Positions 1-64,000 of a stretch of DNA of 64,000 nucleotides are shown here, piece by piece (the first letter of the stretch is position 1; the number at the start of each line of letters is the position of its first letter). Source of the DNA: Chroococcidiopsis sp. CCMEE 29 (GTDB lineage: Bacteria > Cyanobacteriota > Cyanobacteriia > Cyanobacteriales > Chroococcidiopsidaceae); NCBI RefSeq assembly GCF_023558375.1, contig NZ_CP083761.1, positions 5,535,001-5,599,000 on the forward strand. Reading direction: 5' to 3'. The notes below the pieces were generated by a model. It saw only the letters and a list, made by a program, of their open reading frames with translations, searched no databases and was not told the DNA's origin. Both the position numbers and the translations under genes were made by a program.

Positions 1-1
1 T

Positions 2-655
2 CACGCTCAGATAGCAGCTTGCGACCGACAAATACAAGAGTGCTTGGCTGAATTTAGCGACAAAGTTAATCTCGACGAATCTCCGCTTTCGCAACCAAAG
101 CATCCCCGCAATAAACCTCAAGGCAATGAACCCGCTTTTGATTTACGTACCCATCTCTACCGAATTAGTGGCGTGGATTTCACTGCTATTGATGGTCTTG
201 GTATCCTGACGGTGCAAACCATTATTTCTGAAGTCGGTTTAGATCCTACCCGATTCCCAACTGTTAAACACTTTACTTCCTGGCTTGGTCTTTGCCCTTG
301 CAATCGCATCACTGGTGGTAAAGTTAAACGTTCTCAAACTCGCTTGGTTGTTAACCCTGCTACCAACGCTTTCCGAATGGCGGCACAAACTGCTGGCAAG
401 AGCAATTCAGCTTTAGGTGCCTTTTATCGTCGCTTACGTTCTCGCCTTGGTACGCCCAAAGCTATTACTGCTACTGCTCATAAGCTGGCACGAATTTTCT
501 ACCGACTTTGGACAACAGGAGGTAATTATCAAGATCCTGGCATGGATTATTATGAACAACGTTACCAAGAACGAGTTATTAACAACCTCCAAAAAAAGGC
601 TCTAGCTTTAGGTTTTGAACTCATTCCTCAGCCCGAAGCAAATACGGTTTCTTAG
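2..655 (+). CDS. IS110-family transposase, 5' end outside the window
   Basis: Carboxy-terminal part of an IS110/IS116/IS902-type transposase (Transposase_20 domain), the RuvC-like enzyme that moves IS110 elements. The frame is open from base 2, so the protein starts upstream of the window. The TTG at 44 is not a credible start. Family marks are a helix-hairpin-helix-like stretch around DFTAIDGLGILTVQTI, then WLGLCP, the basic GGKVKRSQTR stretch and FYRRLRSRLGTPKAI. The stop is only a few bases before the broken end of an ISKra4 transposase on the opposite strand, so the element appears to have inserted into that older IS. IS110 elements lack clear inverted repeats, so the exact end (about 656-668) cannot be set. 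The domain part is intact and may be active. Confidence 0.88.
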   Translation, partial: HAQIAACDRQIQECLAEFSDKVNLDESPLSQPKHPRNKPQGNEPAFDLRTHLYRISGVDFTAIDGLGILTVQTIISEVGLDPTRFPTVKHFTSWLGLCPCNRITGGKVKRSQTRLVVNPATNAFRMAAQTAGKSNSALGAFYRRLRSRLGTPKAITATAHKLARIFYRLWTTGGNYQDPGMDYYEQRYQERVINNLQKKALALGFELIPQPEANTVS

Positions 656-660
656 GAGAG

Positions 661-1899
661 CTATAAAGACAGCCAACTCATCCCCTTATTCTTCTGCCGA
701 GACCCAATTGCCAAATCTAAGCCCTTTTCGGCGCGTCCGCTACCTATAGTTTTACCAGCTTGACTCCGGCGTTTGTAGTTGATAATTTCGTGTTGATGTT
801 TTTCCAAATAGCCAATCAACTCGTGCCACTTATCGGGATTTCTAGCCTTAAGCTGGTGTTTCAAATATTCAAGAGCAATAGCAGTATTGCCCTGCCATAA
901 TTGCGCTAGTAAGAATTTTAAATGCTTTACTTTCTCAAGCTTATTGGCAGCAATCATGGACATCATCTCTCGAAACTTCTTGCTCAGGTGATACCAATCT
1001 AAAATGATGGTAACTGCTACACAAGAAATAGTGAGAAACCGATGACGGATAGTTCTGGCTCCATCAGTAATTGCTACTAAATTTAATGGGAAAGTTTGAC
1101 TTCCATACTCTTGGATGACTTTAGCTTTAACAATACGAGCTAAATTTAGTAAATCTTCACCTTGTGTATTAATAGGAGCGGCTATGTACTCAAATCCAGC
1201 AGTCGCTTTTTGTAGAATGACAATATCTGTAGTAATAGCTGGAGTTTTATTGCTTATATGCTTTTGGCTCTTATCTTCATCTTTTGCCTCTTGGCGTTCG
1301 GTTTTTTGACGCAATGACCTTGAATCCCATCATCAAATACAAGAATTTCTTTTTCTTGAGGATTGTAAATATCTACAATGGGATTCACTGGGAGCACATC
1401 ATCGTTATTTTCAGCTAAAGTTGCTCTGGTACTTTTGTAAATCTCTGGGCTAATTTCTAGGGCTTTAGCACTTACAATTTGCCCAATATTCCGGTTACTT
1501 AATAACCTTTCTCTACTGGTTCGCTCCACTAAAAGAGCTACTTCTTCATAGCTCATACGATTGCTATAGTAGCTACATAGCTCTTGCAATCTTGAACTCA
1601 CATAGCCTTTTTGCAATTCGTTTGTTAAAGTCAAATAGTTTGTTTCTCGTGCATCAAATTGGTATTTTTGTAAACAGAACACGAACTTTCCGTGTAACGC
1701 CTTAATCCACACCAGTCGTGTGCCGTTACAACTGGCTTTCTGGTTTTTTTATCTCTTGGGTAAACTGCTTTTGAGCCTCAGTTAACAAGCTGGCTTCTAT
1801 TTCTGGCAGTGCTTGTCGTTTCCATGTCTCCACTGCTCCCTCAATGTCATCCAAGCTTTGAGTCCCTAAATCTATTTCATGTGGAGCAAGTTGGCTCAT
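661..1899 (-). pseudogene. ISKra4-family transposase, frameshifted and 3'-truncated
   Basis: Remains of an ISKra4-family transposase. Three reading frames line up end to end. An amino-terminal piece starts with MSQLAPHEIDLG at 1899. A middle piece (about 1745-1254) contains VWIKALHGKF and VFDDGIQGH. A carboxy-terminal piece (1314-661) contains ITDGARTIRHR, ILDWYHLSKK and GKTIGSGRAEKG. The first frame change lies at a run of seven A (minus strand, near 1744-1750), the second at a run of six A near 1303. The protein stops at MSWLSL, where relatives continue for about 25 residues, exactly where the IS110 unit begins. Programmed frameshifting is possible at one A-run, but two shifts plus a lost tail make a dead element more likely. 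Confidence 0.82.
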
Positions 1900-2027
1900 G
1901 ATATTCCCTGCTTCCAGAGCGAATCACAATTTCCACTTTTGCTCTCATACTTAACTCCTGCTGCCGTTCGCTCCTACCCTTTTAGAGCTGTTCTCTCAGT
2001 TTACCGACATCAACGGATAATTTACAG

Positions 2028-2603
2028 GTGGAAAAATTATCACCGTTGAAACAAGTATTAAAAGCTTTTGATTCAGTTTCACCACAGCAAATTCGGGGTT
2101 TAGATGTGGCTTGTGGCACTGGTAGAACAATCAAATTAACTGGCGCTGCTTTGCCTCAATCATCTCTATATGGCACAGATTTGTCACCTGCATACTTGCG
2201 TAAAGCAGAGCAGTTGCTGTCTCAAAATTCTGGAGAACTACCGCAACTTCTACAAGCTAATGCTGAAGAATTACCATACCAGGATAACTATTTCCATGCT
2301 GTAACTTGTGTTTTTCTCTTCCATGAACTACCAGCAGTGGCACGTCAAAGAGTAATTGAGCAATGTTTCCGAGTTATTCAGCCAGGCGGAACATTTATCA
2401 TCTGTGACTCAATTCAGGTTAAAGATTCTCCTGAGATGATGCCCGCGATGGAATACTTCCATGACACATTCCACGAACCCTATTACAAACATTACATCAC
2501 CGATGATTTGGTAGAACGTTTGGAAAAAGCTGGTTTCCAAAATATTTCAACGCAAGTGCATTTTCTGAGCAAATACTTAATCGCACGTAAGGCAGCTGTA
2601 TAG
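2028..2603 (+). pseudogene. Class I SAM-dependent methyltransferase, 5'-truncated
   Basis: Carboxy-terminal two thirds of a class I methyltransferase that transfers a methyl group from S-adenosylmethionine to an unknown small molecule. The Rossmann SAM motif is clear at the very start (LDVACGTGRT), followed by the acidic ribose-binding end of strand 2 (GTDLSPAYL), the LLQANAEELPY motif and a post-motif (CFRVIQPGGTFIICD). Only 24 residues precede the SAM loop and the only start is a GTG without a convincing ribosome binding site. Relatives carry a longer amino-terminal lobe. The upstream frame closes at 1983 next to the end of the ISKra4 remnant, so insertion probably removed the 5' end. The surviving part might still be made, but function is doubtful. 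Confidence 0.7.
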
Positions 2604-2702
2604 GGTCAGGAGTTACGCAGTTGGATAAAGCGACAATACCAATGGACATTGAGTAAGATGACATCAGACACAAAGTGTCGCCATTTGAATAAAGAGGGAG
2701 CA

Positions 2703-2816
2703 GACACGGGAAAGCAAGGTTGGAGTTTTCAGCTTTCCCATCTTACTACTTCTGTGGTAGAAAATTTGCAACAAATGAGAATGAGCCATTCTCAAAATGA
2801 GTTAGATGAAAAATAA
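2703..2816 (+). pseudogene. Fossil fragment of an unknown four-copy family (copy 1)
   Basis: A short stretch that translates, in the frame ending at 2816, to SHLTTSVVENLQQMRMSHSQ followed by NELDEK and a stop. This matches the central part of the longer broken gene at 46162-47169 (VTDNLESMRTIHSQNQLDD) and similar pieces near 8000 and 41370. No start codon or flanking domain survives. It is the smallest of four related fossils in this window. The full family resembles cyanobacterial helix-rich proteins whose function I do not know. Confidence 0.5.
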
Positions 2817-2897
2817 TTCACCTTAAAGAATCTGCTTGAATATTGGGTTTATAAAGAGTATTCTACAAGCAACACTCAATCATCAATAGTGCCACTC

Positions 2898-4559
2898 ATG
2901 ACGAAATGGTTTAAAAACAAATATTGGCGGTGGGGACTTCTGTTAATTAGCAATTTTTTTCTACTTCAAGCAGGGTCAGCTAGGGCAGTTCCAGAAGTCT
3001 TAGTACCACCGTCACCCTTCAAGGGTTTAAATGGTTTGAGATTTGATTCTACAGGACAGCTATACGTAGGCAGTGTAGCCGAGCAAACTATACATAAGGT
3101 TGATGTAGCAACAGGCAAGTACGAGATCTTTCTCAAGCGCCCTGACGGTCAAGCTGACGATCTCATTTTTACGCCAAATGGTCAAATTTTTTACACCGCT
3201 TTACTCAGCAGTGAGGTGAGAACTTTTGACCCCCAAACAAACAAGTTAGCGACTATTGCTGCTGGCATACCAGCTGTCGATCCGATCGCCCAAGCTAAAA
3301 GCGGTCGCATCTTCATCGGTCAAAGTCTCAGTTTAAATAACACCGGACTCTATGAAGTTGACCCCACAGGGCAAAATTCCCCGCGTTTGATTCTCAACAA
3401 GCCAGGGTTAAATGCTTTTGATTTTGGCGCTGATGGACTCTTGTACAGTCCCGTTCAATTTACAGGAGAAATTATCAAAATAAATGTCGATACGGGCGCG
3501 ATCGCGCAGGTTGCATCGGGATTGACTAGTCCAACCGCTGTCAAGTTTAATTCCAAAGGCGAATTATTTGCGCTAGATGCTGCAACGGGTCAAGTTGTGA
3601 AAGTCGATCTCGCAACAGGTCAAACAAGAGCGATCGCTCAGTTACAGCCAGGATTAGATAATCTCGCCTTTGGTCCTACCGATTTGTTGTATGCCAGCAA
3701 CTTTGTGGATAGCGATATTAACGAAGTCAATACACAAACAGGTCGTGTCCGAAAAGTTGTAGACAGTGGAGGACTGACAGCACCAGGCGGACTCGCGGTT
3801 TATGGCAACTCGCTTTATGTTGCTGATACGAATTCCTATCGAGTTGTGGATAGGAAAACCGGACGCATACAGCAAACAGTTCGCAGTATTGTTACACCCA
3901 TTCAAAATCCTCTAACCGTCTCGGTGAACGACCGCAATGCAATTGTCAGCAGTTGGTTTGCTGGCGCTGTGCAGCGATTGAATCGAGCAACGGGAGCCGT
4001 AGTGAATACCTATACAGGCTTTGGCGTACCGTATGATGCGATTGAGCTAAAGAGCGGCAGTATTTTAGTTGCCGATTGTGCTTTAGGTCAGCTGACTCAG
4101 ATTGTAGATAAAGAAGGCACTAACCGACGCATAGTAGCAAAAGGTTTATCTTGTCCCACGGGCTTAGCTCTAGTGAATAATTCTACTGTTTTGGTTACAG
4201 AGTTTTTAGGCAATCGACTCTCTCGGGTCGATTTAACAACTGGGCAAAGTACTGTTATTGCTAAGGATTTATCCTCGCCAGAAGGTGTAGCTTACCATGC
4301 TGATGGAATTGCCGTGGTAGCTGAAACTGGCACGCAAAGCGTCCGAGCGATCAATATTAATACTGGAAAAAGTATCACTCTCAAGCGGAACTTACCAATC
4401 GGCTTATCGGGTTTTCCTAGCGGACCCCCACCTTATGGACTGACAGGAGTGGCGATCGCAGGGGACACAGTTTATATAACTGGCGATCTGGACAATTCTA
4501 TTCGAACGCTTAAGCTTGACTCAAGCATTCGCCACAAGCTCAGAAGAGGTTTGAGGTAG
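2898..4559 (+). CDS. Secreted six/seven-bladed beta-propeller protein (SMP-30/NHL-like)
   Basis: A protein of about 550 residues with an amino-terminal signal peptide (basic MTKWFKNKYWRW, then a hydrophobic LLLISNFFLLQ core and an ARA cleavage site), so it is probably periplasmic or secreted. The mature part is a run of about ten propeller-blade repeats of the type xxGLxFdsxGxLYVaDxxxxxIxkvDxxTGxxxxi, for example LDNLAFGPTDLLYASNF and TGLALVNNSTVLVTEFL. This resembles strictosidine-synthase/SMP-30 and NHL propellers. I see no clear metal-ligand set that would fix a reaction, so a lactonase role is only a guess. I chose the ATG at 2898 because the signal peptide begins there; a GTG at 2889 is in frame. 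The neighbours do not suggest a pathway. Confidence 0.75.
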   Translation: MTKWFKNKYWRWGLLLISNFFLLQAGSARAVPEVLVPPSPFKGLNGLRFDSTGQLYVGSVAEQTIHKVDVATGKYEIFLKRPDGQADDLIFTPNGQIFYTALLSSEVRTFDPQTNKLATIAAGIPAVDPIAQAKSGRIFIGQSLSLNNTGLYEVDPTGQNSPRLILNKPGLNAFDFGADGLLYSPVQFTGEIIKINVDTGAIAQVASGLTSPTAVKFNSKGELFALDAATGQVVKVDLATGQTRAIAQLQPGLDNLAFGPTDLLYASNFVDSDINEVNTQTGRVRKVVDSGGLTAPGGLAVYGNSLYVADTNSYRVVDRKTGRIQQTVRSIVTPIQNPLTVSVNDRNAIVSSWFAGAVQRLNRATGAVVNTYTGFGVPYDAIELKSGSILVADCALGQLTQIVDKEGTNRRIVAKGLSCPTGLALVNNSTVLVTEFLGNRLSRVDLTTGQSTVIAKDLSSPEGVAYHADGIAVVAETGTQSVRAININTGKSITLKRNLPIGLSGFPSGPPPYGLTGVAIAGDTVYITGDLDNSIRTLKLDSSIRHKLRRGLR

Positions 4560-4626
4560 TCAAACTTTGTTCTTCAATAGCTTTTGCGACGCAATCAAAT
4601 TCTCTGCCATTGAAGCGAACATCTGG

Positions 4627-5586
4627 TTACACAATAGTAGGTACTCGTGGCTCTAAATCTTGAAACAATGGCGTACTCAAGTAGCGCTCGCCAAAGCTCG
4701 GCTGAATCATTACAATTAATTTTCCTTTGTTCTCCGGGCGCTGAGCTACGCGGATTGTTGCACATAATGCTGCACCAGAGGAGATGCCAGAGAGTAGACC
4801 TTCTTCTTTTGCCAACCGCTGACTGTAAGCGATCGCTTCCTCATCAGTAACGGCAATTACTTCATCGATCAATTCAACTCTAAGAACTTGGGGAATAAAC
4901 CCAGCACCAATACCCTGAATTTTGTGCGCTCCCGGTTGTCCTCCCGATAAAACTGGGCTATTAGCAGGTTCAACAGCAATCGCTTGAAAACTTGGTTTCC
5001 GTGCTTTAATTATCTCTGCTACGCCGGTAATCGTTCCCCCAGTGCCGATTCCAGCCACCATCATATCTACTTGCCCATCTGTATCTGACCAGATTTCCTC
5101 TGCTGTTGTCTCTCGGTGAATCCGCACGTTAGCTGGGTTACGAAACTGTTGCAGCATATAAGCATGGGGTGTTGTGTCAACTATTGCCAGCGCTCGATGA
5201 ATTGCACCGCTCATACCTTCAAATCCTGGCGTAAGTTCTAGTTCGGCTCCATAAGCCCGCAACATTGATCGTCGTTCAATGCTCATTGTATCTGGCATCG
5301 TCAAGATCAAGCGATACCCTTTCGCAGCTGCCGCCATTGCCAAGGCAATTCCAGTATTTCCTGAAGTGGGTTCGACTAAAGTCGTCTTTTCTGGACTAAT
5401 TAATTCCTCTTGCTCTGCGGCATCAATCATGCTAACACCAATTCGATCTTTGACTGAGGCAGAAGGGTTCATGCTTTCCAGTTTCACCACAATTTGCGCT
5501 ACACAACCTTCGGCTGGCGGAATGTTGTTCAGCTGCACCAGGGGAGTACAACCGATTAATTCTGTAATGTCTTTGGCGATACGCAT
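4627..5586 (-). CDS. cysK: Cysteine synthase A (O-acetylserine sulfhydrylase)
   Basis: PLP enzyme making L-cysteine from O-acetylserine and sulfide in the cytoplasm, the last step of sulfate assimilation. The 319-residue length is normal. Visible marks are the PLP-binding lysine in PSASVKDR (K46), the substrate loop TSGNTG (74-79), the phosphate-binding loop [10 protein letters not shown] and the closing SGISSGAA motif. The start [12 protein letters not shown] matches the usual amino-terminus (helix then GCTPLVQL). It is followed on the same strand by a broken ETHE1-like metallo-hydrolase, a family that handles persulfides, so a small sulfur group may once have existed here. Nothing suggests inactivation. 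A cystathionine beta-synthase function is less likely because the CBS domains are absent. Confidence 0.93.
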
Positions 5587-5645
5587 GGCTTTAATTGATT
5601 GTTAGTTGGTCAAAAGAATTATGAATTGTTAAATTCTCAGCTTCT

Positions 5646-6023
5646 TTAATGTTGAGTAGGAGAAGTTAGCATTTGAGAGGAAGCTACGTTACCGCAATGC
5701 TCGTTAGCAGGAATCGCTTCCATCATCTTTTGCGGCTCCGGTAGCTCCAAGTTGGTCATTAGTTTAATGAAGCTAGCGCGATCGCGTCCGCTAAACCGAG
5801 GATTCCACCGCTTTTCTTCCCCAGCAGTTCCAGTTATATGGTCGGCGTGAATATGCGTTTCTAGGCAGTACCGAAGCTTAAAGCCAAGCTCCTGAAGGAG
5901 ATTGCGATCGCGCTCAACTTGTTCCAAAACTGGATCGACCAGAACAACTTCTTGTATTTTTGGGTCAGCAATCAGGTAGGTATACGTTTTGGATTCAAGA
6001 TCGAACAACTGCCGAAAAAACAT
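5646..6023 (-). pseudogene. ETHE1-like MBL-fold hydrolase with internal deletion
   Basis: A 125-residue remnant of an MBL-fold hydrolase of the persulfide-dioxygenase (ETHE1) group. The start MFFRQLFDLESKTYTYL at 6023 has a strong ribosome binding site (AGGAGGG). The first 60 residues are normal and end in the metal motif THIHADHITGT. The sequence then jumps in frame to GEEKRWNPRF, which in relatives lies about 110 residues later, and ends with the normal PEPQKMMEAIPAN tail. The missing block holds the remaining metal histidines and the bridging aspartate, so the product cannot be a working dioxygenase. The frame stays open across the junction. Upstream residues (to 6140) read through from noncoding sequence. 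Confidence 0.8.
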
Positions 6024-6165
6024 ATCTAGCCCTCCTGGTACGTTTAATGCCTGTGACTTCAAGCAAGTTCTGCTGGGGCGGAGGTAGCAGAAAGCTAAGT
6101 GCAACTGCTTTCTCTCGCCCAAAGAGCTATTCCTTATCAACTACGCTAGCTATGGATGAGCTAAG

Positions 6166-6804
6166 CTACTTGTTCGGCTGCGGAGTTATCCGTAGATAAG
6201 GCTTGACCTCTTTATAGCCCTTCGGAAATTTTTGCTTTAACTCATTAGGATCTTTTATTGAAGGAACGATAACGCAGTCATCTCCCTCTTTCCAGTCGGC
6301 TGGAGTAGCAACTTGGTAGTTGTCAGTCAACTGTAAAGAGTCAATTACCCGCAAGATTTCATTAAAGTTACGACCCGTACTCGCGGGATAGGTAAGCGTT
6401 AACCGCAGCTTCTTTTGAGGGTCAATGATAAAGACGGAACGAACAGTTAAGGTATTATTGGCATTAGGATGAATCATGCCATAAAGGTTAGAAACCTTAC
6501 GATCTGGATCTGCCAGGATGGGATAGTTAAGCTGGGTAGTTTGCGTTTCTTCAATGTCTCCAATCCATCCTTTGTGAGACTCGACATCATCAACGCTCAA
6601 TGCCAGTACTTTAACATTGCGTTGATCGAATTCAGGTTTAAGTTTAGCAACAGCACCTAGTTCAGTCGTGCAAACAGGTGTGAAGTCCGCTGGGTGAGAA
6701 AATAGCACAACCCAGCTATCACCTACCCACTCATAAAAATCGATCTCACCAGTACTCGACGCTTGAGTGAAATTTGGTACTGGACTGCCTAATTGTAGGG
6801 ACAT
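6166..6804 (-). CDS. 1-Cys peroxiredoxin (Prx6 family)
   Basis: Thiol peroxidase reducing hydrogen peroxide and organic peroxides, cytosolic. The 212-residue protein starts at MSLQLGSPVPNF (6804), preceded by AGAGG. The peroxidatic cysteine is C45 in the motif HPADFTPVCTTELG; the resolving arginine region is SVFIIDPQKKLRL. The long carboxy-terminal arm (TPADWKEGDDCVIVPSI, KGYKEVKPYLR) is typical of Prx6/1-Cys rather than AhpC. A cysteine in the DDCVIV segment is common in the group and is not the 2-Cys resolving site. It probably protects against oxidants. It sits on the same strand as the broken persulfide hydrolase and cysK, with about 140 bases between genes, so co-transcription is possible but unproven. 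Confidence 0.92.
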   Translation of the reverse strand: MSLQLGSPVPNFTQASSTGEIDFYEWVGDSWVVLFSHPADFTPVCTTELGAVAKLKPEFDQRNVKVLALSVDDVESHKGWIGDIEETQTTQLNYPILADPDRKVSNLYGMIHPNANNTLTVRSVFIIDPQKKLRLTLTYPASTGRNFNEILRVIDSLQLTDNYQVATPADWKEGDDCVIVPSIKDPNELKQKFPKGYKEVKPYLRITPQPNK

Positions 6805-7544
6805 GATAAACCTCTGATTTAAACAACAGAAAAACAATCTAATCAACTAGGTTAATGGATTTATTCAAAGTTGCTGAATAGTATGCTTTGATCGCAAATG
6901 CGATCGGGTAGATCGGATAGCTACTGAAGATCGTCATGACAGTTGCTCTCATGAATAGCAGCCTAGCCCAGTATTCTAGTGCACAGTTCCTTTTTAGAGA
7001 AGTTGATTCGGTAGAGGAGCGATCGCAAAAACAACCATGCTCGCATAAGCAAGAAAACCAAATCGAACAAATCAGCCGATCCCTAACAAGAATAACAACT
7101 GCTTATTTATTATTTTATCGCATTATTTGTTTTTCTTATTTGCAATATTGAGGATGACGTTTGTTTGTTGACCTAATATTAATAGGTTAATACAACACAC
7201 TACAATATGCAACATCATACAATCAAATATATAAATTTTGTTTTTAAAATCAATTTTATACTTTTGAAGAAATGGGATTTTTTCACCTAGAGGACAATTT
7301 TTTCTACCAAAGAAACGATTGTTACAATTGTTTGTAGTTATGTTACCGTAGTTTTTTAGCGACAGATGCAGATGATAAGAAAAAACAATTGCAAATATTT
7401 GCTAAAGGCTAGATTTTAGAACAAGTCAATTTTATGTGTCAAATCTTTGAGAGAGTAACATAATTAAACTCCACTCGTTTGTAATCTCCTGTCCTCAAGA
7501 ACTTTTTATAACACAACCCATACACTAAGTATCTGTTTCAAATT
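6805..7544. other. AT-rich intergenic stretch, one doubtful small ORF
   Basis: A 740-base spacer, clearly more AT-rich than its surroundings from about 7080 onward. It has one open frame (6936-7151, plus strand, 71 codons, MTVALMNSSLAQYSSAQFLF) with no recognisable domain; the first third has cyanobacterial codon use, the rest looks random. It may be a decayed gene. The promoter of the peroxiredoxin must lie in 6805-6935, but I cannot point to a box. Nothing else is recognisable. Confidence 0.3.
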
Positions 7545-8030
7545 CTACGGTAACTGTTGCTTCACATCTGATGAATTAATCTTGTCTAAATTATTTGGCT
7601 TCACAGTCAATGTGACATCGCGTACTTTAACGATCGCTGTCGAGTCTGTTAGCTCTGTTGCAATCTCCCAACAGCCACTAGATTTATTTTCCTCACCTTT
7701 AAGTTTGACTAAGGTGAAGACATCACCCACTTGGCAACAAACTTGAGTCAGCGCTAGGAACTTTTCTACGCTGCTTGACAATCTCTTTGGCAATCCGACC
7801 GAGAGGGAACATTGCCATTAGCTGTTTATATGGCTTTGTCCCATACTTGTCGCTGCTCTTCAGCATCCTTTAAGCTGGCTAGAGGTTTAACTTGCTCTAA
7901 CTTAGTAGGTAGGATTTGAGCAGGAATCGTTCTCAAATTTCCATTTAACTAATTTGCTTCATTTAACTAGTTTTGAGAATGAATCGTTCTCGATTGTGGC
8001 AAATTTTCTACCACCATCATGACTGCAAAA
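7545..8030 (-). pseudogene. Fossil of the unknown four-copy family (copy 2)
   Basis: Decayed copy of the same gene as at 46162-47169. Read on the minus strand from about 8030, the translation contains MVVENLPQSRTIHSQN, then two stops, then RTIPAQILPTKLEQVKPLAS, LKDAEEQRQVWDKAI, a stop, and TANGNVPS. A frame change leads into an open 82-codon tail (CQVGDVFTLVKLKGE to DKINSSDVKQQLP) matching the carboxy-terminal piece of the 46 kb copy. At least three stops and one or two frameshifts rule out a product. The parallel order of segments in both places shows they are copies of one ancestral gene. Confidence 0.65.
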
Positions 8031-8200
8031 ATTGTTGAAAGCAGAAAAGCTCCTTAGAAGAGCTTTCAATCATCCGCTGGATTGCACTGTTAGGCGGCGA
8101 TCGCTTAATCAATTATGGCTGAAATCTAAAGACCTCCATCAAGCAATCTGATGTTTTTTCTCAAGTTTCTTGCACCTAACCCACCGCTGCAATCGCCAAC

Positions 8201-9352
8201 CTACTTTGAACGTACCTGTAACAAAAGCTCTTGTACAACTCGTTCGGCTGACTCTAAAGCTGCCTCCATTCCACCAGAAGTAACAGCAGTATGTTCCCCA
8301 GCAAAGTGAATACGGTGCCAAGGTCGTGCCATTTCATCTGCCCATTGTCTAATCTAACCAGGAGCAAAATGGGAATAAGCGCCTAGAGAGAATGGATCGC
8401 TGCCCCAAGTAATAACACGGCTAATATCCACATTCTCTGCCATAGCTGGACGTATCTGTTGCAGTTGTGCCTTTACAGTCTGCTTAACTTCCGAGCGCAT
8501 AATCAGCATCAAAGGACGAGCCGTCTGCACAACGTACAGTGACTCCTGTAGCAATGCTCTTGACCTCTTCTACAACCTTGTGCAAATGAATGGGAGAAGA
8601 TACAGCAGCAGCTAGTTTTTCGGGTAATCGGCTATTCCCACCTGCAACTTGTAGTGGTTTAGAGCCCCGATCTTGGGCGAACTGGTCGTTTTTCAACCCT
8701 CATAATGCAGAAGCGGTGGTGATGCTATTCATTGAAGGCGGAAAGATATCCATTAGTCGGAGTGCTTCCTCTGAGGCTCCCTGAATCTGCAAAAAGTCTT
8801 TTAGAGAGATATCGAGATTTCTGTACCTCTGTACAATCCAGTCTGTTGGCGTTTTGAGAGGATTATGCGGACGTAAACAATGTTTCATCAAAGCAGGAGG
8901 TAGAATCTGCTTTTCCGACTTGGCTAAACGATTGGCTTGGGAGGATGCTCATTGTTTTGGTAAAACAGATTAACCATTGACATGAAATAGCACTTGCGGC
9001 GAAGGTTTAGGTTGAAGTTCCAGAGGAATCTTGTAGCGAGCAGCTAGCTTCAATAAACGGGAGTATTTCTCACTCAATACTTGGGCTCCGGCTTCTGGTT
9101 TTCCGGGTAAATCGTCTAAAGTCTGAACACGCTCACCAACGCGATCGCGCCCTTCCAATACGGTGACCTTAATTCTTGCCCTTTCCAAGAGTAATGCGGC
9201 ATATAAGCCGGATAACCCTGCCCCCAAAACTAAGACAGAGGGCAATTTTTGGCAGTATTAGCCCTTACTTGAGTGTTTTGAAGGCTAAAGGACAAGGCGG
9301 TTAGACCTAGCCCCCAAAGAAATTTGCGACGCTTGAGTAGTTTTAAGTGCAT
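8201..9352 (-). pseudogene. Tat-exported flavin amine oxidase, multiply frameshifted
   Basis: Remains of an FAD-dependent amine oxidase that would deaminate amines or amino acids in the periplasm. Pieces in several frames follow the family order. A twin-arginine signal (KRRKFLWGLGLTALSF) starts at 9352. Then come the FAD dinucleotide loop SVLVLGAGLSGLYAALLLE, a mid region (GASEEALRLMDIF, VAGGNSRLPEKLA, HLHKVVEEVKSI), ITWGSDPFSLGAYSHFAPG, and the carboxy-terminal FAD motif IHFAGEHTAVTSGGMEAALE ending at 8201. At least five frame changes separate them, so no enzyme is made. Its ATG overlaps the stop of the upstream methyltransferase (TGATG), so the two were translationally coupled and probably acted on the same compound. 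Confidence 0.8.
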
Positions 9353-10158
9353 CAATCTTGCCTGTAAGCTGTGACAAAGAAAATATGTTGAGTCTCAGGA
9401 ACACTACGGTCTGGAAATTGATAAGTAAACCTGCCAAAAGAGGCACCTTTTTCCCCAGGTTGAATCGCGGTTGCTTTCCAACCATAGTTCGCCAAGAAGG
9501 ACTCAGGGTGATCGCAACTTGACTGCCAATACTTAGCCCATTCATCAGGCCCGTTTAAGACGACTGAGTTGATCACATCAGTTCCGAACCAACTTCCCAA
9601 GATCGTCATATTCTTGAGCTTTGTTAGTAAATTGTGGACTTCGGTTGAGTTCAGGTAATAGAGAAATCCTTCTAACAACCAGATAGAAGGTTCTGAAGAT
9701 TGATAACCTTGTTCAAGCAGCAATTGAGACCAACGTGATTCCTTTAAATCCGCGCAAATTGAATGTCGAGTGCAATGAGGATGAATCCCGGCTAAAACTG
9801 ATTCCTTATAATGCAGCACATCGCTGTGATCGATCTCATAAATGTGGGTTCCTGCTTTCCAATTCAAACGAAAAGCTCTTGTATCCATGCCTGCACCTAA
9901 AAGAACGACTTGCCGGACATCGTGAGAGCAGTTCATTAAGAAATCATCAAAAAATCGAGTCCGAACTGAACTAAACGGTCTACCCCGTTTTTCGTACTCT
10001 TCCAAGCGAGGAATTGCAGCTTGAATTGCATCTGCACCTGCTAACTGTTCAGCAAAGGGATCGATAAACAAAGCATCAGGTCTTTGTGTTTCGATCGCAC
10101 GAGCAGCAGCCATTACTTTTGCGGTAAAACTGACTTTAACTTCTTTTGCTTCAGACAT
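9352..10158 (-). CDS. SAM-dependent methyltransferase, LCMT/TIGR00027 type
   Basis: A 268-residue protein of the leucine-carboxyl-methyltransferase-like family (PF04072), the group of mycobacterial omt-type enzymes that methylate polyketide or other small-molecule carboxyls or hydroxyls. Family marks are SFTAKVMAAARAIET near the start, DPFAEQLAG, the RTRFFDDFL motif, the SAM loop VVLLGAGMDTRAFRL, YEIDHSDVLHYKE and WLLEGFLYYL. The length is normal for the cyanobacterial subgroup. The start is the ATG after a purine-rich leader. The gene ends in a TGATG overlap with the broken amine oxidase, so they formed one operon. The substrate is unknown; an amine or amino-acid-derived metabolite is a reasonable inference from the partner. 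Confidence 0.87.
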   Translation of the reverse strand: MSEAKEVKVSFTAKVMAAARAIETQRPDALFIDPFAEQLAGADAIQAAIPRLEEYEKRGRPFSSVRTRFFDDFLMNCSHDVRQVVLLGAGMDTRAFRLNWKAGTHIYEIDHSDVLHYKESVLAGIHPHCTRHSICADLKESRWSQLLLEQGYQSSEPSIWLLEGFLYYLNSTEVHNLLTKLKNMTILGSWFGTDVINSVVLNGPDEWAKYWQSSCDHPESFLANYGWKATAIQPGEKGASFGRFTYQFPDRSVPETQHIFFVTAYRQD

Positions 10159-10214
10159 ACAATCTGCTCTGGCTCAATTATCTAGTCATATGGTAGGGAA
10201 AAAGAACGTGAACA

Positions 10215-10637
10215 CTAACTTTTCATTTTATTCTGCTTCCACTCAGATCCCTCTGCGAAGCCTCGACGGTAGTAAAGAAAAATACTGAGCAACCAGTGTT
10301 GAAGCGGGGGAAAGCACTGCAGGGAGCCATTCCTCCAACCCAAGCAGTAGAGCTTGTATAAGGAACCCATCCGTTGAATGTGCATTGCACACCTCCAATT
10401 ACTTACATCTGAGTGCGTACTGTTGTTTGGTAAATGCGCTACTTCCAAACTAGTTAATCTCAAATTAGACAATCGCACCTTTTGAAAGTAGAAAGCACCG
10501 CGATAGCACAGCACCTGTACCGGCTGAGAAACGGTTTTAGGCTGGAGATGCCGCGATCGCTCAATTTGTCGTCCTAGCATCTCTTCCTTCGATTGAGTGT
10601 ACTCATAGAACACACCTCGGTAGCGACGAAGTTTCAT
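10215..10637 (-). CDS. DUF4278 small protein
   Basis: A 140-residue protein that starts with the DUF4278 signature MKLRRYRGVFYEY and repeats it as VLCYRGAFYFQ near residue 44. DUF4278 is a cyanobacterial family without known function. The second half (THSDVSN, then CAMHIQRMGSLYKL) is not a DUF4278 core but is shared in frame with a fragment at 17445-17625, so it belongs to the same ancestral gene. The last 40 residues (arginine- and tryptophan-rich) may be frameshifted. A third decayed copy of the amino-terminus lies at the right edge of the window. It sits between the STAND gene and the methyltransferase on the same strand and seems unrelated to either. Confidence 0.55.
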   Translation of the reverse strand: MKLRRYRGVFYEYTQSKEEMLGRQIERSRHLQPKTVSQPVQVLCYRGAFYFQKVRLSNLRLTSLEVAHLPNNSTHSDVSNWRCAMHIQRMGSLYKLYCLGWRNGSLQCFPPLQHWLLSIFLYYRRGFAEGSEWKQNKMKS

Positions 10638-10705
10638 AACTTTTGCCCCTTAAAACTGTCCAAACGATTAAACGAATCAGATTCCAATTGCCAATTTGCG
10701 CTCTT

Positions 10706-13700
10706 CTAACTTTCTATTGCGCCCAATACCCGCAACGTCTCTTTTTGTGCGTCAGTTAATCCCGTCACGCCTAAGATATTCATTCCTTCATAAGGACGAT
10801 CAACAGTTAAGACTCTCCAACATTCACCTTTGCAGCTATCCCAGAGCCGAATCGTGCCATCCTCACTACTGCTGACTATCCAACGCCCCTCTGGATCGAA
10901 CGCCACCGACCGAATCGGACTCGTATGCCCTTGCAGAGTACTGATATAGGTTCCCTGCTGTAAATCCCAAAGTTTGAGGTTCTGATCGAAACCGCCACTG
11001 GCAAGTAGTTTTCCTTGGGGATGAAAGCTAATGCTCGCAACCGCGCGGGTATGCCCCTCTAAGGTCTGAAGGCACTGTCCGGTTTGCAGATCCCATAACT
11101 TCACGGTACAGTCATCGCTGCCACTAGCAAGCCTCCGATCTGTGGGGTCAAATGCGATTGCCTGCGCCTGTCTCGTGTGTCCTTCTAAGGTCAAGAGACA
11201 TTGAGAATTACTAACATCCCAAAGCTTCACGGTTCCGTCCTCATTGCCACTGGCTAAATGTTGCTCGATTGGACTAAATGCTACGGCTGGAATCCAGTTA
11301 ACCTCTGGCTCAATTACTCGAAGACATCTACCAGTACGAACATCCCACAGGCGAACGACTCGATCGATACCAGAACTTGCAAGCAATGCCCCATCTGAAC
11401 TAAAGGCAACTGAACTCACCCAACTATGGGTGCGGAAAGCGCGTAAAAATTTACCACTCTGGACATCCCACAGGCGAACGGTTTGATCAAAACTCCCGCT
11501 TGCCAGCAGCCGACCATCTGGACTAAAAGCTACGGATGCGATGCGGTCGGTGTGTCCTTGCAAACAACTCAGACAATCTCCGGTTTGTACGTCCCACAAC
11601 CGCAAAGCTTTGTCGCCATGACAGCTTGCCAGCCTTCGCCCATCTGGATGGAATACAACGCAGAACACCATTTTGGAGTATCCCTGCAATGTCTTGAGGC
11701 ATTGTCCAGTCTGTGCATCCCAGAGGCGGATCGATTGGTTGAGCGTAGCACTGACCAAGACAAGCCCATCGGGGCTGTATGCGATCGATTGCACCACAGC
11801 CGTATGCCCTAGCAAGGTGCGATGACATTGCCCAGTTTCGACATCCCACAGCTTAATAGTCTGGTCTTCACCGCCACTGGCTAACGTTTGACCATCGGGA
11901 CTAAAGGCAAGTGTCCAGGCTGCAGCATTGTTGTGCCCTTGCCAAACCGCGATCGCTTGCCCCGTTTGAGCATCCCAGAGGCGAATCGTGCGATCAACAC
12001 TCGAACTTGCCAGAGTCTGACCATCCGGGCTAAATGCCACAGCTAACACCCCTTGCGTGTGTCCCTCAAAGACATGCAAGGTATGCCCTGATTGAACATC
12101 CCATAACCGGATGGCGCGATCGCTACCTCCACTAGCTAAGAGATAGCTCTCAGTTGAAGTTTGGCGAGAAGGAGCAAAGGCAAGCGCAGGCAGCCAGCCC
12201 TGATGTCCTTCCAGGGTTTTTAGACACTTCCCAGTCTGCATATCCCAGATTTTGATTGTTGAGTCTTCGCCGCTACTGGCAAGGAGGTGACCATCTGCAC
12301 TGAGGGCAACACTCAAAACTGCACCCGTATGCCCGTGTAATTCGCCTCGAACTCTTCCAGACGGAATATGCAACAGTTTCACGATTCGGTCTGCATTACT
12401 GATGATAAGAGTTTCACCATCTGGACTGAACACGAGCGAGTTGATCCAGGACGCAATTCCCCTAAAAGTCGCGGTTTGTTGCCCGTCTTCCACTCGCCAC
12501 ACACAGACTTCACCGCTATCGTGACTAGTGGCAATATGTTTAGCGTCAGGACTAAAGGCAACGCATAAAATATCGCTAATAGATTGGGTGAAAATAGAGT
12601 GGCTCAGGTCAGCATGACTAAAATTCGTCCCATGCAAATTCATCATTCGCAAATCTGCCTGCCAAATCGTTAAATTTGAGAAGTCCAGATGGCTCAGATC
12701 TGCTCCCAGCTGGCGCAGCAAATTAATCACATTTCCAGCAAAGTACCCTGGCTGCAATCGCGCTTGTAATTGCTGAACCCTCAGTAGTTGCAGCAGCAGT
12801 TGCTTCAGGTTTTCACTGCCACCCTGCACCTCTAGTAGTCTCGCCAAAATGCGCTGTACAATCAGCCGTATTTGTGCGTCTCGCACATAGTCTTTTGCCT
12901 GCGCCTTGATCAGGGCATGGCTTCTCAGGTAGACGATCTGTGCCTGCTCTACTTCCTGGCAGACCTGTTCAATTAATTGTTCTGTAACGTATTCCATGAC
13001 CACAGGCTGCTGAGTATAGCTGACGCAATCTAACTTCATCAGCACTGTGGGCTTCGCTGAGGTCGGCTTGATTTTTTCGATCAGCGATCTTTGATCGAGC
13101 GATACTAGTGCATCCCGCAACGCTACCTGAGTAACTGAGGGCATGAGATCTGCTTGTAACTGTGCTGCGGTCACGGCTTCCCGATTGATTGCTAACCAGT
13201 ACATCACTTGTCGTTCTAACGAACTGAGACGATTGAACTGCTGTGTTAGCAAATCGCGAATGTCTTTAAACAACAGCCTCTCTTGGGCTAAAAAAGCTGC
13301 AATATTACTATCAAATAACTCTTTGATCGGCGTTGCCACAATCTCTAACGCCAATGGATTACCTTGGTAGCGCTCAATTAATTCCCGCACTTGCGGTTGT
13401 GCTGCTTGGAAAGTAAGCCCCTTCGTCGCTAAGATTGTTTCTCCTTCCTCGAACGACAAACATTCCAGCCGTAGCACCCGTATAGGTGCGGTTGGTCCTT
13501 CCGGGATAGCAACCTCTGCGGGAATTTCGCGACTCGTCAGTAAAATGGTACTCTGATGTCGTCCTTGTCCCAACTGCTGAAACAGCCAACCATAATCTTC
13601 ATAGCCTGGTCGGTAATTACCTGCCAATTCACTACTAGACAAAATCGCCTCAACGTTATCTAGAATCAGCAGGCAGCGTGAAGAGCGCAACTGCTCTAGC

Positions 13701-14302
13701 AACAGAAGCATCATGGCATCAAGCCGCAGTGGAAGCGATTGATCGGGCGCGATCGCTTGCATCAACTGAGTGAGAAAATCGACCAGGGGTGGAGCCTGCC
13801 GCAGCGATCGCCATACTACTACCTCAAACCGCTTAGTATCAGCAAGTTGCTGTGCCAATTGAGTCGCTAGCACCGTTTTGCCGATGCCACCTATACCCAC
13901 GATCGCGACTAATCGGCAACGGTCTTGCATTACCCAGCGCTCTAGCGTGTCTAATTGTGCCTGTCGTCCGCTAAACTGAGAGACATCAGGTGCTTCTCCC
14001 CAATCCATACGGTTGCGCCACGACGATGCTGGTAGGTTGCGTATTTTCTCTTGTTGAGCATACCGTGTCAGAGCCTCCTGCAAATTCGGTTTTCTCACCT
14101 TAATTCCTAATTCCTGCGTGAGCAATTGCCATAGTTCTGCGCCAATGTCTTTGATATAGCTGTACTCATAATTCAGTTCCCGTGCCATCTCGTCGTAAGA
14201 CTGATTGTTCCAGGCTTCTCGAAAAATATCGGTTTGCAGTTTGCTTAAGCATCGAGGCGCTAAAGCTGCCGTGACGATCGCCAATGCTTCCTCAAGTGTC
14301 AT
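10706..14302 (-). CDS. STAND NTPase: HTH-like N-terminus, NB-ARC and 14 WD40 repeats
   Basis: A 1198-residue signal-transducing ATPase. Residues 1-75 form the small helical domain common at the head of cyanobacterial NB-ARC proteins ([31 protein letters not shown]; vWA-MoxR-associated type). The NB-ARC core follows: P-loop GIGGIGKT (136-143), Walker [10 protein letters not shown], and GNPLAL near residue 315. Pentapeptide-like residues ([20 protein letters not shown]) come before fourteen WD40 repeats, enough for two seven-blade propellers, many ending in IRLWD or VKLWD. WD repeats probably sense or bind a partner and release ATP-driven oligomerisation. The effector is not obvious, since no toxin or protease domain is visible. 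The gene diverges from the histidine kinase across a 570-base gap. Related proteins include predicted immunity sensors, but that role is inference. Confidence 0.9.
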
Positions 14303-14871
14303 GGCTAAAACTCTCCTAAAAAGTAAGGTTTACCGATGAGTTTCCAAAGTTCCGAACAGTTTTAAGCGACAACTGCCTCAGTTAACTGTTCAGCCGGTTT
14401 GCATTTTTACCGTCACTGTTGTATCAACTGAGCAGACAGCAGCAAGTAGACAGGTTGCTTGGTTGTGTTGCAAAAAATATTTGAAGTGATAAAATCCTCT
14501 AGAACCAAGGCGGAAGAACCATTTCACTACACGTTTGTCTCGCTTAGCGCTCAGCATATGGACTTACTAGTGATACACCTAGAAGTGGAAGTATTCCAGA
14601 GAAACTCATAAAGTTGGAACAACCTTGCTAGAGAATATCTTTACAACCCACCTGTAGTGAATCATGATTAGCTCTCCTCAAGTAAGAATAGAGTTATCTT
14701 AGGCGTTCACCCTTACTGGAAGCGTCCGAAGAACGTCTCGTTTTTGATCTCAGCCAATTTCGCAGCAAACTATGACTTTCGTTGAGATCATTCTCAGATT
14801 GTGACGAAAGGGGCATAGCCAGAAAAGACCAACGACAGTAATGTTGAAGAACGTCTTTGCGTAGCGATCCT
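14303..14871. other. Divergent intergenic region between STAND gene and kinase
   Basis: No credible gene. A weak minus-strand frame at 14694-14978 overlaps the kinase start and has no family features. The region should hold both divergent promoters. A copy of an IS6-like terminal sequence lies at 14461-14477. The kinase is read from the ATG at 14872; the TTG at 14857 is a weaker choice. Confidence 0.4.
14461..14477 (+). repeat. IS6-like terminal repeat remnant (copy 1)
   Basis: GGTTGTGTTGCAAAAAA, closely similar to the GGxTCTGTTGCAAA ends of IS6-family elements. No transposase is next to it. The same sequence, inverted, occurs at 36013-36029 and 45426-45442, each in an intergenic stretch. 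Confidence 0.4.
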
Positions 14872-16074
14872 ATGCTGTCTTCTCTAAAATTCCAGCCGAA
14901 TCCCTTCCCATTTCTCATGTACACCGAATGGGTCATGCTTGTAAGCTGCGGTTCTTTCGCCGTATTAGAATCCATCAAGGGACAACATTTACCGATTCAG
15001 CACATCTCCATCTTGGTCTTACTCTGCTTGATGGGATGGATGATGCCTACTGGTAAATCGCCGCTCAAAATTCTCTATACGCTGGCTGAAACGAGTTTAA
15101 TTTTCTATGGAGCCACGCTAGGGTATCTGCATATTTTGCCAACACTGTATCTGATTGTGTTTATTCGCAGTTGCTTCTTGTTTGGCACGATTGGGCGCTG
15201 GGCAGTGGCAACGCTGTCGTTCGGACTGTTTCTGATCCATCAGACGCGCTATGTGCAGAATATGGCTGTGCAGTTGCCCCAACTGGAGGAGCAGTTTTGG
15301 ATGCACCTGATTGCCGAAACACTGATGTTTGGGTTGGGGCTGTTCCTGGTGTTAAAACTGATCAATACGCTGCTGTCTGAACGGCAGGTACAAGACGAAT
15401 TGACGACCGCTCATGAACAACTGAGGCACTATGCTTTTCAGGCAGAGGAGTTGGCAGCCGTTCAGGAGCGTAATCGGATTGCCCGTGACATTCATGATTC
15501 TCTGGGGCACGCGCTCACAGCATTAAATGTGCAACTCCAAACAGCCGTAATGATCTGGCAAGAGCAGCCAGCCCGAGCAGAATCGTTTGTGCAGCAAGCC
15601 CGACGGCTGGGGACGATCGCGATGCAAGAGGTGCGAAAATCGGTGCAGGCATTGCGTGAAGATCATCAAACTGAGCAGTCGTTGACGGAAATGATCGCGA
15701 GTCTGGTCGATAATTTTCGCCAGGGAAGCGGCATTGAAACGCAGATGCAAATAACAGGCAATGAGTCGGTATCTCCTACGATCGTGAAGGCGCTTTATCG
15801 GATTGTTCAGGAAGCACTGACGAATATCTATAAACATGCTCAGGCAACAGCAGTAGCAGTAGAGATCGAAACAACAGCCGAACGGGTGCGGCTCAGGGTT
15901 GTAGATAATGGGCGTGGCGTTGATCAGGATTGCGGTAACGGCACGGGCTATGGGTTACAAGTAATGCAGGAGCGAGTCGCTGCACTAGGGGGCAAGTTTG
16001 TCCTGGAAACAGAACCGGAAAAGGGCTGTCGCATTCAGGTAGAGGTGCCTTTGTCAACAGAGGCGACTGTGTAA
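14872..16074 (+). CDS. NarL-type sensor histidine kinase
   Basis: A 400-residue membrane kinase of the HisKA_3/HPK7 group. The first 170 residues form about six hydrophobic segments without a large extracytoplasmic loop. A linker helix (QVQDELTTAHEQLRHYAF) follows, then the H-box with the phosphorylated histidine (RNRIARDIHDSLGHALT). The HATPase_c domain has its N-box in RIVQEALTNIYKHAQA and G boxes in DNGRG and GYGLQVMQERVAALGG. It pairs with the response regulator 36 bases downstream. The signal is unknown; the membrane layout suggests sensing within the membrane, like the DesK group. Start chosen at the ATG MLSSLKF; an upstream TTG is in frame. Confidence 0.92.
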   Translation: MLSSLKFQPNPFPFLMYTEWVMLVSCGSFAVLESIKGQHLPIQHISILVLLCLMGWMMPTGKSPLKILYTLAETSLIFYGATLGYLHILPTLYLIVFIRSCFLFGTIGRWAVATLSFGLFLIHQTRYVQNMAVQLPQLEEQFWMHLIAETLMFGLGLFLVLKLINTLLSERQVQDELTTAHEQLRHYAFQAEELAAVQERNRIARDIHDSLGHALTALNVQLQTAVMIWQEQPARAESFVQQARRLGTIAMQEVRKSVQALREDHQTEQSLTEMIASLVDNFRQGSGIETQMQITGNESVSPTIVKALYRIVQEALTNIYKHAQATAVAVEIETTAERVRLRVVDNGRGVDQDCGNGTGYGLQVMQERVAALGGKFVLETEPEKGCRIQVEVPLSTEATV

Positions 16075-16110
16075 GAACGATGTAAGAACTGTCGTCTAGC
16101 TGGTCAACAT

Positions 16111-16758
16111 ATGATCCGTATTTTAATAGTGGATGATCAAAGCCTGATTTGTGAGGGACTGCAAACAATGCTGGATTTGCAGCCAGATTTGCAGGTGGTG
16201 GGGACTGCTAGCAATGGCGAGATAGCGGTCGCGCAGGTTGCAACGCTACAGCCTGATTTGGTACTGATGGATGTGCGAATGCCCTTGATGGATGGCAGAG
16301 CTGCAACCCGAACAGTCTGCAAACAATTTCCCAATGTAAAAGTACTAGTCCTCAGTACGTTTGATGACGACCAGTACATTGCCGAATCGATTCGGGCGGG
16401 TGCAAAAGGTTATCTCTTAAAAGATATGCCCGCACAGGAGCTAGTGCAGGCGATTAGACTGGCATATCAGGGCTATGCTCAATTGGCTCCAGGACTGTTG
16501 GACAAGCTGATAAAGCAACCTTGGGGCATGGCTAAGCCAACCGCTTCGCCGGAATTGGAGATGCTGACGCGTCGAGAGCAGGAGGTATTGCAGTTGATTA
16601 CCAATGGAGCCACCAATCGAGAAATCGCTGAGCAGTTGTTTATCACTGAAGGCACTGTGAAGACTCATGTGACGCATTTGCTCAATCGGCTCAATTGCAA
16701 GAACCGCGCTCAGTTAGCGATCATTGCCAATTCAGTGTTTGCAGATGAAAAATCATAG
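16111..16758 (+). CDS. NarL/LuxR-family response regulator
   Basis: A 215-residue DNA-binding regulator. The receiver domain (1-120) has the acidic pair VDD (8-9), the phospho-acceptor D54 in LVLMDVRMP, a conserved T/S (VLSTFDDD) and K in AKGYLLKDM. The LuxR-type helix-turn-helix occupies about 150-205 (LTRREQEVLQLITNGATNREIAEQLFITEGTVKTHV is the region, core motifs LTRREQEVL and TEGTVKTHV). It is co-transcribed with the kinase upstream and is its obvious partner. The targets are not visible; the divergent STAND gene is one candidate by position only. Confidence 0.94.
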   Translation: MIRILIVDDQSLICEGLQTMLDLQPDLQVVGTASNGEIAVAQVATLQPDLVLMDVRMPLMDGRAATRTVCKQFPNVKVLVLSTFDDDQYIAESIRAGAKGYLLKDMPAQELVQAIRLAYQGYAQLAPGLLDKLIKQPWGMAKPTASPELEMLTRREQEVLQLITNGATNREIAEQLFITEGTVKTHVTHLLNRLNCKNRAQLAIIANSVFADEKS

Positions 16759-16852
16759 TCGGGGGTAGTTCAACCCAGAGGAACATCGTACCCTCAGTTC
16801 GGGCTCACCTCTGAAACTTTATGCTCAAAACAATGCTTTCAGCATCAACCAA

Positions 16853-17006
16853 AGATACACTTTGCTGTCGCCCGATGCGCTCGAATGTCAGAGAGCGTTT
16901 CTGTCTTAGCGAGCACTTGATAAAAAGCTGGATGAAACGGGCTCTGAGCGAATTGAAGAAAGCCCTGATCGTCAATGGGTCGATAGTCGTGTCCGTAGCC
17001 ACCCAT
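16853..17006 (-). pseudogene. Fragment of an FAD-dependent monooxygenase-like gene
   Basis: About 50 codons on the minus strand reading GGYGHDYRPIDDQGFLQFAQ, then SPFHPAFYQVLAKTETLSDI and RAHRAT. This pattern (GW/GY..DYxPxDexGFLeFArSL, then a ..EPLSxI.. segment) occurs in putative FAD-binding halogenase/monooxygenase-like proteins. Neither the FAD loop nor the ends survive. The assignment rests on pattern memory alone. Confidence 0.35.
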
Positions 17007-17076
17007 TGTAGCAATTCATTCGTGATGTTCCACTTGAGCTAAATATCCCAATCGATGTTAAAGCGAGGGTTCCTGG

Positions 17077-17220
17077 CTAATCATTAGACTTGAAGTGAAC
17101 GACAAGCCTTGAACCCTGAGCTAGTCTCTGTCGAAATTCATTAATGATCGGAACTCCCTCTAAAGCTGCTCTTAGCAGCGTCAGTCTATTAATGTCATGA
17201 ATGATATCCTCAATTACTCT
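17077..17220 (-). pseudogene. Fragment of a second 3-hexulose-6-phosphate synthase gene
   Basis: A minus-strand fragment of about 45 codons translating as EDIIHDINRLTLLRAALEGV, then PIINEFRQRLAQGSRLVVHF and KSND, then a stop. It aligns over its whole length with residues 31-74 of the intact synthase at 18364 (RDIIHEIGRPTLLHAALEGF onward), but the catalytic D-x-K-x-x-D has become HFKSND, with the first aspartate lost. It lies about 1.1 kb from the intact gene and on the opposite strand. This is a dead paralogue, not an overlap artefact. Confidence 0.7.
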
Positions 17221-17249
17221 TTAGTGAAAAACATTGAACGGTTCGTTTT

Positions 17250-17344
17250 GACAACGATGCGAACTTTCACGAACAACTTCATACCCTTCGCCCGAAGAAG
17301 ATCCGAATTATTCTAACCGGTTTCACTGATATATCTCTAAAGCA
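17250..17344 (+). pseudogene. Possible response-regulator receiver fragment
   Basis: About 31 plus-strand codons ending in PKKIRIILTGFTDISLK. This resembles the beta4-alpha4 stretch of RpfG/HD-GYP-linked receiver domains (IRIILTGFTD). Neither the phosphorylation site nor any output domain is present. Too short to be certain. Confidence 0.3.
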
Positions 17345-17444
17345 ATGAGTTTGGCAGTTGGGAACGCTGAAGTTTGGATAAGTCATGGAGGAATGCAATC
17401 TTTTTGTCAAAAAGAGGAAAAGCCATGAAACACTAGCACTGAAG

Positions 17445-17625
17445 TAGTGCGTTCACCAAATGACACTACACACTCAGATATAAGCCAGGGCAGTTGTGCA
17501 ATGCATATTCAACGAATGGGGTTCTTAATACAAGCTTTACTATATGGGCTGGAAAAATGGCTCCTTAAGTGCCTTCCTCCCCTTTAACATCGGTTGCTCA
17601 GTGTCTTTCTTTGCTATCAGCTATA
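17445..17625 (+). pseudogene. Fragment repeating the second half of the DUF4278 gene
   Basis: This stretch aligns base by base with the 10240-10430 part of the DUF4278 gene (opposite strand). It reads in the same frame: THSDISQGSCAMHIQRMGFL, then IQALLYGLEKWLLKC and a stop, against THSDVSN..CAMHIQRMGSL there. The YRG repeats of the amino-terminus are absent. It is a duplicated and decayed piece. The conserved MHIQRMG segment suggests the second half of the family is a real protein segment. Confidence 0.55.
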
Positions 17626-17690
17626 TCAAAGGGTTTAAGCGGAAGCAGCAGCATCCCTTGGAAAGTCAGCGATTGAGATAATGCCACTGG

Positions 17691-18320
17691 ATGAACGTTA
17701 TTTTTGAAGACATGGAGTTAGTCAGACACCCCCAGCAAATCTCCGAGTACTATACACCAATGCAAGCAATTTTTACTCAAGCCATTGGATTAGTTTTGGC
17801 AGAAAATCAGCGCGTACTGCAAGCGATCGCTTATCCAGCAGTCGAGCAACTAGCGCAAAAAATTATGAATGTCGAGCGAATATTTGTAATCGGTGAAGGT
17901 CGTAGCGGCTTGGCGATCCGGATGGCGGCAATGCGACTGATGCATTTGGGCTGCCAAGTTTACGTCGTGGGTGAAACGACGACACCATCGATTCGATCCA
18001 CCGATTTATTAATCGCTTGCTCAGGATCGGGCAGTACTGAAACTGTGTGTGCTATCGCTGCTAAAGCAAAGGCAATAGGAGCATACCTTGTAGGAGTGAC
18101 GGTCAACAAGCAATCTTTGTTAGGTCAACTTGTCGATCTCCCAATTGAACTAGCGGCGGCGACGAAGCAAGATTTTGATAATGTCCAATCGCAACAATTT
18201 GCAGGTTCTTTGTTTGAGCAATCAACCCTACTATTTTTTGATACTTTGTTCTATGTTCTGTCGCAGATGCTCAATAAAAATGCTCAGTTACTCTTGGCTT
18301 TGCACGCCAATTTAGAGTAA
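17691..18320 (+). CDS. hxlB: 6-phospho-3-hexuloisomerase (SIS domain)
   Basis: Cytosolic isomerase converting D-arabino-3-hexulose 6-phosphate to fructose 6-phosphate, the second step of the RuMP route for formaldehyde. The 209-residue single SIS domain is the usual length. Motifs are VIGEGRSGLAIRMAAMRL (66-83), with the GxGRSG sugar-phosphate loop, and ACSGSGSTETV (109-119); the carboxy-terminal LFEQSTLLFFDTLFYVL helix is typical. It lies 43 bases before the synthase, so the pair forms an operon and both assignments support each other. The first ATG is used; an internal ATG at 17712 is possible. A general SIS-domain sugar isomerase is the alternative, made less likely by the partner gene. 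Confidence 0.85.
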   Translation: MNVIFEDMELVRHPQQISEYYTPMQAIFTQAIGLVLAENQRVLQAIAYPAVEQLAQKIMNVERIFVIGEGRSGLAIRMAAMRLMHLGCQVYVVGETTTPSIRSTDLLIACSGSGSTETVCAIAAKAKAIGAYLVGVTVNKQSLLGQLVDLPIELAAATKQDFDNVQSQQFAGSLFEQSTLLFFDTLFYVLSQMLNKNAQLLLALHANLE

Positions 18321-18363
18321 TACGCATCGTAGTTCCCATCACCCAGAATTATTAGAAAATACC

Positions 18364-19095
18364 ATGAAACCCTATCTTTGGATCGCTTACGATTACACCT
18401 CTACGTCACAGTGCCTAGCGATGTTGGATACAATTCTGGAAAAGCATCCAGAGCGAGACATTATTCATGAAATTGGCAGACCAACGCTGCTTCATGCGGC
18501 GCTAGAGGGATTTCCCATCGTTTCTGAATTCCGAAAGCGATTGAACAATAATCAAATGCTCGTAGTTGACTTTAAAGGTTATGACGTTCCTTACATTGCA
18601 GAAGGGCAGTATTACTATGCAGCTGGAACCGATTTAGTAACGGTAATGGCAGCGGCTCCAAATGAAGCGATTCAAGAAGCGATTGATGGTGCAAACATCG
18701 AGCAGAAACGAGTTGCTTTCGATCTGATGACTTGCCAAGATGACGACTGGAAAGTTAAAAGAGCCCAGGAGTTAGCAGATTTGGGAGCGAGCTTAGTCAG
18801 TTGTCATACCGGTTGGAGCGAACAAGCGGCTGGAAAGAACCCATATGTACTGATTGGAAAGGTTTGTCAACAACTGAAATATACCTCTACTCAAGTCATC
18901 CCCATGGGAGGAATCAAGCCCAGCAATATAAAAGACTTGAAAGCGTATGTCGAGCAGATTTTCGCGATCGCTGTCGGAAGTGCGATTACCAGAAGCAACG
19001 ATCCCAACCTTGCGATCGCACAGTTCCAACTCGAAATGAATCAATTAAATTCACGTCCACTTTCTAATGCTCCGTGGGCAGCGATCGAACGATAA
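18364..19095 (+). CDS. hxlA: 3-hexulose-6-phosphate synthase-like protein (OMPDC superfamily)
   Basis: Predicted aldolase joining formaldehyde to ribulose 5-phosphate. The 243-residue TIM barrel has the superfamily active-site residues in place: D10 (IAYDYT), E36 (HEIGRP), D69-x-K71-x-x-D74 (VVDFKGYD), H148 in CHTGWSEQAAGKNP, and the phosphate-binding GGIKPSN and AVGSAI loops. The order and spacing fit HPS and its sister 3-keto-gulonate-6-phosphate decarboxylase. The linked isomerase favours HPS. It is somewhat longer than archaeal and methylotroph enzymes (about 210), with an acidic insertion LMTCQDDDWK and a carboxy-terminal extension. A degraded second copy lies at 17077-17220. The starting formaldehyde source is not proven; the GMC oxidoreductase downstream is a candidate. 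Confidence 0.8.
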   Translation: MKPYLWIAYDYTSTSQCLAMLDTILEKHPERDIIHEIGRPTLLHAALEGFPIVSEFRKRLNNNQMLVVDFKGYDVPYIAEGQYYYAAGTDLVTVMAAAPNEAIQEAIDGANIEQKRVAFDLMTCQDDDWKVKRAQELADLGASLVSCHTGWSEQAAGKNPYVLIGKVCQQLKYTSTQVIPMGGIKPSNIKDLKAYVEQIFAIAVGSAITRSNDPNLAIAQFQLEMNQLNSRPLSNAPWAAIER

Positions 19096-19245
19096 AAAGC
19101 GATCTGCAACAGGTAATGACAAGCATGAATAACATGACCTGGAATTAGTCGCTCTATACCAGTGTTAACCAGCTTACCTAAAACTAAGCGATCCCAAACA
19201 AGTACAACAACAGCTAGTACAAAATACTAGAATGCCAAAAATTCT

Positions 19246-21174
19246 ATGCTCAATCAGTTTTCTAATCGTCGTCGCTTTCTTCAAAATGCCGCTCTATTCT
19301 CTACTGGTTTAGTAACTTCATTAGCCTATTCTCGGAAAGCTATTTCTCTCAACCCATCAGCGCCTGTCGAATACATTGTAGTTGGTTCTGGTGCGGGCGG
19401 CGGTCCTCTCGCTGTCAATCTGGCAAAGGCAGGGCATAAGGTCGTTTTAATCGAGGCGGGTGGCGATAGTGAAGGCGACGATCTCATTCAAGTGCCATTA
19501 TTCAGCCCGCTCGTCGGCGAAGATCCAAGAGTGAGATGGGATTACTTCGTTCGGCAGTATACGGACGAGGAACGTCAAAAGCGGAATAGTAAGTACGTTG
19601 CTGACCGAGGAGGAGTGTTGTATCCGCGCGCTGGTACGCTCGGCGGATGCACCGTGCATAATCTGATGATTACGATTTATCCCAATAACAGTGACTGGGA
19701 TGCGATCGCCGAGCTGACTGGCGATCCCAGCTGGAAAGCGGAGAATATGCGAAAGTACTTTGAGCGGCTTGAGCAGTGCCATTATGTTGAGCGACCGACA
19801 AGCACGGACAACCCAACACGTCATGGATTTGATGGCTGGCTGGCTACCGAGATTACCGATCCCGCAATGTTTGCTCAGGATAGCAATATGAAGCGGATCT
19901 TGCTGTCTGCTGAGCGTGAAGCGGGTGCCAAAAACGTGCTTGACAAATTTTTACGCAAGGAACTCGACCCAAATTCTTGGGAAGTTACCCTTAAGGATGC
20001 CGAAGGACTCTACAATATCCCGCAAGCGACTCGCAATGGTCGGCGGCGTGGTCCACGTGACCTGATTAGAGAGACTGCTGCCGCGCTACCAAACAACCTG
20101 ATTGTTAAAACCAACACCCTAGTAACTCGCGTGATTTTCCGTGGCAAGGATGCAGTTGGTGTTGAGTACCTTGAGGGTGCTCATCTTTATCGAGCCGATC
20201 CGCAAGCTCAGCCTGATGGACCAGAACCTGGACCCAAAAAGGTCATGTATGCTTCTCGCGAAACAATCCTGGCAGCAGGGGCTTTTAACAGCCCACAAAT
20301 TCTCAAACTCTCCGGCATTGGTCCGGCAGATGAACTGCACCATCATGGCATCAAGCAAATCGTCAACCTTCCAGGAGTTGGCGAGAACCTGCAAGACCGC
20401 TACGAAGTCGGTGTGATAACGCAGATGAATTCGGATTTCAATCTCACCCAGAACTGTACTCCAGGACAACCGTCAGATCCTTGTATGGCTCAGTTTGAGC
20501 AGGGTAAGGGGGTTTATACGAGCAACGCCACGTTCGCAGGTCATATTCGGAAGTCCGATCCAGCCCGAAGAGTTCCTGACCTATTCATCTTTGGTTTGCC
20601 TGTACCCTACCAAGGCTATTATCCTGGTTGGTCCCAGCCCCTCTCAAAAGTAGGAAACCAATTTAGCTGGACTGTGCTGAAAGCGCACACACGTAATCGC
20701 GCCGGAACCGTAAAACTACGCTCTGCTGACCCACGGGATACTCCCGAAATCAACTTCCATTATTTTACTGAAGGTAGTGACATCGAAGGCGAGGATTTGG
20801 CATCGGTTGTGAATGGGGTAGAATTTGTGCGTCGCATGAACGCGCATATTGCGGATATCTCACAAGAGGTGATTCCAGGTCCAACGGTGCGCTCGCGCGA
20901 AGAGATTATCAAATTTGCGGAGGCTGAAGCGTGGGGCCATCATGCCTCATGCACAAACAAAATAGGTCCAAAAAGCGACCCTATGGCTGTGGTCGATAGT
21001 GAATTTCGCGTTCACGGTGTACGTAATCTGCGTATTGTAGATGCTTCGGTCTTCCCGCGCGTTCCCGGCTACTTTATTGTCACACCGATCTATATGATTA
21101 GTGAAAAAGCAAGTGACGTTATATTAGCAAGCGCTGACAGTCAAAGGATCTTGCCTGTATATGAAAGTAGGTGA
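19246..21174 (+). CDS. Tat-exported GMC oxidoreductase
   Basis: A 642-residue FAD enzyme of the glucose-methanol-choline family, oxidising an alcohol to an aldehyde or lactone. A twin-arginine signal is clear (SNRRRFLQNAALFSTGL), so it works in the periplasm. The ADP-binding loop is YIVVGSGAGGGPLAVNLA and the FAD-linked EAGG follows. The second GMC signature is SRETILAAGAFNSPQILKLSGIGP. The carboxy-terminal domain has the catalytic histidine region WGHHASCTNKIG and VRNLRIVDASVFP. The normal GTCxMG segment reads CTNKIG here. The substrate cannot be read from sequence; the two RuMP genes upstream make methanol or another formaldehyde-releasing compound tempting, but many family members act on sugars or aromatic alcohols. 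Separated by 150 bases from hxlA. Confidence 0.88.
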   Translation: MLNQFSNRRRFLQNAALFSTGLVTSLAYSRKAISLNPSAPVEYIVVGSGAGGGPLAVNLAKAGHKVVLIEAGGDSEGDDLIQVPLFSPLVGEDPRVRWDYFVRQYTDEERQKRNSKYVADRGGVLYPRAGTLGGCTVHNLMITIYPNNSDWDAIAELTGDPSWKAENMRKYFERLEQCHYVERPTSTDNPTRHGFDGWLATEITDPAMFAQDSNMKRILLSAEREAGAKNVLDKFLRKELDPNSWEVTLKDAEGLYNIPQATRNGRRRGPRDLIRETAAALPNNLIVKTNTLVTRVIFRGKDAVGVEYLEGAHLYRADPQAQPDGPEPGPKKVMYASRETILAAGAFNSPQILKLSGIGPADELHHHGIKQIVNLPGVGENLQDRYEVGVITQMNSDFNLTQNCTPGQPSDPCMAQFEQGKGVYTSNATFAGHIRKSDPARRVPDLFIFGLPVPYQGYYPGWSQPLSKVGNQFSWTVLKAHTRNRAGTVKLRSADPRDTPEINFHYFTEGSDIEGEDLASVVNGVEFVRRMNAHIADISQEVIPGPTVRSREEIIKFAEAEAWGHHASCTNKIGPKSDPMAVVDSEFRVHGVRNLRIVDASVFPRVPGYFIVTPIYMISEKASDVILASADSQRILPVYESR

Positions 21175-21317
21175 GTATCCTTCTTACAAAAATAGCGATC
21201 GTTTTGATTATCTCACTTACTCTACACGTCTAGAACATTACCGACTGACAGATGCCCAATTCCAAGGTTTGTGACAGCAGCACACAATGGCATATTTTTT
21301 AGGAGCGGAAATCAAAA

Positions 21318-22013
21318 ATGGCAACTCGAGTAAGCACTAGCGCAATCGCGATTGGCATGGTGCTATTTCCTAACCTGACTCAATTAGATTTTACAGCTCC
21401 TTATGAAGTCTTTTCTCGTCTACCTCATGCCAAAGTTTATCTATTAGCTCCAACTATCGAGCCGATTTACTCTGAGTCTGGTCTTTGCCTCTTTCCCAAT
21501 ACTAGCTTTAAACGATCTCCAGCCCTAGATGTGTTATTTGTTCCAGGTGGTCTAGGTGTTAACGCCAAGCTGGAAGATGCTGCATATCTCCATTTTCTGA
21601 AAACGCAGGGAGAACATGCTCGTTACGTGACTTCAGTTTGTACCGGTTCGCTCTTACTAGCAGCCGCAGGCTTACTCCAAGGATACCGCGCCACCACTCA
21701 CTGGTTTTCTATGGAGTTATTAGAGATGTTTGGAGTTGAGACGGTTGCCGATCGAGTTGTCATTGATCGCAATCGGATTACAGGTGGAGGAGTTACCGCC
21801 GGAATTGACTTTGGATTAGTGCTAGCCGCCCAACTGTATGGGGAAATGGTGGCTCAGGAGATCCAGTTATGGATGGAATACAATCCCGCACCTCCATTTC
21901 AAAGTGGTTCCCCACAAACGGCTAGCCCTGATGTTGTAGAAAACGCGCGGGTGGAGGGTAAGAGCCTCTGGGAAACGCGAAGGCAAATAATTCAACGCAT
22001 CACCCATTGTTAG
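21318..22013 (+). CDS. DJ-1/PfpI family protein, isonitrile-hydratase-like
   Basis: A 231-residue class I glutamine-amidotransferase-like protein. The nucleophile elbow is TSVCTGSLLLAAAGLL, and the preceding strand LDVLFVPGGLG carries the conserved glycines. RITGGGVTAGIDFGL at the carboxy-terminal side is the mark of the isonitrile-hydratase (cyclohexyl-isocyanide hydratase) subgroup and of the amino-terminal domain of FtrA-type regulators; the AraC DNA-binding part is absent. A strong AGGAG lies 13 bases before the ATG. It sits between GMC oxidoreductase and acyl-CoA synthetase. Members of this fold may also act as glyoxalases that remove reactive aldehydes, which would fit the block, but this is inference. 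Confidence 0.85.
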   Translation: MATRVSTSAIAIGMVLFPNLTQLDFTAPYEVFSRLPHAKVYLLAPTIEPIYSESGLCLFPNTSFKRSPALDVLFVPGGLGVNAKLEDAAYLHFLKTQGEHARYVTSVCTGSLLLAAAGLLQGYRATTHWFSMELLEMFGVETVADRVVIDRNRITGGGVTAGIDFGLVLAAQLYGEMVAQEIQLWMEYNPAPPFQSGSPQTASPDVVENARVEGKSLWETRRQIIQRITHC

Positions 22014-22044
22014 TAACAAAACGTGAGTTCAACAGATTAAAACA

Positions 22045-23943
22045 ATGAGCCGTACCAGTAAAGCCCCCACTCTAGAATCTTCTGTCTACTCTGAGGTGCA
22101 ATCGTTGCCAGAAATGTGGTCGATCGCAGCAAGGCGGTTTGCTTCGGTCATGGCAGTTCGCGATCCTCGTAGCCAACCTGAAATCAAGTTTACTTATGCT
22201 CAGTTGTATGAACAGATGCAATGCTTTGCATCCGGGTTGCAGGCTTTGGGAATTGGGTCAACTTCAGAAGATTCCATTCCGCCACGAGTAGCACTATTTG
22301 CAGATAACAGTCCACGTTGGCTGATTGCTGACCAAGGCATTCTGCAATCGGGGGCAGTCAATGTGGTCCGAGGCGCACAAGCAGCCCTTGAAGAATTGCT
22401 GTTTATTTTGAGACAGAGTGGTGCGATCGCCCTTGTTGTTGAAGATATCGCACTGCTCAACAAAATTCGGTCAGGATTAACCGATCTGCCGCTCCGATTT
22501 GTGATTTTGTTGTCTGACGAACTCACTTCTGAAGACACGCTCAAAATCCTCAGCTTCACAGACGCGATTGAACTCGGTCGCTCTCAGCCATTGCAACCCG
22601 TCCAGCAAACTTGTGACACCTTAGCTACACTCATGTACACCTCTGGTACGTCAGGGATGCCTAAGGGGGTGATGCTCACTCACGGCAATCTGATGCATCA
22701 GGTGAATGGAGCGTTTACCGTCGTACAACCGCAAGCCGGAGAGCGGGTGCTCAGCATTCTCCCAAGCTGGCACGCCTACGAACGCTCGTTTGAGTATTTC
22801 ATCTTTTCCAACGGTTGTACGCAGATTTATACGAACATTCGACTGGTTAAAACAGATCTCAAAACCTACAAGCCTGCCTATATGGTTGGTGTGCCCCGGT
22901 TGTGGGAATCTATTTACGAAGGCATTCAGAAACAGTTTCGCGAACAACCCGCAAACAAGCAAAAAGTCATCAACTTTTTTCTAAAGAACAGTCAGCGCTA
23001 TATTCTGGCGCGTCGTGATGCTCAAGGGTTGAATTTAGATCGGCTTGAGAGTTCAGCTTGTCAACGAGCGATCGCTGCTCAGAAAGCCATTGCTCTCGCC
23101 TCAATCCACAACCTCGCAGACAAACTCGTCTACCAAAAAGTCAGGGCAGGCTTGGGCGGACAGTTGAGATTTGTAGTGAGTGGGGGTGGGTCAATCGCAC
23201 AACACTTAGAAGATTTCTTTGAGATCGTTGGCATTGAAATTCTAGGCGGTTATGGATTAACCGAAACTGCGCCGATTACTCATGTTCGTCGTCTGTGGCG
23301 GAATCTTCGAGGAGCTGATGGTGAACCCCTGCCAGAGACTGAAACCCGCATCGTCGATCCGGATACTCGCAAAGATTTACCGATTGGAACAAAGGGATTG
23401 ATTCTGCTGCGGGGTCCGCAGGTGATGCAAGGATATTACAAAGATCCTGAAGCGACGGCGAAAGCGATCAACTCTGAAGGCTGGTTTGACACAGGCGATT
23501 TGGGCATGATCACGCGCTACAACGATTTGATCATCACAGGACGCGCCAAAGATACGATCGTGTTGACCAACGGAGAGAATATCGAACCGCAACCGCTCGA
23601 AGACGCTTGTCTGCGGAGTCCCTATATTGACCAAATCATGTTAGTCGGACAAGACCAGAAAGTTCTCGGTGCTTTAGTTGTCCCAAATTTAGAAACCCTC
23701 GCCCAGGCCGGCAAGACACCCGATCTCAAGAGTCAAGCGGTGCAAGACTTATTTCGGCAAGAGCTAACTCGACTTGTGAAAGAACGCCCTGGATATCGTC
23801 CTGATGAGCGGATTGGACCTTTCCGACTCTTAGATGAACCCTTCACAATCGAAAACGGCTGCCTCACCCAAAAGCTGAGTCTGCGTCGCAATGTTGTGAT
23901 GGAGCGCTACCAAGGCATCGTAAACGAAATGTTTAAGGGATAA
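22045..23943 (+). CDS. Long-chain acyl-CoA synthetase (AMP-binding)
   Basis: A 632-residue AMP-forming ligase that activates fatty acids to acyl-CoA or acyl-AMP. The P-loop-like AMP motif is LMYTSGTSGMPKGVMLTHG; the second motif is GGYGLTETAPITHVR; GWFDTGDLG and the hinge TGRAKDTIVLTNGENIEP follow. Overall it matches the FACL/FadD15-type group used in cyanobacteria for recycling free fatty acids. The final catalytic lysine region (TQKLSLRRNVV) is near the end. It starts 31 bases after the PfpI gene and ends 33 bases before a GST gene, so these three are one transcription unit. The substrate chain length cannot be judged. Confidence 0.9.
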   Translation: MSRTSKAPTLESSVYSEVQSLPEMWSIAARRFASVMAVRDPRSQPEIKFTYAQLYEQMQCFASGLQALGIGSTSEDSIPPRVALFADNSPRWLIADQGILQSGAVNVVRGAQAALEELLFILRQSGAIALVVEDIALLNKIRSGLTDLPLRFVILLSDELTSEDTLKILSFTDAIELGRSQPLQPVQQTCDTLATLMYTSGTSGMPKGVMLTHGNLMHQVNGAFTVVQPQAGERVLSILPSWHAYERSFEYFIFSNGCTQIYTNIRLVKTDLKTYKPAYMVGVPRLWESIYEGIQKQFREQPANKQKVINFFLKNSQRYILARRDAQGLNLDRLESSACQRAIAAQKAIALASIHNLADKLVYQKVRAGLGGQLRFVVSGGGSIAQHLEDFFEIVGIEILGGYGLTETAPITHVRRLWRNLRGADGEPLPETETRIVDPDTRKDLPIGTKGLILLRGPQVMQGYYKDPEATAKAINSEGWFDTGDLGMITRYNDLIITGRAKDTIVLTNGENIEPQPLEDACLRSPYIDQIMLVGQDQKVLGALVVPNLETLAQAGKTPDLKSQAVQDLFRQELTRLVKERPGYRPDERIGPFRLLDEPFTIENGCLTQKLSLRRNVVMERYQGIVNEMFKG

Positions 23944-23976
23944 AGAACAACACCAATTTTAGAAGGGAAATAAAAC

Positions 23977-25188
23977 ATGACCATTCAAAATACTGAATCC
24001 AGTTGGGAGCAATTGTTAGAAGTTGCCCGAAACAATACTTCGGCTCGACGGGTGCGTAGACCTGGACAATCTCCTTCTACTGCACCCATTCCGAGTAGTT
24101 TGCACAAACTGCCCGCCGACACGGCACCTCCTGTTTTGCTTTATCGAGATACAAACTCTTGGTGCCCTTTTTGCGAGCGTGTTTGGTTTGCCTTAGAAGA
24201 AAAGGGAATTCCGTTTGCAACTGAGTTTATCGATCTGTTCAACAAACCCAAATGGTATGCCGATTTGGTTCCAACAACCCTTGTTCCAGCGGTAAAAATT
24301 GACTCGCAGTTCGTTCACGAATCCAAAGACATTCTTTTAGCGTTGGAAGAACGATTTGGGGCAACGTTGCTTCCTGATAATGCAGAAGAAAACGCGATCG
24401 CAAGACAATGGATCGAGGAAGCAGAAACCAACGGGTTTAAGGAAGCTGGCTACAAATTCCTGCTGACAAAAACGTCAGAGGCGGATGAACTAGAAACGCT
24501 ACAAACCACATTTGAGGTCAAACTAGACGAACTAGAGCAAGCGTTAGGACAGTATCCAGGGCCTTACTTTTTGAGCACGTTCAGTTTAGTTGATATCATG
24601 TATAGCCCGCATCTCGATTGCTTGGCTGCTAGTTTACCGGTCTATCGGGGTTATTCAGTCAAGGGCAATCCTCGCTTTCCTCGGATCAATGCTTGGTTTG
24701 CAGCACTGGCTGAGCGCCCTGCTTATCACCGAGTCAAGTCAGACGATATTACCAATAATTTGTTGTTCCGTCGTCTCTGGAGAACAGAACCGAGCGCAAA
24801 TCTACTTCCTCCCGATTCAGCCATCAGCCATAAGTTGGACTATCGAGCAGAAGCAGCAGAGCGCTTGAGCGACAATCATGATGTTGCGATCGCAGATATT
24901 CTCAAGAACTCCGGACTACAAGCGTTTTTAGGAAAAACCTCAGCGATCAAAGCCGCGATCGACATGCATCTGAGATTGTTGGCAACCTATCTGCTTTACG
25001 GAGAAGATACTCTACTTCCCTGGGGATGCATTGGGAGAAAAGATCAGATCGATCCATTCGCTTCAGCCGTTGGAGCGGTCGCCCTTGCTTACGTGAGGAA
25101 TCGCATCTGTGCACCACGAAATATGAGTGCAGGTGCCGCGATCGCATTTCGTGCAGCCGTCGATCGACTACTGACATCCCTCTACTGA
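23977..25188 (+). CDS. Glutathione S-transferase family protein with CPFC motif
   Basis: A 403-residue protein. Residues 45-125 form the thioredoxin-like GST domain with a redox motif SWCPFCERVWFALEEKGIPF, then VPTTLVPAVKID and the H/E-S step VHESKDIL. An all-helical GST carboxy-terminal domain follows. About 150 further residues extend the protein (RAEAAERLSDNHDVAIADIL, then AYVRNRICAPRNMSAGAA), longer than the common 220-residue GSTs; similar extended forms exist in cyanobacteria and plants. The CxxC motif suggests thiol reduction or omega-class activity. A strong AGAAGGGA precedes the ATG. It is linked to the acyl-CoA synthetase, so a role in handling reactive lipid or aldehyde products is plausible. 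Confidence 0.87.
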   Translation: MTIQNTESSWEQLLEVARNNTSARRVRRPGQSPSTAPIPSSLHKLPADTAPPVLLYRDTNSWCPFCERVWFALEEKGIPFATEFIDLFNKPKWYADLVPTTLVPAVKIDSQFVHESKDILLALEERFGATLLPDNAEENAIARQWIEEAETNGFKEAGYKFLLTKTSEADELETLQTTFEVKLDELEQALGQYPGPYFLSTFSLVDIMYSPHLDCLAASLPVYRGYSVKGNPRFPRINAWFAALAERPAYHRVKSDDITNNLLFRRLWRTEPSANLLPPDSAISHKLDYRAEAAERLSDNHDVAIADILKNSGLQAFLGKTSAIKAAIDMHLRLLATYLLYGEDTLLPWGCIGRKDQIDPFASAVGAVALAYVRNRICAPRNMSAGAAIAFRAAVDRLLTSLY

Positions 25189-25327
25189 GAAACACGAGGC
25201 AAGTTACAAAGAGAGAGAATTTCAATGCCCCGCCCCATTCTCGTTGCTCACGAGATCGTCGTCATGGAACTGCGGTGGAAGTTGACAAATCGGCTAAAGT
25301 ACAGATTATCGGTTTTGAGGAAATTCC
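25189..25327 (+). other. Gap with a possible remnant of a coding sequence
   Basis: The gap between GST and Coq4 genes carries, just before the Coq4 start, a plus-strand frame ending RRHGTAVEVDKSAKVQIIGF then EEIPC. It has good codon quality but no start or domain. It may be the tail of a deleted gene. Confidence 0.25.
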
Positions 25328-25981
25328 ATGCTAGATCTACCCCCTGAAGTACCTCCACATATTCTCAAAGCTGTAAGAGGCTTCATTGCCTTTGCCAATA
25401 ACCCTAATCAAACCGAGGCAGTGTTTGATATGGCAGATGGGTTACGGCAGACCGATCTCTATCAGCAATTTATTGAATACGCGCATTCCCAACCTGCCGT
25501 CGCTCAAATTATCCAAGAGCGCTATTTTGCTCCGATCGCTGATCTAGAACGGTTGCTCAACTGTCCTCAAGGCTCCTTGGGGTATCATTATGCAGCACAA
25601 ATGAAGCGGGCAGGTCTACAACCCGACTTTTATCGCAATATAGCTATAGAAGATGACTACAGCTATATTGCCATGCGAATGCGTCAAACCCATGATGTTT
25701 GGCACATTATCACAGGCTTTGGCACGGATTTAGCGGGTGAGTTGGGACTGCAAGCCTTCACGCTTGCTCAAACGCGCTCCCCCTTGGCAGTGACTATCTT
25801 GGCAGCATCGGCCATGTATGCCCTAAAATCCTCAAGTCCTCTCAATCCCTTAATTGAAAGTATGCAGCAGGGGTGGCGGATGGGAGAAAACGCACACCCG
25901 TTCCTCGCTCAGAAGTGGGAAGAAGACTGGGAAAAGCCATTGTCTGAATGGAGAGCCGACCTCAAAGTTGAGGCGGTATAG
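25328..25981 (+). CDS. Coq4-family protein
   Basis: A 217-residue protein of the Coq4 family. In yeast and humans Coq4 takes part in ubiquinone biosynthesis as a metal-dependent ring-modifying enzyme. The metal motif HDxxH-x11-E is complete (H122-D-V-W-H126 and E138, in HDVWHIITGFGTDLAGELG). Helical flanks and the closing WEEDWEKPLSEWR are normal. Cyanobacteria make plastoquinone and have no ubiquinone, so the substrate here is unknown; a related quinone or a different aromatic acid is possible. The start is the ATG overlapping the previous frame. It precedes the transporter genes by about 100 bases. Confidence 0.88.
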   Translation: MLDLPPEVPPHILKAVRGFIAFANNPNQTEAVFDMADGLRQTDLYQQFIEYAHSQPAVAQIIQERYFAPIADLERLLNCPQGSLGYHYAAQMKRAGLQPDFYRNIAIEDDYSYIAMRMRQTHDVWHIITGFGTDLAGELGLQAFTLAQTRSPLAVTILAASAMYALKSSSPLNPLIESMQQGWRMGENAHPFLAQKWEEDWEKPLSEWRADLKVEAV

Positions 25982-26087
25982 AGCAAAGCCAAGCGTATGT
26001 TCCGTATCAGGTTTGATCGCTTGCGGCGAGTTCTACTCAACCTTAAGAGAGCTGTGTTTTTATGTCTCATTTTGTTACCTCAAACTA

Positions 26088-26342
26088 ATGGATAAAGATA
26101 AACGCCAAGCTTACTGGCGAGCCAATACCGCTTTAATTCGGAATCTCTTAATTGTCTGGGCGCTGGTGTCACTCGTCTTTAGCATCCTGCTGGTTGAGCC
26201 ATTGAACGCTATGCGTCTCGGTGGCTTACCCCTTGGCTTTTGGATGGCACAGCAAGGCTCGATTTTGACATTTGTAGTGCTGATTTTTATTTACGCCATC
26301 CAAATGGATAAGCTTGATCGCAAATACGGTATCAGGAAGTGA
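26088..26342 (+). CDS. Sodium:solute symporter small subunit (DUF4212)
   Basis: An 84-residue membrane protein of the DUF4212 family. After MDKDKRQAYWRANTALIRNL come two hydrophobic helices (LLIVWALVSLVFSILLV and FWMAQQGSILTFVVLIFIYAIQ), then the typical MDKLDRKYGI end. DUF4212 proteins always stand directly before a sodium:solute symporter of the VC_2705 group, as here with a 9-base gap, and are thought to be its accessory subunit. The ATG at 26088 matches the family start. Confidence 0.92.
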   Translation: MDKDKRQAYWRANTALIRNLLIVWALVSLVFSILLVEPLNAMRLGGLPLGFWMAQQGSILTFVVLIFIYAIQMDKLDRKYGIRK

Positions 26343-26351
26343 GGGTGTGTC

Positions 26352-28025
26352 ATGTCAGTTGAAATTTGGACAATTGTGATAGTTGCTCTGACGTTTGCTC
26401 TATATCTCTATATCGGCTGGCGCTCTCGCGTGCGAGACAGTGCTGGTTTCTATGTGGCTGGGCAAGGTGTTCCCGCAATTGCCAACGGTGCGGCAACTGC
26501 TGCTGACTGGATGTCCGCGGCGTCGTTTATCTCGATGGCGGGGTTAATTTCCTTCTTGGGTTACGATGGTTCAATTTACTTGATGGGTTGGACTGGTGGT
26601 TACGTGCTGCTAGCGTTGCTGCTTGCCCCTTACTTGCGGAAGTTTGGTAAATATACAGTGCCGGATTTTGTTGGCGATCGCTATTACTCCAACGCCGCCC
26701 GTTTAGTCGCTGTTATTGCTGCCCTCTTCGTTTCCCTGACTTATGTAGCGGGACAAATGCGCGGTGTGGGTATTGTATTCAGCCGCTTCCTTCAGGTAGA
26801 GGTTAGCACTGGCGTAATAATCGGCATGGTAATTGTTGCCTTCTTCTCAGTGTTGGGAGGGATGAAAGGCATTACCTGGACGCAAGTAGCCCAGTACTGC
26901 ATTTTGATTACTGCCTTCCTAATTCCCGCCGCCGCGATCGCATTTTTGCTCACAGGTAACGCCATTCCCCAGTTGGCATTCACCTTCAGCGATATCGTCC
27001 CCAAACTCAACCAAGTTCAAGCTGACTTGGGTTTCCAGGAATACACTCAACCCTTTGCCAATAAGTCAATGCTGGATGTGCTGTTCATCACGATTGCCCT
27101 GATGGTGGGAACAGCAGGACTGCCTCATGTAATCGTGCGTTTTTATACCGTTCCTGACGTGCGTTCTGCACGGTTCTCTGCGGGTTGGGCGCTACTATTT
27201 ATTGCACTGCTTTACACCAGTGCTCCAGCCTTAGCTACGTTCGCTCGCTATAACCTGATTGACTCTTTGCACAATCAAACAATAGAAGAAGTACATCAGC
27301 TAGATTGGGCAAACAAGTGGGAAAAAACCAAGTTGTTGACCTTCGAGGACAAGAACAATGACGGGCGCGTTCAGCTGACGCCGGATAAGGCAACTAGCGA
27401 GATTACAATCGACCCGGACATCATCGTCCTGTCAACGCCAGAAGTGGCAAAGTTGGCTCCTTGGGTAATTGCTCTGGTTGCCGCTGGTGGACTAGCAGCG
27501 GCGCTTTCTACAGCATCGGGTTTGTTATTGGTAATTTCTAGTGCCGTAGCCCATGACGTTTACTATCGCATCATTCATCCGGATGCCTCGGAGTCCCAAC
27601 GGGTGTTTGTCGGTCGCGTGATGGTGGGATTGGCTGTGGCGCTTGCCGGGTACTTCGGCATTAATCCACCGGGATTTGTGGCGCAGGTGGTTGCCTTTGC
27701 CTTTGGTTTAGCGGCATCAAGCTTTTTTCCGATTATTCTTCTGGGTATCTTCGATAAGCGGACGAACCGGGAAGGTGCGATCGCGGGGATGATAACGGGT
27801 CTTGTCTTCACGCTCTTCTACATCATCGGGGTGAAGTTTGGCGGTATGCAACCCTGGTTCTTCGGTGTTTCCGCTGAAGGAATCGGCACGTTAGGGATGA
27901 TTATCAACTTTATCGTTACCTTAGTCGTTTCTCGCCTAACCCCACCGCCGCCAGCAGAAATTCAGGAGATGGTGGAAGATCTGCGCACACCTAGCGGAGA
28001 GCTACCTACTGAGGTAGTCCACTAA
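26352..28025 (+). CDS. Sodium:solute symporter, VC_2705/ActP-like
   Basis: A 557-residue SSS-family cotransporter with about 13 transmembrane helices, importing a small organic anion (acetate, pyruvate or similar) with sodium. Family motifs are YVAGQGVPAIANGAATAADW near the start, GLPHVIVRFYTVPD, and GGLAAALSTASGLLLVISSA in TM8 with the sodium site. A charged loop of about 70 residues (EEVHQLDWANKWEKTKLLTF, then EDKNNDGRVQLTPDK) between helices is characteristic of the VC_2705 subgroup. It is translated with the small subunit just upstream. In the context of the block it would bring in organic acids; the substrate is not determined. Confidence 0.92.
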   Translation: MSVEIWTIVIVALTFALYLYIGWRSRVRDSAGFYVAGQGVPAIANGAATAADWMSAASFISMAGLISFLGYDGSIYLMGWTGGYVLLALLLAPYLRKFGKYTVPDFVGDRYYSNAARLVAVIAALFVSLTYVAGQMRGVGIVFSRFLQVEVSTGVIIGMVIVAFFSVLGGMKGITWTQVAQYCILITAFLIPAAAIAFLLTGNAIPQLAFTFSDIVPKLNQVQADLGFQEYTQPFANKSMLDVLFITIALMVGTAGLPHVIVRFYTVPDVRSARFSAGWALLFIALLYTSAPALATFARYNLIDSLHNQTIEEVHQLDWANKWEKTKLLTFEDKNNDGRVQLTPDKATSEITIDPDIIVLSTPEVAKLAPWVIALVAAGGLAAALSTASGLLLVISSAVAHDVYYRIIHPDASESQRVFVGRVMVGLAVALAGYFGINPPGFVAQVVAFAFGLAASSFFPIILLGIFDKRTNREGAIAGMITGLVFTLFYIIGVKFGGMQPWFFGVSAEGIGTLGMIINFIVTLVVSRLTPPPPAEIQEMVEDLRTPSGELPTEVVH

Positions 28026-28132
28026 TTGAGGGTAAGGAGCAGAGTTAATTTGTCAACTTCTATGACTGAACCGACACTCTAGGTGGAAGCTGACCGACGA
28101 TTTGGTAGATGTCCGATACGGCGTGAGTACCA

Positions 28133-28774
28133 ATGAGCTTAAAGTCCTTGACAATGCGTAGCCTTCTCAAGCCTTCCCATATTCGTGCTCTCCTCAAGCT
28201 CTCTCAAGCCATTGATACCGTCAGTGACACGGCCGGCAGATTAAGCGGTTGGATTGTCATTCTCACGATCGCGGTTGGGTTCTACAACGTCACTGTCCGT
28301 TATCTTGGACGGCTGATTGGACTCAAACTCTCCTCAAATGCGCTGATCGAAGTGCAATGGTATTTGTTTTCGTTAATGTTCTTTTTGGGATTTGCCTACA
28401 TCCTAAAACAAGCCGCAAACGTCCGGGTTGATTTTCTGTATGCAAGCTGGAGCGCAAAACGACGCGCATTAGTCGATTTTTTGGGCACAGTCCTTTTCTT
28501 GATTCCCTTTTGTGTTTTAGGACTCTGGGTCAGTTTCAACCCAGTTTTGCAGTCGTGGGGACTACTGCCCGATGGAACGTGGAGCAGTTGGGAAGTGTCC
28601 TCAGATGCAGATGGCTTGCCACGAGCACCGATCAAAACAATGCTTATTGTTGCTTTTGTGACATTGCTGGCTCAAGCGATTTCGCAAGCGATTAAGTACC
28701 TAGCGATTTTGAAAGGATACACGCAGGTTGCCCAAACGCTGCAAGAACAGGCCAATCAGTTACCGCTTGAATAG
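28133..28774 (+). CDS. dctQ: TRAP transporter small permease (DctQ-type)
   Basis: A 213-residue membrane protein with four transmembrane helices, the small permease of a tripartite ATP-independent (sodium-driven) importer. Signature parts are LSGWIVILTIAVGFYNVTVRYLG, ALIEVQWYLFSLMFFLGFAY with the conserved E-x-Q-W, ANVRVDFLY and the WEVSSDADGLPRAPIKTMLIV segment common in the group handling 2-oxo acids. The large permease is 1 kb downstream, with a DUF3598 gene between. The periplasmic binding protein is encoded at 38421-39536 on the other strand. Confidence 0.9.
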   Translation: MSLKSLTMRSLLKPSHIRALLKLSQAIDTVSDTAGRLSGWIVILTIAVGFYNVTVRYLGRLIGLKLSSNALIEVQWYLFSLMFFLGFAYILKQAANVRVDFLYASWSAKRRALVDFLGTVLFLIPFCVLGLWVSFNPVLQSWGLLPDGTWSSWEVSSDADGLPRAPIKTMLIVAFVTLLAQAISQAIKYLAILKGYTQVAQTLQEQANQLPLE

Positions 28775-28850
28775 ACTTTATGAGTGAATGCCTGATGGTA
28801 TTCTTCTCATGATTTATCACAGTCTGATCGTATGCGAAAGGAGTCAACTC

Positions 28851-29684
28851 ATGAATAATCTAGACAAGAATTGGAATAACCTATTTGGTGAGTATACGAC
28901 AGATGAGACTGCTTGGTATGGACGCTGGACAGTGTATTCTCCAACCCAAGAAGTGCTCAGCACTAAGCAAGCTGTCAGAAGTTTTCGATCAAATTTAGAT
29001 AACACAGTGATTACTCATATCAACCGCTATGTTGATGCAAATGGAAATGTTGAGGAGAAAATCTGGCAAATCGATCGAGCAACCTGTAATCAGCCTGATG
29101 GAGTTGTTCATCCTGCAATGCCATTTATGAGGGCTTTATCGTTTGGTGAGGGTGCAACAGCTTGGATTGCGCCAAAATTTGTGCCGGGAAAACCTTTTGG
29201 AGGTGAATTCTTTTTCAAAGATGACAAGTGGCGAACGAGTGCTGTGATCGTATATGGAGAAAACGGTCAGATTGATCGAATCGTACACATCAGAGAACAG
29301 ATAGGTGGTTTCTCTGATGAATCAGTTAGTGACGAATCCTCAGACGATTTGGGAGATTGGATTGGAAATCAACGCACCATGACTTCTGATTTGAGCATTT
29401 CACCTGAGGAGAAGATCCAACTGTCCTTCAATCAGGGGGGCGATAGCGAAGCGCTGCTGCGTTCGCCCTTGGCGTTGCCGAAGGCTAGCGCAGAGCGCAA
29501 AATGATTTTGCTTCCTAAAGGTTTAGTTTTAATGCTTCCCGAGCGAGTCACTATAAATCAACCGATTCAGATTGCTGCGGCTCAACGCACAGCGGAGCAT
29601 CAATTGAAATATTTGGCGGCTCACTATACTGCCGTTGGTGCGTTTACGTTACTAATCTCTGCAACGTTGCAACAAAAAATCTAA
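28851..29684 (+). CDS. DUF3598 protein, inserted between TRAP genes
   Basis: A 277-residue protein of the cyanobacterial DUF3598 family, predicted to have a lipocalin-like barrel related to phycobilin lyase-like proteins. The start MNNLDKNWNNLFGEYTTDE at 28851 has a perfect AAAGGAG ribosome binding site. Typical parts are WYGRWTVYSP, FRSNLDNTVITHINRY, and FGGEFFFKDDKWRTSAVIVYGENGQ. No function is known. It is odd to find it between the two permease genes of a TRAP system. The stretch encoding GGDSEALLRSPLALPKASAER (bases 29436-29498) looks like a palindromic repeat element inserted in frame; removing it leaves the surrounding sequence in frame. Confidence 0.85.
   Translation: MNNLDKNWNNLFGEYTTDETAWYGRWTVYSPTQEVLSTKQAVRSFRSNLDNTVITHINRYVDANGNVEEKIWQIDRATCNQPDGVVHPAMPFMRALSFGEGATAWIAPKFVPGKPFGGEFFFKDDKWRTSAVIVYGENGQIDRIVHIREQIGGFSDESVSDESSDDLGDWIGNQRTMTSDLSISPEEKIQLSFNQGGDSEALLRSPLALPKASAERKMILLPKGLVLMLPERVTINQPIQIAAAQRTAEHQLKYLAAHYTAVGAFTLLISATLQQKI
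29436..29498 (+). repeat. GC-rich palindromic element inside a coding sequence
   Basis: A 63-base block, an exact multiple of three, contains GGGCGATAGCGAAGCGC then TGCTGCGTTCGCCC, a hairpin with GGGCGA/TCGCCC ends, and a second GC-rich half. Similar GCGATAGCGAAGCGC repeats occur between genes in many cyanobacteria. Its composition is unlike the AT-richer gene around it. Confidence 0.55.
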
Positions 29685-29703
29685 ATGCAATCAGGAGACA
29701 ATT

Positions 29704-29748
29704 ATGTTAACACCGCAACAACTAGATGCTTACCTTTTGAGCAAATAA
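29704..29748 (+). CDS. 14-codon ORF before the TRAP large permease
   Basis: MLTPQQLDAYLLSK then TAA. It has a strong AGGAGA ribosome binding site 8 bases upstream and stops 3 bases before the permease ATG, which has no good site of its own. It could couple translation to the permease. Alternatively it is the stub of a MmcQ/YjbR-type gene, whose amino-termini look like this. No independent evidence for a product. Confidence 0.35.
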   Translation: MLTPQQLDAYLLSK

Positions 29749-29751
29749 ACT

Positions 29752-31101
29752 ATGGGCTTTGAATGGTTGGCGATCGCCATGTTCGTTGGCTTCTTTTTCA
29801 TCCTGATGAGTGGCTATCCGGTGGCGTTTTCCTTTGCGGGAACAGCGATCGTATTTGGGTTGATCGGCTGGCTGGTGGGCGTGTTCGAGCCGAGTCGGCT
29901 GTTGCTATTACCCAACATCTGGTTTGGCACCATGTCCAACTTCACGCTGTTGGCAATTCCCTTTTTTGTCTTTTTGGGTGCCGTGTTGGAAAAATCGGGA
30001 CTGGCAGAAGAACTGTTGGAAACCATCGGGATTTTGCTCGGTCCGTTGCGCGGTGGAGTTGCACTGGCAGTGATTTTTGTCGGCACAGTGTTAGCGGCGA
30101 CGACAGGCGTTGTTGCGGCGACGGTGATCATTATGGGAATGCTATCGCTGCCTGTGATGTTGCGTTACGGCTATGACAAGCAACTAGCAGCAGGCGTAAT
30201 CATCGCGTCGGGAACTTTAGCTCAATTGATTCCTCCCAGTCTAGTGCTGCTGGTGTTAAGCGATCAGTTAGGAGTGTCGGTAGGGGATCTATTTTTGGGG
30301 GCGTTGATTCCAGGACTGATGCTATCAGCAGCTTATGTCTTGTATGTTTTAGTTCTGGCGTTTGTCAAACCGAGTATGGCTCCTGCCTTGCCATTGGAAA
30401 CTCGGCAAATCACTGGGCTAGCACTGGCGCGGCGCGTGTTCAAAGTCGTCATTCCTCCCTTAGTGCTCATTTTTGCTGTGCTAGGCAGTATTTTCTTTGG
30501 CATTGCGACACCTACCGAAGCAGGTGCAGTCGGGGCTGTAGGCGCTTGTGTGCTAGCGGCATTCAATCGAAAACTAAACTGGACACTGATTCAATCGGCG
30601 AGTCATTCAACAGCAGTCGTGACAGCGGTTGTGTTAATGATTTTGTTTTGCTCGTCGTTTTTCAGCGTTGTTTTTGATGCGTTGGGAGGCAAAACCTTAA
30701 TCACAGAACTGTTAGTGAATTTGCCAGGTGGCAAAATTGCTTTTCTGATTGTCAGTAATATTGTGATTTTTATTCTAGGCGTGTTTCTAGAATTTATCGA
30801 AATTTGTTTTATCGCAATGCCTCTTATCGTACCCGCCGCGCAACAGCTAGGAATTGATATGGTGTGGTTTGGGGTTGTGATGGCGATTAATCTACAAACT
30901 GCCTTTATCTCGCCCCCCGTTGGATTTTCTCTGTTCTATTTGCAGAGTGTTGCTCCTAAAGCAGTGCGGACGATTGATATTCACAAAAGCGCGGTTCCTT
31001 TTATGGCGCTGCAAGTTGCAGTATTGCTGTTGGTGATGGTGTTTCCTCAAACGGTACGCTGGTTAGTTGAGCTTTCGGCGCAGCCTGTTTTATCTAAATA
31101 A
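29752..31101 (+). CDS. dctM: TRAP transporter large permease (DctM-type)
   Basis: A 449-residue integral membrane protein with about 12 helices that carries the substrate across the inner membrane with sodium. DctM marks are [99 protein letters not shown] and the late [20 protein letters not shown]. The group lacks ATPases; energy comes from the sodium gradient. Partners are the small permease (28133) and the binding protein (38421). It follows a 14-codon ORF that may help its translation. Confidence 0.93.
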
Positions 31102-31188
31102 CGGGGTCTTGGGGGAGCGATAATACCTCCTCGCATCAAGGTGTGAAGTTTCAGCTGGAATTGCAGGGATATTCTTTGGAGAAGAGCG

Positions 31189-33285
31189 ATGAAGGTGCCT
31201 ACTGTTTCTGTACTTTATGCAACCGTGGCTTTGTTGATTTTTCCCGCTCCTGCTCGGTCTGCGATCGAAAAGGTTGTTGGCGGGGGGAGTATTCATCAGG
31301 GTGAAACACGCCGTATCACTGTGATAGGAGATGGGATGGATTTTGCGACTTCGGTCGCTTCCTCAGATGCGCGAATTGGTGTCAGGTTGCTTAGTAAGAA
31401 AGGACTTGCACAGGGTAGAGCAAAAGGGCAGATTGTACTGGAAGTTGCTGTTCCTGTCGATATCCCTAAAAATCAAGATTTTAACCTGACGGTCAAAATA
31501 GCTCCAAACCTTTATTACTCTACGGGAGGTTCTGAAACAGTTCGCTTGAATGTGCAGGAGTATCCCAACAGTTCTTGGAGACCTTTGTTTCATTTTGCCC
31601 CCTCATGGGGATGGATGAATGATCCAAACGGTCTTGTCTACGTCAACGGAACGTATCATCTCTATTATCAGGCAATTCCGTTCTCTCGGGATCACAATGG
31701 TCAACAAATAAACTGGGGACATGCGGTTAGCAAAGATCTGGTTCATTGGTCTGGGCGCAGAGACGCGATGTTCAGTCCGTCAATGGATCTCCTTCCCAGT
31801 AGCGACGATCAAAATCAGGTCTGGTCTCCCTTCTCGGGGTCGGCGGTAACCGTTAGTGGTGAGGCAGCAAGACAGTTCCCCTGCGTCTGCTCAAACCTTT
31901 GTGTTGCTTCGATATTCACGAAGAATACTCCTGCGATCGCACTCCAAGACCAGTGGCTTGCTGCTAGCTGCAATGGAGGCGAATCCTTTAAAGCACCAGA
32001 GAGTGTGCTGCCTAACGTGACACCGCCTAAGCCAGATTTTCGAGATCCGAAGGTATTTTCCTATAAGGGGCGCTGGATTATGGTATTAGCGGTTGGAGAT
32101 AAAGCCGAACTTTACGAGTCTGCAAATCTGAGACAATGGAAGCTCCTGTCCTCTGTTGAGATCTACAGCAGCCTCACTACTAATGGTCCTTTCGTCGAAA
32201 CCCCAGATTTGATTGAGTTACCAGTCAGCAATTCGAGGACGAACGAGACGAAGTGGGTACTGACCTACAGCGAAGGGTTCCTTCCGCCAGTGTTATGTCA
32301 GGGTCTTCGAGACAGTACCGGAATGCCGCTCACTGACCCCAAACCCAAACAGGAATGTGAAAGGTCACGAAAGTTTACGTCACGTAGCTTCTACATAGTC
32401 GGCGAATTTGATGGTAAGCAGTTCAAGCCAGAGTCACAGCCTCGACCTTTAGATTTTGGGTCAGATTTTTTTGCGCCTCAAACCTGGTCTAACACTCCAG
32501 GACGACGAATCCTTGCTGGCTGGCAAAACAATTGGCATTACGCCCACCAAGTTCCAACAACGCCGTGGCGAGGGCAATTGAGCATTCCGCGAGACTTGGG
32601 TTTGATGAGAGATGATGGCACCTATTGGCTGACTCAAACTCCGGTTCCAGAACTAGCGGTTCTGAGAAATTCTGCACTTGGGCGTGTGACTCGGCTGCGG
32701 GATAAACCTCTGACCAACAGGACACCAATGGAGCTTCAGAATTTTCGTTCCACTGCATTCGATGCTGACCTGGTGATTGATGTGGCGGGTTTGTCCAAAG
32801 TGAACTCTGAAATCAAAATTCATCTGCGATCGGGTAATACAGGTCAAGGAATGGTATTGGCATGGCGACGGACTGGTTCCGACAAGGGAGAGCTATCACT
32901 AACGCGCTCTGCTTCTGAAGCTGGTGGAGCGACTTCAGAATTAATCAAACCAGAGTCTGGGTTTATTGGTCAATGGGTGTCTGCTTCTCTTCCGCTTGCA
33001 GCGCCAACCATGCAGGGACTCAGCTCGGGCTTCAGGAAGGCCCAACCCAATGAAAGATCGTATATAACTCGGGTGCCTGTTGTAGCACGTGGCACGAATA
33101 ATAGTATCTTAAAACTTCGGATTCTCGTGGATCGAAGTTCGGTAGAAGTGTTTGCAGGCGATGGACGAGCAGTGTTAAGCAGTTTATTCTTTCCTAATCC
33201 ATCCAATAAAGAGTTCAAGATTTATGCAACAGGGGGAAATGCAAAGATAGTGAGCTTAGTTATATACCCGTTCAGTGATTACTGA
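31189..33285 (+). CDS. Secreted glycoside hydrolase family 32 (levanase/inulinase-like)
   Basis: A 698-residue exported enzyme that should cleave beta-fructosides (levan, inulin or sucrose). A signal peptide (MKVPTVSVLYATVALLIFPAPARSA) is followed by about 110 residues of a beta-rich extra domain. The five-bladed GH32 propeller follows, with the nucleophile motif WMNDPNG (D145), FRDPKVF (D286, transition-state stabiliser) and the acid/base glutamate in VETPDL (E337), where most relatives have an EC pair. A carboxy-terminal beta-sandwich ends with VDRSSVEVFAGDGRAVLSS, a GH32 hallmark. All three carboxylates are present, so it is probably active. It is the last gene of the plus-strand block; sugar uptake genes are not seen nearby. 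Confidence 0.92.
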   Translation: MKVPTVSVLYATVALLIFPAPARSAIEKVVGGGSIHQGETRRITVIGDGMDFATSVASSDARIGVRLLSKKGLAQGRAKGQIVLEVAVPVDIPKNQDFNLTVKIAPNLYYSTGGSETVRLNVQEYPNSSWRPLFHFAPSWGWMNDPNGLVYVNGTYHLYYQAIPFSRDHNGQQINWGHAVSKDLVHWSGRRDAMFSPSMDLLPSSDDQNQVWSPFSGSAVTVSGEAARQFPCVCSNLCVASIFTKNTPAIALQDQWLAASCNGGESFKAPESVLPNVTPPKPDFRDPKVFSYKGRWIMVLAVGDKAELYESANLRQWKLLSSVEIYSSLTTNGPFVETPDLIELPVSNSRTNETKWVLTYSEGFLPPVLCQGLRDSTGMPLTDPKPKQECERSRKFTSRSFYIVGEFDGKQFKPESQPRPLDFGSDFFAPQTWSNTPGRRILAGWQNNWHYAHQVPTTPWRGQLSIPRDLGLMRDDGTYWLTQTPVPELAVLRNSALGRVTRLRDKPLTNRTPMELQNFRSTAFDADLVIDVAGLSKVNSEIKIHLRSGNTGQGMVLAWRRTGSDKGELSLTRSASEAGGATSELIKPESGFIGQWVSASLPLAAPTMQGLSSGFRKAQPNERSYITRVPVVARGTNNSILKLRILVDRSSVEVFAGDGRAVLSSLFFPNPSNKEFKIYATGGNAKIVSLVIYPFSDY

Positions 33286-33464
33286 TGATTTCATATAACG
33301 ACGGCAAACTAATCAACCATCAGTGCGATCGCCTTATTGGTATCGAGCCGAGATGTGACCAAAAACCTGCAAGATGGTCTGAAAAGGCTTGATTTTCTGT
33401 TGTAAACAACAACTTTTTTGATTTTGATGTAGCAATTTTGGTATTTTGTTTGATAGAAACCGCC

Positions 33465-33857
33465 TTATCCAAATTCGTCGGGTAGAGCACTCAGTTGATT
33501 ACTGCCTAGGTCGAGCCATTGCAGGTTGGTGAGTTGTCCAATTCCCTCGGGTAGAGCACTCAGTTGATTACTGCCTAGGTTGAGCCATTGCAGGTAGGTG
33601 AGTTGTCCAATTTCCGGTGGTAGAACACTCAGTTGATTACTATCCAGGTTGAGCGAGTCCAGGTTGGTGAGTTGTCCAATTTCCGGTGGTAGAGCACTCA
33701 GTTGATTGCTGCCCAGGTGGAGCGATTTCAGGTTGGAGAGTTGTCCAATTTCTTCGGGTAGAGCACTCAGTTGATTACTGTCCAGGTTGAGCAATGCCAG
33801 GTTGGTGAGTTGTCCAATTTCCGATGGCAGACTTTGTAGGCGATTGTCAACTAAGTA
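33465..33857 (-). pseudogene. Leucine-rich-repeat protein, 5' end cut by IS630
   Basis: The carboxy-terminal part of an LRR protein with almost six near-identical 23-residue repeats of the form LPxEIGQLTNLxxLNLxSNQLSA, repeated at DNA level every 69 bases. The stop DEFG follows the last repeat. Upstream of 33857 the frame runs into the end of an IS630 element, so the amino-terminal part is missing. In cyanobacteria such repeats commonly precede Roc-COR GTPase or kinase domains; none is present here because the protein ends with the repeats. The high identity among repeats points to recent expansion by unequal exchange. Confidence 0.75.
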
Positions 33858-34990
33858 GCTAGGTGGAATTAAACTTAAAACGCTCCACCGTATAACCACC
33901 TTTGACGCTACGAGCTTCCATTCCATCCATGATTGCCAGGGCTAAATCATATTCATCCTCGAACATACGTCCGGCAATTTCATGTGTCTTGAGTTGATGC
34001 CATTGCTCCTCAATCCGGTTCATTTCGGAGCAATATGGGGGCAAGAAGAACAGGAATAAACCCCCAGAACGCTCCTGGTTGCCACTGTTGGCGAGTTAGG
34101 TGGCTCGTATGCAAGGAACCATTATCTTGCACTACCACTGTCATCCGTCCGGTTCTTCTGAAAGTCTCAGATGTCTATTCGGCAATCCAATCGATAACTT
34201 TGATATAACTTTCACTCTTGAAACTGCCACCAGCCAATGCATACTTAAAGCTTTTGTCCGGTTGCCATACGCCTAAAATGCTGATCCGTCCGTTACGTCG
34301 GTCGGTCTGCTCGATTCGATGAATGCTCGCCCACGCGACTATAACTATAACTGGCAGGACTCCACAAACAACAGCCTGACTCATCCAGATACATCAGTTC
34401 GATGTATCCTGATTGTGCTACCTGTTTGAGTGCATCTAACTGAGCTTGTTTGACTTGCTTGTACTGAGGGTCAAGTTTTGCTCGCTGGCTGTGTCGTGTG
34501 CGTTTCCACCTCCAGCCCTTTTTTGTAACACATGTCGTAATCGGTCAGGACTCAGTTGCACTGAGCGCTCCTGCTTTAACTTCTGCGCTAATTGCATACT
34601 ATTGTATGTGCGCTCTGAGTGCTCTAAACAATGCTCTAAATATTGGAGATCGGCTTCTTGCCATTTGCGCTTGGCTCCACGTCCTGGCGCTTCCCATAAC
34701 CCGCCTAACCCCGAATCTTGCCAGCGTCGAATTGTCGCTCTTACTGTATGCTCATGACACTCAAAAATTTCCGCAATTGCCGGGGCATTCCACCCTTGAG
34801 CGTTCAGGCGCAACATATGGGCGCGATCTCTTATCCGTTGTGGCACATTTGAGGCAACCCGTAATTCCGATAATGTACGGTCTTCTGACTCTGTTAAAAC
34901 TATCCGGATGGGAGCAGGCATTAGGAGGATTACTTAAGTCTAGAAAATAAAGCTCTTCTATCTTACATTTTATTGCAGCCACCTACTTAT
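33852..34990 (-). mobile_element. IS630-family element with decayed transposase
   Basis: A Tc1/mariner-like IS630 unit. The transposase is in at least three frames: an amino-terminal helix-turn-helix part (34921-34436, MPAPIRIVLTESEDRTL, then EIFECHEHTVRATIRRW and GLWEAPGRG), a middle DDE part (34384-34175, RTDRRNGRISILGVWQPD), and the carboxy-terminal DDE part (34044-33859, MPPYCSEMNRIEEQWHQLKT). Several frameshifts make it inactive. The ends carry partly matching inverted sequences (TAAGTAGCTAGGTGG left, TAAGTAGGTGGCTGC right, read inward) next to TA, the IS630 target. The flanks are unrelated truncated genes, an LRR gene on the left and an SDR gene on the right. Confidence 0.8.
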
Positions 34991-35588
34991 TAGTTCCTGG
35001 GCAAACAGCATTAATTCTAATACCATCCTTAGCATATTGAACAGCTAAAGATTTAGTAAGCCCTAAAACTGCATGTTTGCTAGTACAATAAAAATGAATA
35101 TTATGTTGTGATTTATTTTTTTGCTCATTAGTTAAATTAGCAGCAATTAATCCTCTAATAGAAGCATTATTCACAATGGCACCACCACCATTTTTACGCA
35201 TTTCCGGAATTTGATATTTCATACATAGCCAAACTTCTTTCAAATTAGTATTAATAATTTGATTCCAATTCTCTTCCGATTCATCCATATTGATGTCTAG
35301 AATTCCAGGAGTTCCAGCATTATTAAATGCATAATCTAAACGACCAAAAGTTTTAACTGTTTGGCTTGTTAAATTTTTAACTTCTATTTCTTGAGTAATA
35401 TCTGTAGGGATAAAAATACTTGAACTACCTGCTTTTTTAATTAAATTAACAGTCTCTTCACCTTCTTTAATTCTCCTGCCAGCGATCGCTACTTTTGCCC
35501 CTAACTCAGCAAAAGCTAATGCTGTAGCTTTGCCAATACCAGAATTACCTCCTGTAATCAGAACAACTTTATCAGTAAATTGCTTCAT
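34983..35588 (-). pseudogene. SDR oxidoreductase, 3'-truncated by IS630
   Basis: The first 200 residues of a short-chain dehydrogenase/reductase. The dinucleotide loop VLITGGNSGIGKATALAFA, the NNAG motif (FNNAGTPGI), the catalytic serine (NNASIRG) and YCTSKHAVLGLTKS (Y-x-x-x-K) are all intact. The protein breaks off at INAVCPGTNK, at the IS630 border, where about 45 more residues forming the substrate loop are normal. It is therefore probably inactive. The gene is AT-rich and lacks HIP1-dense sequence compared with neighbours, with many A/T-ending codons, which may point to a different origin. The missing 3' end is not on the other side of the IS. Confidence 0.8.
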
Positions 35589-36090
35589 AATTAAATAGTT
35601 TTACTATTATTCAGAATTGAGTCGAATTACGTATAAGTCCCATTTTATCTTTGTGAGCCAGCGTAACTAAGAATATGAGACTCAAGGCTTCCTTACATAC
35701 CTTAGGGAGGAAATAAGAGTTTTCAGGTGCCTTAAGCCAAACTTACGCTTCTGTATGACTCATGGGGAGAAGTGAAATCGGAATATGCCCCCTTTGAGAT
35801 GATTAGAAATAAATTAAGTGGTAAAGTTTGATTTAGTCTGTAACAAACGTTGCTCAAACCCTCATTTTTGCGGGGCAAAAATTTCACTTAGTCTGCAAAC
35901 CCACATCGGATTGAAAATGACGCCACTTAAAGGAGTGCTTGGGGTTCATGGACGAGGTGGATGGGGCGAACGATAGCAAGTAAAAATACTACCTTTACCA
36001 GATTACCAATAGTTTTTGCAACACAACCCTGGTTGGAAGGCTAAACAAGTCACCGAGCAATGTTCATAAGTTTACATTTTAGGATTTCAG
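35589..36090. other. Intergenic region, no gene seen
   Basis: About 500 bases with no credible ORF on either strand. It holds an IS6-like terminal sequence at 36013-36029. The promoter of the alcohol dehydrogenase would lie near 36030-36090. Otherwise nothing recognisable. Confidence 0.4.
36013..36029 (-). repeat. IS6-like terminal repeat remnant (copy 2)
   Basis: TTTTTGCAACACAACCC, the inverse of the sequence at 14461, without an adjoining transposase. Confidence 0.4.
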
Positions 36091-37264
36091 ATGAACCATT
36101 TGACATCGAAAACCTCAAGTATGAGAGCGATGGTATTAAGCGACATCGCTAAGCTAGAGTTGCGTGAAGTGCCGCGCCCTGTGGTGCAGGAATATGAGGT
36201 TTTGGTACGTGTGTCAGCAGTAGGATTGTGTGGCACAGACTTTCACATCTTTTCTGGGCAACTCCAACTACAACCTTGATCGGCGAGGAAAGGTTATTCC
36301 ACTGGTAGAGCAGCCGCAGATTCTAGGTCACGAACTTGTTGGTATCGTTGAAGAAGTAGGGAGCCTAGTTAAAGATTTGCATATAGGCAATCGCGTCGTT
36401 ATCGATCAGGTGTTGAACTGTGTTAGCCGACGGCGACAACCGAAGTGTGAATACTGTGCCAGTAGCGACTCCCATCAATGTCAGTTTTACTCCGAACATG
36501 GTATCACTGGTTTACCGGGAGGACTCGCGGAATATATAGCGGTTCCTGCTGTAAATGTCATACCCATTAATTCTGACTTGGAAACTATCGCGGCTGCTCT
36601 CACAGAACCCCTTGGTTGTATCAGCCACGCCTTAGATAGGGTGACACGCTCTCGCACCCGTTATGTAATTAATGCTGAAGATATCGATAAACGCGTGCGA
36701 TCAATTCTGATTTTTGGTGCTGGTCCAGCGGGGCTATTATTCATTCAATATCTGTACAAAGTCCTAAACTATGATGGCTTGATTCTAGTCAGCGAACCGA
36801 ATAAGCGAAAGCGGGAATTAGCCTCTTGCTTTGGTGCAGAGGTAATTGATCCCCAAGTAGTTGATTTAGCCGAAGTTGTGCAGGAAAAGACTAATGGACG
36901 GCGAGTAGAGTTTTTAATTGATGCTTGTGGTGCTGGTTCCGTCTTCAGAAATATTCATGTCTTAATCCGCAGACAGGCTACAGTTCTACTCTACGGGTTG
37001 GGTCATGCAGGTGTAGATTTGAGCGTACTGAATAACTTACAATTCATGGAACCAACGCTGGTTGCTGCCCTTGGCGCATCAGGAGGGTTCCGCAGCGACG
37101 GACGCCCATGTACCTACGAGAGAGCACTTGGCTTGCTGGCAGCCAAGCAGATCGAGGTAACTTCGTGGATTACCCATTGTTACCAGTCCCTGGAAGCTGT
37201 GCCTCAAGCCTTTACTAGCGATCACCTAGAACCCGACTATATCAAAGGTGTAGTAGTGCTATAG
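36091..37264 (+). pseudogene. Zinc alcohol/sorbitol dehydrogenase with one frameshift
   Basis: A medium-chain dehydrogenase/reductase of about 390 residues, split into two frames. The first 55 residues (MRAMVLSDIAKLELREVPRP to VGLCGTDFHIFSG) hold the catalytic-zinc cysteine and aspartate. The second frame continues with SNYNLDRRGKVIPL, the zinc histidine/glutamate in ILGHELVG, a structural-zinc-like segment CEYCASSDSHQC, and the NAD loop IFGAGPAGLLF. The join needs a one-base change close to 36262 (CTGGGCAAC), and all else is intact. A recent mutation or a sequence error would both explain it. If functional, it would oxidise a polyol or alcohol. A start at 36121 (MRAMVL) is also possible. Confidence 0.75.
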
Positions 37265-37311
37265 GGATCATTCATCAGTGGGTGTGGTCATAAGTAGTTG
37301 GTTGAGACTGA

Positions 37312-37345
37312 CACGGAGACATGGAGACACGGAGACGCGGAGAAA
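37312..37345 (+). repeat. Short tandem repeat, ACGGAGAC-type
   Basis: About four 8-base units (ACGGAGAC, ATGGAGAC, ACGGAGAC, GCGGAGA), similar to the short tandemly repeated sequences known between cyanobacterial genes. The rest of 37265-37534 carries no gene; a plus-strand frame there starts inside the repeat and has no family features. Confidence 0.6.
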
Positions 37346-37534
37346 TTGTCTGCACATCACCAACTGGTTTTGACGGCACCCTTCACCAGTTACCAATTAA
37401 AATGAATGTGCCCAGTATCCGGGTGGCTTTTGAATCCTTGGTGATGCGCTTCTTTTCCAAGCGATTTGGGAATGCCTTACGCCAACCGGGGAGTATATGC
37501 AGTGTGTAGAACTCCTGCTCAACTCTCTCATCTT

Positions 37535-38281
37535 CTAGGCGTAAAAGCACAATAATTTTGCCGTGTCGAGCGGGTCTGAATAGAGAGTTTCAGACCGAAT
37601 AAAACCATGTTTTTGAGCAATTAAATCTAAGGTTTCCTGCGTCTCGGGAAAATCACTGGAAGAGATATGATCTGCGACTGCAAAAACTTCTGGCGGCGTC
37701 AGTAAAGACCAGTCTTTATACACGCCATCTAGGTAGCGTTTGATGTAAGCTTCTCTCTGCTCTCCTTCGCGGCGAACAGTATCGATAAGAAGAAAAACAC
37801 CGTTAGCTTTTAGGAGATGGATAAACTGCCCAATGATGTAGTCCTTTTGCTCGAGGGTCAAATGATGGAGAGCAAAAGAAGCTAGGATGACATTGAAGCT
37901 ATCCTTTCGTTCTTTTACCAATTCAATAACTAACTCCAAGAAATCTCCCTGGATAAATAACTTGTCACAGCCAATAAGCTCCATGTTGTCACGAGCAATT
38001 TTTAGAGCTGGTTCAGAGAGGTCAATCCCCTTGTAGGAAGCAATAGTAGTATTTAATAAAGCCTGAGCCGTGTAGCTAGCGTCCCCGCAGCCAAGGTCAA
38101 GAAGGGAAAAAGGATTTTGAAAGTAGCTGACTAGAAATTCATGCAGAATGCCGTAAAATTCACGGTGTTTTATGTAATTATTGCTCAGAACTTTTTGATA
38201 AAGTTTCCACTGATTGTTGAATAAATCATTAGGCTGAGGGGCGTAATTTTCACTACTTTCTAGCTGGGTTATATCTACCAT
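37535..38281 (-). CDS. Class I SAM-dependent methyltransferase
   Basis: A 248-residue methyltransferase with a complete Rossmann core: SLLDLGCGDASYTAQAL (SAM loop), YKGIDLSEPALKIAR (acidic ribose contact), QGDFLELV, and the post-motif VILASFALHHLTLEQKD then LLKANGVFLLIDTVR. The 60-residue amino-terminal helical part and YIKRYLDGVYKDW are typical of small-molecule enzymes of the Methyltransf_12/25 type. The substrate is unknown. It is a single gene with its own start at MVDITQLESSENY; the neighbours are not related. Confidence 0.85.
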   Translation of the reverse strand: MVDITQLESSENYAPQPNDLFNNQWKLYQKVLSNNYIKHREFYGILHEFLVSYFQNPFSLLDLGCGDASYTAQALLNTTIASYKGIDLSEPALKIARDNMELIGCDKLFIQGDFLELVIELVKERKDSFNVILASFALHHLTLEQKDYIIGQFIHLLKANGVFLLIDTVRREGEQREAYIKRYLDGVYKDWSLLTPPEVFAVADHISSSDFPETQETLDLIAQKHGFIRSETLYSDPLDTAKLLCFYA

Positions 38282-38420
38282 TGTTTTTTTCTCTTTTTGT
38301 AATTAGGACTCAAGGCAAGCCGAACAACAACGAGGTGCAACACTAAGAACTCAACCAAACTGTCTCAATAGTGATTTTGGGAAGCTCCCACCATAATATT
38401 TGATTGAGTGGGGGAGGAGG

Positions 38421-39536
38421 TCACGATTTGAGTTTGCTATAGCTGTAGCGGGCCAAACTGCCTTCATTAATGTTGTTCCAGGCAAAGACGCGATCGCGGA
38501 ACTGTTTCCAGCCTGCAAAAATACTCTTAAAGTCAGCATCTTTGGCAGCAAATTCATTAAACAACTCAAACGATGCTTTTTCTGCTGCCGCCAAAATCTC
38601 ATTGCTATACGATCTTAATTGCACACCGCCTTGCAGGAGTCGCTCAAGTGCTTCGTTATTGCGAGCATCATAGCGGGCTAACATGATCGTGTTGGCTTCA
38701 AAGGCTGCGGTTTGAATCGCTTCTTGATATTCAACGGGCAACTTCTTCCACTCATTCAAATTGATTTGTACCTCTAGCGTAGGTCCCGGTTCCCACCAGC
38801 CAGGATAGTAATAGTATCTGGCGACTTTTTGCAGTCCTAACTTTTCGTCGTCATAAGGACCAACCCACTCTGCAGCATCGAGCGCTCCAGTTTGCAGTGC
38901 TTGGAAAATCTCGCCACCTGCTAGGGTCTGCACAGTCACGCCGAGTTTGCCCATGACTTGCCCGCCTAGTCCAGGAATACGCATCTTCAATCCTTGCAAG
39001 TCGCTCACTTTCGAGATTTCTTTGCGAAACCAACCGCCCATCTGTGTTCCCGTGTTACCTGCGGGAAACTGAATCACGCTAAACTTGCGAGCATACAGAT
39101 CTTGCAGCTTTTGCAATCCACCGCCTTCATATAGCCAAGCGTTCTGTTGTTGAGCGTTCAAGCCAAAGGGCAAAGCTGCACCAAACGCAGTCGCTGGGCT
39201 TTTACCGACATAGTAATAAGCAGCCGTATGACCGCAAGGGACGGCACCCTGGGAAACCACATTCAGCACTTCCAGTGGCGGTGCTAATTCACCCGCAGCG
39301 CGCGGTGTAATCTTAAACTTACCGCCTGTGAGTGCAGCGACGCGATCGGCAAATGTTTTAGCTCCACCGAAGATAGTGTCGAGAGCCACGGGCCAACTTG
39401 TCGCCATCTGCCAGTTGAGAGTGGGCAAGTAAGTTACATTCGATCGGGATGCACCCGCCGTTGATCGACAAGCAGCTAAGGCTGCACCTGTGCTGGCACT
39501 AGCGATCGCGGTTTGCAAAAATTTTTTACGTTTCAT
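38421..39536 (-). CDS. dctP: TRAP transporter substrate-binding protein (DctP-type)
   Basis: A 371-residue exported binding protein that delivers its ligand to the TRAP permease. The leader is Tat-like ([19 protein letters not shown]) and ends with a lipobox LAAC, so it is probably anchored to the membrane. DctP marks are [15 protein letters not shown], then [56 protein letters not shown], the ligand arginine in that segment, and [17 protein letters not shown]. This subgroup (WVGPYDD, PGWWEPG) is linked to 2-oxo and other monocarboxylic acids. Its permease partners are probably those at 28133 and 29752, about 7-10 kb away on the other strand. Confidence 0.92.
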
Positions 39537-40028
39537 GCTTGACTCCTAAGCTTTTCCTGTAGTTGCGAGATTGCAAGTTTGTTCTAGTTTGGTGCTGTTT
39601 CTATCTAGACTAAACAACCCGATCGGTTGCCAAATAATGTGCAGAAAACAAAGCGATAATAGACAGCGAACTCATTGCTTTGTCAACCAACCCAAAAATC
39701 AATTGTCCATAAATTGCATCCGTTCTTCATGAAGTGGAGCAATAAATTGCTTTATGTCATTCATAAAAATGCGCTCTCCGTACTTGAGGATTACTGATGA
39801 ATAAAACAACAGGGTCATTTCCAATTACAGTAACTTTAAAAATGACCCCATAGCTTTGTGCGGCAGCATTTAGTTTTTATTTCCTGAAGTGCTTACTCTT
39901 TCTAAGCTCGACTTTATCCATTGCTTCCAAAGAAGGAAAGCAGCAAGTAATTTGAGTTTACTAATAATGCGGTTCTACAAAAATTTGGTAAGCTTTTGTA
40001 TATTTAATTTGCATACTAACGCTAAAAT
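39537..40028. other. Intergenic region, no gene seen
   Basis: About 490 bases with no convincing ORF. It should contain the dctP promoter on the minus strand. A plus-strand frame at 39889-40107 overlaps the end of the hydrolase gene and has no features. Confidence 0.4.
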
Positions 40029-40901
40029 CTATAAGCTGCATTGCCTCTCTAAAAATGCTGCTACAGAAGAGTTAAACGCTACGGGTTCTACTAAAAAACA
40101 CCAGTGATTGCCAGGAATTTGCTGAATCTGCAAGTTTTTTAAATAAGTGCGATAAGGTAGCAATTGCCATGCTGTGCGGTTCAGTCCCTCTTGTGGTTGG
40201 AGGAATAGAGTCGCAACCTCTACTGGTTGAGTCAACCCTGCAACTCGCATCACATCCTCAAATATCTCATCCCGCGCTTGTACGACAAATTTACTACCCC
40301 ACCTGCCATCTGGCTTTTGCTCCATTGCAGCTTGAAACACCGCTTGCTGCAAAGTACTCCATCCCCGATATTGTTTGAGCTGACGCGCCTGTTGTTGAGC
40401 TTGTTCGTAGCTGGCAAATGGTCCCATTGTTTTAAGGAATGGCAGCACTCGATAGAGTAGCGGAAAAGTCAGCTTCATCCAACTAGGCATTGTGCTGAGA
40501 AAAAACGGATCGACCAGCACGAGACTGCGAAAGCGTTGCGGTTGTTGTTGCGCCCAAATTGCTGTGACTTTGGCAGACCAAGAATGAGCTACTACATGAG
40601 CTGAGGTCCACCCGACACGATCCATTAAACCTTCTAAGTCTGCAATGATATCTGCATAGCTGTAGCCTTGCTCAGGTTTGCTGCTGTCTCCGTGTCCGCG
40701 CAGATCGGGGGCAAGAATGTGGTAGCGATCGCACAATAATTCTGCCAAGCTTACCCAGACCATACCACAATCTGCTAAACCATGCAGCAACAGTAGCGGC
40801 TCTTGTCCCTGGTTCCACTCCAAGTATGAAAGTTGGATTTGAGGTAAGTTGAGAATTAGACGATGTGTATTAATGTGATTTAGTACTTCTGAGTGGAGCA
40901 T
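40029..40901 (-). CDS. Alpha/beta hydrolase
   Basis: A 290-residue hydrolase of the alpha/beta fold. The oxyanion motif is LLLHGLADCG, the strand-4 region APDLRGHGDSSKP, the nucleophile elbow AHSWSAK (serine in the place of GxSxG, with A/S replacing glycines), and the late histidine region QQIPGNHWCFLVEP. A lid of helices (LLYRVLPFLKTMGPFASYEQ) lies between. The group includes esterases, epoxide hydrolases and C-C hydrolases; the substrate is unknown. The start MLHSEVLNHINTHRLIL is likely; no close operon partner. Confidence 0.85.
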   Translation of the reverse strand: MLHSEVLNHINTHRLILNLPQIQLSYLEWNQGQEPLLLLHGLADCGMVWVSLAELLCDRYHILAPDLRGHGDSSKPEQGYSYADIIADLEGLMDRVGWTSAHVVAHSWSAKVTAIWAQQQPQRFRSLVLVDPFFLSTMPSWMKLTFPLLYRVLPFLKTMGPFASYEQAQQQARQLKQYRGWSTLQQAVFQAAMEQKPDGRWGSKFVVQARDEIFEDVMRVAGLTQPVEVATLFLQPQEGLNRTAWQLLPYRTYLKNLQIQQIPGNHWCFLVEPVAFNSSVAAFLERQCSL

Positions 40902-41073
40902 TCTGAATTTTTATTTACTTGGTTATAAGGATTTGCTAAACAAGGAGTACAAACTGCTTGCCATCCTTCAAGCATCTGCTATAGGAAAAAATGTATATCA
41001 GCGAATTGGCTTTCAAGAATGCCGGTCAATATAAATTTACTTATGGCAACCATCGAATAATAGATTAAAAAGG

Positions 41074-41233
41074 GGTGCATCCCACTTTGGAAAAAATACC
41101 TGCCGATTAGAAATCGCGGCTACACAAACTAAGTCCGCCTGCGCCGACTTATATATAGCCTGCGGAGGCAGGCTTTGTTTTTGTAGCCCCAGACTTCCAG
41201 TCTGAGGGCGATTTGCCAAAACGGGATGCTCCC
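41074..41233. repeat. MITE-like palindromic element
   Basis: A 160-base non-coding element with terminal inverted repeats GGGTGCATCCCACTTTGG (left) and CCAAAACGGGATGCTCCC (right, its near complement). Nested arms inside (GCGGCTACACAAACTAAGTC against a CTTTGTTTTTGTAGCC stretch) give a long imperfect hairpin. No transposase. Such units are probably moved by a transposase recognising the GGGxGCATCCC ends. Confidence 0.65.
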
Positions 41234-41284
41234 TTAAAAAGTGGCATTATTGCATGAATAGGAGTTTCACTAAGGCGATTTGGT

Positions 41285-41545
41285 CAGCGTCACTTATACG
41301 CTGAATTGCTAGGAAGGATTTGAGCAGAAATCGTACCCCAATTTTTATTGAACTGATTTTGAGAATGAACTGTTTTCGTTTGTTGTAATTTTTCCACCAC
41401 AGAGGTACCAGCAATTAAGTAATCGCTTTAATTGTTCTAAAATTTCTGCTTGAGCAGCTTCTACAGGCACGAATTTACTGGACTTTATTAGAGAAGAGGA
41501 TTCAGTAACTATTAAGGTTTTGCTAGAGATACCCGAGCGCAATTA
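41285..41545 (-). pseudogene. Fossil of the unknown four-copy family (copy 3)
   Basis: On the minus strand an open frame reads ISSKTLIVTESSSLIKSSKF, then VPVEAAQAEILEQ, matching the amino-terminus of the 47 kb copy (ISDRNLVATEFSSLCESSRF, VPVEAAQGEILE). After a deletion and frame change it continues as SVVEKLQQTKTVHSQNQF and GTISAQILPSNS, matching the middle of the same gene. The block between (the helix-turn-helix-like RKPKLYKTTHKNF region) is lost. Confidence 0.6.
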
Positions 41546-41647
41546 GAGTTCGTGTCTCAAATTTTTGAAGTTACAGCATAACGAGCGGTGATTAATAAGG
41601 GAATGGCATTAAGTTAAGCCAAAGGTCAAGCGATACAACGTCGAGAA

Positions 41648-42406
41648 TTAATCTAACGATGCTTGCTCAAACGCAGTATTATCTGGCAACATTATCTGCC
41701 AGTCACGTAGGGTTTCGATGTCAGCTGTAGGGTGAAGAAATTCTCCATCCAGCAGATGTCCTCCTGAGGAGCGATCGCTCGTAATCAAGTGAAAGTGATA
41801 ACCGGCGACGTTTACACTCTTGAGGTATTGTGGCATCCGAAATCCCACTAACGTTCCTCGCACATTCCGTAGCTCAAAGATAGTCTGCTGCTGACTAACT
41901 ACATCACTTAATAGAGGATAAGGCAGTGATTGTTTGGGTACACTCCTCACTTTCAAATAGGGAAAGATACCTCGAACGCGAATTGCGTAGGGCAAGTTTT
42001 GTGTGGGCAACTGTGCGTCGAGCTGTTGCTGCAATTCCTGATAGTTCATTTGCCCATTCAAACGCAGCGATCGCTCTTTGTGGAAAAACGTAACAACAGA
42101 AAGTGGTGTTTTCATCTCATCCACAACGGGATAGGCAACGCCATCTGACTTGACTTGATAAAACTTGCCATCAAGTCCAACCATTTCTCCATCCAGTCCC
42201 TCAAAAGTTCCTAAGCCGAAGTCTCCATGCTGTTTGAGTTGGGCGAATGTTGCAGCTCCTTCATACACCCCCATGTTTAAAGCTCCCAAGGTAGAAACCT
42301 GAAACCCTTGATGGGTTTGAAGAACTTGCTGGGAATAGACAGGTAACACGCTAACTACAATAGCAACAAGCAATACCACCAACCATAAATGCCGTTTTAG
42401 CTTCAT
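41648..42406 (-). CDS. Alpha-acetolactate decarboxylase, exported
   Basis: A 252-residue zinc enzyme turning alpha-acetolactate into acetoin. A clear signal peptide (MKLKRHLWLVVLLVAIVVSVLPVYS) sends it out of the cytoplasm, as in Bacillus AlsD and other exported members. Motifs are VSTLGALNMGVYEGAATFAQ, FGLGTFEGLDGEMVGLDGKF, the metal-binding GYHFHLI and SSGGHLLDG. The ATG at 42406 has AAGGA upstream. It follows NOS on the same strand with about 180 bases between. An acetolactate synthase is not in the window, though cyanobacteria make acetolactate for branched-chain amino acids. Export suggests acting on spontaneously leaked acetolactate. Confidence 0.92.
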   Translation of the reverse strand: MKLKRHLWLVVLLVAIVVSVLPVYSQQVLQTHQGFQVSTLGALNMGVYEGAATFAQLKQHGDFGLGTFEGLDGEMVGLDGKFYQVKSDGVAYPVVDEMKTPLSVVTFFHKERSLRLNGQMNYQELQQQLDAQLPTQNLPYAIRVRGIFPYLKVRSVPKQSLPYPLLSDVVSQQQTIFELRNVRGTLVGFRMPQYLKSVNVAGYHFHLITSDRSSGGHLLDGEFLHPTADIETLRDWQIMLPDNTAFEQASLD

Positions 42407-42588
42407 TATCTTTTCCTTATTACCGAATAATGAAAAAAGTCTGCTTTCTGAACATCTCATACAGCTTCTGCGTTTTTAACTGTGCAGTGCATCACTTCTA
42501 GATATATCAATGAAACCAATACAATTGATTTTGTGCAATCTACCATTCGTCGGTGGGCAAAGTTCACACTATCTCTAGTGTTGATGAA

Positions 42589-43800
42589 CTAATGAAAAGG
42601 ACATTGCTTTGGTTGTGAATTGTTAAGAGTAGACCCAATGGAGAATGATTGTTTCCTGTTCCATCCTTTCCAAGGCACAGGCAGTTGAAAAAAATTGGGT
42701 TTGAGGCAAACATTTTGCATCTCCTGATGAAAGACTTCCATTGTGGACGCAGAGAGCGGTGGCACGATTCTGCCCCAATCTGCAGGCACCATGCGTCCAG
42801 CCTCGGCTTCTTGGTGCCAGTGCCGCATGAACTGAGCGGACGCTGTGTGATGATCGGCGATCGTCACGCCACACGTTGTAAATGAATGCAAAACGGCTCG
42901 ATTCAACTCAATCAGTGCTCGGTCCTGCCACAGCGATAGCTTTGACCGAATATTCAACCCCATCCGTTCAGCGACCGTGGGTAAAAGGTTGTAGCGCTTC
43001 ACATCCCCAAAATTGCGAGCACCAATTTCAGCACTCATGTACCAACCGTTGAAGGGAGCACAGGAATAGGAGATGCCGCCAATCTCTAATCGCCAGTCTG
43101 AAACGGCAGGAAGCGCGTGCCATTTGAGTCCGAGTTCTGCAAACCAGTCATAATCGGGATGCGTCATCGAGACTTCCATCACAGCTTCTGGCGGTAGTTC
43201 AAACAGTTGCGGTTTCTGTCCGGGCATCTGAATAATCAACGGCAGAACATCAAATTGGGTTCCTCTTCCTTGCCAGCCGAAGTGTTGACAAAGTTCAGTG
43301 AGTTCCATTTGAGCAGGATCGCCGACGATCGTTCCATTGGGCTGACGATACCCGGCATAACGAATCAACTGGGGATTCCAAATGCGAATCCCTGGCTGTC
43401 CAGGTACGTCGGGCGCAAAGATACTAATGGTTGATCGAATATTCCCGCCGTTGGTCGCCTGTTGAATATGATCGACGATCGCGGCAAAGATTTCTTCTGC
43501 ACTGGTGAGATGGCGCAGATCTCGCACCCTCAGCGACTCCCAAAAGATACGTCCAATGCAGCGCATGCTGTTGCGCCAAGCCACTTTTGCACCATAAATC
43601 AATTCATCCTCGGTCTGCCAGTAAGTGCGCGATCGCCGATAGTCGTGATAAATCTCTACAAGACGTTCCTGCAACTGAGCTTCTGGAAGCGACTGCTCTT
43701 GATAAAATAACCGGAGATAGTCCTTCGCTTCTAGTAACAACATCGGCAGCGATTGTGCATCTTCAATTCGTTCACGGATCTGCTTATTACTGAGTTTCAT
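42589..43800 (-). CDS. nos: Bacterial nitric oxide synthase, oxygenase domain only
   Basis: A 403-residue haem enzyme oxidising L-arginine to citrulline and nitric oxide. The proximal haem cysteine is C81 in AWRNSMRCIGR. The arginine-binding region is intact: LEIGGISYSCAPFNGWYMSAEIGARN with E258. The pterin-side segment FMRHWHQEAEAGRMVPADWG and a late VPPLSASTMEVFHQEM follow. There is no calmodulin linker, flavodoxin or ferredoxin-reductase domain, unlike the long NOS described in Synechococcus PCC 7335, so a separate reductase must supply electrons. It is about 40 residues longer than Bacillus NOS. The ATG at 43800 lies 4 bases past the nitrate permease stop, so both are one operon. An upstream TTG (43842) is less likely. 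Confidence 0.93.
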   Translation of the reverse strand: MKLSNKQIRERIEDAQSLPMLLLEAKDYLRLFYQEQSLPEAQLQERLVEIYHDYRRSRTYWQTEDELIYGAKVAWRNSMRCIGRIFWESLRVRDLRHLTSAEEIFAAIVDHIQQATNGGNIRSTISIFAPDVPGQPGIRIWNPQLIRYAGYRQPNGTIVGDPAQMELTELCQHFGWQGRGTQFDVLPLIIQMPGQKPQLFELPPEAVMEVSMTHPDYDWFAELGLKWHALPAVSDWRLEIGGISYSCAPFNGWYMSAEIGARNFGDVKRYNLLPTVAERMGLNIRSKLSLWQDRALIELNRAVLHSFTTCGVTIADHHTASAQFMRHWHQEAEAGRMVPADWGRIVPPLSASTMEVFHQEMQNVCLKPNFFQLPVPWKGWNRKQSFSIGSTLNNSQPKQCPFH

Positions 43801-43804
43801 GATG

Positions 43805-45322
43805 TCATGAGGGATGTTTAGTGGAAGTGACTGCCGCTTCAAGAAAGTTTGTCGCAGAGGAACTCTGAGGTTCTTTTAAGAAAAAAGCACATAAGCTGGC
43901 ACAAATTAGAGCCGTAATGCCCATGCTGTAAAACAGTGTTTGAGCATTGCTGAGGCTGTAGACCAGCAAATAAATCACGCCGCCGACATTGCCATAAGCA
44001 CCCACACTTCCCGCGATTTGTCCGGTCGCGGACTTGCGAATTAATGGCACGATGCTAAAGGTTGCTCCAGCTCCAGCTTGAACAAAATAGGCGCAGAGCA
44101 TCGTTACCCCAATTGCAACGGTGAGATTTGAGTGAGAATCAAGCTTGCTCATTAGCAAGTAGCCGATCCCAATGCCGATCGTTAGCCCTGTCATTGTCCA
44201 TTTCCGACTGCCAGCGCGATCGCTGATCAGCCCACCGCTAGGACGAGACACTAAATTCAAAACAGGATAAGCGGTTGCAACCAAGCTTGCCGTCACCGGA
44301 TTTAGTCCAAACGTTTGTTCAAACCAAGTTGGCAAAATGGATATCACGGTAATTTGAGAGCCAAAGTTTGTTAAATAAGTGAAATCGAGCAGCGCGATTT
44401 GCCGCATCTGGTAACGTTGGTTAGGTGGATAGTGCTGACTAGGTTGTAGAAAGTCTGAACTGAAAGGGTTGAGCGACCCTACAATTTCCCGATTGACCTG
44501 CCAAGCTTTGTAGAACTGAAATACATACAGTAGTCCCAGAAAGACGCAGATGAACTGCACTTGAACCCAATTCAAGAAGTTAATGTTGTTCTGAGCCAGC
44601 GGATAGGTCAGCAATCCTAGCGAAACGAGCAATCCTAAATCCAACAGTGTCATTGCCCAAAAACTGCGCTGGCTTGTGACTTCTAATCCACCATGTCGCT
44701 GAGGACGCTGGTACACTTCGCCAGGTGGAGTGTCTTGGGTGTAACGAAAATAAATGCTGCCGTAGAGAGTTGTTACGAACCCAATCGTGGCGATCGCAAT
44801 CCGCCAGTTCAATGTTCCACCTGTGAAATATGCGATCGTCATGGCTAGCACCGGCAGACAAAACTGAGAGGCTGCTGCACCAAAGTTGCCCCAACCGCCG
44901 TAGACTCCTTGCGCCAGACCAATTTCTTTGGATGGAAACCATTCTGCAACCATGCGAACGCCGGCCACGAACCCGGCTCCCATGATGCTGTTAATCAAAC
45001 TGCTCCAAACCAGTTGATTAAAATCGTGTGCGGTCGCAGTCAGCAAGCAAGGCACCACGGCGAAAACGAGTAATGCCGAAAACGTTAATCGAGGTCCATA
45101 GCGATCGAGTACTATGCCAATCGCAATCCGAGCGGGAATGGTGAGCGCCAAATTGCAAATTGCTAAGACTTTCAGTTGCGGTGACGTAAGGTGCAGTTCG
45201 CGCTGTATCGTTGTTGCAAAGGGAGCAAAGCTAAACCAAACCACAAATGAGATAAAAAAAGCGAACCAAGTGAGATGGAGAATGCGGTAGCGATCGCGAA
45301 ACGAGAATAAAGCTTGCAACAT
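43805..45322 (-). CDS. nrtP: MFS nitrate/nitrite permease (NarK/NrtP type)
   Basis: A 505-residue transporter with 12 transmembrane helices of the nitrate/nitrite porter family. Signatures are WFAFFISFVVWFSFAPFATTI in TM1, IGIVLDRYGPRLTFSALLV (A-motif), GAGFVAGVRMVAEWFPSKEIGLAQGVYGGWGNFGAA regions (nitrate signature and substrate arginine) and FGLNPVTASLVATAYPVLNLVSRPSGG, with the second arginine region. The loop between TM6 and TM7 is large and charged, as in cyanobacterial NrtP. Ribosome binding site AAAAGGAG precedes the ATG. It feeds nitrate to assimilation and here is followed directly by nos. No NtcA-type box could be made out upstream. Confidence 0.92.
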   Translation of the reverse strand: MLQALFSFRDRYRILHLTWFAFFISFVVWFSFAPFATTIQRELHLTSPQLKVLAICNLALTIPARIAIGIVLDRYGPRLTFSALLVFAVVPCLLTATAHDFNQLVWSSLINSIMGAGFVAGVRMVAEWFPSKEIGLAQGVYGGWGNFGAAASQFCLPVLAMTIAYFTGGTLNWRIAIATIGFVTTLYGSIYFRYTQDTPPGEVYQRPQRHGGLEVTSQRSFWAMTLLDLGLLVSLGLLTYPLAQNNINFLNWVQVQFICVFLGLLYVFQFYKAWQVNREIVGSLNPFSSDFLQPSQHYPPNQRYQMRQIALLDFTYLTNFGSQITVISILPTWFEQTFGLNPVTASLVATAYPVLNLVSRPSGGLISDRAGSRKWTMTGLTIGIGIGYLLMSKLDSHSNLTVAIGVTMLCAYFVQAGAGATFSIVPLIRKSATGQIAGSVGAYGNVGGVIYLLVYSLSNAQTLFYSMGITALICASLCAFFLKEPQSSSATNFLEAAVTSTKHPS

Positions 45323-45664
45323 GGTTTGCTCCTTTTGAAGGTTTTGTGCGATCGCGGACTTATGTGAAATTTTGCGATCGAGGCATCAGCAGGAGTGGGA
45401 CTGGGTGCACAACGTCCTTTCAGAATTTTTGCAACACAACCCAGAATATTTAAGTGATTCCTTCTTCCTCATTGTCAAACAGCTCATCAGTACTACTGTA
45501 AGCAAGCGAAATGCATCGTCAGGATAAATGACCTTTGCGCTGCTCTTACTGTATTGAAGTATTGGAGCCTCAACGAACTCAGCTGCGCTAAAGCTGCTGA
45601 AACTTGTGGGTTGACAGAAGGTAGAATTTCGTGTGACTCATACACTTTATAAAAAGCTCGATCC
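45323..45664. other. Intergenic region upstream of nrtP, no gene seen
   Basis: About 340 bases. HIP1-like octamers lie at 45350-45380 near the nrtP start. An IS6-like end is at 45426-45442. The remainder shows no credible gene. Confidence 0.4.
45426..45442 (-). repeat. IS6-like terminal repeat remnant (copy 3)
   Basis: TTTTTGCAACACAACCC, identical to the copy at 36013 and the inverse of 14461. No transposase adjoins. Confidence 0.4.
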
Positions 45665-46038
45665 CTACTTTCTCAATCGAAAGCGCATCGGCATTCCGTC
45701 AGGCGAATAAATCAAAAGGTTTTGCTGTAACTGTTGGAGGGATGAATCACCGTTAACCAACTCCCACTCGAAATAGCGTAGCAGTTGTGCTAGCATCACC
45801 GTTGCTTCTAGCATTGACAGATGCTCTCCCAAACAACGATGAGAACCTGAGCCAAAACTTTAGCAACAGCCCGTGCTTGCTGAAAAACCCTTTGATTTAA
45901 GCATAATTCTGCTACTGCAAAGGATAAAGTATGAGCTGTGGTCTCAGTATCAGCGATTAACATTGCAATAACTTCTGCTAGAAGAAAAGTACTGATGGAT
46001 TCAAGATGTTGGATCGAATCTTTAGGAGCGTGAAACAA
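45665..46038 (-). pseudogene. Cytochrome P450 remnant with internal deletion
   Basis: Two P450 pieces joined by a deletion and frame change. The I-helix (EVIAMLIADTETTAHTLSF) has the oxygen-activating A-x-x-T-T pattern. The haem-binding loop GSHRCLGEHLSMLEATVMLA holds the thiolate cysteine, and is followed by LLRYFEWELV and the end SPDGMPMRFRLRK at 45665. The K-helix ExxR and the meander between are gone, as is the amino-terminal half. No haem protein can form. A second, unrelated P450 tail lies at 63023. Confidence 0.72.
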
Positions 46039-46161
46039 GTCTGTTTTCCTAGATGCTCCAGCATAGTAGACGCTACGCGATCGCCAAATCCAGGCACTTC
46101 CCTTGCCCTCCCGCTCCGCTGCTAAACTCGCGGTAGACTGCTGCTTCTACAATTTGCTTTC

Positions 46162-47169
46162 TTATTCGGTAACCCCGTAGCGTTTCTCTAGGCAAAACAA
46201 CAAATCTTCGTCCAAGCTAGTTAAATTAGTCCGCTTGCTTAAGTCTTTTAGAAAAACTTTGGCTCCTTGCTCAAGCGATTCAACCTCTGGTAGTCGTCTT
46301 ATCCGTTTTAAAATCTGTGGCAACTTTCGTTCGTCATCCGCTGAGTTAATCTTGTTCAAGTTTTCTAGTTTCACAGTAATAGTGGCATCGAGTACTTCAA
46401 CAGTTACTGTCGAGTTCGTTAGCTCTTTTGCGATTGCCCAACAACGGTTATATTTCCTCCCCTCACCTTCGAGACTGGCTAGGGTGAAAGCATCACCTAC
46501 TTGGCAATCATCTTGAGCCAGCACAGGGGGCTTTTTTTGTGCTGCGCGACAATTTCTTCGATAATCCGACCAGAAGGGACTTTACCATTGGCTGCTTCTA
46601 TGGCTTTGTTCCATACCTGCCACTGCTCCTCAGCAGTCTTTAAGCGGGCTAAATACCTAGTTTGCTCCAAGTTGGTAGGAAAGATAGGAGCAGAAATCGT
46701 GCTTGAAGTGTCATCGAGCTGATTTTGAGAATGAATCGTTCTCATGGATTCCAGATTGTCTGTCACAGAGGCAAAACTAATCAAATTATCGCCGTGACGG
46801 CGACCATATCCAAATTCACGTTGGCAGTAAGCGTCAAAGTTTTTGTGCGTAGTTTTATACAGCTTTGGCTTCCGTCGTATTTTGGCAAGTGCTTCACCTA
46901 ACTTCATAGTATGCTCCAGAGGATATCTGCTTTATCTCCAATTCCAACTCATGGCGCTCGTGTTGTTCTTCTTGGCTGAGTGGTTCCGCTCGATCTTCTT
47001 GGGTGGGTGGTTTTGATTGTTTTGATCGATCTTTTTGGGTGGGTGGTTCTAAAATTTCTCCTTGAGCAGCTTCTACAGGTACGAATCTACTAGACTCGCA
47101 TAGAGAAGAGAATTCAGTAGCTACAAGATTTCGATCGCTAATAAGAGCTAGTGAAGAGTTATAGTTCAT
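46162..47169 (-). pseudogene. Unknown-family gene, best-preserved of four copies, frameshifted
   Basis: Three overlapping frames reconstruct one protein of about 330 residues. Part one (47169-46894) ends ELELEIKQISSGAYYEV. Part two (46907-46497) continues GEALAKIRRKPKLYKTTHKN, then FDAYCQREFGYGRRHGDNLI, FPTNLEQTRYLARLKTAEEQ and NGKVPSGRIIEEIVAQHKK. Part three (46524-46162) is CQVGDAFTLASLEGEG and KINSADDERKLPQILKR. The middle resembles cyanobacterial proteins with an FxxYCxxxxxxxRRxxxxLI helical motif and a KVPSGRIV step, of the ParB-like or DUF3102-like kind often on plasmids; I do not know the function. Two frameshifts disrupt it. It matches fossils at 2703, 7545 and 41285. Confidence 0.6.
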
Positions 47170-47319
47170 ATCCCTTACCTGGATTTACTTCCTATTTCCA
47201 AACGAATCACGAGGAACGATGTGGGCACTTTAACTGAGGTTTGTATCGGGAGCGCTTAATGGTTGAGCGAGTGCGGTAAGCTGATGTGCCTTTAAGTTGC
47301 ATGTTCAGAGTCCTGGAAG

Positions 47320-47345
47320 ACGCGGTGACGCGGGGATGCGGGGAT
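47320..47345 (+). repeat. Short tandem repeat, GACGCGGGG-type
   Basis: Units such as GACGCGGT, GACGCGGG, GATGCGGG and GATGC in tandem, resembling the purine-rich 8-base repeat at 37312. They belong to the short tandemly repeated sequences of cyanobacteria. Confidence 0.5.
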
Positions 47346-47724
47346 GCAATTTGAATGCCGATTAGCTTAACTCCTCAGACATCTTTATTGACATATAAGA
47401 TTAACTACAAAATTTTAGGAGAAAGCGCCTACCTCAGTTATTAGCTAAATTGAATTCGTACAGTCTCACAGGTAAGATAGATAGAGCAATTCTTAGTTGG
47501 ATGAGGTACGTGTATCTGGGACAATGTGCGCCCCTACGAACGTATTGCATATGCATGGAAATCGGTATAGGACGTGTTTGCAAACTACAAAATTGATGAT
47601 TATTGAGCCTTTAAATATTACTCACGGTCATGTTTTCGTTTTTACGCGGAACGTCAGTTCTCGTAAAACTTCTTTACAATTTGATTTTGCAGACAGACCC
47701 AGGTGCAACACGGCAGGAATAATA

Positions 47725-47852
47725 ATATCAAATCCGGTTGATTGCCCATGATTTGGCAGCCCTCACCCCGCCTCCGGCACCCCTCTCCCAAGCTTGGGAG
47801 AGGGGCAAGGTGTGAGGGCGAGATTTTACAGTCATTTAAGCGGATTTGATAT
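47725..47852. repeat. MITE with ATATCAAATCCG ends
   Basis: A 128-base element with perfect 12-base terminal inverted repeats, ATATCAAATCCG and CGGATTTGATAT. The core holds a GC-rich palindrome CCTCTCCCAAGCTTGGGAGAGG with flanking CCCTCACC/GGTGTGAGGG. No ORF. The gap 47170-47936 contains nothing else except the tandem repeat at 47320 and a doubtful plus-strand frame (47497-47751). Confidence 0.75.
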
Positions 47853-47936
47853 AACCAGCGAGTTACAACACAAAATGCTTATAGCATCATGCAGCTTTAA
47901 TGACTCCCCCACCTGTGCAACTGTGGCTAAGGTTTT

Positions 47937-48749
47937 TTACTTTTGAATGCGTGACTTTTGACTTCTGACTTCGTGTACTAGTAGGGCACTACCAACTATT
48001 GGCTGTTGCCGAAGTTGTCCTAAACCAACACCTTTTGCATTTAATAAGTCAGCCCACTTGTCATCGAGCTTGGCATTCGCCCCATTGGTTCGGCGCAGTT
48101 GGGACAGATGAGTTAAAGCATCGTACCAAACGCCATTGGCGGCATAAACAGCATAATCCCGTGCTTTCGCTGCGAGTAAATGACTCTTCAGTGTAGGGGT
48201 CAGTGCTACCCGTTGCACCCACCCTTCAACAAAAATCGGAGTAGATGCTTGCTGCGGTTCGCAATAAAGCTTGAAGTACCAGCGATACGACTGGTTAATT
48301 TCTAGAGGTGCTACTGTTGACGGGATGCTAAGGCTAACAATCCCTGGCGTTTTAGGCAACGTTACAGGAGTCCGATAAACGTCATCTCCTTGTTCTGACT
48401 GCAACACAAATTCTCCAGCTGGCGCTTGTTGAGGAGAATAAGGAACGTAAAACCAAAAACTCGGACGCTCGGCAACTGTTTTGCCTAAATTAGTTTCGGG
48501 GATCAAGGCAGTCAGAGGTGGATTGATGGGCGGACAAGGGCTGCGGCTTCCTCCTCCGGTTCGGCGACCTGGTCTGCCGTAACCAGAAAAGTCGGGTTCT
48601 TGCTGCTTTGCTTGCTTCAATGTAGAAACATTGTTTAATGGTTCGTCAGACTGCGCCCAAACTTGCCAGGGATAACTTGAGTAACTCCCAAATACCCAAG
48701 TAACGGCAATTGCGATCGCGATTGGTAGTTGAGGTAACTTCTTCAGCAT
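47937..48749 (-). CDS. DUF928 protein, exported
   Basis: A 270-residue protein of the cyanobacterial DUF928 family. A signal peptide (MLKKLPQLPIAIAIAVTWVFG to QVWA) is followed by a GYGRPGRRTGGGSR stretch and a beta-rich domain with SFWFYVPY, GEFVLQSEQGDDVYRTPVTLPKTPGI and YRWYFKLYC, all family marks. The function is unknown; the fold suggests binding of an exported polymer or protein. It lies 22 bases after the CHAT-CHASE2 gene on the same strand, a pairing that recurs in cyanobacteria by my recollection, so it belongs to the CHAT block. The ATG at 48749 begins the signal peptide; another start 6 codons upstream is possible. Confidence 0.87.
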   Translation of the reverse strand: MLKKLPQLPIAIAIAVTWVFGSYSSYPWQVWAQSDEPLNNVSTLKQAKQQEPDFSGYGRPGRRTGGGSRSPCPPINPPLTALIPETNLGKTVAERPSFWFYVPYSPQQAPAGEFVLQSEQGDDVYRTPVTLPKTPGIVSLSIPSTVAPLEINQSYRWYFKLYCEPQQASTPIFVEGWVQRVALTPTLKSHLLAAKARDYAVYAANGVWYDALTHLSQLRRTNGANAKLDDKWADLLNAKGVGLGQLRQQPIVGSALLVHEVRSQKSRIQK

Positions 48750-48771
48750 ATCGGTTTCGATGCACAATAGC

Positions 48772-50379
48772 TTAAGACTTGCGTTCGGGTTGGGTAGCTT
48801 TATGAGTCACTAAAGTTGCGATCGCCAAAGCGATTGCAGCCGGAACTAGCGGCAGCCAGCCTCCTTTCAGCAAGAGGACAAAACAGAGTCCAGATAGGAT
48901 ACCAAGGGCAGCAGCGGTCGCTAACCCTAGCTGTAGCAGCGATCGCCATTGCCAGCCTAGTACGCCTCCCACCAGCGACCAGCCCCAAACCCAAAGATTT
49001 TCACCCCACAGTGGCAACCACCACAGTAAGGGGCGATCGTCCAAAACCGCACTGAGGATTTGACTCACCATGTGAGCATGGATCGCGACTCCTGGCAGTT
49101 CCCTAGACTCGCTATCGGTACTGTAGGGTGTGGGAAAATAATCTTTAAAACTTTTGGCTGTAGTGCCAATCAGAACGATACGATCCTTAACTAGATTAGG
49201 TAGTTCTGCATCAAGCGAACCGCTTAAGATCTCGTAGAGAGTAACTTGCTTGGCAACTGGATCGGCAGTGCGGTAATTGAGTAATATTTGGTAGCCTAGT
49301 GCATCCAACTGACGGTAGCCACCAGTATTAGGTTCGAGTTGCCCAAAAACGACATTGCCCAGTTGCCAATTTCCTTGCTCAGTTCGTTGAGGTTGAATGC
49401 CTTTGGCAGCTAGATAAGTTCGCGCCACTTGGAAACTGAAGGATACGTTCGTTGCACAAGCGGACTTAGGATTTATATCCATAAATAGTAGCTGGCGACG
49501 AATGACGCGATGAGAATCAAATAGGAAATCGCTAAAGCCGAGGCGGTTTTTCGGGATCTCCGGCGGAGAACCAATACCTGGATAATAATCCTCACCTGGA
49601 TTCTCATCCTTTGCACGCTCAACTTCGCATACGGCAATGAAGCGACGGTCTTGCAAATAAGTTAATAAATTCTCCTGGTTAGATTTTACTGGAAAATTAC
49701 GATAGATATCTAATCCTATAACTTTGGGCTGATACTGTCGTAGTTTTGCTAGTAGCTGTGCGAGTGCAGCATCTGATAGACTTCGCATCTCCTTCAGCTT
49801 TTGTTTCTGCACGTCTTCTTCGGTGACTTTCACGATGAGGATGCGTGAATCTGGTTCTTCACGCGATCGCAAACCCAAACTCCAATCGAAAGCTTGTAAC
49901 TCCCAGGTTTGTAATATACCTAATTGCCGGACTCCCATCACCAAAGCAGCGATCGCTAAACTTACCCACAGTACTGTTTGAAATTGCTTCCTAGCGATCA
50001 AACTTTGGCGTTTCGGTTGCTTGAACTTGTTGGCAGCAGAATTGTCCTCCAGTGGAGCGTACCAATCTTGCCAGTTAGTCAGCGATTCAGCTGGATTTTG
50101 ACAGATGACGGGTTGCCAAGTTGCACAGAGATATTTGCCCTCTAGTCCTTGTAGTCTTTCTCGTGCCTCCCGCACGGCGGCATATAATGTTTGCCCACCC
50201 GAAAAAGCTGAGAGAAAATCCTTGAGAAACTTATGAGCCACTGCATCCGCTATCGGCTCCCGCATGACAATTACTTGGGGAATATGTAGCTCTGCCAGCT
50301 CCCGCGCCAAGCCTAAACCATCGCAGGAGTTGAAAATTGCTAGTTTTAAACCGTTACTAATAGCTTTATTTAAGGGCAT
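48772..50379 (-). CDS. CHAT (Cys half) - CHASE2 membrane protein, 3' part of a split gene
   Basis: A 535-residue piece. Residues 1-90 are the second half of a CHAT caspase-like domain, with the catalytic cysteine C19 in AIFNSCDGLGLA and the IPQVIVMREPIADAVAHKFLKDF segment. After a transmembrane helix (LWVSLAIAALVMGVRQLG) comes a CHASE2 sensory domain (DSRILIVKVTEEDV, VIGLDIYRNFP, RIVLIGTTAKSFKDYFPTP), then three more helices to the carboxy-terminus. CHASE2 faces the periplasm and senses an unknown signal; the CHAT part is cytoplasmic. The missing first half of CHAT is the upstream ORF at 50366-51139, which overlaps by 14 bases in another frame. One base too many in CTTAAATAAA (near 50368) splits them. 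Confidence 0.85.
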   Translation of the reverse strand: MPLNKAISNGLKLAIFNSCDGLGLARELAELHIPQVIVMREPIADAVAHKFLKDFLSAFSGGQTLYAAVREARERLQGLEGKYLCATWQPVICQNPAESLTNWQDWYAPLEDNSAANKFKQPKRQSLIARKQFQTVLWVSLAIAALVMGVRQLGILQTWELQAFDWSLGLRSREEPDSRILIVKVTEEDVQKQKLKEMRSLSDAALAQLLAKLRQYQPKVIGLDIYRNFPVKSNQENLLTYLQDRRFIAVCEVERAKDENPGEDYYPGIGSPPEIPKNRLGFSDFLFDSHRVIRRQLLFMDINPKSACATNVSFSFQVARTYLAAKGIQPQRTEQGNWQLGNVVFGQLEPNTGGYRQLDALGYQILLNYRTADPVAKQVTLYEILSGSLDAELPNLVKDRIVLIGTTAKSFKDYFPTPYSTDSESRELPGVAIHAHMVSQILSAVLDDRPLLWWLPLWGENLWVWGWSLVGGVLGWQWRSLLQLGLATAAALGILSGLCFVLLLKGGWLPLVPAAIALAIATLVTHKATQPERKS

Positions 50380-51139
50380 TCTTTAGTTGGTCGAGTGTAA
50401 AGCTATCTGTTTGATTCAGCTGGATCGACCCTTGTTCTTGACTAGAACTATGACCGGCAAAAAAAAGAATATCCCAGTCTTGCCACAAATAATCGTTTAA
50501 AACTTCTAGTCTTGGCTCTACTAAAAACTCTATTTCTGCCTGCTCGAATAACTCCTCTAAAATAGATCGGTCTGGATCTAGATTGATTCCTTTACTATTA
50601 CCAAAAATCGCTAAAATCCTAACTTTATCTCTGGGTATTTCTGTTAAAAATCTCTTCGTTCGTCTATACTCTGAAGCACTTAGGGCGATTTCTGCTTTCG
50701 GGTAATCATCGCAGAAGTTCCACAAATTCAAGGGGAGTTGTTGCAGCAGGCGATCGTCAGTTTCAATAATGACTCGAATTTCTTCCAAAGTGTCTAATTG
50801 CGTGCGTAATTCTCGCTCGATAGGACGAAAAGGTTCGGAGTTAAACCAATCATTAATTTTGTCTGATAACTGCTGGCATAAATCTTTAAACTCAACTTCT
50901 GACACATTAGTTATATCTCCAGCTTCAATTTCGATTCGATAATTCAGCTCCAAACGTTGACAAAGTGCTAAATACAGTAACCGCCAACTTCTGTGGAGTT
51001 CCATAATCTCTGGCGCTGCTGGTAATCTACCCTTAAACTTCATGTATTGAGGATCGCCCTCTTCGCTAAGCCGAGCTGTGACGGTAAAACCGTTTTGTAA
51101 GTCACCATTCTCGAAGCTGAAGACGACTAACTTACTCAT
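50366..51139 (-). CDS. CHAT domain, N-terminal half with catalytic histidine
   Basis: A 257-residue protein beginning MSKLVVFSFENGDLQNGFTV, the beta-rich head usual for cyanobacterial CHAT-CHASE2 proteins. It runs through the CHAT fold up to the histidine H230 (DILFFAGHSSS) and the GSIQLNQTDSFTLDQLKNAL segment, and stops just there. The expected catalytic cysteine is in the next ORF. With one A removed from the AAA near 50368, the two frames fuse into an 800-residue normal protein. As it stands the peptidase dyad is on separate polypeptides. Non-covalent reassembly or frameshifting cannot be excluded, since the second ORF has its own ATG in the overlap. Confidence 0.85.
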   Translation of the reverse strand: MSKLVVFSFENGDLQNGFTVTARLSEEGDPQYMKFKGRLPAAPEIMELHRSWRLLYLALCQRLELNYRIEIEAGDITNVSEVEFKDLCQQLSDKINDWFNSEPFRPIERELRTQLDTLEEIRVIIETDDRLLQQLPLNLWNFCDDYPKAEIALSASEYRRTKRFLTEIPRDKVRILAIFGNSKGINLDPDRSILEELFEQAEIEFLVEPRLEVLNDYLWQDWDILFFAGHSSSQEQGSIQLNQTDSFTLDQLKNALK

Positions 51140-51162
51140 AATAAAAAGCGATTCAGATAATA

Positions 51163-51317
51163 AACTTCTCGGTCACGCTGCTCTCACCGCAACCTCCTTG
51201 AATATTAAAGCATTAACAGCAGACACGGCTAGAGTATTGAGACAAACTTGTTTTGCTTTGGCGCGATCGCGATGTTGTTGCCAAAGTCGTTGTGCAATGC
51301 GAGCGATCGAATTCTAA
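51163..51317 (-). pseudogene. DUF1822 remnant with large internal deletion
   Basis: About 50 codons. IAQRLWQQHRDRAKAKQVCL, then NTLAVSAVN, match the amino-terminus of the intact DUF1822 gene at 54226 (LAQQFWQQHRDHAKAKQVYL, NILAVSAVD). This runs, in another frame, directly into GTGACCGAGAAGTTTATTAT, encoding VTEKFII, the exact end of that gene. About 270 codons are missing between. It shows that a DUF1822 gene once preceded the CHAT gene. Confidence 0.7.
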
Positions 51318-51613
51318 GTATTTTCGAGATTTTCGAGATGCTCTTTAATTGTTGGGACAAACTGGAGTAAACAGGACTGATAAAACCTGCTAATTGTAGT
51401 AGATGGAATCCCAAAGTTTTCTGAAATTTCCTGCCAAGACATTCCTTCAAGTTGCAGCCTGGCTAGAGCAGCAAAATTAACTTCTGGATGGTCTTCGATA
51501 TAAGTTTCCCTGAATAAATTCTCTGGGTCTAGTGCTATATAGCTCATGATTCTTTCTGCTAAGCCTGGAGATGGTTCTGGTAAAGGCAGACTATCTAAAT
51601 CGGATAGATTCAC
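51314..51613 (-). pseudogene. Sigma-like regulator, 5'-truncated
   Basis: The last 99 codons of a protein related to the gene at 54246-54866. The sigma region 4-like helix-turn-helix is intact (LARLQLEGMSWQEISENFGIPSTTISRFYQ). The preceding half, which carries the sigma region 2-like helices in the intact copy (EIYQEAKQDLFEYICKNIHK), is missing. The homologous sequence reaches upstream only to GIQRVNLSDLD and a stop at about 51640, close to the end of an IS at 51714. Initiation at the GTG is possible, so a DNA-binding stub could still be made. Confidence 0.6.
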
Positions 51614-51713
51614 CCTCTGAATACCTTGGTTGTGTTAAGCTTAAGGAAATAATAATAGCAGCTTTCTACTTCTTATCTGAACCGCCCATTTACTCTCTCA
51701 GTAGAGTAACTTG

Positions 51714-52900
51714 ACTCACATCTTGCACCAAGTCTCAAAAGATGGGAGAAAAGGGCGTGAAACACATTGAACGCAAGAACGATGTCAACCATCCTTGCCC
51801 ACGCCCAAGGGTTAGTTTACACCCTGCTATCGATGATGCCGAGTCCCTACCAGCAAAAGAGTCTGCAAGCAATGTTGGGATTATTTTTACAAGCACAAGG
51901 GCATCCCTTACCGCAGCACAGTAAAGCTAAGTCTGCCAGTGCTTTAAGTCGGTTTCTCAACGTCTACTCTTGGTCAACTCGAAAGCTAATTCGCACAACT
52001 CGACAAATAGCACTTAAACGAATCATCAGTCAGTGTCACAAAGGGCGCAGACCCTTTCTACAAGTGATTATTGACCTGACTACCCTAGAAAAAAGAGGTA
52101 AATTCAAAGCTTTTGAGCAATTGGTACGGGTGTATCATGGCAAGCGAGGACTACACCTAGTCGTACTATATTTAGTTGTTGGACGTTGGCGGCTGCCCTG
52201 GAACTTTCGTGTTTGGAGGGGCAAAGGTACTGCTTCACCCACGCAGTTAGGATTAAAACTAATAAAAAGTTTACCTCAAGCATTGACTAAACACTTTCAA
52301 GTCATCATTCTCGTAGATACTGCATTTGGAAGTGTAGAGTTTTTACACGCTGCACGCCAGTTAAAATATCATGTCATTGCTGGTGTACGTTGTGACCGAA
52401 AGCTACTAGACAAACGTTGTGTTGCGGATTTATCTAAGCGAGGGCAACAAGTACGGCTTGTCGGTTTGAAGTTTCCCGTCTCAGTATCTTGGTATTATCT
52501 CAAACGCGATAATGGCAACCTAGAAAAACGGTTTGTCTTGTCAACCAAACCGCTTAAAGGCAGTACTATCACATGGTGGGGAAAGCGGCGCTGGCAAATC
52601 GAAGGCTGGTTCAAAACTGCCAAGCATCGCTTTGGTTTACATCGCTTTGGTCAAGGTACTCTTTTGGGAGTCTACCGCTGGCTAGTACTGTCGCTGATTG
52701 CTTATTTGTTGGCACATTGGGCGTATTTATCTACCAACACCACTGATCTACCTGATTGGGGAGCTGCTGCTCTTTTGGCACTACAGGCTTTCTTGCCCCA
52801 GTTGGTTTTGTTTTTGCTTTTACTAGAGATTGAGCGTTTACGACCACTATGCTGCGCACAAGGCATAGACATTCAATTTACTAGATGCAAGATGTGAGTT
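51714..52900 (+). mobile_element. Insertion sequence, IS4/IS701-type
   Basis: An element of about 1.19 kb with short inverted ends ACTCACATCTTGCA (left) and TGCAAGATGTGAGT (right), flanking one transposase gene. Immediately past the right end comes a further TGACTGACATCTTGCACC, giving a local palindrome. It separates a truncated sigma/DUF1822 remnant from the intact pair. Confidence 0.7.
51782..52897 (+). CDS. DDE transposase, IS4/IS701-like
   Basis: A 371-residue RNase H-fold transposase. The first acidic residue is in LQVIIDLTTLEKRGKF, the second in VIILVDTAFGSVEFL, and the Y-R-E-like third site region is KRRWQIEGWFKTAKHRFGLHRF. The carboxy-terminus is hydrophobic (LVLSLIAYLLAHWAYL). The gene fills the IS and appears intact. 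The family (IS4 superfamily, probably IS701) is judged from the motif order alone. The ATG at 51782 is preferred; TTG at 51767 is in frame. Confidence 0.8.
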   Translation: MSTILAHAQGLVYTLLSMMPSPYQQKSLQAMLGLFLQAQGHPLPQHSKAKSASALSRFLNVYSWSTRKLIRTTRQIALKRIISQCHKGRRPFLQVIIDLTTLEKRGKFKAFEQLVRVYHGKRGLHLVVLYLVVGRWRLPWNFRVWRGKGTASPTQLGLKLIKSLPQALTKHFQVIILVDTAFGSVEFLHAARQLKYHVIAGVRCDRKLLDKRCVADLSKRGQQVRLVGLKFPVSVSWYYLKRDNGNLEKRFVLSTKPLKGSTITWWGKRRWQIEGWFKTAKHRFGLHRFGQGTLLGVYRWLVLSLIAYLLAHWAYLSTNTTDLPDWGAAALLALQAFLPQLVLFLLLLEIERLRPLCCAQGIDIQFTRCKM

Positions 52901-53266
52901 GACTGACATCTTGCACCTATCAAGATAAACCACTAATACACAAATAAGTGGTGCAAGAAAGTAACAGCAGAAGCGGAAATTATCTTGCGGGAAGCGAGAG
53001 TAATTCAAAAAACTACATTTAAGCGTGATATTAAGTAAGCAGCGCTTTTGAGATTGCTTAATAGGGTAGTGTTAACGATCTGTTGTTTTGCTCTAAATCT
53101 CCATTCCAAACTCAAATCGATTAATAAATAATCCAACTACCAACAAGATGTTCTTCAGCATGGCATTGCAAATACTATAAGTAGCGCTGATAACTATCAA
53201 TGTTGATAATAACTCTTGACTGACATGATAGAAAATAACGTTTTTCTGAGAAAGCTGCTAAAGCGA
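52901..53266. other. Intergenic, no intact gene
   Basis: Between the IS and the DUF1822 stop. A plus-strand piece EAEIILREARVIQKTTFKRD then IK and stop (about 52973-53038) has good codon quality and may be the tail of a lost gene. Nothing else recognisable. Confidence 0.3.
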
Positions 53267-54226
53267 TCAGATAATAAACTTCTCCGTCACGGTGATCGCA
53301 CCATAAGCTACTTGAATAGTAAAGCATTCTCCCGCTCTACCCCGAAATCGTCTCAGTTGAATGTAGTTGTCTTGATGGCGAGATTGCACTGATTCCAGCA
53401 TCTCTCCTGATTCCGAGAGCAAACTCAGTTGAATGTCTGGTGGTAGGTAACTTTCTCTAGCCGTTGGATGTACTTGTACGACAATCGTACCGACTTGGCG
53501 ATCGCTCTCTGGCGCAATCGCGATTAATAACGCCAGGGATTGGTTTTCTAGTTGTAGACCCAGATCGAGCAGCTTGACTCCCTTGACGCTATTCTCATGC
53601 AACTGAGAGATACGCCCGTGTCTCAAGGCTAAAGTATGGTGATTTGTAGCTAATAATGTCTCTAGAGACTGCCAACCGTTTTCAAACAGATTGTCAAACC
53701 ATTGGCTCAGTACCTGCACTGGACTCGGTTTTGCTAGCTGAATTTGCTGTATGTAGGCAGGTAACTCGGCGATCGCTTGCAGTTGAGCGATCGGTAGCTC
53801 GCCACTTTCCGGCACTGTTTTGGTAAATCCCAGCAATGTTGCTTCTTGCAGTGAAGAGTCAAGCTGTACGGCTACGTAGCCTATGCGCTCTGACCACACC
53901 TCCGGCGGGATGGAGACGATATCTGCTTGTGGCAGCACGGGACGACACTCTAGCTTCCCCAAGTGAGAAATTTCTAGATCGGCAACATCCATTAGCATCT
54001 GATACACCAAGTCGTGACTGAAACTAGCTGCCCAATCTGCCTCTATTTCTAAAGAACGCAGGTAGTAATCAACGGCAGATACTGCTAGAATATTGAGATA
54101 AACCTGTTTTGCTTTGGCGTGATCGCGATGTTGTTGCCAAAATTGTTGCGCTAGGTAATGAGCTTTTATGTCTATGGGGACTTTGAAGGTTGAATCGGTT
54201 GAACCTACTGATAATTCTTGTGTCAT
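53267..54226 (-). CDS. DUF1822 family protein
   Basis: A 319-residue protein of the cyanobacterial DUF1822 family. Family marks are the amino-terminal LAQQFWQQHRDHAKAKQVYL (helical), NILAVSAVDYYLRSLEIEAD, LECRPVLP and IGYVAVQLDSSLQEATLLGF, then a beta-rich carboxy-terminal half ending AYGAITVTEKFII. No catalytic motif is visible. DUF1822 genes generally stand between a sigma-like regulator and CHAT genes, as here, so it probably works with them as adaptor or sensor. It starts 19 bases after the sigma-like gene stop and is therefore co-transcribed. The CHAT gene next to this copy is absent: the IS lies there instead. Confidence 0.88.
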   Translation of the reverse strand: MTQELSVGSTDSTFKVPIDIKAHYLAQQFWQQHRDHAKAKQVYLNILAVSAVDYYLRSLEIEADWAASFSHDLVYQMLMDVADLEISHLGKLECRPVLPQADIVSIPPEVWSERIGYVAVQLDSSLQEATLLGFTKTVPESGELPIAQLQAIAELPAYIQQIQLAKPSPVQVLSQWFDNLFENGWQSLETLLATNHHTLALRHGRISQLHENSVKGVKLLDLGLQLENQSLALLIAIAPESDRQVGTIVVQVHPTARESYLPPDIQLSLLSESGEMLESVQSRHQDNYIQLRRFRGRAGECFTIQVAYGAITVTEKFII

Positions 54227-54245
54227 TGCTTTGCTGTGGGTTGAG

Positions 54246-54866
54246 TTAAATATTTTTGAGATACTCTTTAATTCTTGGGATAAACTTGCTTAAACAGCGC
54301 TGATAAAAACTACTAAGTGTGGAAATTGACATCCCATAGATTTCTGAAATTTCCTGCCATGGCCTTCCTTCAAGTCGCAGCTTGAGCAGAGCTGAAAAAT
54401 TAGCTTTTGGATAGTTTTTAATATAAGTTTCCTTGAGAAAATTGTCTGGGTCTAATTCTATATAGCTCTTGATCTCTTCTGCTAAGTCTGGAGATGGGTC
54501 CGGTGAAGCCTCTTTATCTAGATCGGCTAAGGACATTATATGAATACCTCGCCTGCCTAAAACTTTGGGAATTGCTTGCCGAAAAAATCGCACTTCTAGC
54601 AGAAAATTACACCATGCCATTAATTCTCCGCGTTCTGGCTCATACTTGTGAATATTTTTGCAAATATATTCAAATAGGTCTTGTTTTGCCTCCTGATAAA
54701 TCTCTTCATAATGATATATGAATGTTCCTCGGTAGGGGCGACAAAGCTTGCCCGAACTCAAAATTGTGTGGAATAGCTGCTTTAGAGCCTCCTGCCATTC
54801 TGGTGTTTTTGGTGGGTACTGTTGGGCAGTTAGTGCTAGCTGCTTGAGCCGCTCATCTAGGTTCAT
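54246..54866 (-). CDS. Sigma-70-like regulator of the CHAT/DUF1822 module
   Basis: A 206-residue protein. Residues 50-110 resemble sigma region 2 (YHYEEIYQEAKQDLFEYICK, WCNFLLEVRFFRQAI). Residues 150-205 form a region 4-like helix-turn-helix (ALLKLRLEGRPWQEISEIYG, then MSISTLSSFYQRCLSKFIP). The group is annotated as sigma-70 family in cyanobacteria but differs from ECF factors, so whether it binds RNA polymerase core is open. It precedes DUF1822 in the same operon. Its start lies 375 bases from the divergent exoprotein gene, so it may control both directions. Confidence 0.8.
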   Translation of the reverse strand: MNLDERLKQLALTAQQYPPKTPEWQEALKQLFHTILSSGKLCRPYRGTFIYHYEEIYQEAKQDLFEYICKNIHKYEPERGELMAWCNFLLEVRFFRQAIPKVLGRRGIHIMSLADLDKEASPDPSPDLAEEIKSYIELDPDNFLKETYIKNYPKANFSALLKLRLEGRPWQEISEIYGMSISTLSSFYQRCLSKFIPRIKEYLKNI

Positions 54867-55066
54867 TTGCTAATTTAACCCCATATGCGACCTTCTCTTG
54901 TTCCCCCTTTGTCAAAGAAGGGCTAGGGGGATCTTTTCGCGAATTAGTATGGTCTTGCGCTCGCCCAACCTAGTTAAACTGAGTTAAACAAGGGACGATA
55001 GATTAAGTTACACATCGCGTTATTTAAAGTCACTTGCTATTTAACTCAAAGAGCATCAAAGAGTCA
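54867..55066. promoter_or_regulatory. Divergent control region with a palindrome
   Basis: The region between the sigma-like gene and the small ORF/exoprotein genes. It contains TTCCCCCTTTGTCAAAGAAG and GGCTAGGGGGATC (54901-54933), an inverted repeat seen often between cyanobacterial genes. It must hold the divergent promoters, but no -10 or -35 box stands out. Confidence 0.4.
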
Positions 55067-55210
55067 ATGCAACCTTCTATAATTACTTCTCAAGTTTTTT
55101 TCGGCGATTTTATGCAAAACATTAGATCTCAGATCGGAGAAATTTTTCAGCAAGTTAAACAATTGTTAGAAAAGCCTTGTGGAATGGCACTTTTGCTGTG
55201 GCGACTGTAG
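55067..55210 (+). CDS. 47-residue ORF upstream of the exoprotein gene
   Basis: A small ORF (MQPSIITSQVFFGDFMQNIR to LWRL). The centre, RSQIGEIFQQVKQLLEK, would be an amphipathic helix. It stops 31 bases before the exoprotein start and has codon use like its neighbours, but no strong ribosome binding site. No family recognised. It may be a real small protein or the start of a lost gene. Confidence 0.35.
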   Translation: MQPSIITSQVFFGDFMQNIRSQIGEIFQQVKQLLEKPCGMALLLWRL

Positions 55211-55241
55211 ACAAGTATAGTCTATCTACACAATTGTTTAT

Positions 55242-57995
55242 GTGAAAAAATGTTACTTAAGGCTTGTTTTACTTCGCGCAACTACTGTTTTTTCAAATAG
55301 GTATGTTGACTTGATGAGTGCAATCTGTGTCAGATGGAGTGAAAAATTAGGGCTAGCGAGTTTTCTAGCGATGGGAGTAGCAGTAGCCTGCTTAGCAGAC
55401 AGTGCTAGCGCCCAGATTACACCCGATAACACGATGGGTGGGGAAAATTCTACCGTCACATCGTCAGGTACGGTAGATGCGATAAATGGCGGTGCAACTA
55501 GAGGCACTAACCTGTTCCACAGTTTTCAAGAATTCAATGTGAATGAAGGACGAGCCGCTGTTTTTACCAATCCGGCTGGGATAGAGAATATTCTCACCAG
55601 GGTGACGGGGGCTAAACCGTCTAACATATTTGGCACGCTGGGTGTAGCGGGCAATGCCAATCTGTTTTTGATTAATCCCAATGGAATCATTTTTGGCGCA
55701 AATGCCCGTCTGGATGTTGGTGGTTCGTTTGTCGCTACAACAGCTAATGCAATCTCATTTGGCGATCGCGGTGTTTTCAGCGCCACAAATCCTAGCAACC
55801 CTGGACTACTGAGTGTTAATCCTAACGCTTTACTATTTAATCAAATTCGTGCCGCAGCTATTCAAAATAACTCAGTTGCAGATTCTGGTTTAAATCCATC
55901 CTCCAAGTTTACGGCAGAAGGTTTGCGCGTACCAGACGGCAAGAGTTTGCTGTTGGTAGGCGGCGAGATCAATATGAATGGTGGAGGTTTGTCTGCTTTT
56001 GGTGGGCGAGTGGAGTTAGGTGGGTTAGCAAGTGCGGGAACGGTTGGAATGAACGAGAATGGGAATAATCTGAGCTTGAGTTTTCTTGATGGTGCAGAAA
56101 GAAGTAATGTTTTCCTGAACAATGGCGCTCAAGTAAATGTAACTGCTGCTGGTGGTGGAAGTATTGCTGTTCATGCTCGGAATTTTGAGATGACACACAA
56201 CAGTGGAATGTTTGCAGGAATAGCAACTGGACTGGGCGAGGAACGCACTCAGGCGGGAAATGTTGAGATTAATGCCACGGGAGCAATAAATCTGAACAAT
56301 GGGAGCCGTATTACTAATTATGTGGAACTGGAAGCAAGAGGACGGGGAGGCGATGTCAGTGTCACTGCTGGCAGCTTGCAGCTTGACGGTGGGGCACGGA
56401 TATCTGCTGCTGCATTTGGTGCGGGCAAAGGCGGTTCTTTAACAGTTAATGCTTCTGACGTGCAACTGAGCGGTACAAGTGCTGATAGTCAGATTGAAAG
56501 TACTTTGATTTCTACTGCAGACCAAAACTCAACAGGAGATGCAGGAGACTTGACGATTAACACTCATACCTTGCTCGTACGAGACGGAGCACAAATAGGT
56601 ACTGGTACATTTAGTGCGGGCAAGGGCGGTTCTTTAACAGTTAATGCTTCTGACGTGCAACTGAGCGGTGAAAGCGCTGATGGTCAGACGGGTAGTGGCT
56701 TGTTTGCTAACGTAGACCAAAACTCAACAGGAGATGCAGGAGACTTGACGATTAACACTCATACCTTGCTCGTACGAGATGGAGCACAGGTATTTAATGG
56801 TACATTTAGTGCGGGCAAGGGCGGTTCTTTAACAGTTAATGCTTCTGACGTGCAACTGAGCGGTGAAGGCGCTATTAGTCAGTATCCTAGTGGCTTGTTT
56901 GCTGATGCAGAGCAAAACTCAACAGGGGATGCAGGAGACTTGACGATTAACACTGACACTTTGCTAGTACGAGATGGGGCACAGGTAGGTGCTAGTACAT
57001 TTGAATTTAGTGCAGGCAAGGGGGGGAATTTAACAGTTAATGCTTCTGAGGTGCAATTGATAGGTGAAAGCGCTGATGGTCAGTATCCTAGTGGCTTGGT
57101 TGTTAACGCACAGCGAAACTCAACAGGGGATGCAGGAGACTTGACGATTAACACTGACACCTTGCTAGTTCAAGATGGAGCTGGAGTAAGCGTGTCGAGT
57201 CGTGGAACAGGAACCGCAGGCAACATGAGGATAAACGCTCGTTCTATCCGTCTGAACAACAACGCCTTACTCATCGCCGATACACGCAGTGCTTTTGTTG
57301 ATCCCAACTCGGAGCAAGCAACAATTAACATTAACTCCCAAAATTTGTTCGTGAACCGCAATAGCAACATCTTCACCAACGCTGAGGGGGAAAATGTCAT
57401 CGGCGGCAACATCAACATTGACACCGATTTCCTCATTGCTGTTGAAAATAGCGATATTAGCGCCAATTCTGCTAACTTCCGTGGGGGGAACGTGCGGATC
57501 GATGCCTTTGGCATCTTCGGTACGCAGTTTCGAGAAGTGCCAGACGATCGCACGAGTGATATTACTGCTTCTGGAGCCAGTCCTCAGTTGGGCGGCACAG
57601 TGGAACTTAACATCCCCAACATTGAACCGAACAATGGTTTAGTTAACTTGCCATCAATCCCAGTTGACACCCAAGTGACACAGGCTTGTACTCCCAGTAG
57701 CGGTCAAAATCAAAGCGAATTTGTTGTCACTGGTCGCGGTGGCTTGCCGCCTAATCCCACAGAAGTACTTAGTAGTGATGCGATTTCTATCGATTGGGTT
57801 GCACTTCAACCCACACTAGAAAATCAATCTAGTCCAACTCCAGCCACCAGTTCAACTGCACCATCACCAGCACCGATGGTAGAAGCTCAAGGGTGGGAAA
57901 TTGATCGCCAAGGTAAAGTCATCCTTACCGCTTCTAATGTCCCCGCACAAGCTCATAACTCCTGGCAGTCTTCTGCTAGGTGCAATCCGCTCTAA
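55242..57995 (+). CDS. Filamentous-haemagglutinin-type exoprotein (TpsA-like)
   Basis: A 917-residue secreted protein of the two-partner secretion type. A signal peptide (best around CVRWSEKLGLASFLAMGVAV, cleaved at ASA) is followed by the TPS/haemagglutinin activation domain: QITPDNTMGGENSTVTSSGT, NLFHSFQEFNVNEGRAAVFT, NPAGIENILTRVTG, then NLFLINPNGIIFGANARLDV. The middle is beta-helical with tandem 65-residue repeats (GKGGSLTVNASDVQLSG). The carboxy-terminal part has QACTPSSGQNQSEFVVTGRGGLPPNP, typical of cyanobacterial members. No TpsB transporter gene is in the window. It is followed 83 bases later by the TPR-CHAT gene. GTG 55242 is the long start; ATG 55314 gives a more standard signal peptide. 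Confidence 0.9.
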   Translation: MKKCYLRLVLLRATTVFSNRYVDLMSAICVRWSEKLGLASFLAMGVAVACLADSASAQITPDNTMGGENSTVTSSGTVDAINGGATRGTNLFHSFQEFNVNEGRAAVFTNPAGIENILTRVTGAKPSNIFGTLGVAGNANLFLINPNGIIFGANARLDVGGSFVATTANAISFGDRGVFSATNPSNPGLLSVNPNALLFNQIRAAAIQNNSVADSGLNPSSKFTAEGLRVPDGKSLLLVGGEINMNGGGLSAFGGRVELGGLASAGTVGMNENGNNLSLSFLDGAERSNVFLNNGAQVNVTAAGGGSIAVHARNFEMTHNSGMFAGIATGLGEERTQAGNVEINATGAINLNNGSRITNYVELEARGRGGDVSVTAGSLQLDGGARISAAAFGAGKGGSLTVNASDVQLSGTSADSQIESTLISTADQNSTGDAGDLTINTHTLLVRDGAQIGTGTFSAGKGGSLTVNASDVQLSGESADGQTGSGLFANVDQNSTGDAGDLTINTHTLLVRDGAQVFNGTFSAGKGGSLTVNASDVQLSGEGAISQYPSGLFADAEQNSTGDAGDLTINTDTLLVRDGAQVGASTFEFSAGKGGNLTVNASEVQLIGESADGQYPSGLVVNAQRNSTGDAGDLTINTDTLLVQDGAGVSVSSRGTGTAGNMRINARSIRLNNNALLIADTRSAFVDPNSEQATININSQNLFVNRNSNIFTNAEGENVIGGNINIDTDFLIAVENSDISANSANFRGGNVRIDAFGIFGTQFREVPDDRTSDITASGASPQLGGTVELNIPNIEPNNGLVNLPSIPVDTQVTQACTPSSGQNQSEFVVTGRGGLPPNPTEVLSSDAISIDWVALQPTLENQSSPTPATSSTAPSPAPMVEAQGWEIDRQGKVILTASNVPAQAHNSWQSSARCNPL
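56421..57210 (+). repeat. Tandem 195-base repeats in the exoprotein gene
   Basis: Units beginning GCGGGCAAAGGCGGTTC occur at 56421, 56616, 56811 and 57012, spacing 195, 195 and 201 bases; the last has two extra codons. The 65-residue unit includes GKGGSLTVNASDVQLSG, QNSTGDAGDLTINTHTLLVR and DGAQ. Each would add about three turns of beta-helix. DNA identity among units is high. Confidence 0.9.
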
Positions 57996-58078
57996 ACTGC
58001 TGAGAAGGAGTGCGATCGCTTTACCACTCGGATGAACTGGAGAATTCTTTTAGTATCCGTCGCTTCAACAGCAGGAAC

Positions 58079-60790
58079 ATGACAAGAAAACGGCGTGTAT
58101 TTTTCAATACAGTACTACCCTTGTGGAAGACGAATCGCTTAGGTAAAGGTTGGCTCACCCAGTTTCTACTGGTGCTGATGACTGCATTTCTATGTATAAC
58201 CTTATCCCTGGTTTTTACTAAAACTACCGCTGTTTACTCTGCTGTCCCCAGTGGCCAAAATAGCCTTGCCCAAACGCAGAACCTAGTACAACAAGGCAAA
58301 AACTTCTACGATGCCGGACAGTTTGCCCAAGCAGTCAAGGTTTTGCAACAGGCCACATCTGCCTTTAAAGCGAATGGAGATGAACTGAACCAAGCTATAG
58401 CTTTGAGCAATCTTTCCTTAGCCTATCAGCAACTCGGACAGTTGCCCCAAGCAGAAAGTGTGATCGCACAAAGTCTCAATGTATTGCAAACCGAGCAGAA
58501 TATCGGCACTGCCAAAGAGCAATTGCAAATCCTTGCCCAAGCCCTAGACGTTCGGGGTCGCTTGCAATTGGCACAAGGACAATCCGAAGCAGCCCTGACT
58601 ACTTGGCAACAAGGATTTGAGATCTATACCAAAATCGGAGATAATGCTGGGTTAACTCATAATCAGATTAATCAAGCCCAAGCCCAACAAGCTTTGGGGC
58701 ATTATCGTCAGGCTCAAAAAATACTAACCCAGGTAAATCAAACTCTGCAACAGCAACCAGACTCCACTCTCAAGGCTACAGGACTACGCAGCCTCGGCAA
58801 TGTCTTGCGAGTTGTTGGTAATTCTAAAACCTCTCGCAAAATCTTGGAGCAAAGTTTAGCAATAACTAAGCGAATGGGCAAAGCAGACGCTACAGGAACT
58901 CTATCTGCTCAAGCTGTTAGCGATACTCTGTTAAGTCTAGGTAATACAGCCCGCGCTCAGCAAGATATCCCAACCGCTCTCAAGTTCTACCAGCAAGCTG
59001 CTACTGCATCTGCTGCACCAAATACGTGCATCCAAGCGCAGTTGAATCAACTGAGTCTATTGCTAGAAATCAAGCAATGGGATGCTGCTGAGGAACTGTA
59101 TCCCCAAATCCAGGCTTCTATTGCCAACTTACCTACTAGTCGAACAACGGTTGACGCTAGAATAAACTTTGCTCAAAGTCTGACACGGCTAAAACAACAT
59201 GACACCACAGTCGCTGTTTCATGGCAAGATATTGCTCAGTTACTAGCTGCATCAGTCCAACAAGCACAAGATTTAAAAGACCAGCGAGCCATTAGTTATG
59301 CTCTAGGTAATCTGGGCGAACTGTACGAACAAACTGGGCAATGGAATGAAGCAGAAAACCTCACCCAGCAAGCTTTATTCGCAGCACAGACTATTAATGC
59401 CACTGAGATTACCTATTTGTGGCAGTGGCAGTTAGGACGCTTACTGAAAAATCAAGGAAATATCCAGGGAGCGATCGCTGCTTACAGCGAAGCAGTTAAC
59501 AACCTGAGATCTCTGCGCAGCGATTTAGTTGCTGTAAATCCCGATATCCAATTTTCCTTCCGAAATGAAGTCGAACCCGTCTATCGCCAGTTAGTCGATC
59601 TGCTGCTGCGCTCCGAGGGAGGCTCCGCTCCCAGCTTTGAAAATCTCCAGACAGCTCGCACGACAATTGAATCTCTGCAATTAGCAGAACTAGAGAATTT
59701 TTTTCGCTCTGCCTGTTTAGATGCCAAGCCAGAGTTACTCGATCTGGTTGTTGACAAGGGCGATCGCACGGCAGCAGTTATCTATCCGATTATTTTGCCC
59801 GATCGCCTAGAAGTCATCCTCAAGTTGCCAACGCACAAAAATCTTCGCCACTACACAACTAAAAAATCGCAAGTCGAAGTAGCAAAAACTCTGGAATCGC
59901 TGCAACAATACCTCAAAGAACCTGATCGCACTAATGACGTGCAGAAATTATCCCAGCAGTTGTATAGCTGGTTGATTCAACCGCTTGAGGTTGAGCTAGA
60001 AAAAATGCAGGTAAAAAAACTAGTATTTGTCTTGGATGGAGCCTTGCGGAATGTTCCTATGGGGGTTCTCTACAATGACAAACAACAAAAGTATCTTATA
60101 GAAAAGTATGCGATCGCCTTAACTCCAAGTCTCCAATTGCTAGAACCCACACCTTTGCAACGGGAAAGATTAAGTGCCTTAACTGCTGGATTGAGTGAGT
60201 CTAGGGAAGTGGCAGGCATCAAGTTTCCTCGCCTCCAAAATGTGTTGCATGAATTAAAGCAAATCGAGGCGGAAGTGCCTAAAAGCGAAGAACTCTTGAA
60301 TCAAAGATTTACTTATGCGAATATTCAAAAGCAAATTAACTCAAACCCCTTTACCGTAGTTCACATGGCAACTCACGGTCGGTTCAGTTCTAACCTAGAG
60401 GAAACTTTTATTCTCACCTGGGATCGACTCCTGAAGATCGACGAGCTAGATAATTTACTCAGAACTAGCGACAATAGCAGGTCTAGCGCCATTGAATTAC
60501 TAGTTCTGAGTGCCTGTGAAACAGCTGCTGGGGACAATCGTGCTGCTTTGGGACTTGCAGGCATAGCTGTGCGGGCAGGGGCGCGGAGTACGCTAGCAAC
60601 GTTGTGGCAAGTAGACGATCTCTCTACTGCCCGCCTCATGAGTGAATTCTACCGCCAGTTAGCCGATCCCAAGTTGACTAAGGCTGAAGCACTCCAAAAA
60701 GCTCAACTAGCTTTGTGGAATGATAAGACACAAGACTGGAAACGTCCTTATTTCTGGGCGGCTTATGTTTTAGTAGGCAACTGGCTTTAA
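58079..60790 (+). CDS. TPR-CHAT peptidase-like protein
   Basis: A 903-residue protein. After a basic head (MTRKRRVFFN) and a hydrophobic segment (FLLVLMTAFLCITLSLVFT), which is a signal or anchor, about ten TPR-like helical repeats fill residues 60-480 (NLVQQGKNFYDAGQFAQAVK, ALGNLGELYEQTGQWNEAEN). The CHAT domain covers about 590-903: catalytic H766 in VVHMATHG and C813 in VLSACETAAGD, then GLAGIAVRAGARSTLATLWQVDD. Both residues of the caspase-like dyad are present, so it could be an active protease triggered through the TPRs. It is probably co-expressed with the exoprotein gene. The ATG at 58079 has AGGA; longer starts at 58010 lack one. Confidence 0.92.
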   Translation: MTRKRRVFFNTVLPLWKTNRLGKGWLTQFLLVLMTAFLCITLSLVFTKTTAVYSAVPSGQNSLAQTQNLVQQGKNFYDAGQFAQAVKVLQQATSAFKANGDELNQAIALSNLSLAYQQLGQLPQAESVIAQSLNVLQTEQNIGTAKEQLQILAQALDVRGRLQLAQGQSEAALTTWQQGFEIYTKIGDNAGLTHNQINQAQAQQALGHYRQAQKILTQVNQTLQQQPDSTLKATGLRSLGNVLRVVGNSKTSRKILEQSLAITKRMGKADATGTLSAQAVSDTLLSLGNTARAQQDIPTALKFYQQAATASAAPNTCIQAQLNQLSLLLEIKQWDAAEELYPQIQASIANLPTSRTTVDARINFAQSLTRLKQHDTTVAVSWQDIAQLLAASVQQAQDLKDQRAISYALGNLGELYEQTGQWNEAENLTQQALFAAQTINATEITYLWQWQLGRLLKNQGNIQGAIAAYSEAVNNLRSLRSDLVAVNPDIQFSFRNEVEPVYRQLVDLLLRSEGGSAPSFENLQTARTTIESLQLAELENFFRSACLDAKPELLDLVVDKGDRTAAVIYPIILPDRLEVILKLPTHKNLRHYTTKKSQVEVAKTLESLQQYLKEPDRTNDVQKLSQQLYSWLIQPLEVELEKMQVKKLVFVLDGALRNVPMGVLYNDKQQKYLIEKYAIALTPSLQLLEPTPLQRERLSALTAGLSESREVAGIKFPRLQNVLHELKQIEAEVPKSEELLNQRFTYANIQKQINSNPFTVVHMATHGRFSSNLEETFILTWDRLLKIDELDNLLRTSDNSRSSAIELLVLSACETAAGDNRAALGLAGIAVRAGARSTLATLWQVDDLSTARLMSEFYRQLADPKLTKAEALQKAQLALWNDKTQDWKRPYFWAAYVLVGNWL

Positions 60791-60823
60791 TTCCTTAACC
60801 CCACGTGCAACTTTTGTTGGCAT

Positions 60824-61741
60824 TCAGGTCTTGACCAACCCCTCAATTTGAGTCAAGAAGTCGTTGAGAACTTCCAGATAATGCTCTGTCTCCTCAGCGT
60901 GGGGCATATGTGAACTCTTCTCGAAAAAAACCCAAGTACAATCTGGGATACCGTCACGGACAACTGCTGCCTGGGTAGGAGTAAACTCGTCATAGCGACC
61001 CGAAGTGAGGAGGCTCGGAATGCGGATGAAGCCAAGGCGCGATGTGATATCCCAGTTCTTGAGACGACCGATAACGTAGGTTTCGCTCGGACCAAGCATC
61101 GTCTCATATACCTGCTTACCCTTTTTCTCCAGCCCACGCTTAACAAACTCAGGCCAGGGAGATAGCCGACAAACATGGCGATGGTAAAAAACCATCATCG
61201 TTTCAGAGTAAGCTGGGTCGTCAGTAGTGCCGTCCGCTTCATGCAGTAGAAGCGTCTCTTGCACCTCTGGTGGCAGTTCCTCTCGCAGCCTTTTAGTCTC
61301 AGTTATCCATAACGGGATGTTAGCTGGAGAACTGGCGAGGGTTAAACTCAAGATTCCGTCTGCTTGGGTCAATGCGTACTCCATTGCTAGCATCCCACCC
61401 CAAGAGTGACCGAACAGGTGAATCCGATCTAGTCCCAAAAAGCGACGTACCCTTGCCAACTCATCCAGAAAGAGTTCGACGCTCCACAAAGATGGATTGT
61501 CGGGTCTATCGGAGTTTCCGCAGCCTAGTTGGTCGTAGAAGATAACCGGGCGACCTGTCTTCACCAGCGCCTTCAGGGGTTCGAGGCGGTCATGAGGTAT
61601 ACCGGGACCACCGTGGAGCATCAATACTGGAAATTTGCCCGGTAGTGTGTTGGCAAGGTCTCCGACAGTGCAATACCAAGTTTTGTATCCCTGAAATTGA
61701 ACGTAGCCTTCGCTTATCGGCATAATCGTAGACATTGGCAT
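60824..61741 (-). CDS. Proline iminopeptidase / amino-acid amidase (S33)
   Basis: A 305-residue alpha/beta hydrolase of peptidase family S33, removing amino-terminal proline or acting on amino-acid amides. Typical motifs are LMLHGGPGIPHD (oxyanion hole), IFYDQLGCGNSDRPD, the nucleophile GHSWGGMLAMEYAL, and the aspartate and histidine in LLTSGRYDEFTP and FEKSSHMPHAEE. All three triad members are in place. The start MPMSTIMPISEGYVQF has AGGAGT upstream. It is cytosolic with no signal peptide. The gene converges on the CHAT gene, with only 33 bases between. Confidence 0.9.
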   Translation of the reverse strand: MPMSTIMPISEGYVQFQGYKTWYCTVGDLANTLPGKFPVLMLHGGPGIPHDRLEPLKALVKTGRPVIFYDQLGCGNSDRPDNPSLWSVELFLDELARVRRFLGLDRIHLFGHSWGGMLAMEYALTQADGILSLTLASSPANIPLWITETKRLREELPPEVQETLLLHEADGTTDDPAYSETMMVFYHRHVCRLSPWPEFVKRGLEKKGKQVYETMLGPSETYVIGRLKNWDITSRLGFIRIPSLLTSGRYDEFTPTQAAVVRDGIPDCTWVFFEKSSHMPHAEETEHYLEVLNDFLTQIEGLVKT

Positions 61742-61796
61742 ACTCCTATTTAGCTAACTGATAGTGCCTCAGCAAAGTGTGGGATAAACAGCTCCC

Positions 61797-61992
61797 ACGC
61801 AAACTAGTTGCTTCGCAATGCGAGTGCAAAACAATCCGAACTTCCTCAGAGCTTACTTGCCGCCGATAGTAAATCGTGTCAAAAGTATCGCTGAATGTTT
61901 GCTTGCAGTTCGGGCAACGGTAGCGTTGGCTACCCGAACTTGTAATACCCGTGTTTATAGGTCTTATCGTGGCTGCATAGTGGACAAGGCAT
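61797..61992 (-). pseudogene. IS1-family transposase fragment (InsA-like)
   Basis: A minus-strand remnant. MPCPLCSHDKTYKH starts at 61992; after one frameshift, GITSSGSQRYRCPNCKQTFS and DTFDTIYYRRQVSSEEVRIV follow. This is the zinc-ribbon plus helix-turn-helix head of cyanobacterial IS1-type transposases. It breaks off at TSLRG near 61797; the catalytic DDE part is absent. The remaining parts of 61742-62127 carry nothing else. Confidence 0.7.
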
Positions 61993-62127
61993 TGCTTCTT
62001 AGAACAGAAGTTTTTTCTTCACTTGTCTAATATCAATTCCACTCTTTCCTGACGCACGACCCTAACTTACTTTGTTGTGCAGCGTGATTGGCTAAAGTCG
62101 AGCCTATTGTTTGCTGATAATTTCTCC

Positions 62128-63000
62128 TCACTGATAAATCCTCTGGACAGATCTTCTGCCGTAGAAAATGGCAAGAATGGCTGTGGCGTACGCAACTAAG
62201 CTGTAAACGGCAGCAGGAACAGCCATATCGGGATTATTTAACAGTCCGGCAGTAATTGCGATCGCTAGCGTAGCATTTTGAATTCCCACCTCGATTGCAA
62301 TACAGATCCGTTGAGCAAATTTCAGGTTAAACAGCTTACCAAACCAAAATCCGATCGCCATTGAGATCGTATTGAGCAGTACTACCCCAATCCCTACTTG
62401 AGCGATAAAGCTGGGTATGCGATTCCACTCACGAATGATGATTGCCAGGATAATTAAAGCGAGGAAGGCAATGGCAAGACGGTTCGCGGTCTTCTCTAGT
62501 CGGCGGGCTAAGTCGGGAAACTGTTGCCGGATTAACATTCCCAAACCAATTGGCACTAGAGCGATTGCGAAAATTTGCAGCATGGTTTGCCCGATTGGTA
62601 ACGCGATCGCAGCATTTTGTCCGGCAAAATATTGCAGTGACAGATTTGTAAATATGGGAATCGTGAATACGGTAATGGTGCTACTCAAAGCCGTTAGAGT
62701 AACAGAAAGGGCGACATCTCCTTTCGCTAAATAAGTAATCATGTTTGAAGAGGGTCCGCCTGGACAGAGAGCCAGTACCATTAACCCCACTGCAATTTCT
62801 GGTTGCATGGGCACGAGCAAAACAACAAGAAAGCCAACGATAGGGAGAAAGAGCAATTGACTGATCAGACCAATGGCGACAGCTTTGGGATAGCGGGTCA
62901 CTCGTTTAAAGTCTTCTGGCAGAAGGGTTAGTCCCATGCCTAGCATCACGATCGCTAGACCTATCGGTAAAAGGACGGCAGTAAAAAAGTTGGCTTGCAT
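62128..63000 (-). CDS. BASS-family sodium-dependent transporter
   Basis: A 290-residue membrane protein with 9-10 helices of the bile acid:sodium symporter family, which in photosynthetic organisms carries organic acids such as pyruvate or glycolate with sodium. Marks are LGMGLTLLPEDFKRVTRYPK, VGLMVLALCPGGPSSNMITY (sodium-site motif with the crossing helix), and EVGIQNATLAIAITAGLL (second crossing helix, E-x-G-x-Q-N). The length is normal. The start MQANFFTAVLLPIGLA lies just downstream of a P450 tail on the same strand. The substrate is unknown. Confidence 0.9.
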   Translation of the reverse strand: MQANFFTAVLLPIGLAIVMLGMGLTLLPEDFKRVTRYPKAVAIGLISQLLFLPIVGFLVVLLVPMQPEIAVGLMVLALCPGGPSSNMITYLAKGDVALSVTLTALSSTITVFTIPIFTNLSLQYFAGQNAAIALPIGQTMLQIFAIALVPIGLGMLIRQQFPDLARRLEKTANRLAIAFLALIILAIIIREWNRIPSFIAQVGIGVVLLNTISMAIGFWFGKLFNLKFAQRICIAIEVGIQNATLAIAITAGLLNNPDMAVPAAVYSLVAYATAILAIFYGRRSVQRIYQ

Positions 63001-63022
63001 AGATTAAGCTAAGTTTATTTCT

Positions 63023-63271
63023 TCAATAATGGCTTTTTTGTCGTTTTCCAGTCATCACCATTCGCACCCCGCCTCTAGGAGCAAGAGTAAACCCACGACG
63101 AGGTTTCATTTTAAGGAGTTTATCCTCTGCTAAGACAAGCTGATACTGAGATAAAATCTTTGCCAGGACTAGTTTCATTTGGTAATACCCACGGATGAAA
63201 CGTTTCGCCTGTAGCCAAACATCTTCCGCGCTCCTTCTGCTTTGGAGCATTAGGGGCAAAGAGGATACCAA
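63023..63271 (-). pseudogene. CYP110-like cytochrome P450 tail
   Basis: An open frame whose last 50 residues ([40 protein letters not shown]) match the end of cyanobacterial CYP110-type P450s, the segment right after the haem-cysteine loop. The loop itself is decayed upstream (RFIRGYYQ in place of RRCLGAxxA), and the rest of the enzyme is missing. The first 30 residues are unrelated. This is a different P450 from the remnant at 45665. Confidence 0.65.
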
Positions 63272-63363
63272 TAAATGCTCACCTATCAGGTAGGACTGCT
63301 ATAGAATCTCGTAAAATGTTTTGCACTTGCCAACAGGATATATGAACGACTTATGCACGAGGT

Positions 63364-63669
63364 CTAATCTTTTGAAATCAACTCTTTAAATGAATTTGTG
63401 CCTACCTCTTGCACTGACCGATAAATTTCTGAAGCTTGACTACACATAGCAGCAACTAATAAAGCTAGAGTTGCTAAAACTCCGAACAAGACTACCTTAC
63501 TCGTAGAGTTAGATTCCTTCTCTGCAATCGGTTGTTTGACATCTGCTTGGATTTCCTCTTGAATAATTGAACTCCAATCACTTCCACTTTGCAACCATAA
63601 ACTTATCAAGTTGAGGTCATCTAGGGACTCATATTTAGTTGTAGGTTTGTTGGTATTTTTATCTAACAT
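63364..63669 (-). CDS. Hypothetical small membrane protein
   Basis: A 101-residue protein of unknown function. The first 60 residues are polar and acidic (YESLDDLNLISLWLQSGSDW, SSIIQEEIQADVKQ). One transmembrane helix follows (VVLFGVLATLALLVAAMCS), then a short helical tail (EIYRSVQEVGTNSFKELI). A clear AGGAGA ribosome binding site lies before the ATG at 63669, which supports a real gene. No family recognised. The neighbours give no clue. Confidence 0.6.
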   Translation of the reverse strand: MLDKNTNKPTTKYESLDDLNLISLWLQSGSDWSSIIQEEIQADVKQPIAEKESNSTSKVVLFGVLATLALLVAAMCSQASEIYRSVQEVGTNSFKELISKD

Positions 63670-63911
63670 CGATTTCTCCTGTTTTCACTGTGAATTAACA
63701 AATTTCTACAGGGTAGCCAAGAACTTATCTTTGGATCTTATCACCTTTGCTATCCAGCCTTTGATATGAATTCAGAATTTCTGAATAGGAAACTGTAGTC
63801 TCAGATATCAACTCAAACATTGAAGGCTCAAAGCGCTTGGGAAATAATAGGAAAACATCCAAATACGTTTAAGAAGCTAATACGATGACTGCGCCTTAAG
63901 TTCAAATTGAG

Positions 63912-63975
63912 TCATGAAACAGTTAAGGTTAGAGTGTACTCGTAGAACATACCTTGATGACGAAGAAGTTTTATG
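63912..63975 (-). pseudogene. DUF4278 amino-terminal remnant
   Basis: On the minus strand, IKLLRHQGMFYEYTLTLTVS then stop. It corresponds to MKLRRYRGVFYEYTQS at 10637, with ATG changed to ATA and a stop after 20 codons; the untranslated sequence on its 5' side (GCCATAAAAC against GTTATGAAAC) is also related. Fossil of the same family. The preceding 63670-63911 carries no gene. Confidence 0.5.
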
Positions 63976-64000
63976 GCTTTTACCCCTTTTTCTAGTTAAA

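Follow-up and report, generated by a model that had tools for sequence, protein, structure and literature searches.

A cyanobacterial oxygenase-only nitric oxide synthase encoded next to a nitrate/nitrite porter paralogue and altered at the pterin site

Oxygenase-only bacterial nitric oxide synthases (NOS), such as those of Bacillus, Streptomyces and cyanobacterial cluster I (PMC6104048), consist of a single oxygenase domain with a haem-ligating cysteine and an arginine-binding glutamate, and they have no fused reductase. In SyNOS of Synechococcus PCC 7335, globin, oxygenase and reductase are parts of one protein, and the globin oxidises NO to nitrate (PMC6104048, PMC12922734). Sorangium-type NOS, in which the reductase is N-terminal and the NOS domain C-terminal, has been reported as fusions in Microcoleus and Crinalium (PMC3701330). 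On the side of transport, NrtP, encoded in the nirA-nrtP-narB operon, belongs to the NarK/NrtP family and bears the GGxGNxG motif. A solved relative of this porter is NarK of E. coli, a nitrate/nitrite antiporter whose structures revealed that Arg89 and Arg305 bind nitrate.

The window analysed here, a stretch of 64,000 nucleotides of Chroococcidiopsis sp. CCMEE 29 (genome G000), encodes a NOS and a NarK/NrtP-family porter next to each other (Table 1). The NOS protein of 403 aa matches the Pfam NO_synthase profile over positions 5-361 of 362 (E 1.2e-161), and its PF02898 score of 538.1 bits, against a curated cut-off of 22.7, corresponds to a full-length domain, which is the sole domain found in this protein. 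The alignment with eNOS (3e7s) has no large gaps, and both the haem-thiolate cysteine and the arginine-binding glutamate of a NOS oxygenase are present, as C81 and E258 (residues are counted from the ATG at 43800; start at the alternative TTG would place the beginning of NOS inside the porter gene). The dN/dS ratio of NOS between genomes is 0.16-0.33, which means that these genes are under purifying selection and indicates that they are functional.

In its domain content, haem cysteine, arginine-binding glutamate and lack of a fused reductase, the window NOS is like the other oxygenase-only bacterial enzymes. However, the members of that group which were checked keep the tryptophan that stacks on the pterin, while the window NOS has Arg344 and is accompanied by a porter that appears to be dedicated to it. 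With SyNOS it shares the property of being a cyanobacterial NOS tied to nitrate, but it has neither the fused globin nor the diflavin reductase by which SyNOS is defined, is only about 42% identical to SyNOS-type proteins and is distant from them in the tree. Sorangium-type NOS is also found in this cyanobacterial order, and in genome G338 it has a GAF neighbour like that of some of the NOS considered below; unlike the window NOS, this type is multidomain, forms a separate clade and has no nitrate porter nearby.

Table 1. Positions of the two-gene unit and of its notable codons in the window.
Feature	Position	Strand	Remark
Duplicated unit	42589..45361	-	Starts 39 bp before the porter ATG and includes the NOS stop codon; copy B in L003
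Oxygenase-only NOS	42589..43800	-	ATG at 43800; alternative in-frame TTG at 43842 possible
NOS Arg344 codon	42769..42771	-	Position of the pterin-stacking Trp (iNOS W457, human eNOS W447); gap-free alignment
NOS arginine-binding Glu258 codon	43027..43029	-	Aligned to eNOS Glu
NOS haem-ligand Cys81 codon	43558..43560	-	Aligned to eNOS haem Cys
NarK/NrtP-family nitrate/nitrite MFS porter, NOS-linked paralogue	43805..45322	-	TIGR00886 above cut-off; clade apart from housekeeping NrtP
Porter Arg360 codon	44243..44245	-	Counterpart of nitrate-binding Arg305 in the alignment to E. coli NarK (4u4t; overall match weak, E 2.4e-8)
Porter Arg65 codon	45128..45130	-	Counterpart of nitrate-binding Arg89 in the alignment to E. 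coli NarK (4u4t; overall match weak, E 2.4e-8)

The earlier note on this DNA had described both genes accurately, i.e. a complete oxygenase-only NOS with C81 and E258, separated by 4 bases from an NrtP-type permease. Its opinion that NOS is rare in cyanobacteria and that the oxygenase-only form is unusual did not hold. We found NOS in 42 of 389 genomes of the order, in 49 of 217 genomes of one family and in 17 of 386 genomes drawn from the phylum (13 of them above the cut-off). Many cyanobacterial NOS are long fusions, but the oxygenase-only form has already been reported as cluster I (PMC6104048), and both the occurrence of NOS in cyanobacteria and its single-domain form were known before.

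The porter (505 aa) scores 330.5 bits with NCBIfam TIGR00886, above the cut-off of 311.7. It bears both the two arginines, R65 and R360, and the nitrate signature motif, here GGWGNFG, although its similarity to E. coli NarK is only weak overall. Its stop codon ends at 43805, leaving 4 bases before the NOS ATG. As a member of the NarK/NrtP family with the GGxGNxG motif it is like the NrtP of the nirA-nrtP-narB operon; however, it does not group with the porters of nirA/narB operons. Instead, the NOS-linked NrtPs form one clade (support 100/99), apart from other NrtPs of the same genomes, in a tree that leaves out the later found porters of G898 and G851. Most of the other NrtPs examined in the carrier genomes adjoin nirA and/or narB, as is the case in G000, G326, G708, G720, G174 and G731. 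G000 itself has three NrtPs besides the two NOS-linked copies, and its assimilation porter is encoded in a separate nirA-nrtP-narB operon (G000:C1, about 4.81 Mb). Judging from tree position and gene context, the NOS-linked NrtP is a dedicated paralogue and not the assimilation porter of the genome. NtcA control of the units was also considered and rejected, as no consistent GTAN8TAC site was found upstream of them, while the housekeeping operon has near-matches.

The neighbourhood of NOS was compared at 59 cyanobacterial loci retrieved with wider flanks, a nitrate porter being counted when it lay on the same strand and within 3 kb. Such a porter accompanies 12 of 25 short-frame NOS genes and none of the 34 long-frame (multidomain) ones (Fisher p 4.6e-6, a nominal value, as the loci are related). 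The linkage of NOS to a nitrate permease, on which the earlier note had based its proposal, was therefore borne out, and nrtP adjacency, without which that proposal was to be given up, is indeed present in related strains. Apart from G000, the linkage occurs in 10 cyanobacterial genomes. NrtP lies upstream of NOS in G000 (both copies), G174, G326 (Desmonostoc muscorum FACHB-395), G708, G720, G731, G898 and G851, and G730 has a decayed NrtP remnant at NOS. In two genomes a porter of the E. coli NarK type takes the place of NrtP, upstream of NOS in G238 and downstream of it in G805. No NrtP or NarK was seen beside NOS loci of other phyla, retrieved with up to 6 kb flanks. All 12 linked short-frame NOS belong to one NOS clade (15 rows, support 86/57; inner 12 rows, 99/94), and the linkage on the NOS tree amounts to one gain and two losses, thus to few independent events. 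Clade genomes G798, G834 and G842 have NOS with no porter in the sequence examined, the contigs of G842 and G834 being short on one side. Among all these observations, the swap of NrtP for NarK appears to be the strongest single argument for a functional link.

We consider it rather probable that the two genes make up an arginine-to-NO/NOx unit with a dedicated porter of NOx anions. In this unit NOS would be reduced by a general cellular reductase, as no reductase is linked to it, and would oxidise arginine to citrulline and a nitrogen oxide. The latter may end as nitrite or nitrate, either by reaction with oxygen or with the help of the globins of G000, which are unlinked to the NOS-porter unit. 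The porter would then carry the resulting anion across the membrane, in one direction or the other, and a GAF protein might serve as a sensor or regulator of the unit. There is a precedent for such chemistry, as SyNOS converts arginine nitrogen to nitrate (PMC6104048). A dedicated nitrate porter in a NOS unit would directly link NOS to nitrate/nitrite movement outside the assimilation operon, and this bears on the role of NOS in cyanobacteria as well as on the question of why arginine nitrogen would be oxidised.

The GAF protein just mentioned, a small stand-alone one, is encoded between porter and NOS in G326, G708 and G720 (NrtP-GAF-NOS) and in G238 (NarK-GAF-NOS), and after NOS in G851 (NrtP-NOS-GAF). 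Related stand-alone GAF proteins follow the reductase-NOS fusion of G338 and the SyNOS-type NOS of G137. In 17 genomes, 7 of 8 stand-alone members of this family are encoded within 8 kb of a NOS gene, and the remaining GAF relatives lie inside open frames longer than 500 aa. GAF domains are common sensors of small molecules. One may thus suppose that the unit serves NO signalling, i.e. that small amounts of NO report arginine/nitrogen or stress status, that the GAF protein senses NO or nitrate, and that the porter is a regulated output and not a carrier of the product. The recurrence of a stand-alone GAF beside three NOS architectures (oxygenase-only, reductase-NOS fusion and SyNOS-type), nearly always close to NOS, would fit this idea. 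On the other hand, in G000 no GAF gene adjoins NOS in the window, and the distance between the GAF gene and copy B of the unit is 7.4 kb; moreover, the protein has no DNA-binding or output domain, and its best PDB relatives are GAF-like domains of plant MYC/EGL1 and no known sensor of NO or nitrate. On balance, we find a signalling unit rather unlikely. A role of the GAF protein as an NreA-like nitrate sensor found no support in Pfam or PDB sequence searches, and its AlphaFold model was unusable (pLDDT 37).

The second feature which sets this NOS apart is its pterin site. The gap-free alignment of eNOS PADWAWIVPP with PADWGRIVPP of the window protein places Arg344 at the position of the pterin-stacking tryptophan, a residue which is near-universal in NOS while not being part of the domain definition. 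Of 136 distinct NOS sequences, 126 have W at this position; the residues R, K, M or V were found only in the clade to which the porter-linked NOS belong (9 of 136), and one further sequence, a fusion, has Tyr. Four clade members found later have Arg as well. Among 83 columns conserved at 90% or more in other NOS, most of the clade changed only two, position 344 and a Gly at 58. The other catalytic and pterin contacts tested (C81, W253, Y254, E258, R262, W342 and F357) are all retained in the window NOS. The tryptophan is also retained in G730 and G731, outside the inner clade, although G731 has the porter and G730 its remnant; NOS can thus be linked to the porter without the Trp change. In G798 (Val), the tryptophan was lost separately on the NOS tree.

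What such a change may cause is known from mammalian enzymes. In eNOS, W447A abolished NO production and W447F lowered it with a rise in superoxide, while in iNOS W457F and W457A decreased NO synthesis 3.3- and 8-fold, respectively (PMC3795282). As Trp mutants are impaired in this way, normal NO synthesis should not be assumed for the window protein, and by analogy the loss of the pterin Trp casts doubt on its synthesising NO efficiently. This could be taken further, to an enzyme which is altered as such: an inefficient NO synthase that makes another product (hydroxyarginine, nitroxyl or superoxide/peroxide), or one that runs backwards and, supplied by the porter, reduces nitrite at its haem. 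The uncoupling or loss of NO synthesis in the eNOS and iNOS mutants, together with a substitution that is confined to so few conserved columns and to this clade, would agree with it. We nevertheless regard it as unlikely, since all other contacts tested are intact, an Arg side chain could still stack against the ring of a pterin or folate, and G730 and G731 combine the Trp with a porter or its remnant. A related reading is possible, though we put it forward with reserve: this clade of NOS may have abandoned the canonical stacking on pterin (Trp to Arg/Lys) and act with altered chemistry in a nitrate-porter unit, being pterin-independent or differently coupled, with nitrite/nitrate (or exchange with nitrite) rather than free NO as the output. 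Coupling in mammalian NOS is controlled by this Trp, and a clade most of which has lost it provides natural enzymes for probing the role of the pterin in NO synthesis. We found no earlier report of a link between NOS and a nitrate porter in the open literature searched, subscription papers being outside that scope. The new element is that an oxygenase-only NOS, in itself a known kind of enzyme, is paired with a dedicated nitrate/nitrite porter and has in most members lost the pterin Trp.

Returning to the arginine-to-NOx unit with its porter, we found a second NOS with an equal score in G000, and it belongs to a second copy of both genes (copy B, G000:C1, about 1.3907-1.3934 Mb). The two copies match over 2773 bp in blastn with 99.784% identity, 6 mismatches and no gaps; their porter proteins are identical and their NOS proteins differ at one residue. 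The flanks are unrelated on both sides, hence the promoters differ, and copy B is surrounded by insertion-sequence genes. The duplication ends with the last base of the NOS stop codon. Porter and NOS are thus, by all appearances, a compact, mobile, operon-like module which was copied exactly as a unit, and with the pairing recurring in 10 other genomes the linkage is evidently not a matter of local chance. The acetolactate decarboxylase gene downstream of NOS is real, and its pairing with NOS had been pointed out as unusual, but it is left outside the duplication and has no relative beside 15 NOS loci tested, including the second copy in the same genome; we consequently rejected it as a unit member and take the pairing to be incidental.

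The window porter is 87% identical to those of genomes outside the order, but 81% to that of one genome of the same family. It seems that the unit moves horizontally, so that the shared linkage may partly be due to hitchhiking. That porter and NOS only spread together by horizontal transfer, as a cassette of two functionally unconnected genes, as the exact two-gene duplication amid insertion sequences and the closer porter relatives outside the order might suggest, is nonetheless quite improbable to us, because NrtP was replaced by the non-orthologous NarK in G238 and G805, with differing gene orders, and because the linkage is retained across several families, remnant or loss being exceptional.

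Several minor observations concern the surroundings of the unit and its genome. Upstream of the porter, at 45680-45870 (-) of the window, reading by eye shows what is left of the C-terminal part of a cytochrome P450 (FGSGSHRCLGEHL). At 46162-46907 and 7652-8014 of the window and at L003:11889-12851 there are members of a multi-copy gene family (RTIHSQNQL / VWNKAIEAANGKVPSGRI). This family is found about 0.85 kb upstream of both unit copies, where it is only about 73% identical, compared to 99.8% for the unit. A globin gene occurs twice at equal scores, once per contig (G000:C1:3448803 and G000:C2:262806), and from this G000 may hold further recent duplications.

Other NOS architectures were encountered as well. 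In four cyanobacterial genomes (L057, L058, L163 and L166), a gene for a bestrophin-family anion channel lies directly after a Sorangium-type fused NOS, so that here, too, NOS is recurrently paired with an anion transporter. A Sorangium-type NOS of G819 (L286:5811-9440) is apparently split over three consecutive ORFs and has Cys at the pterin Trp position. At L059:6358-9621, on the same contig as L066 of a Candidatus Sericytochromatia MAG, NOS is fused to two cyclic-nucleotide-binding domains and a [2Fe-2S]/FAD reductase. Finally, G050 (L052:9889-10533) has an oxygenase-only NOS with a globin encoded separately after it, as if the globin-NOS pairing of SyNOS were present here in unfused form.
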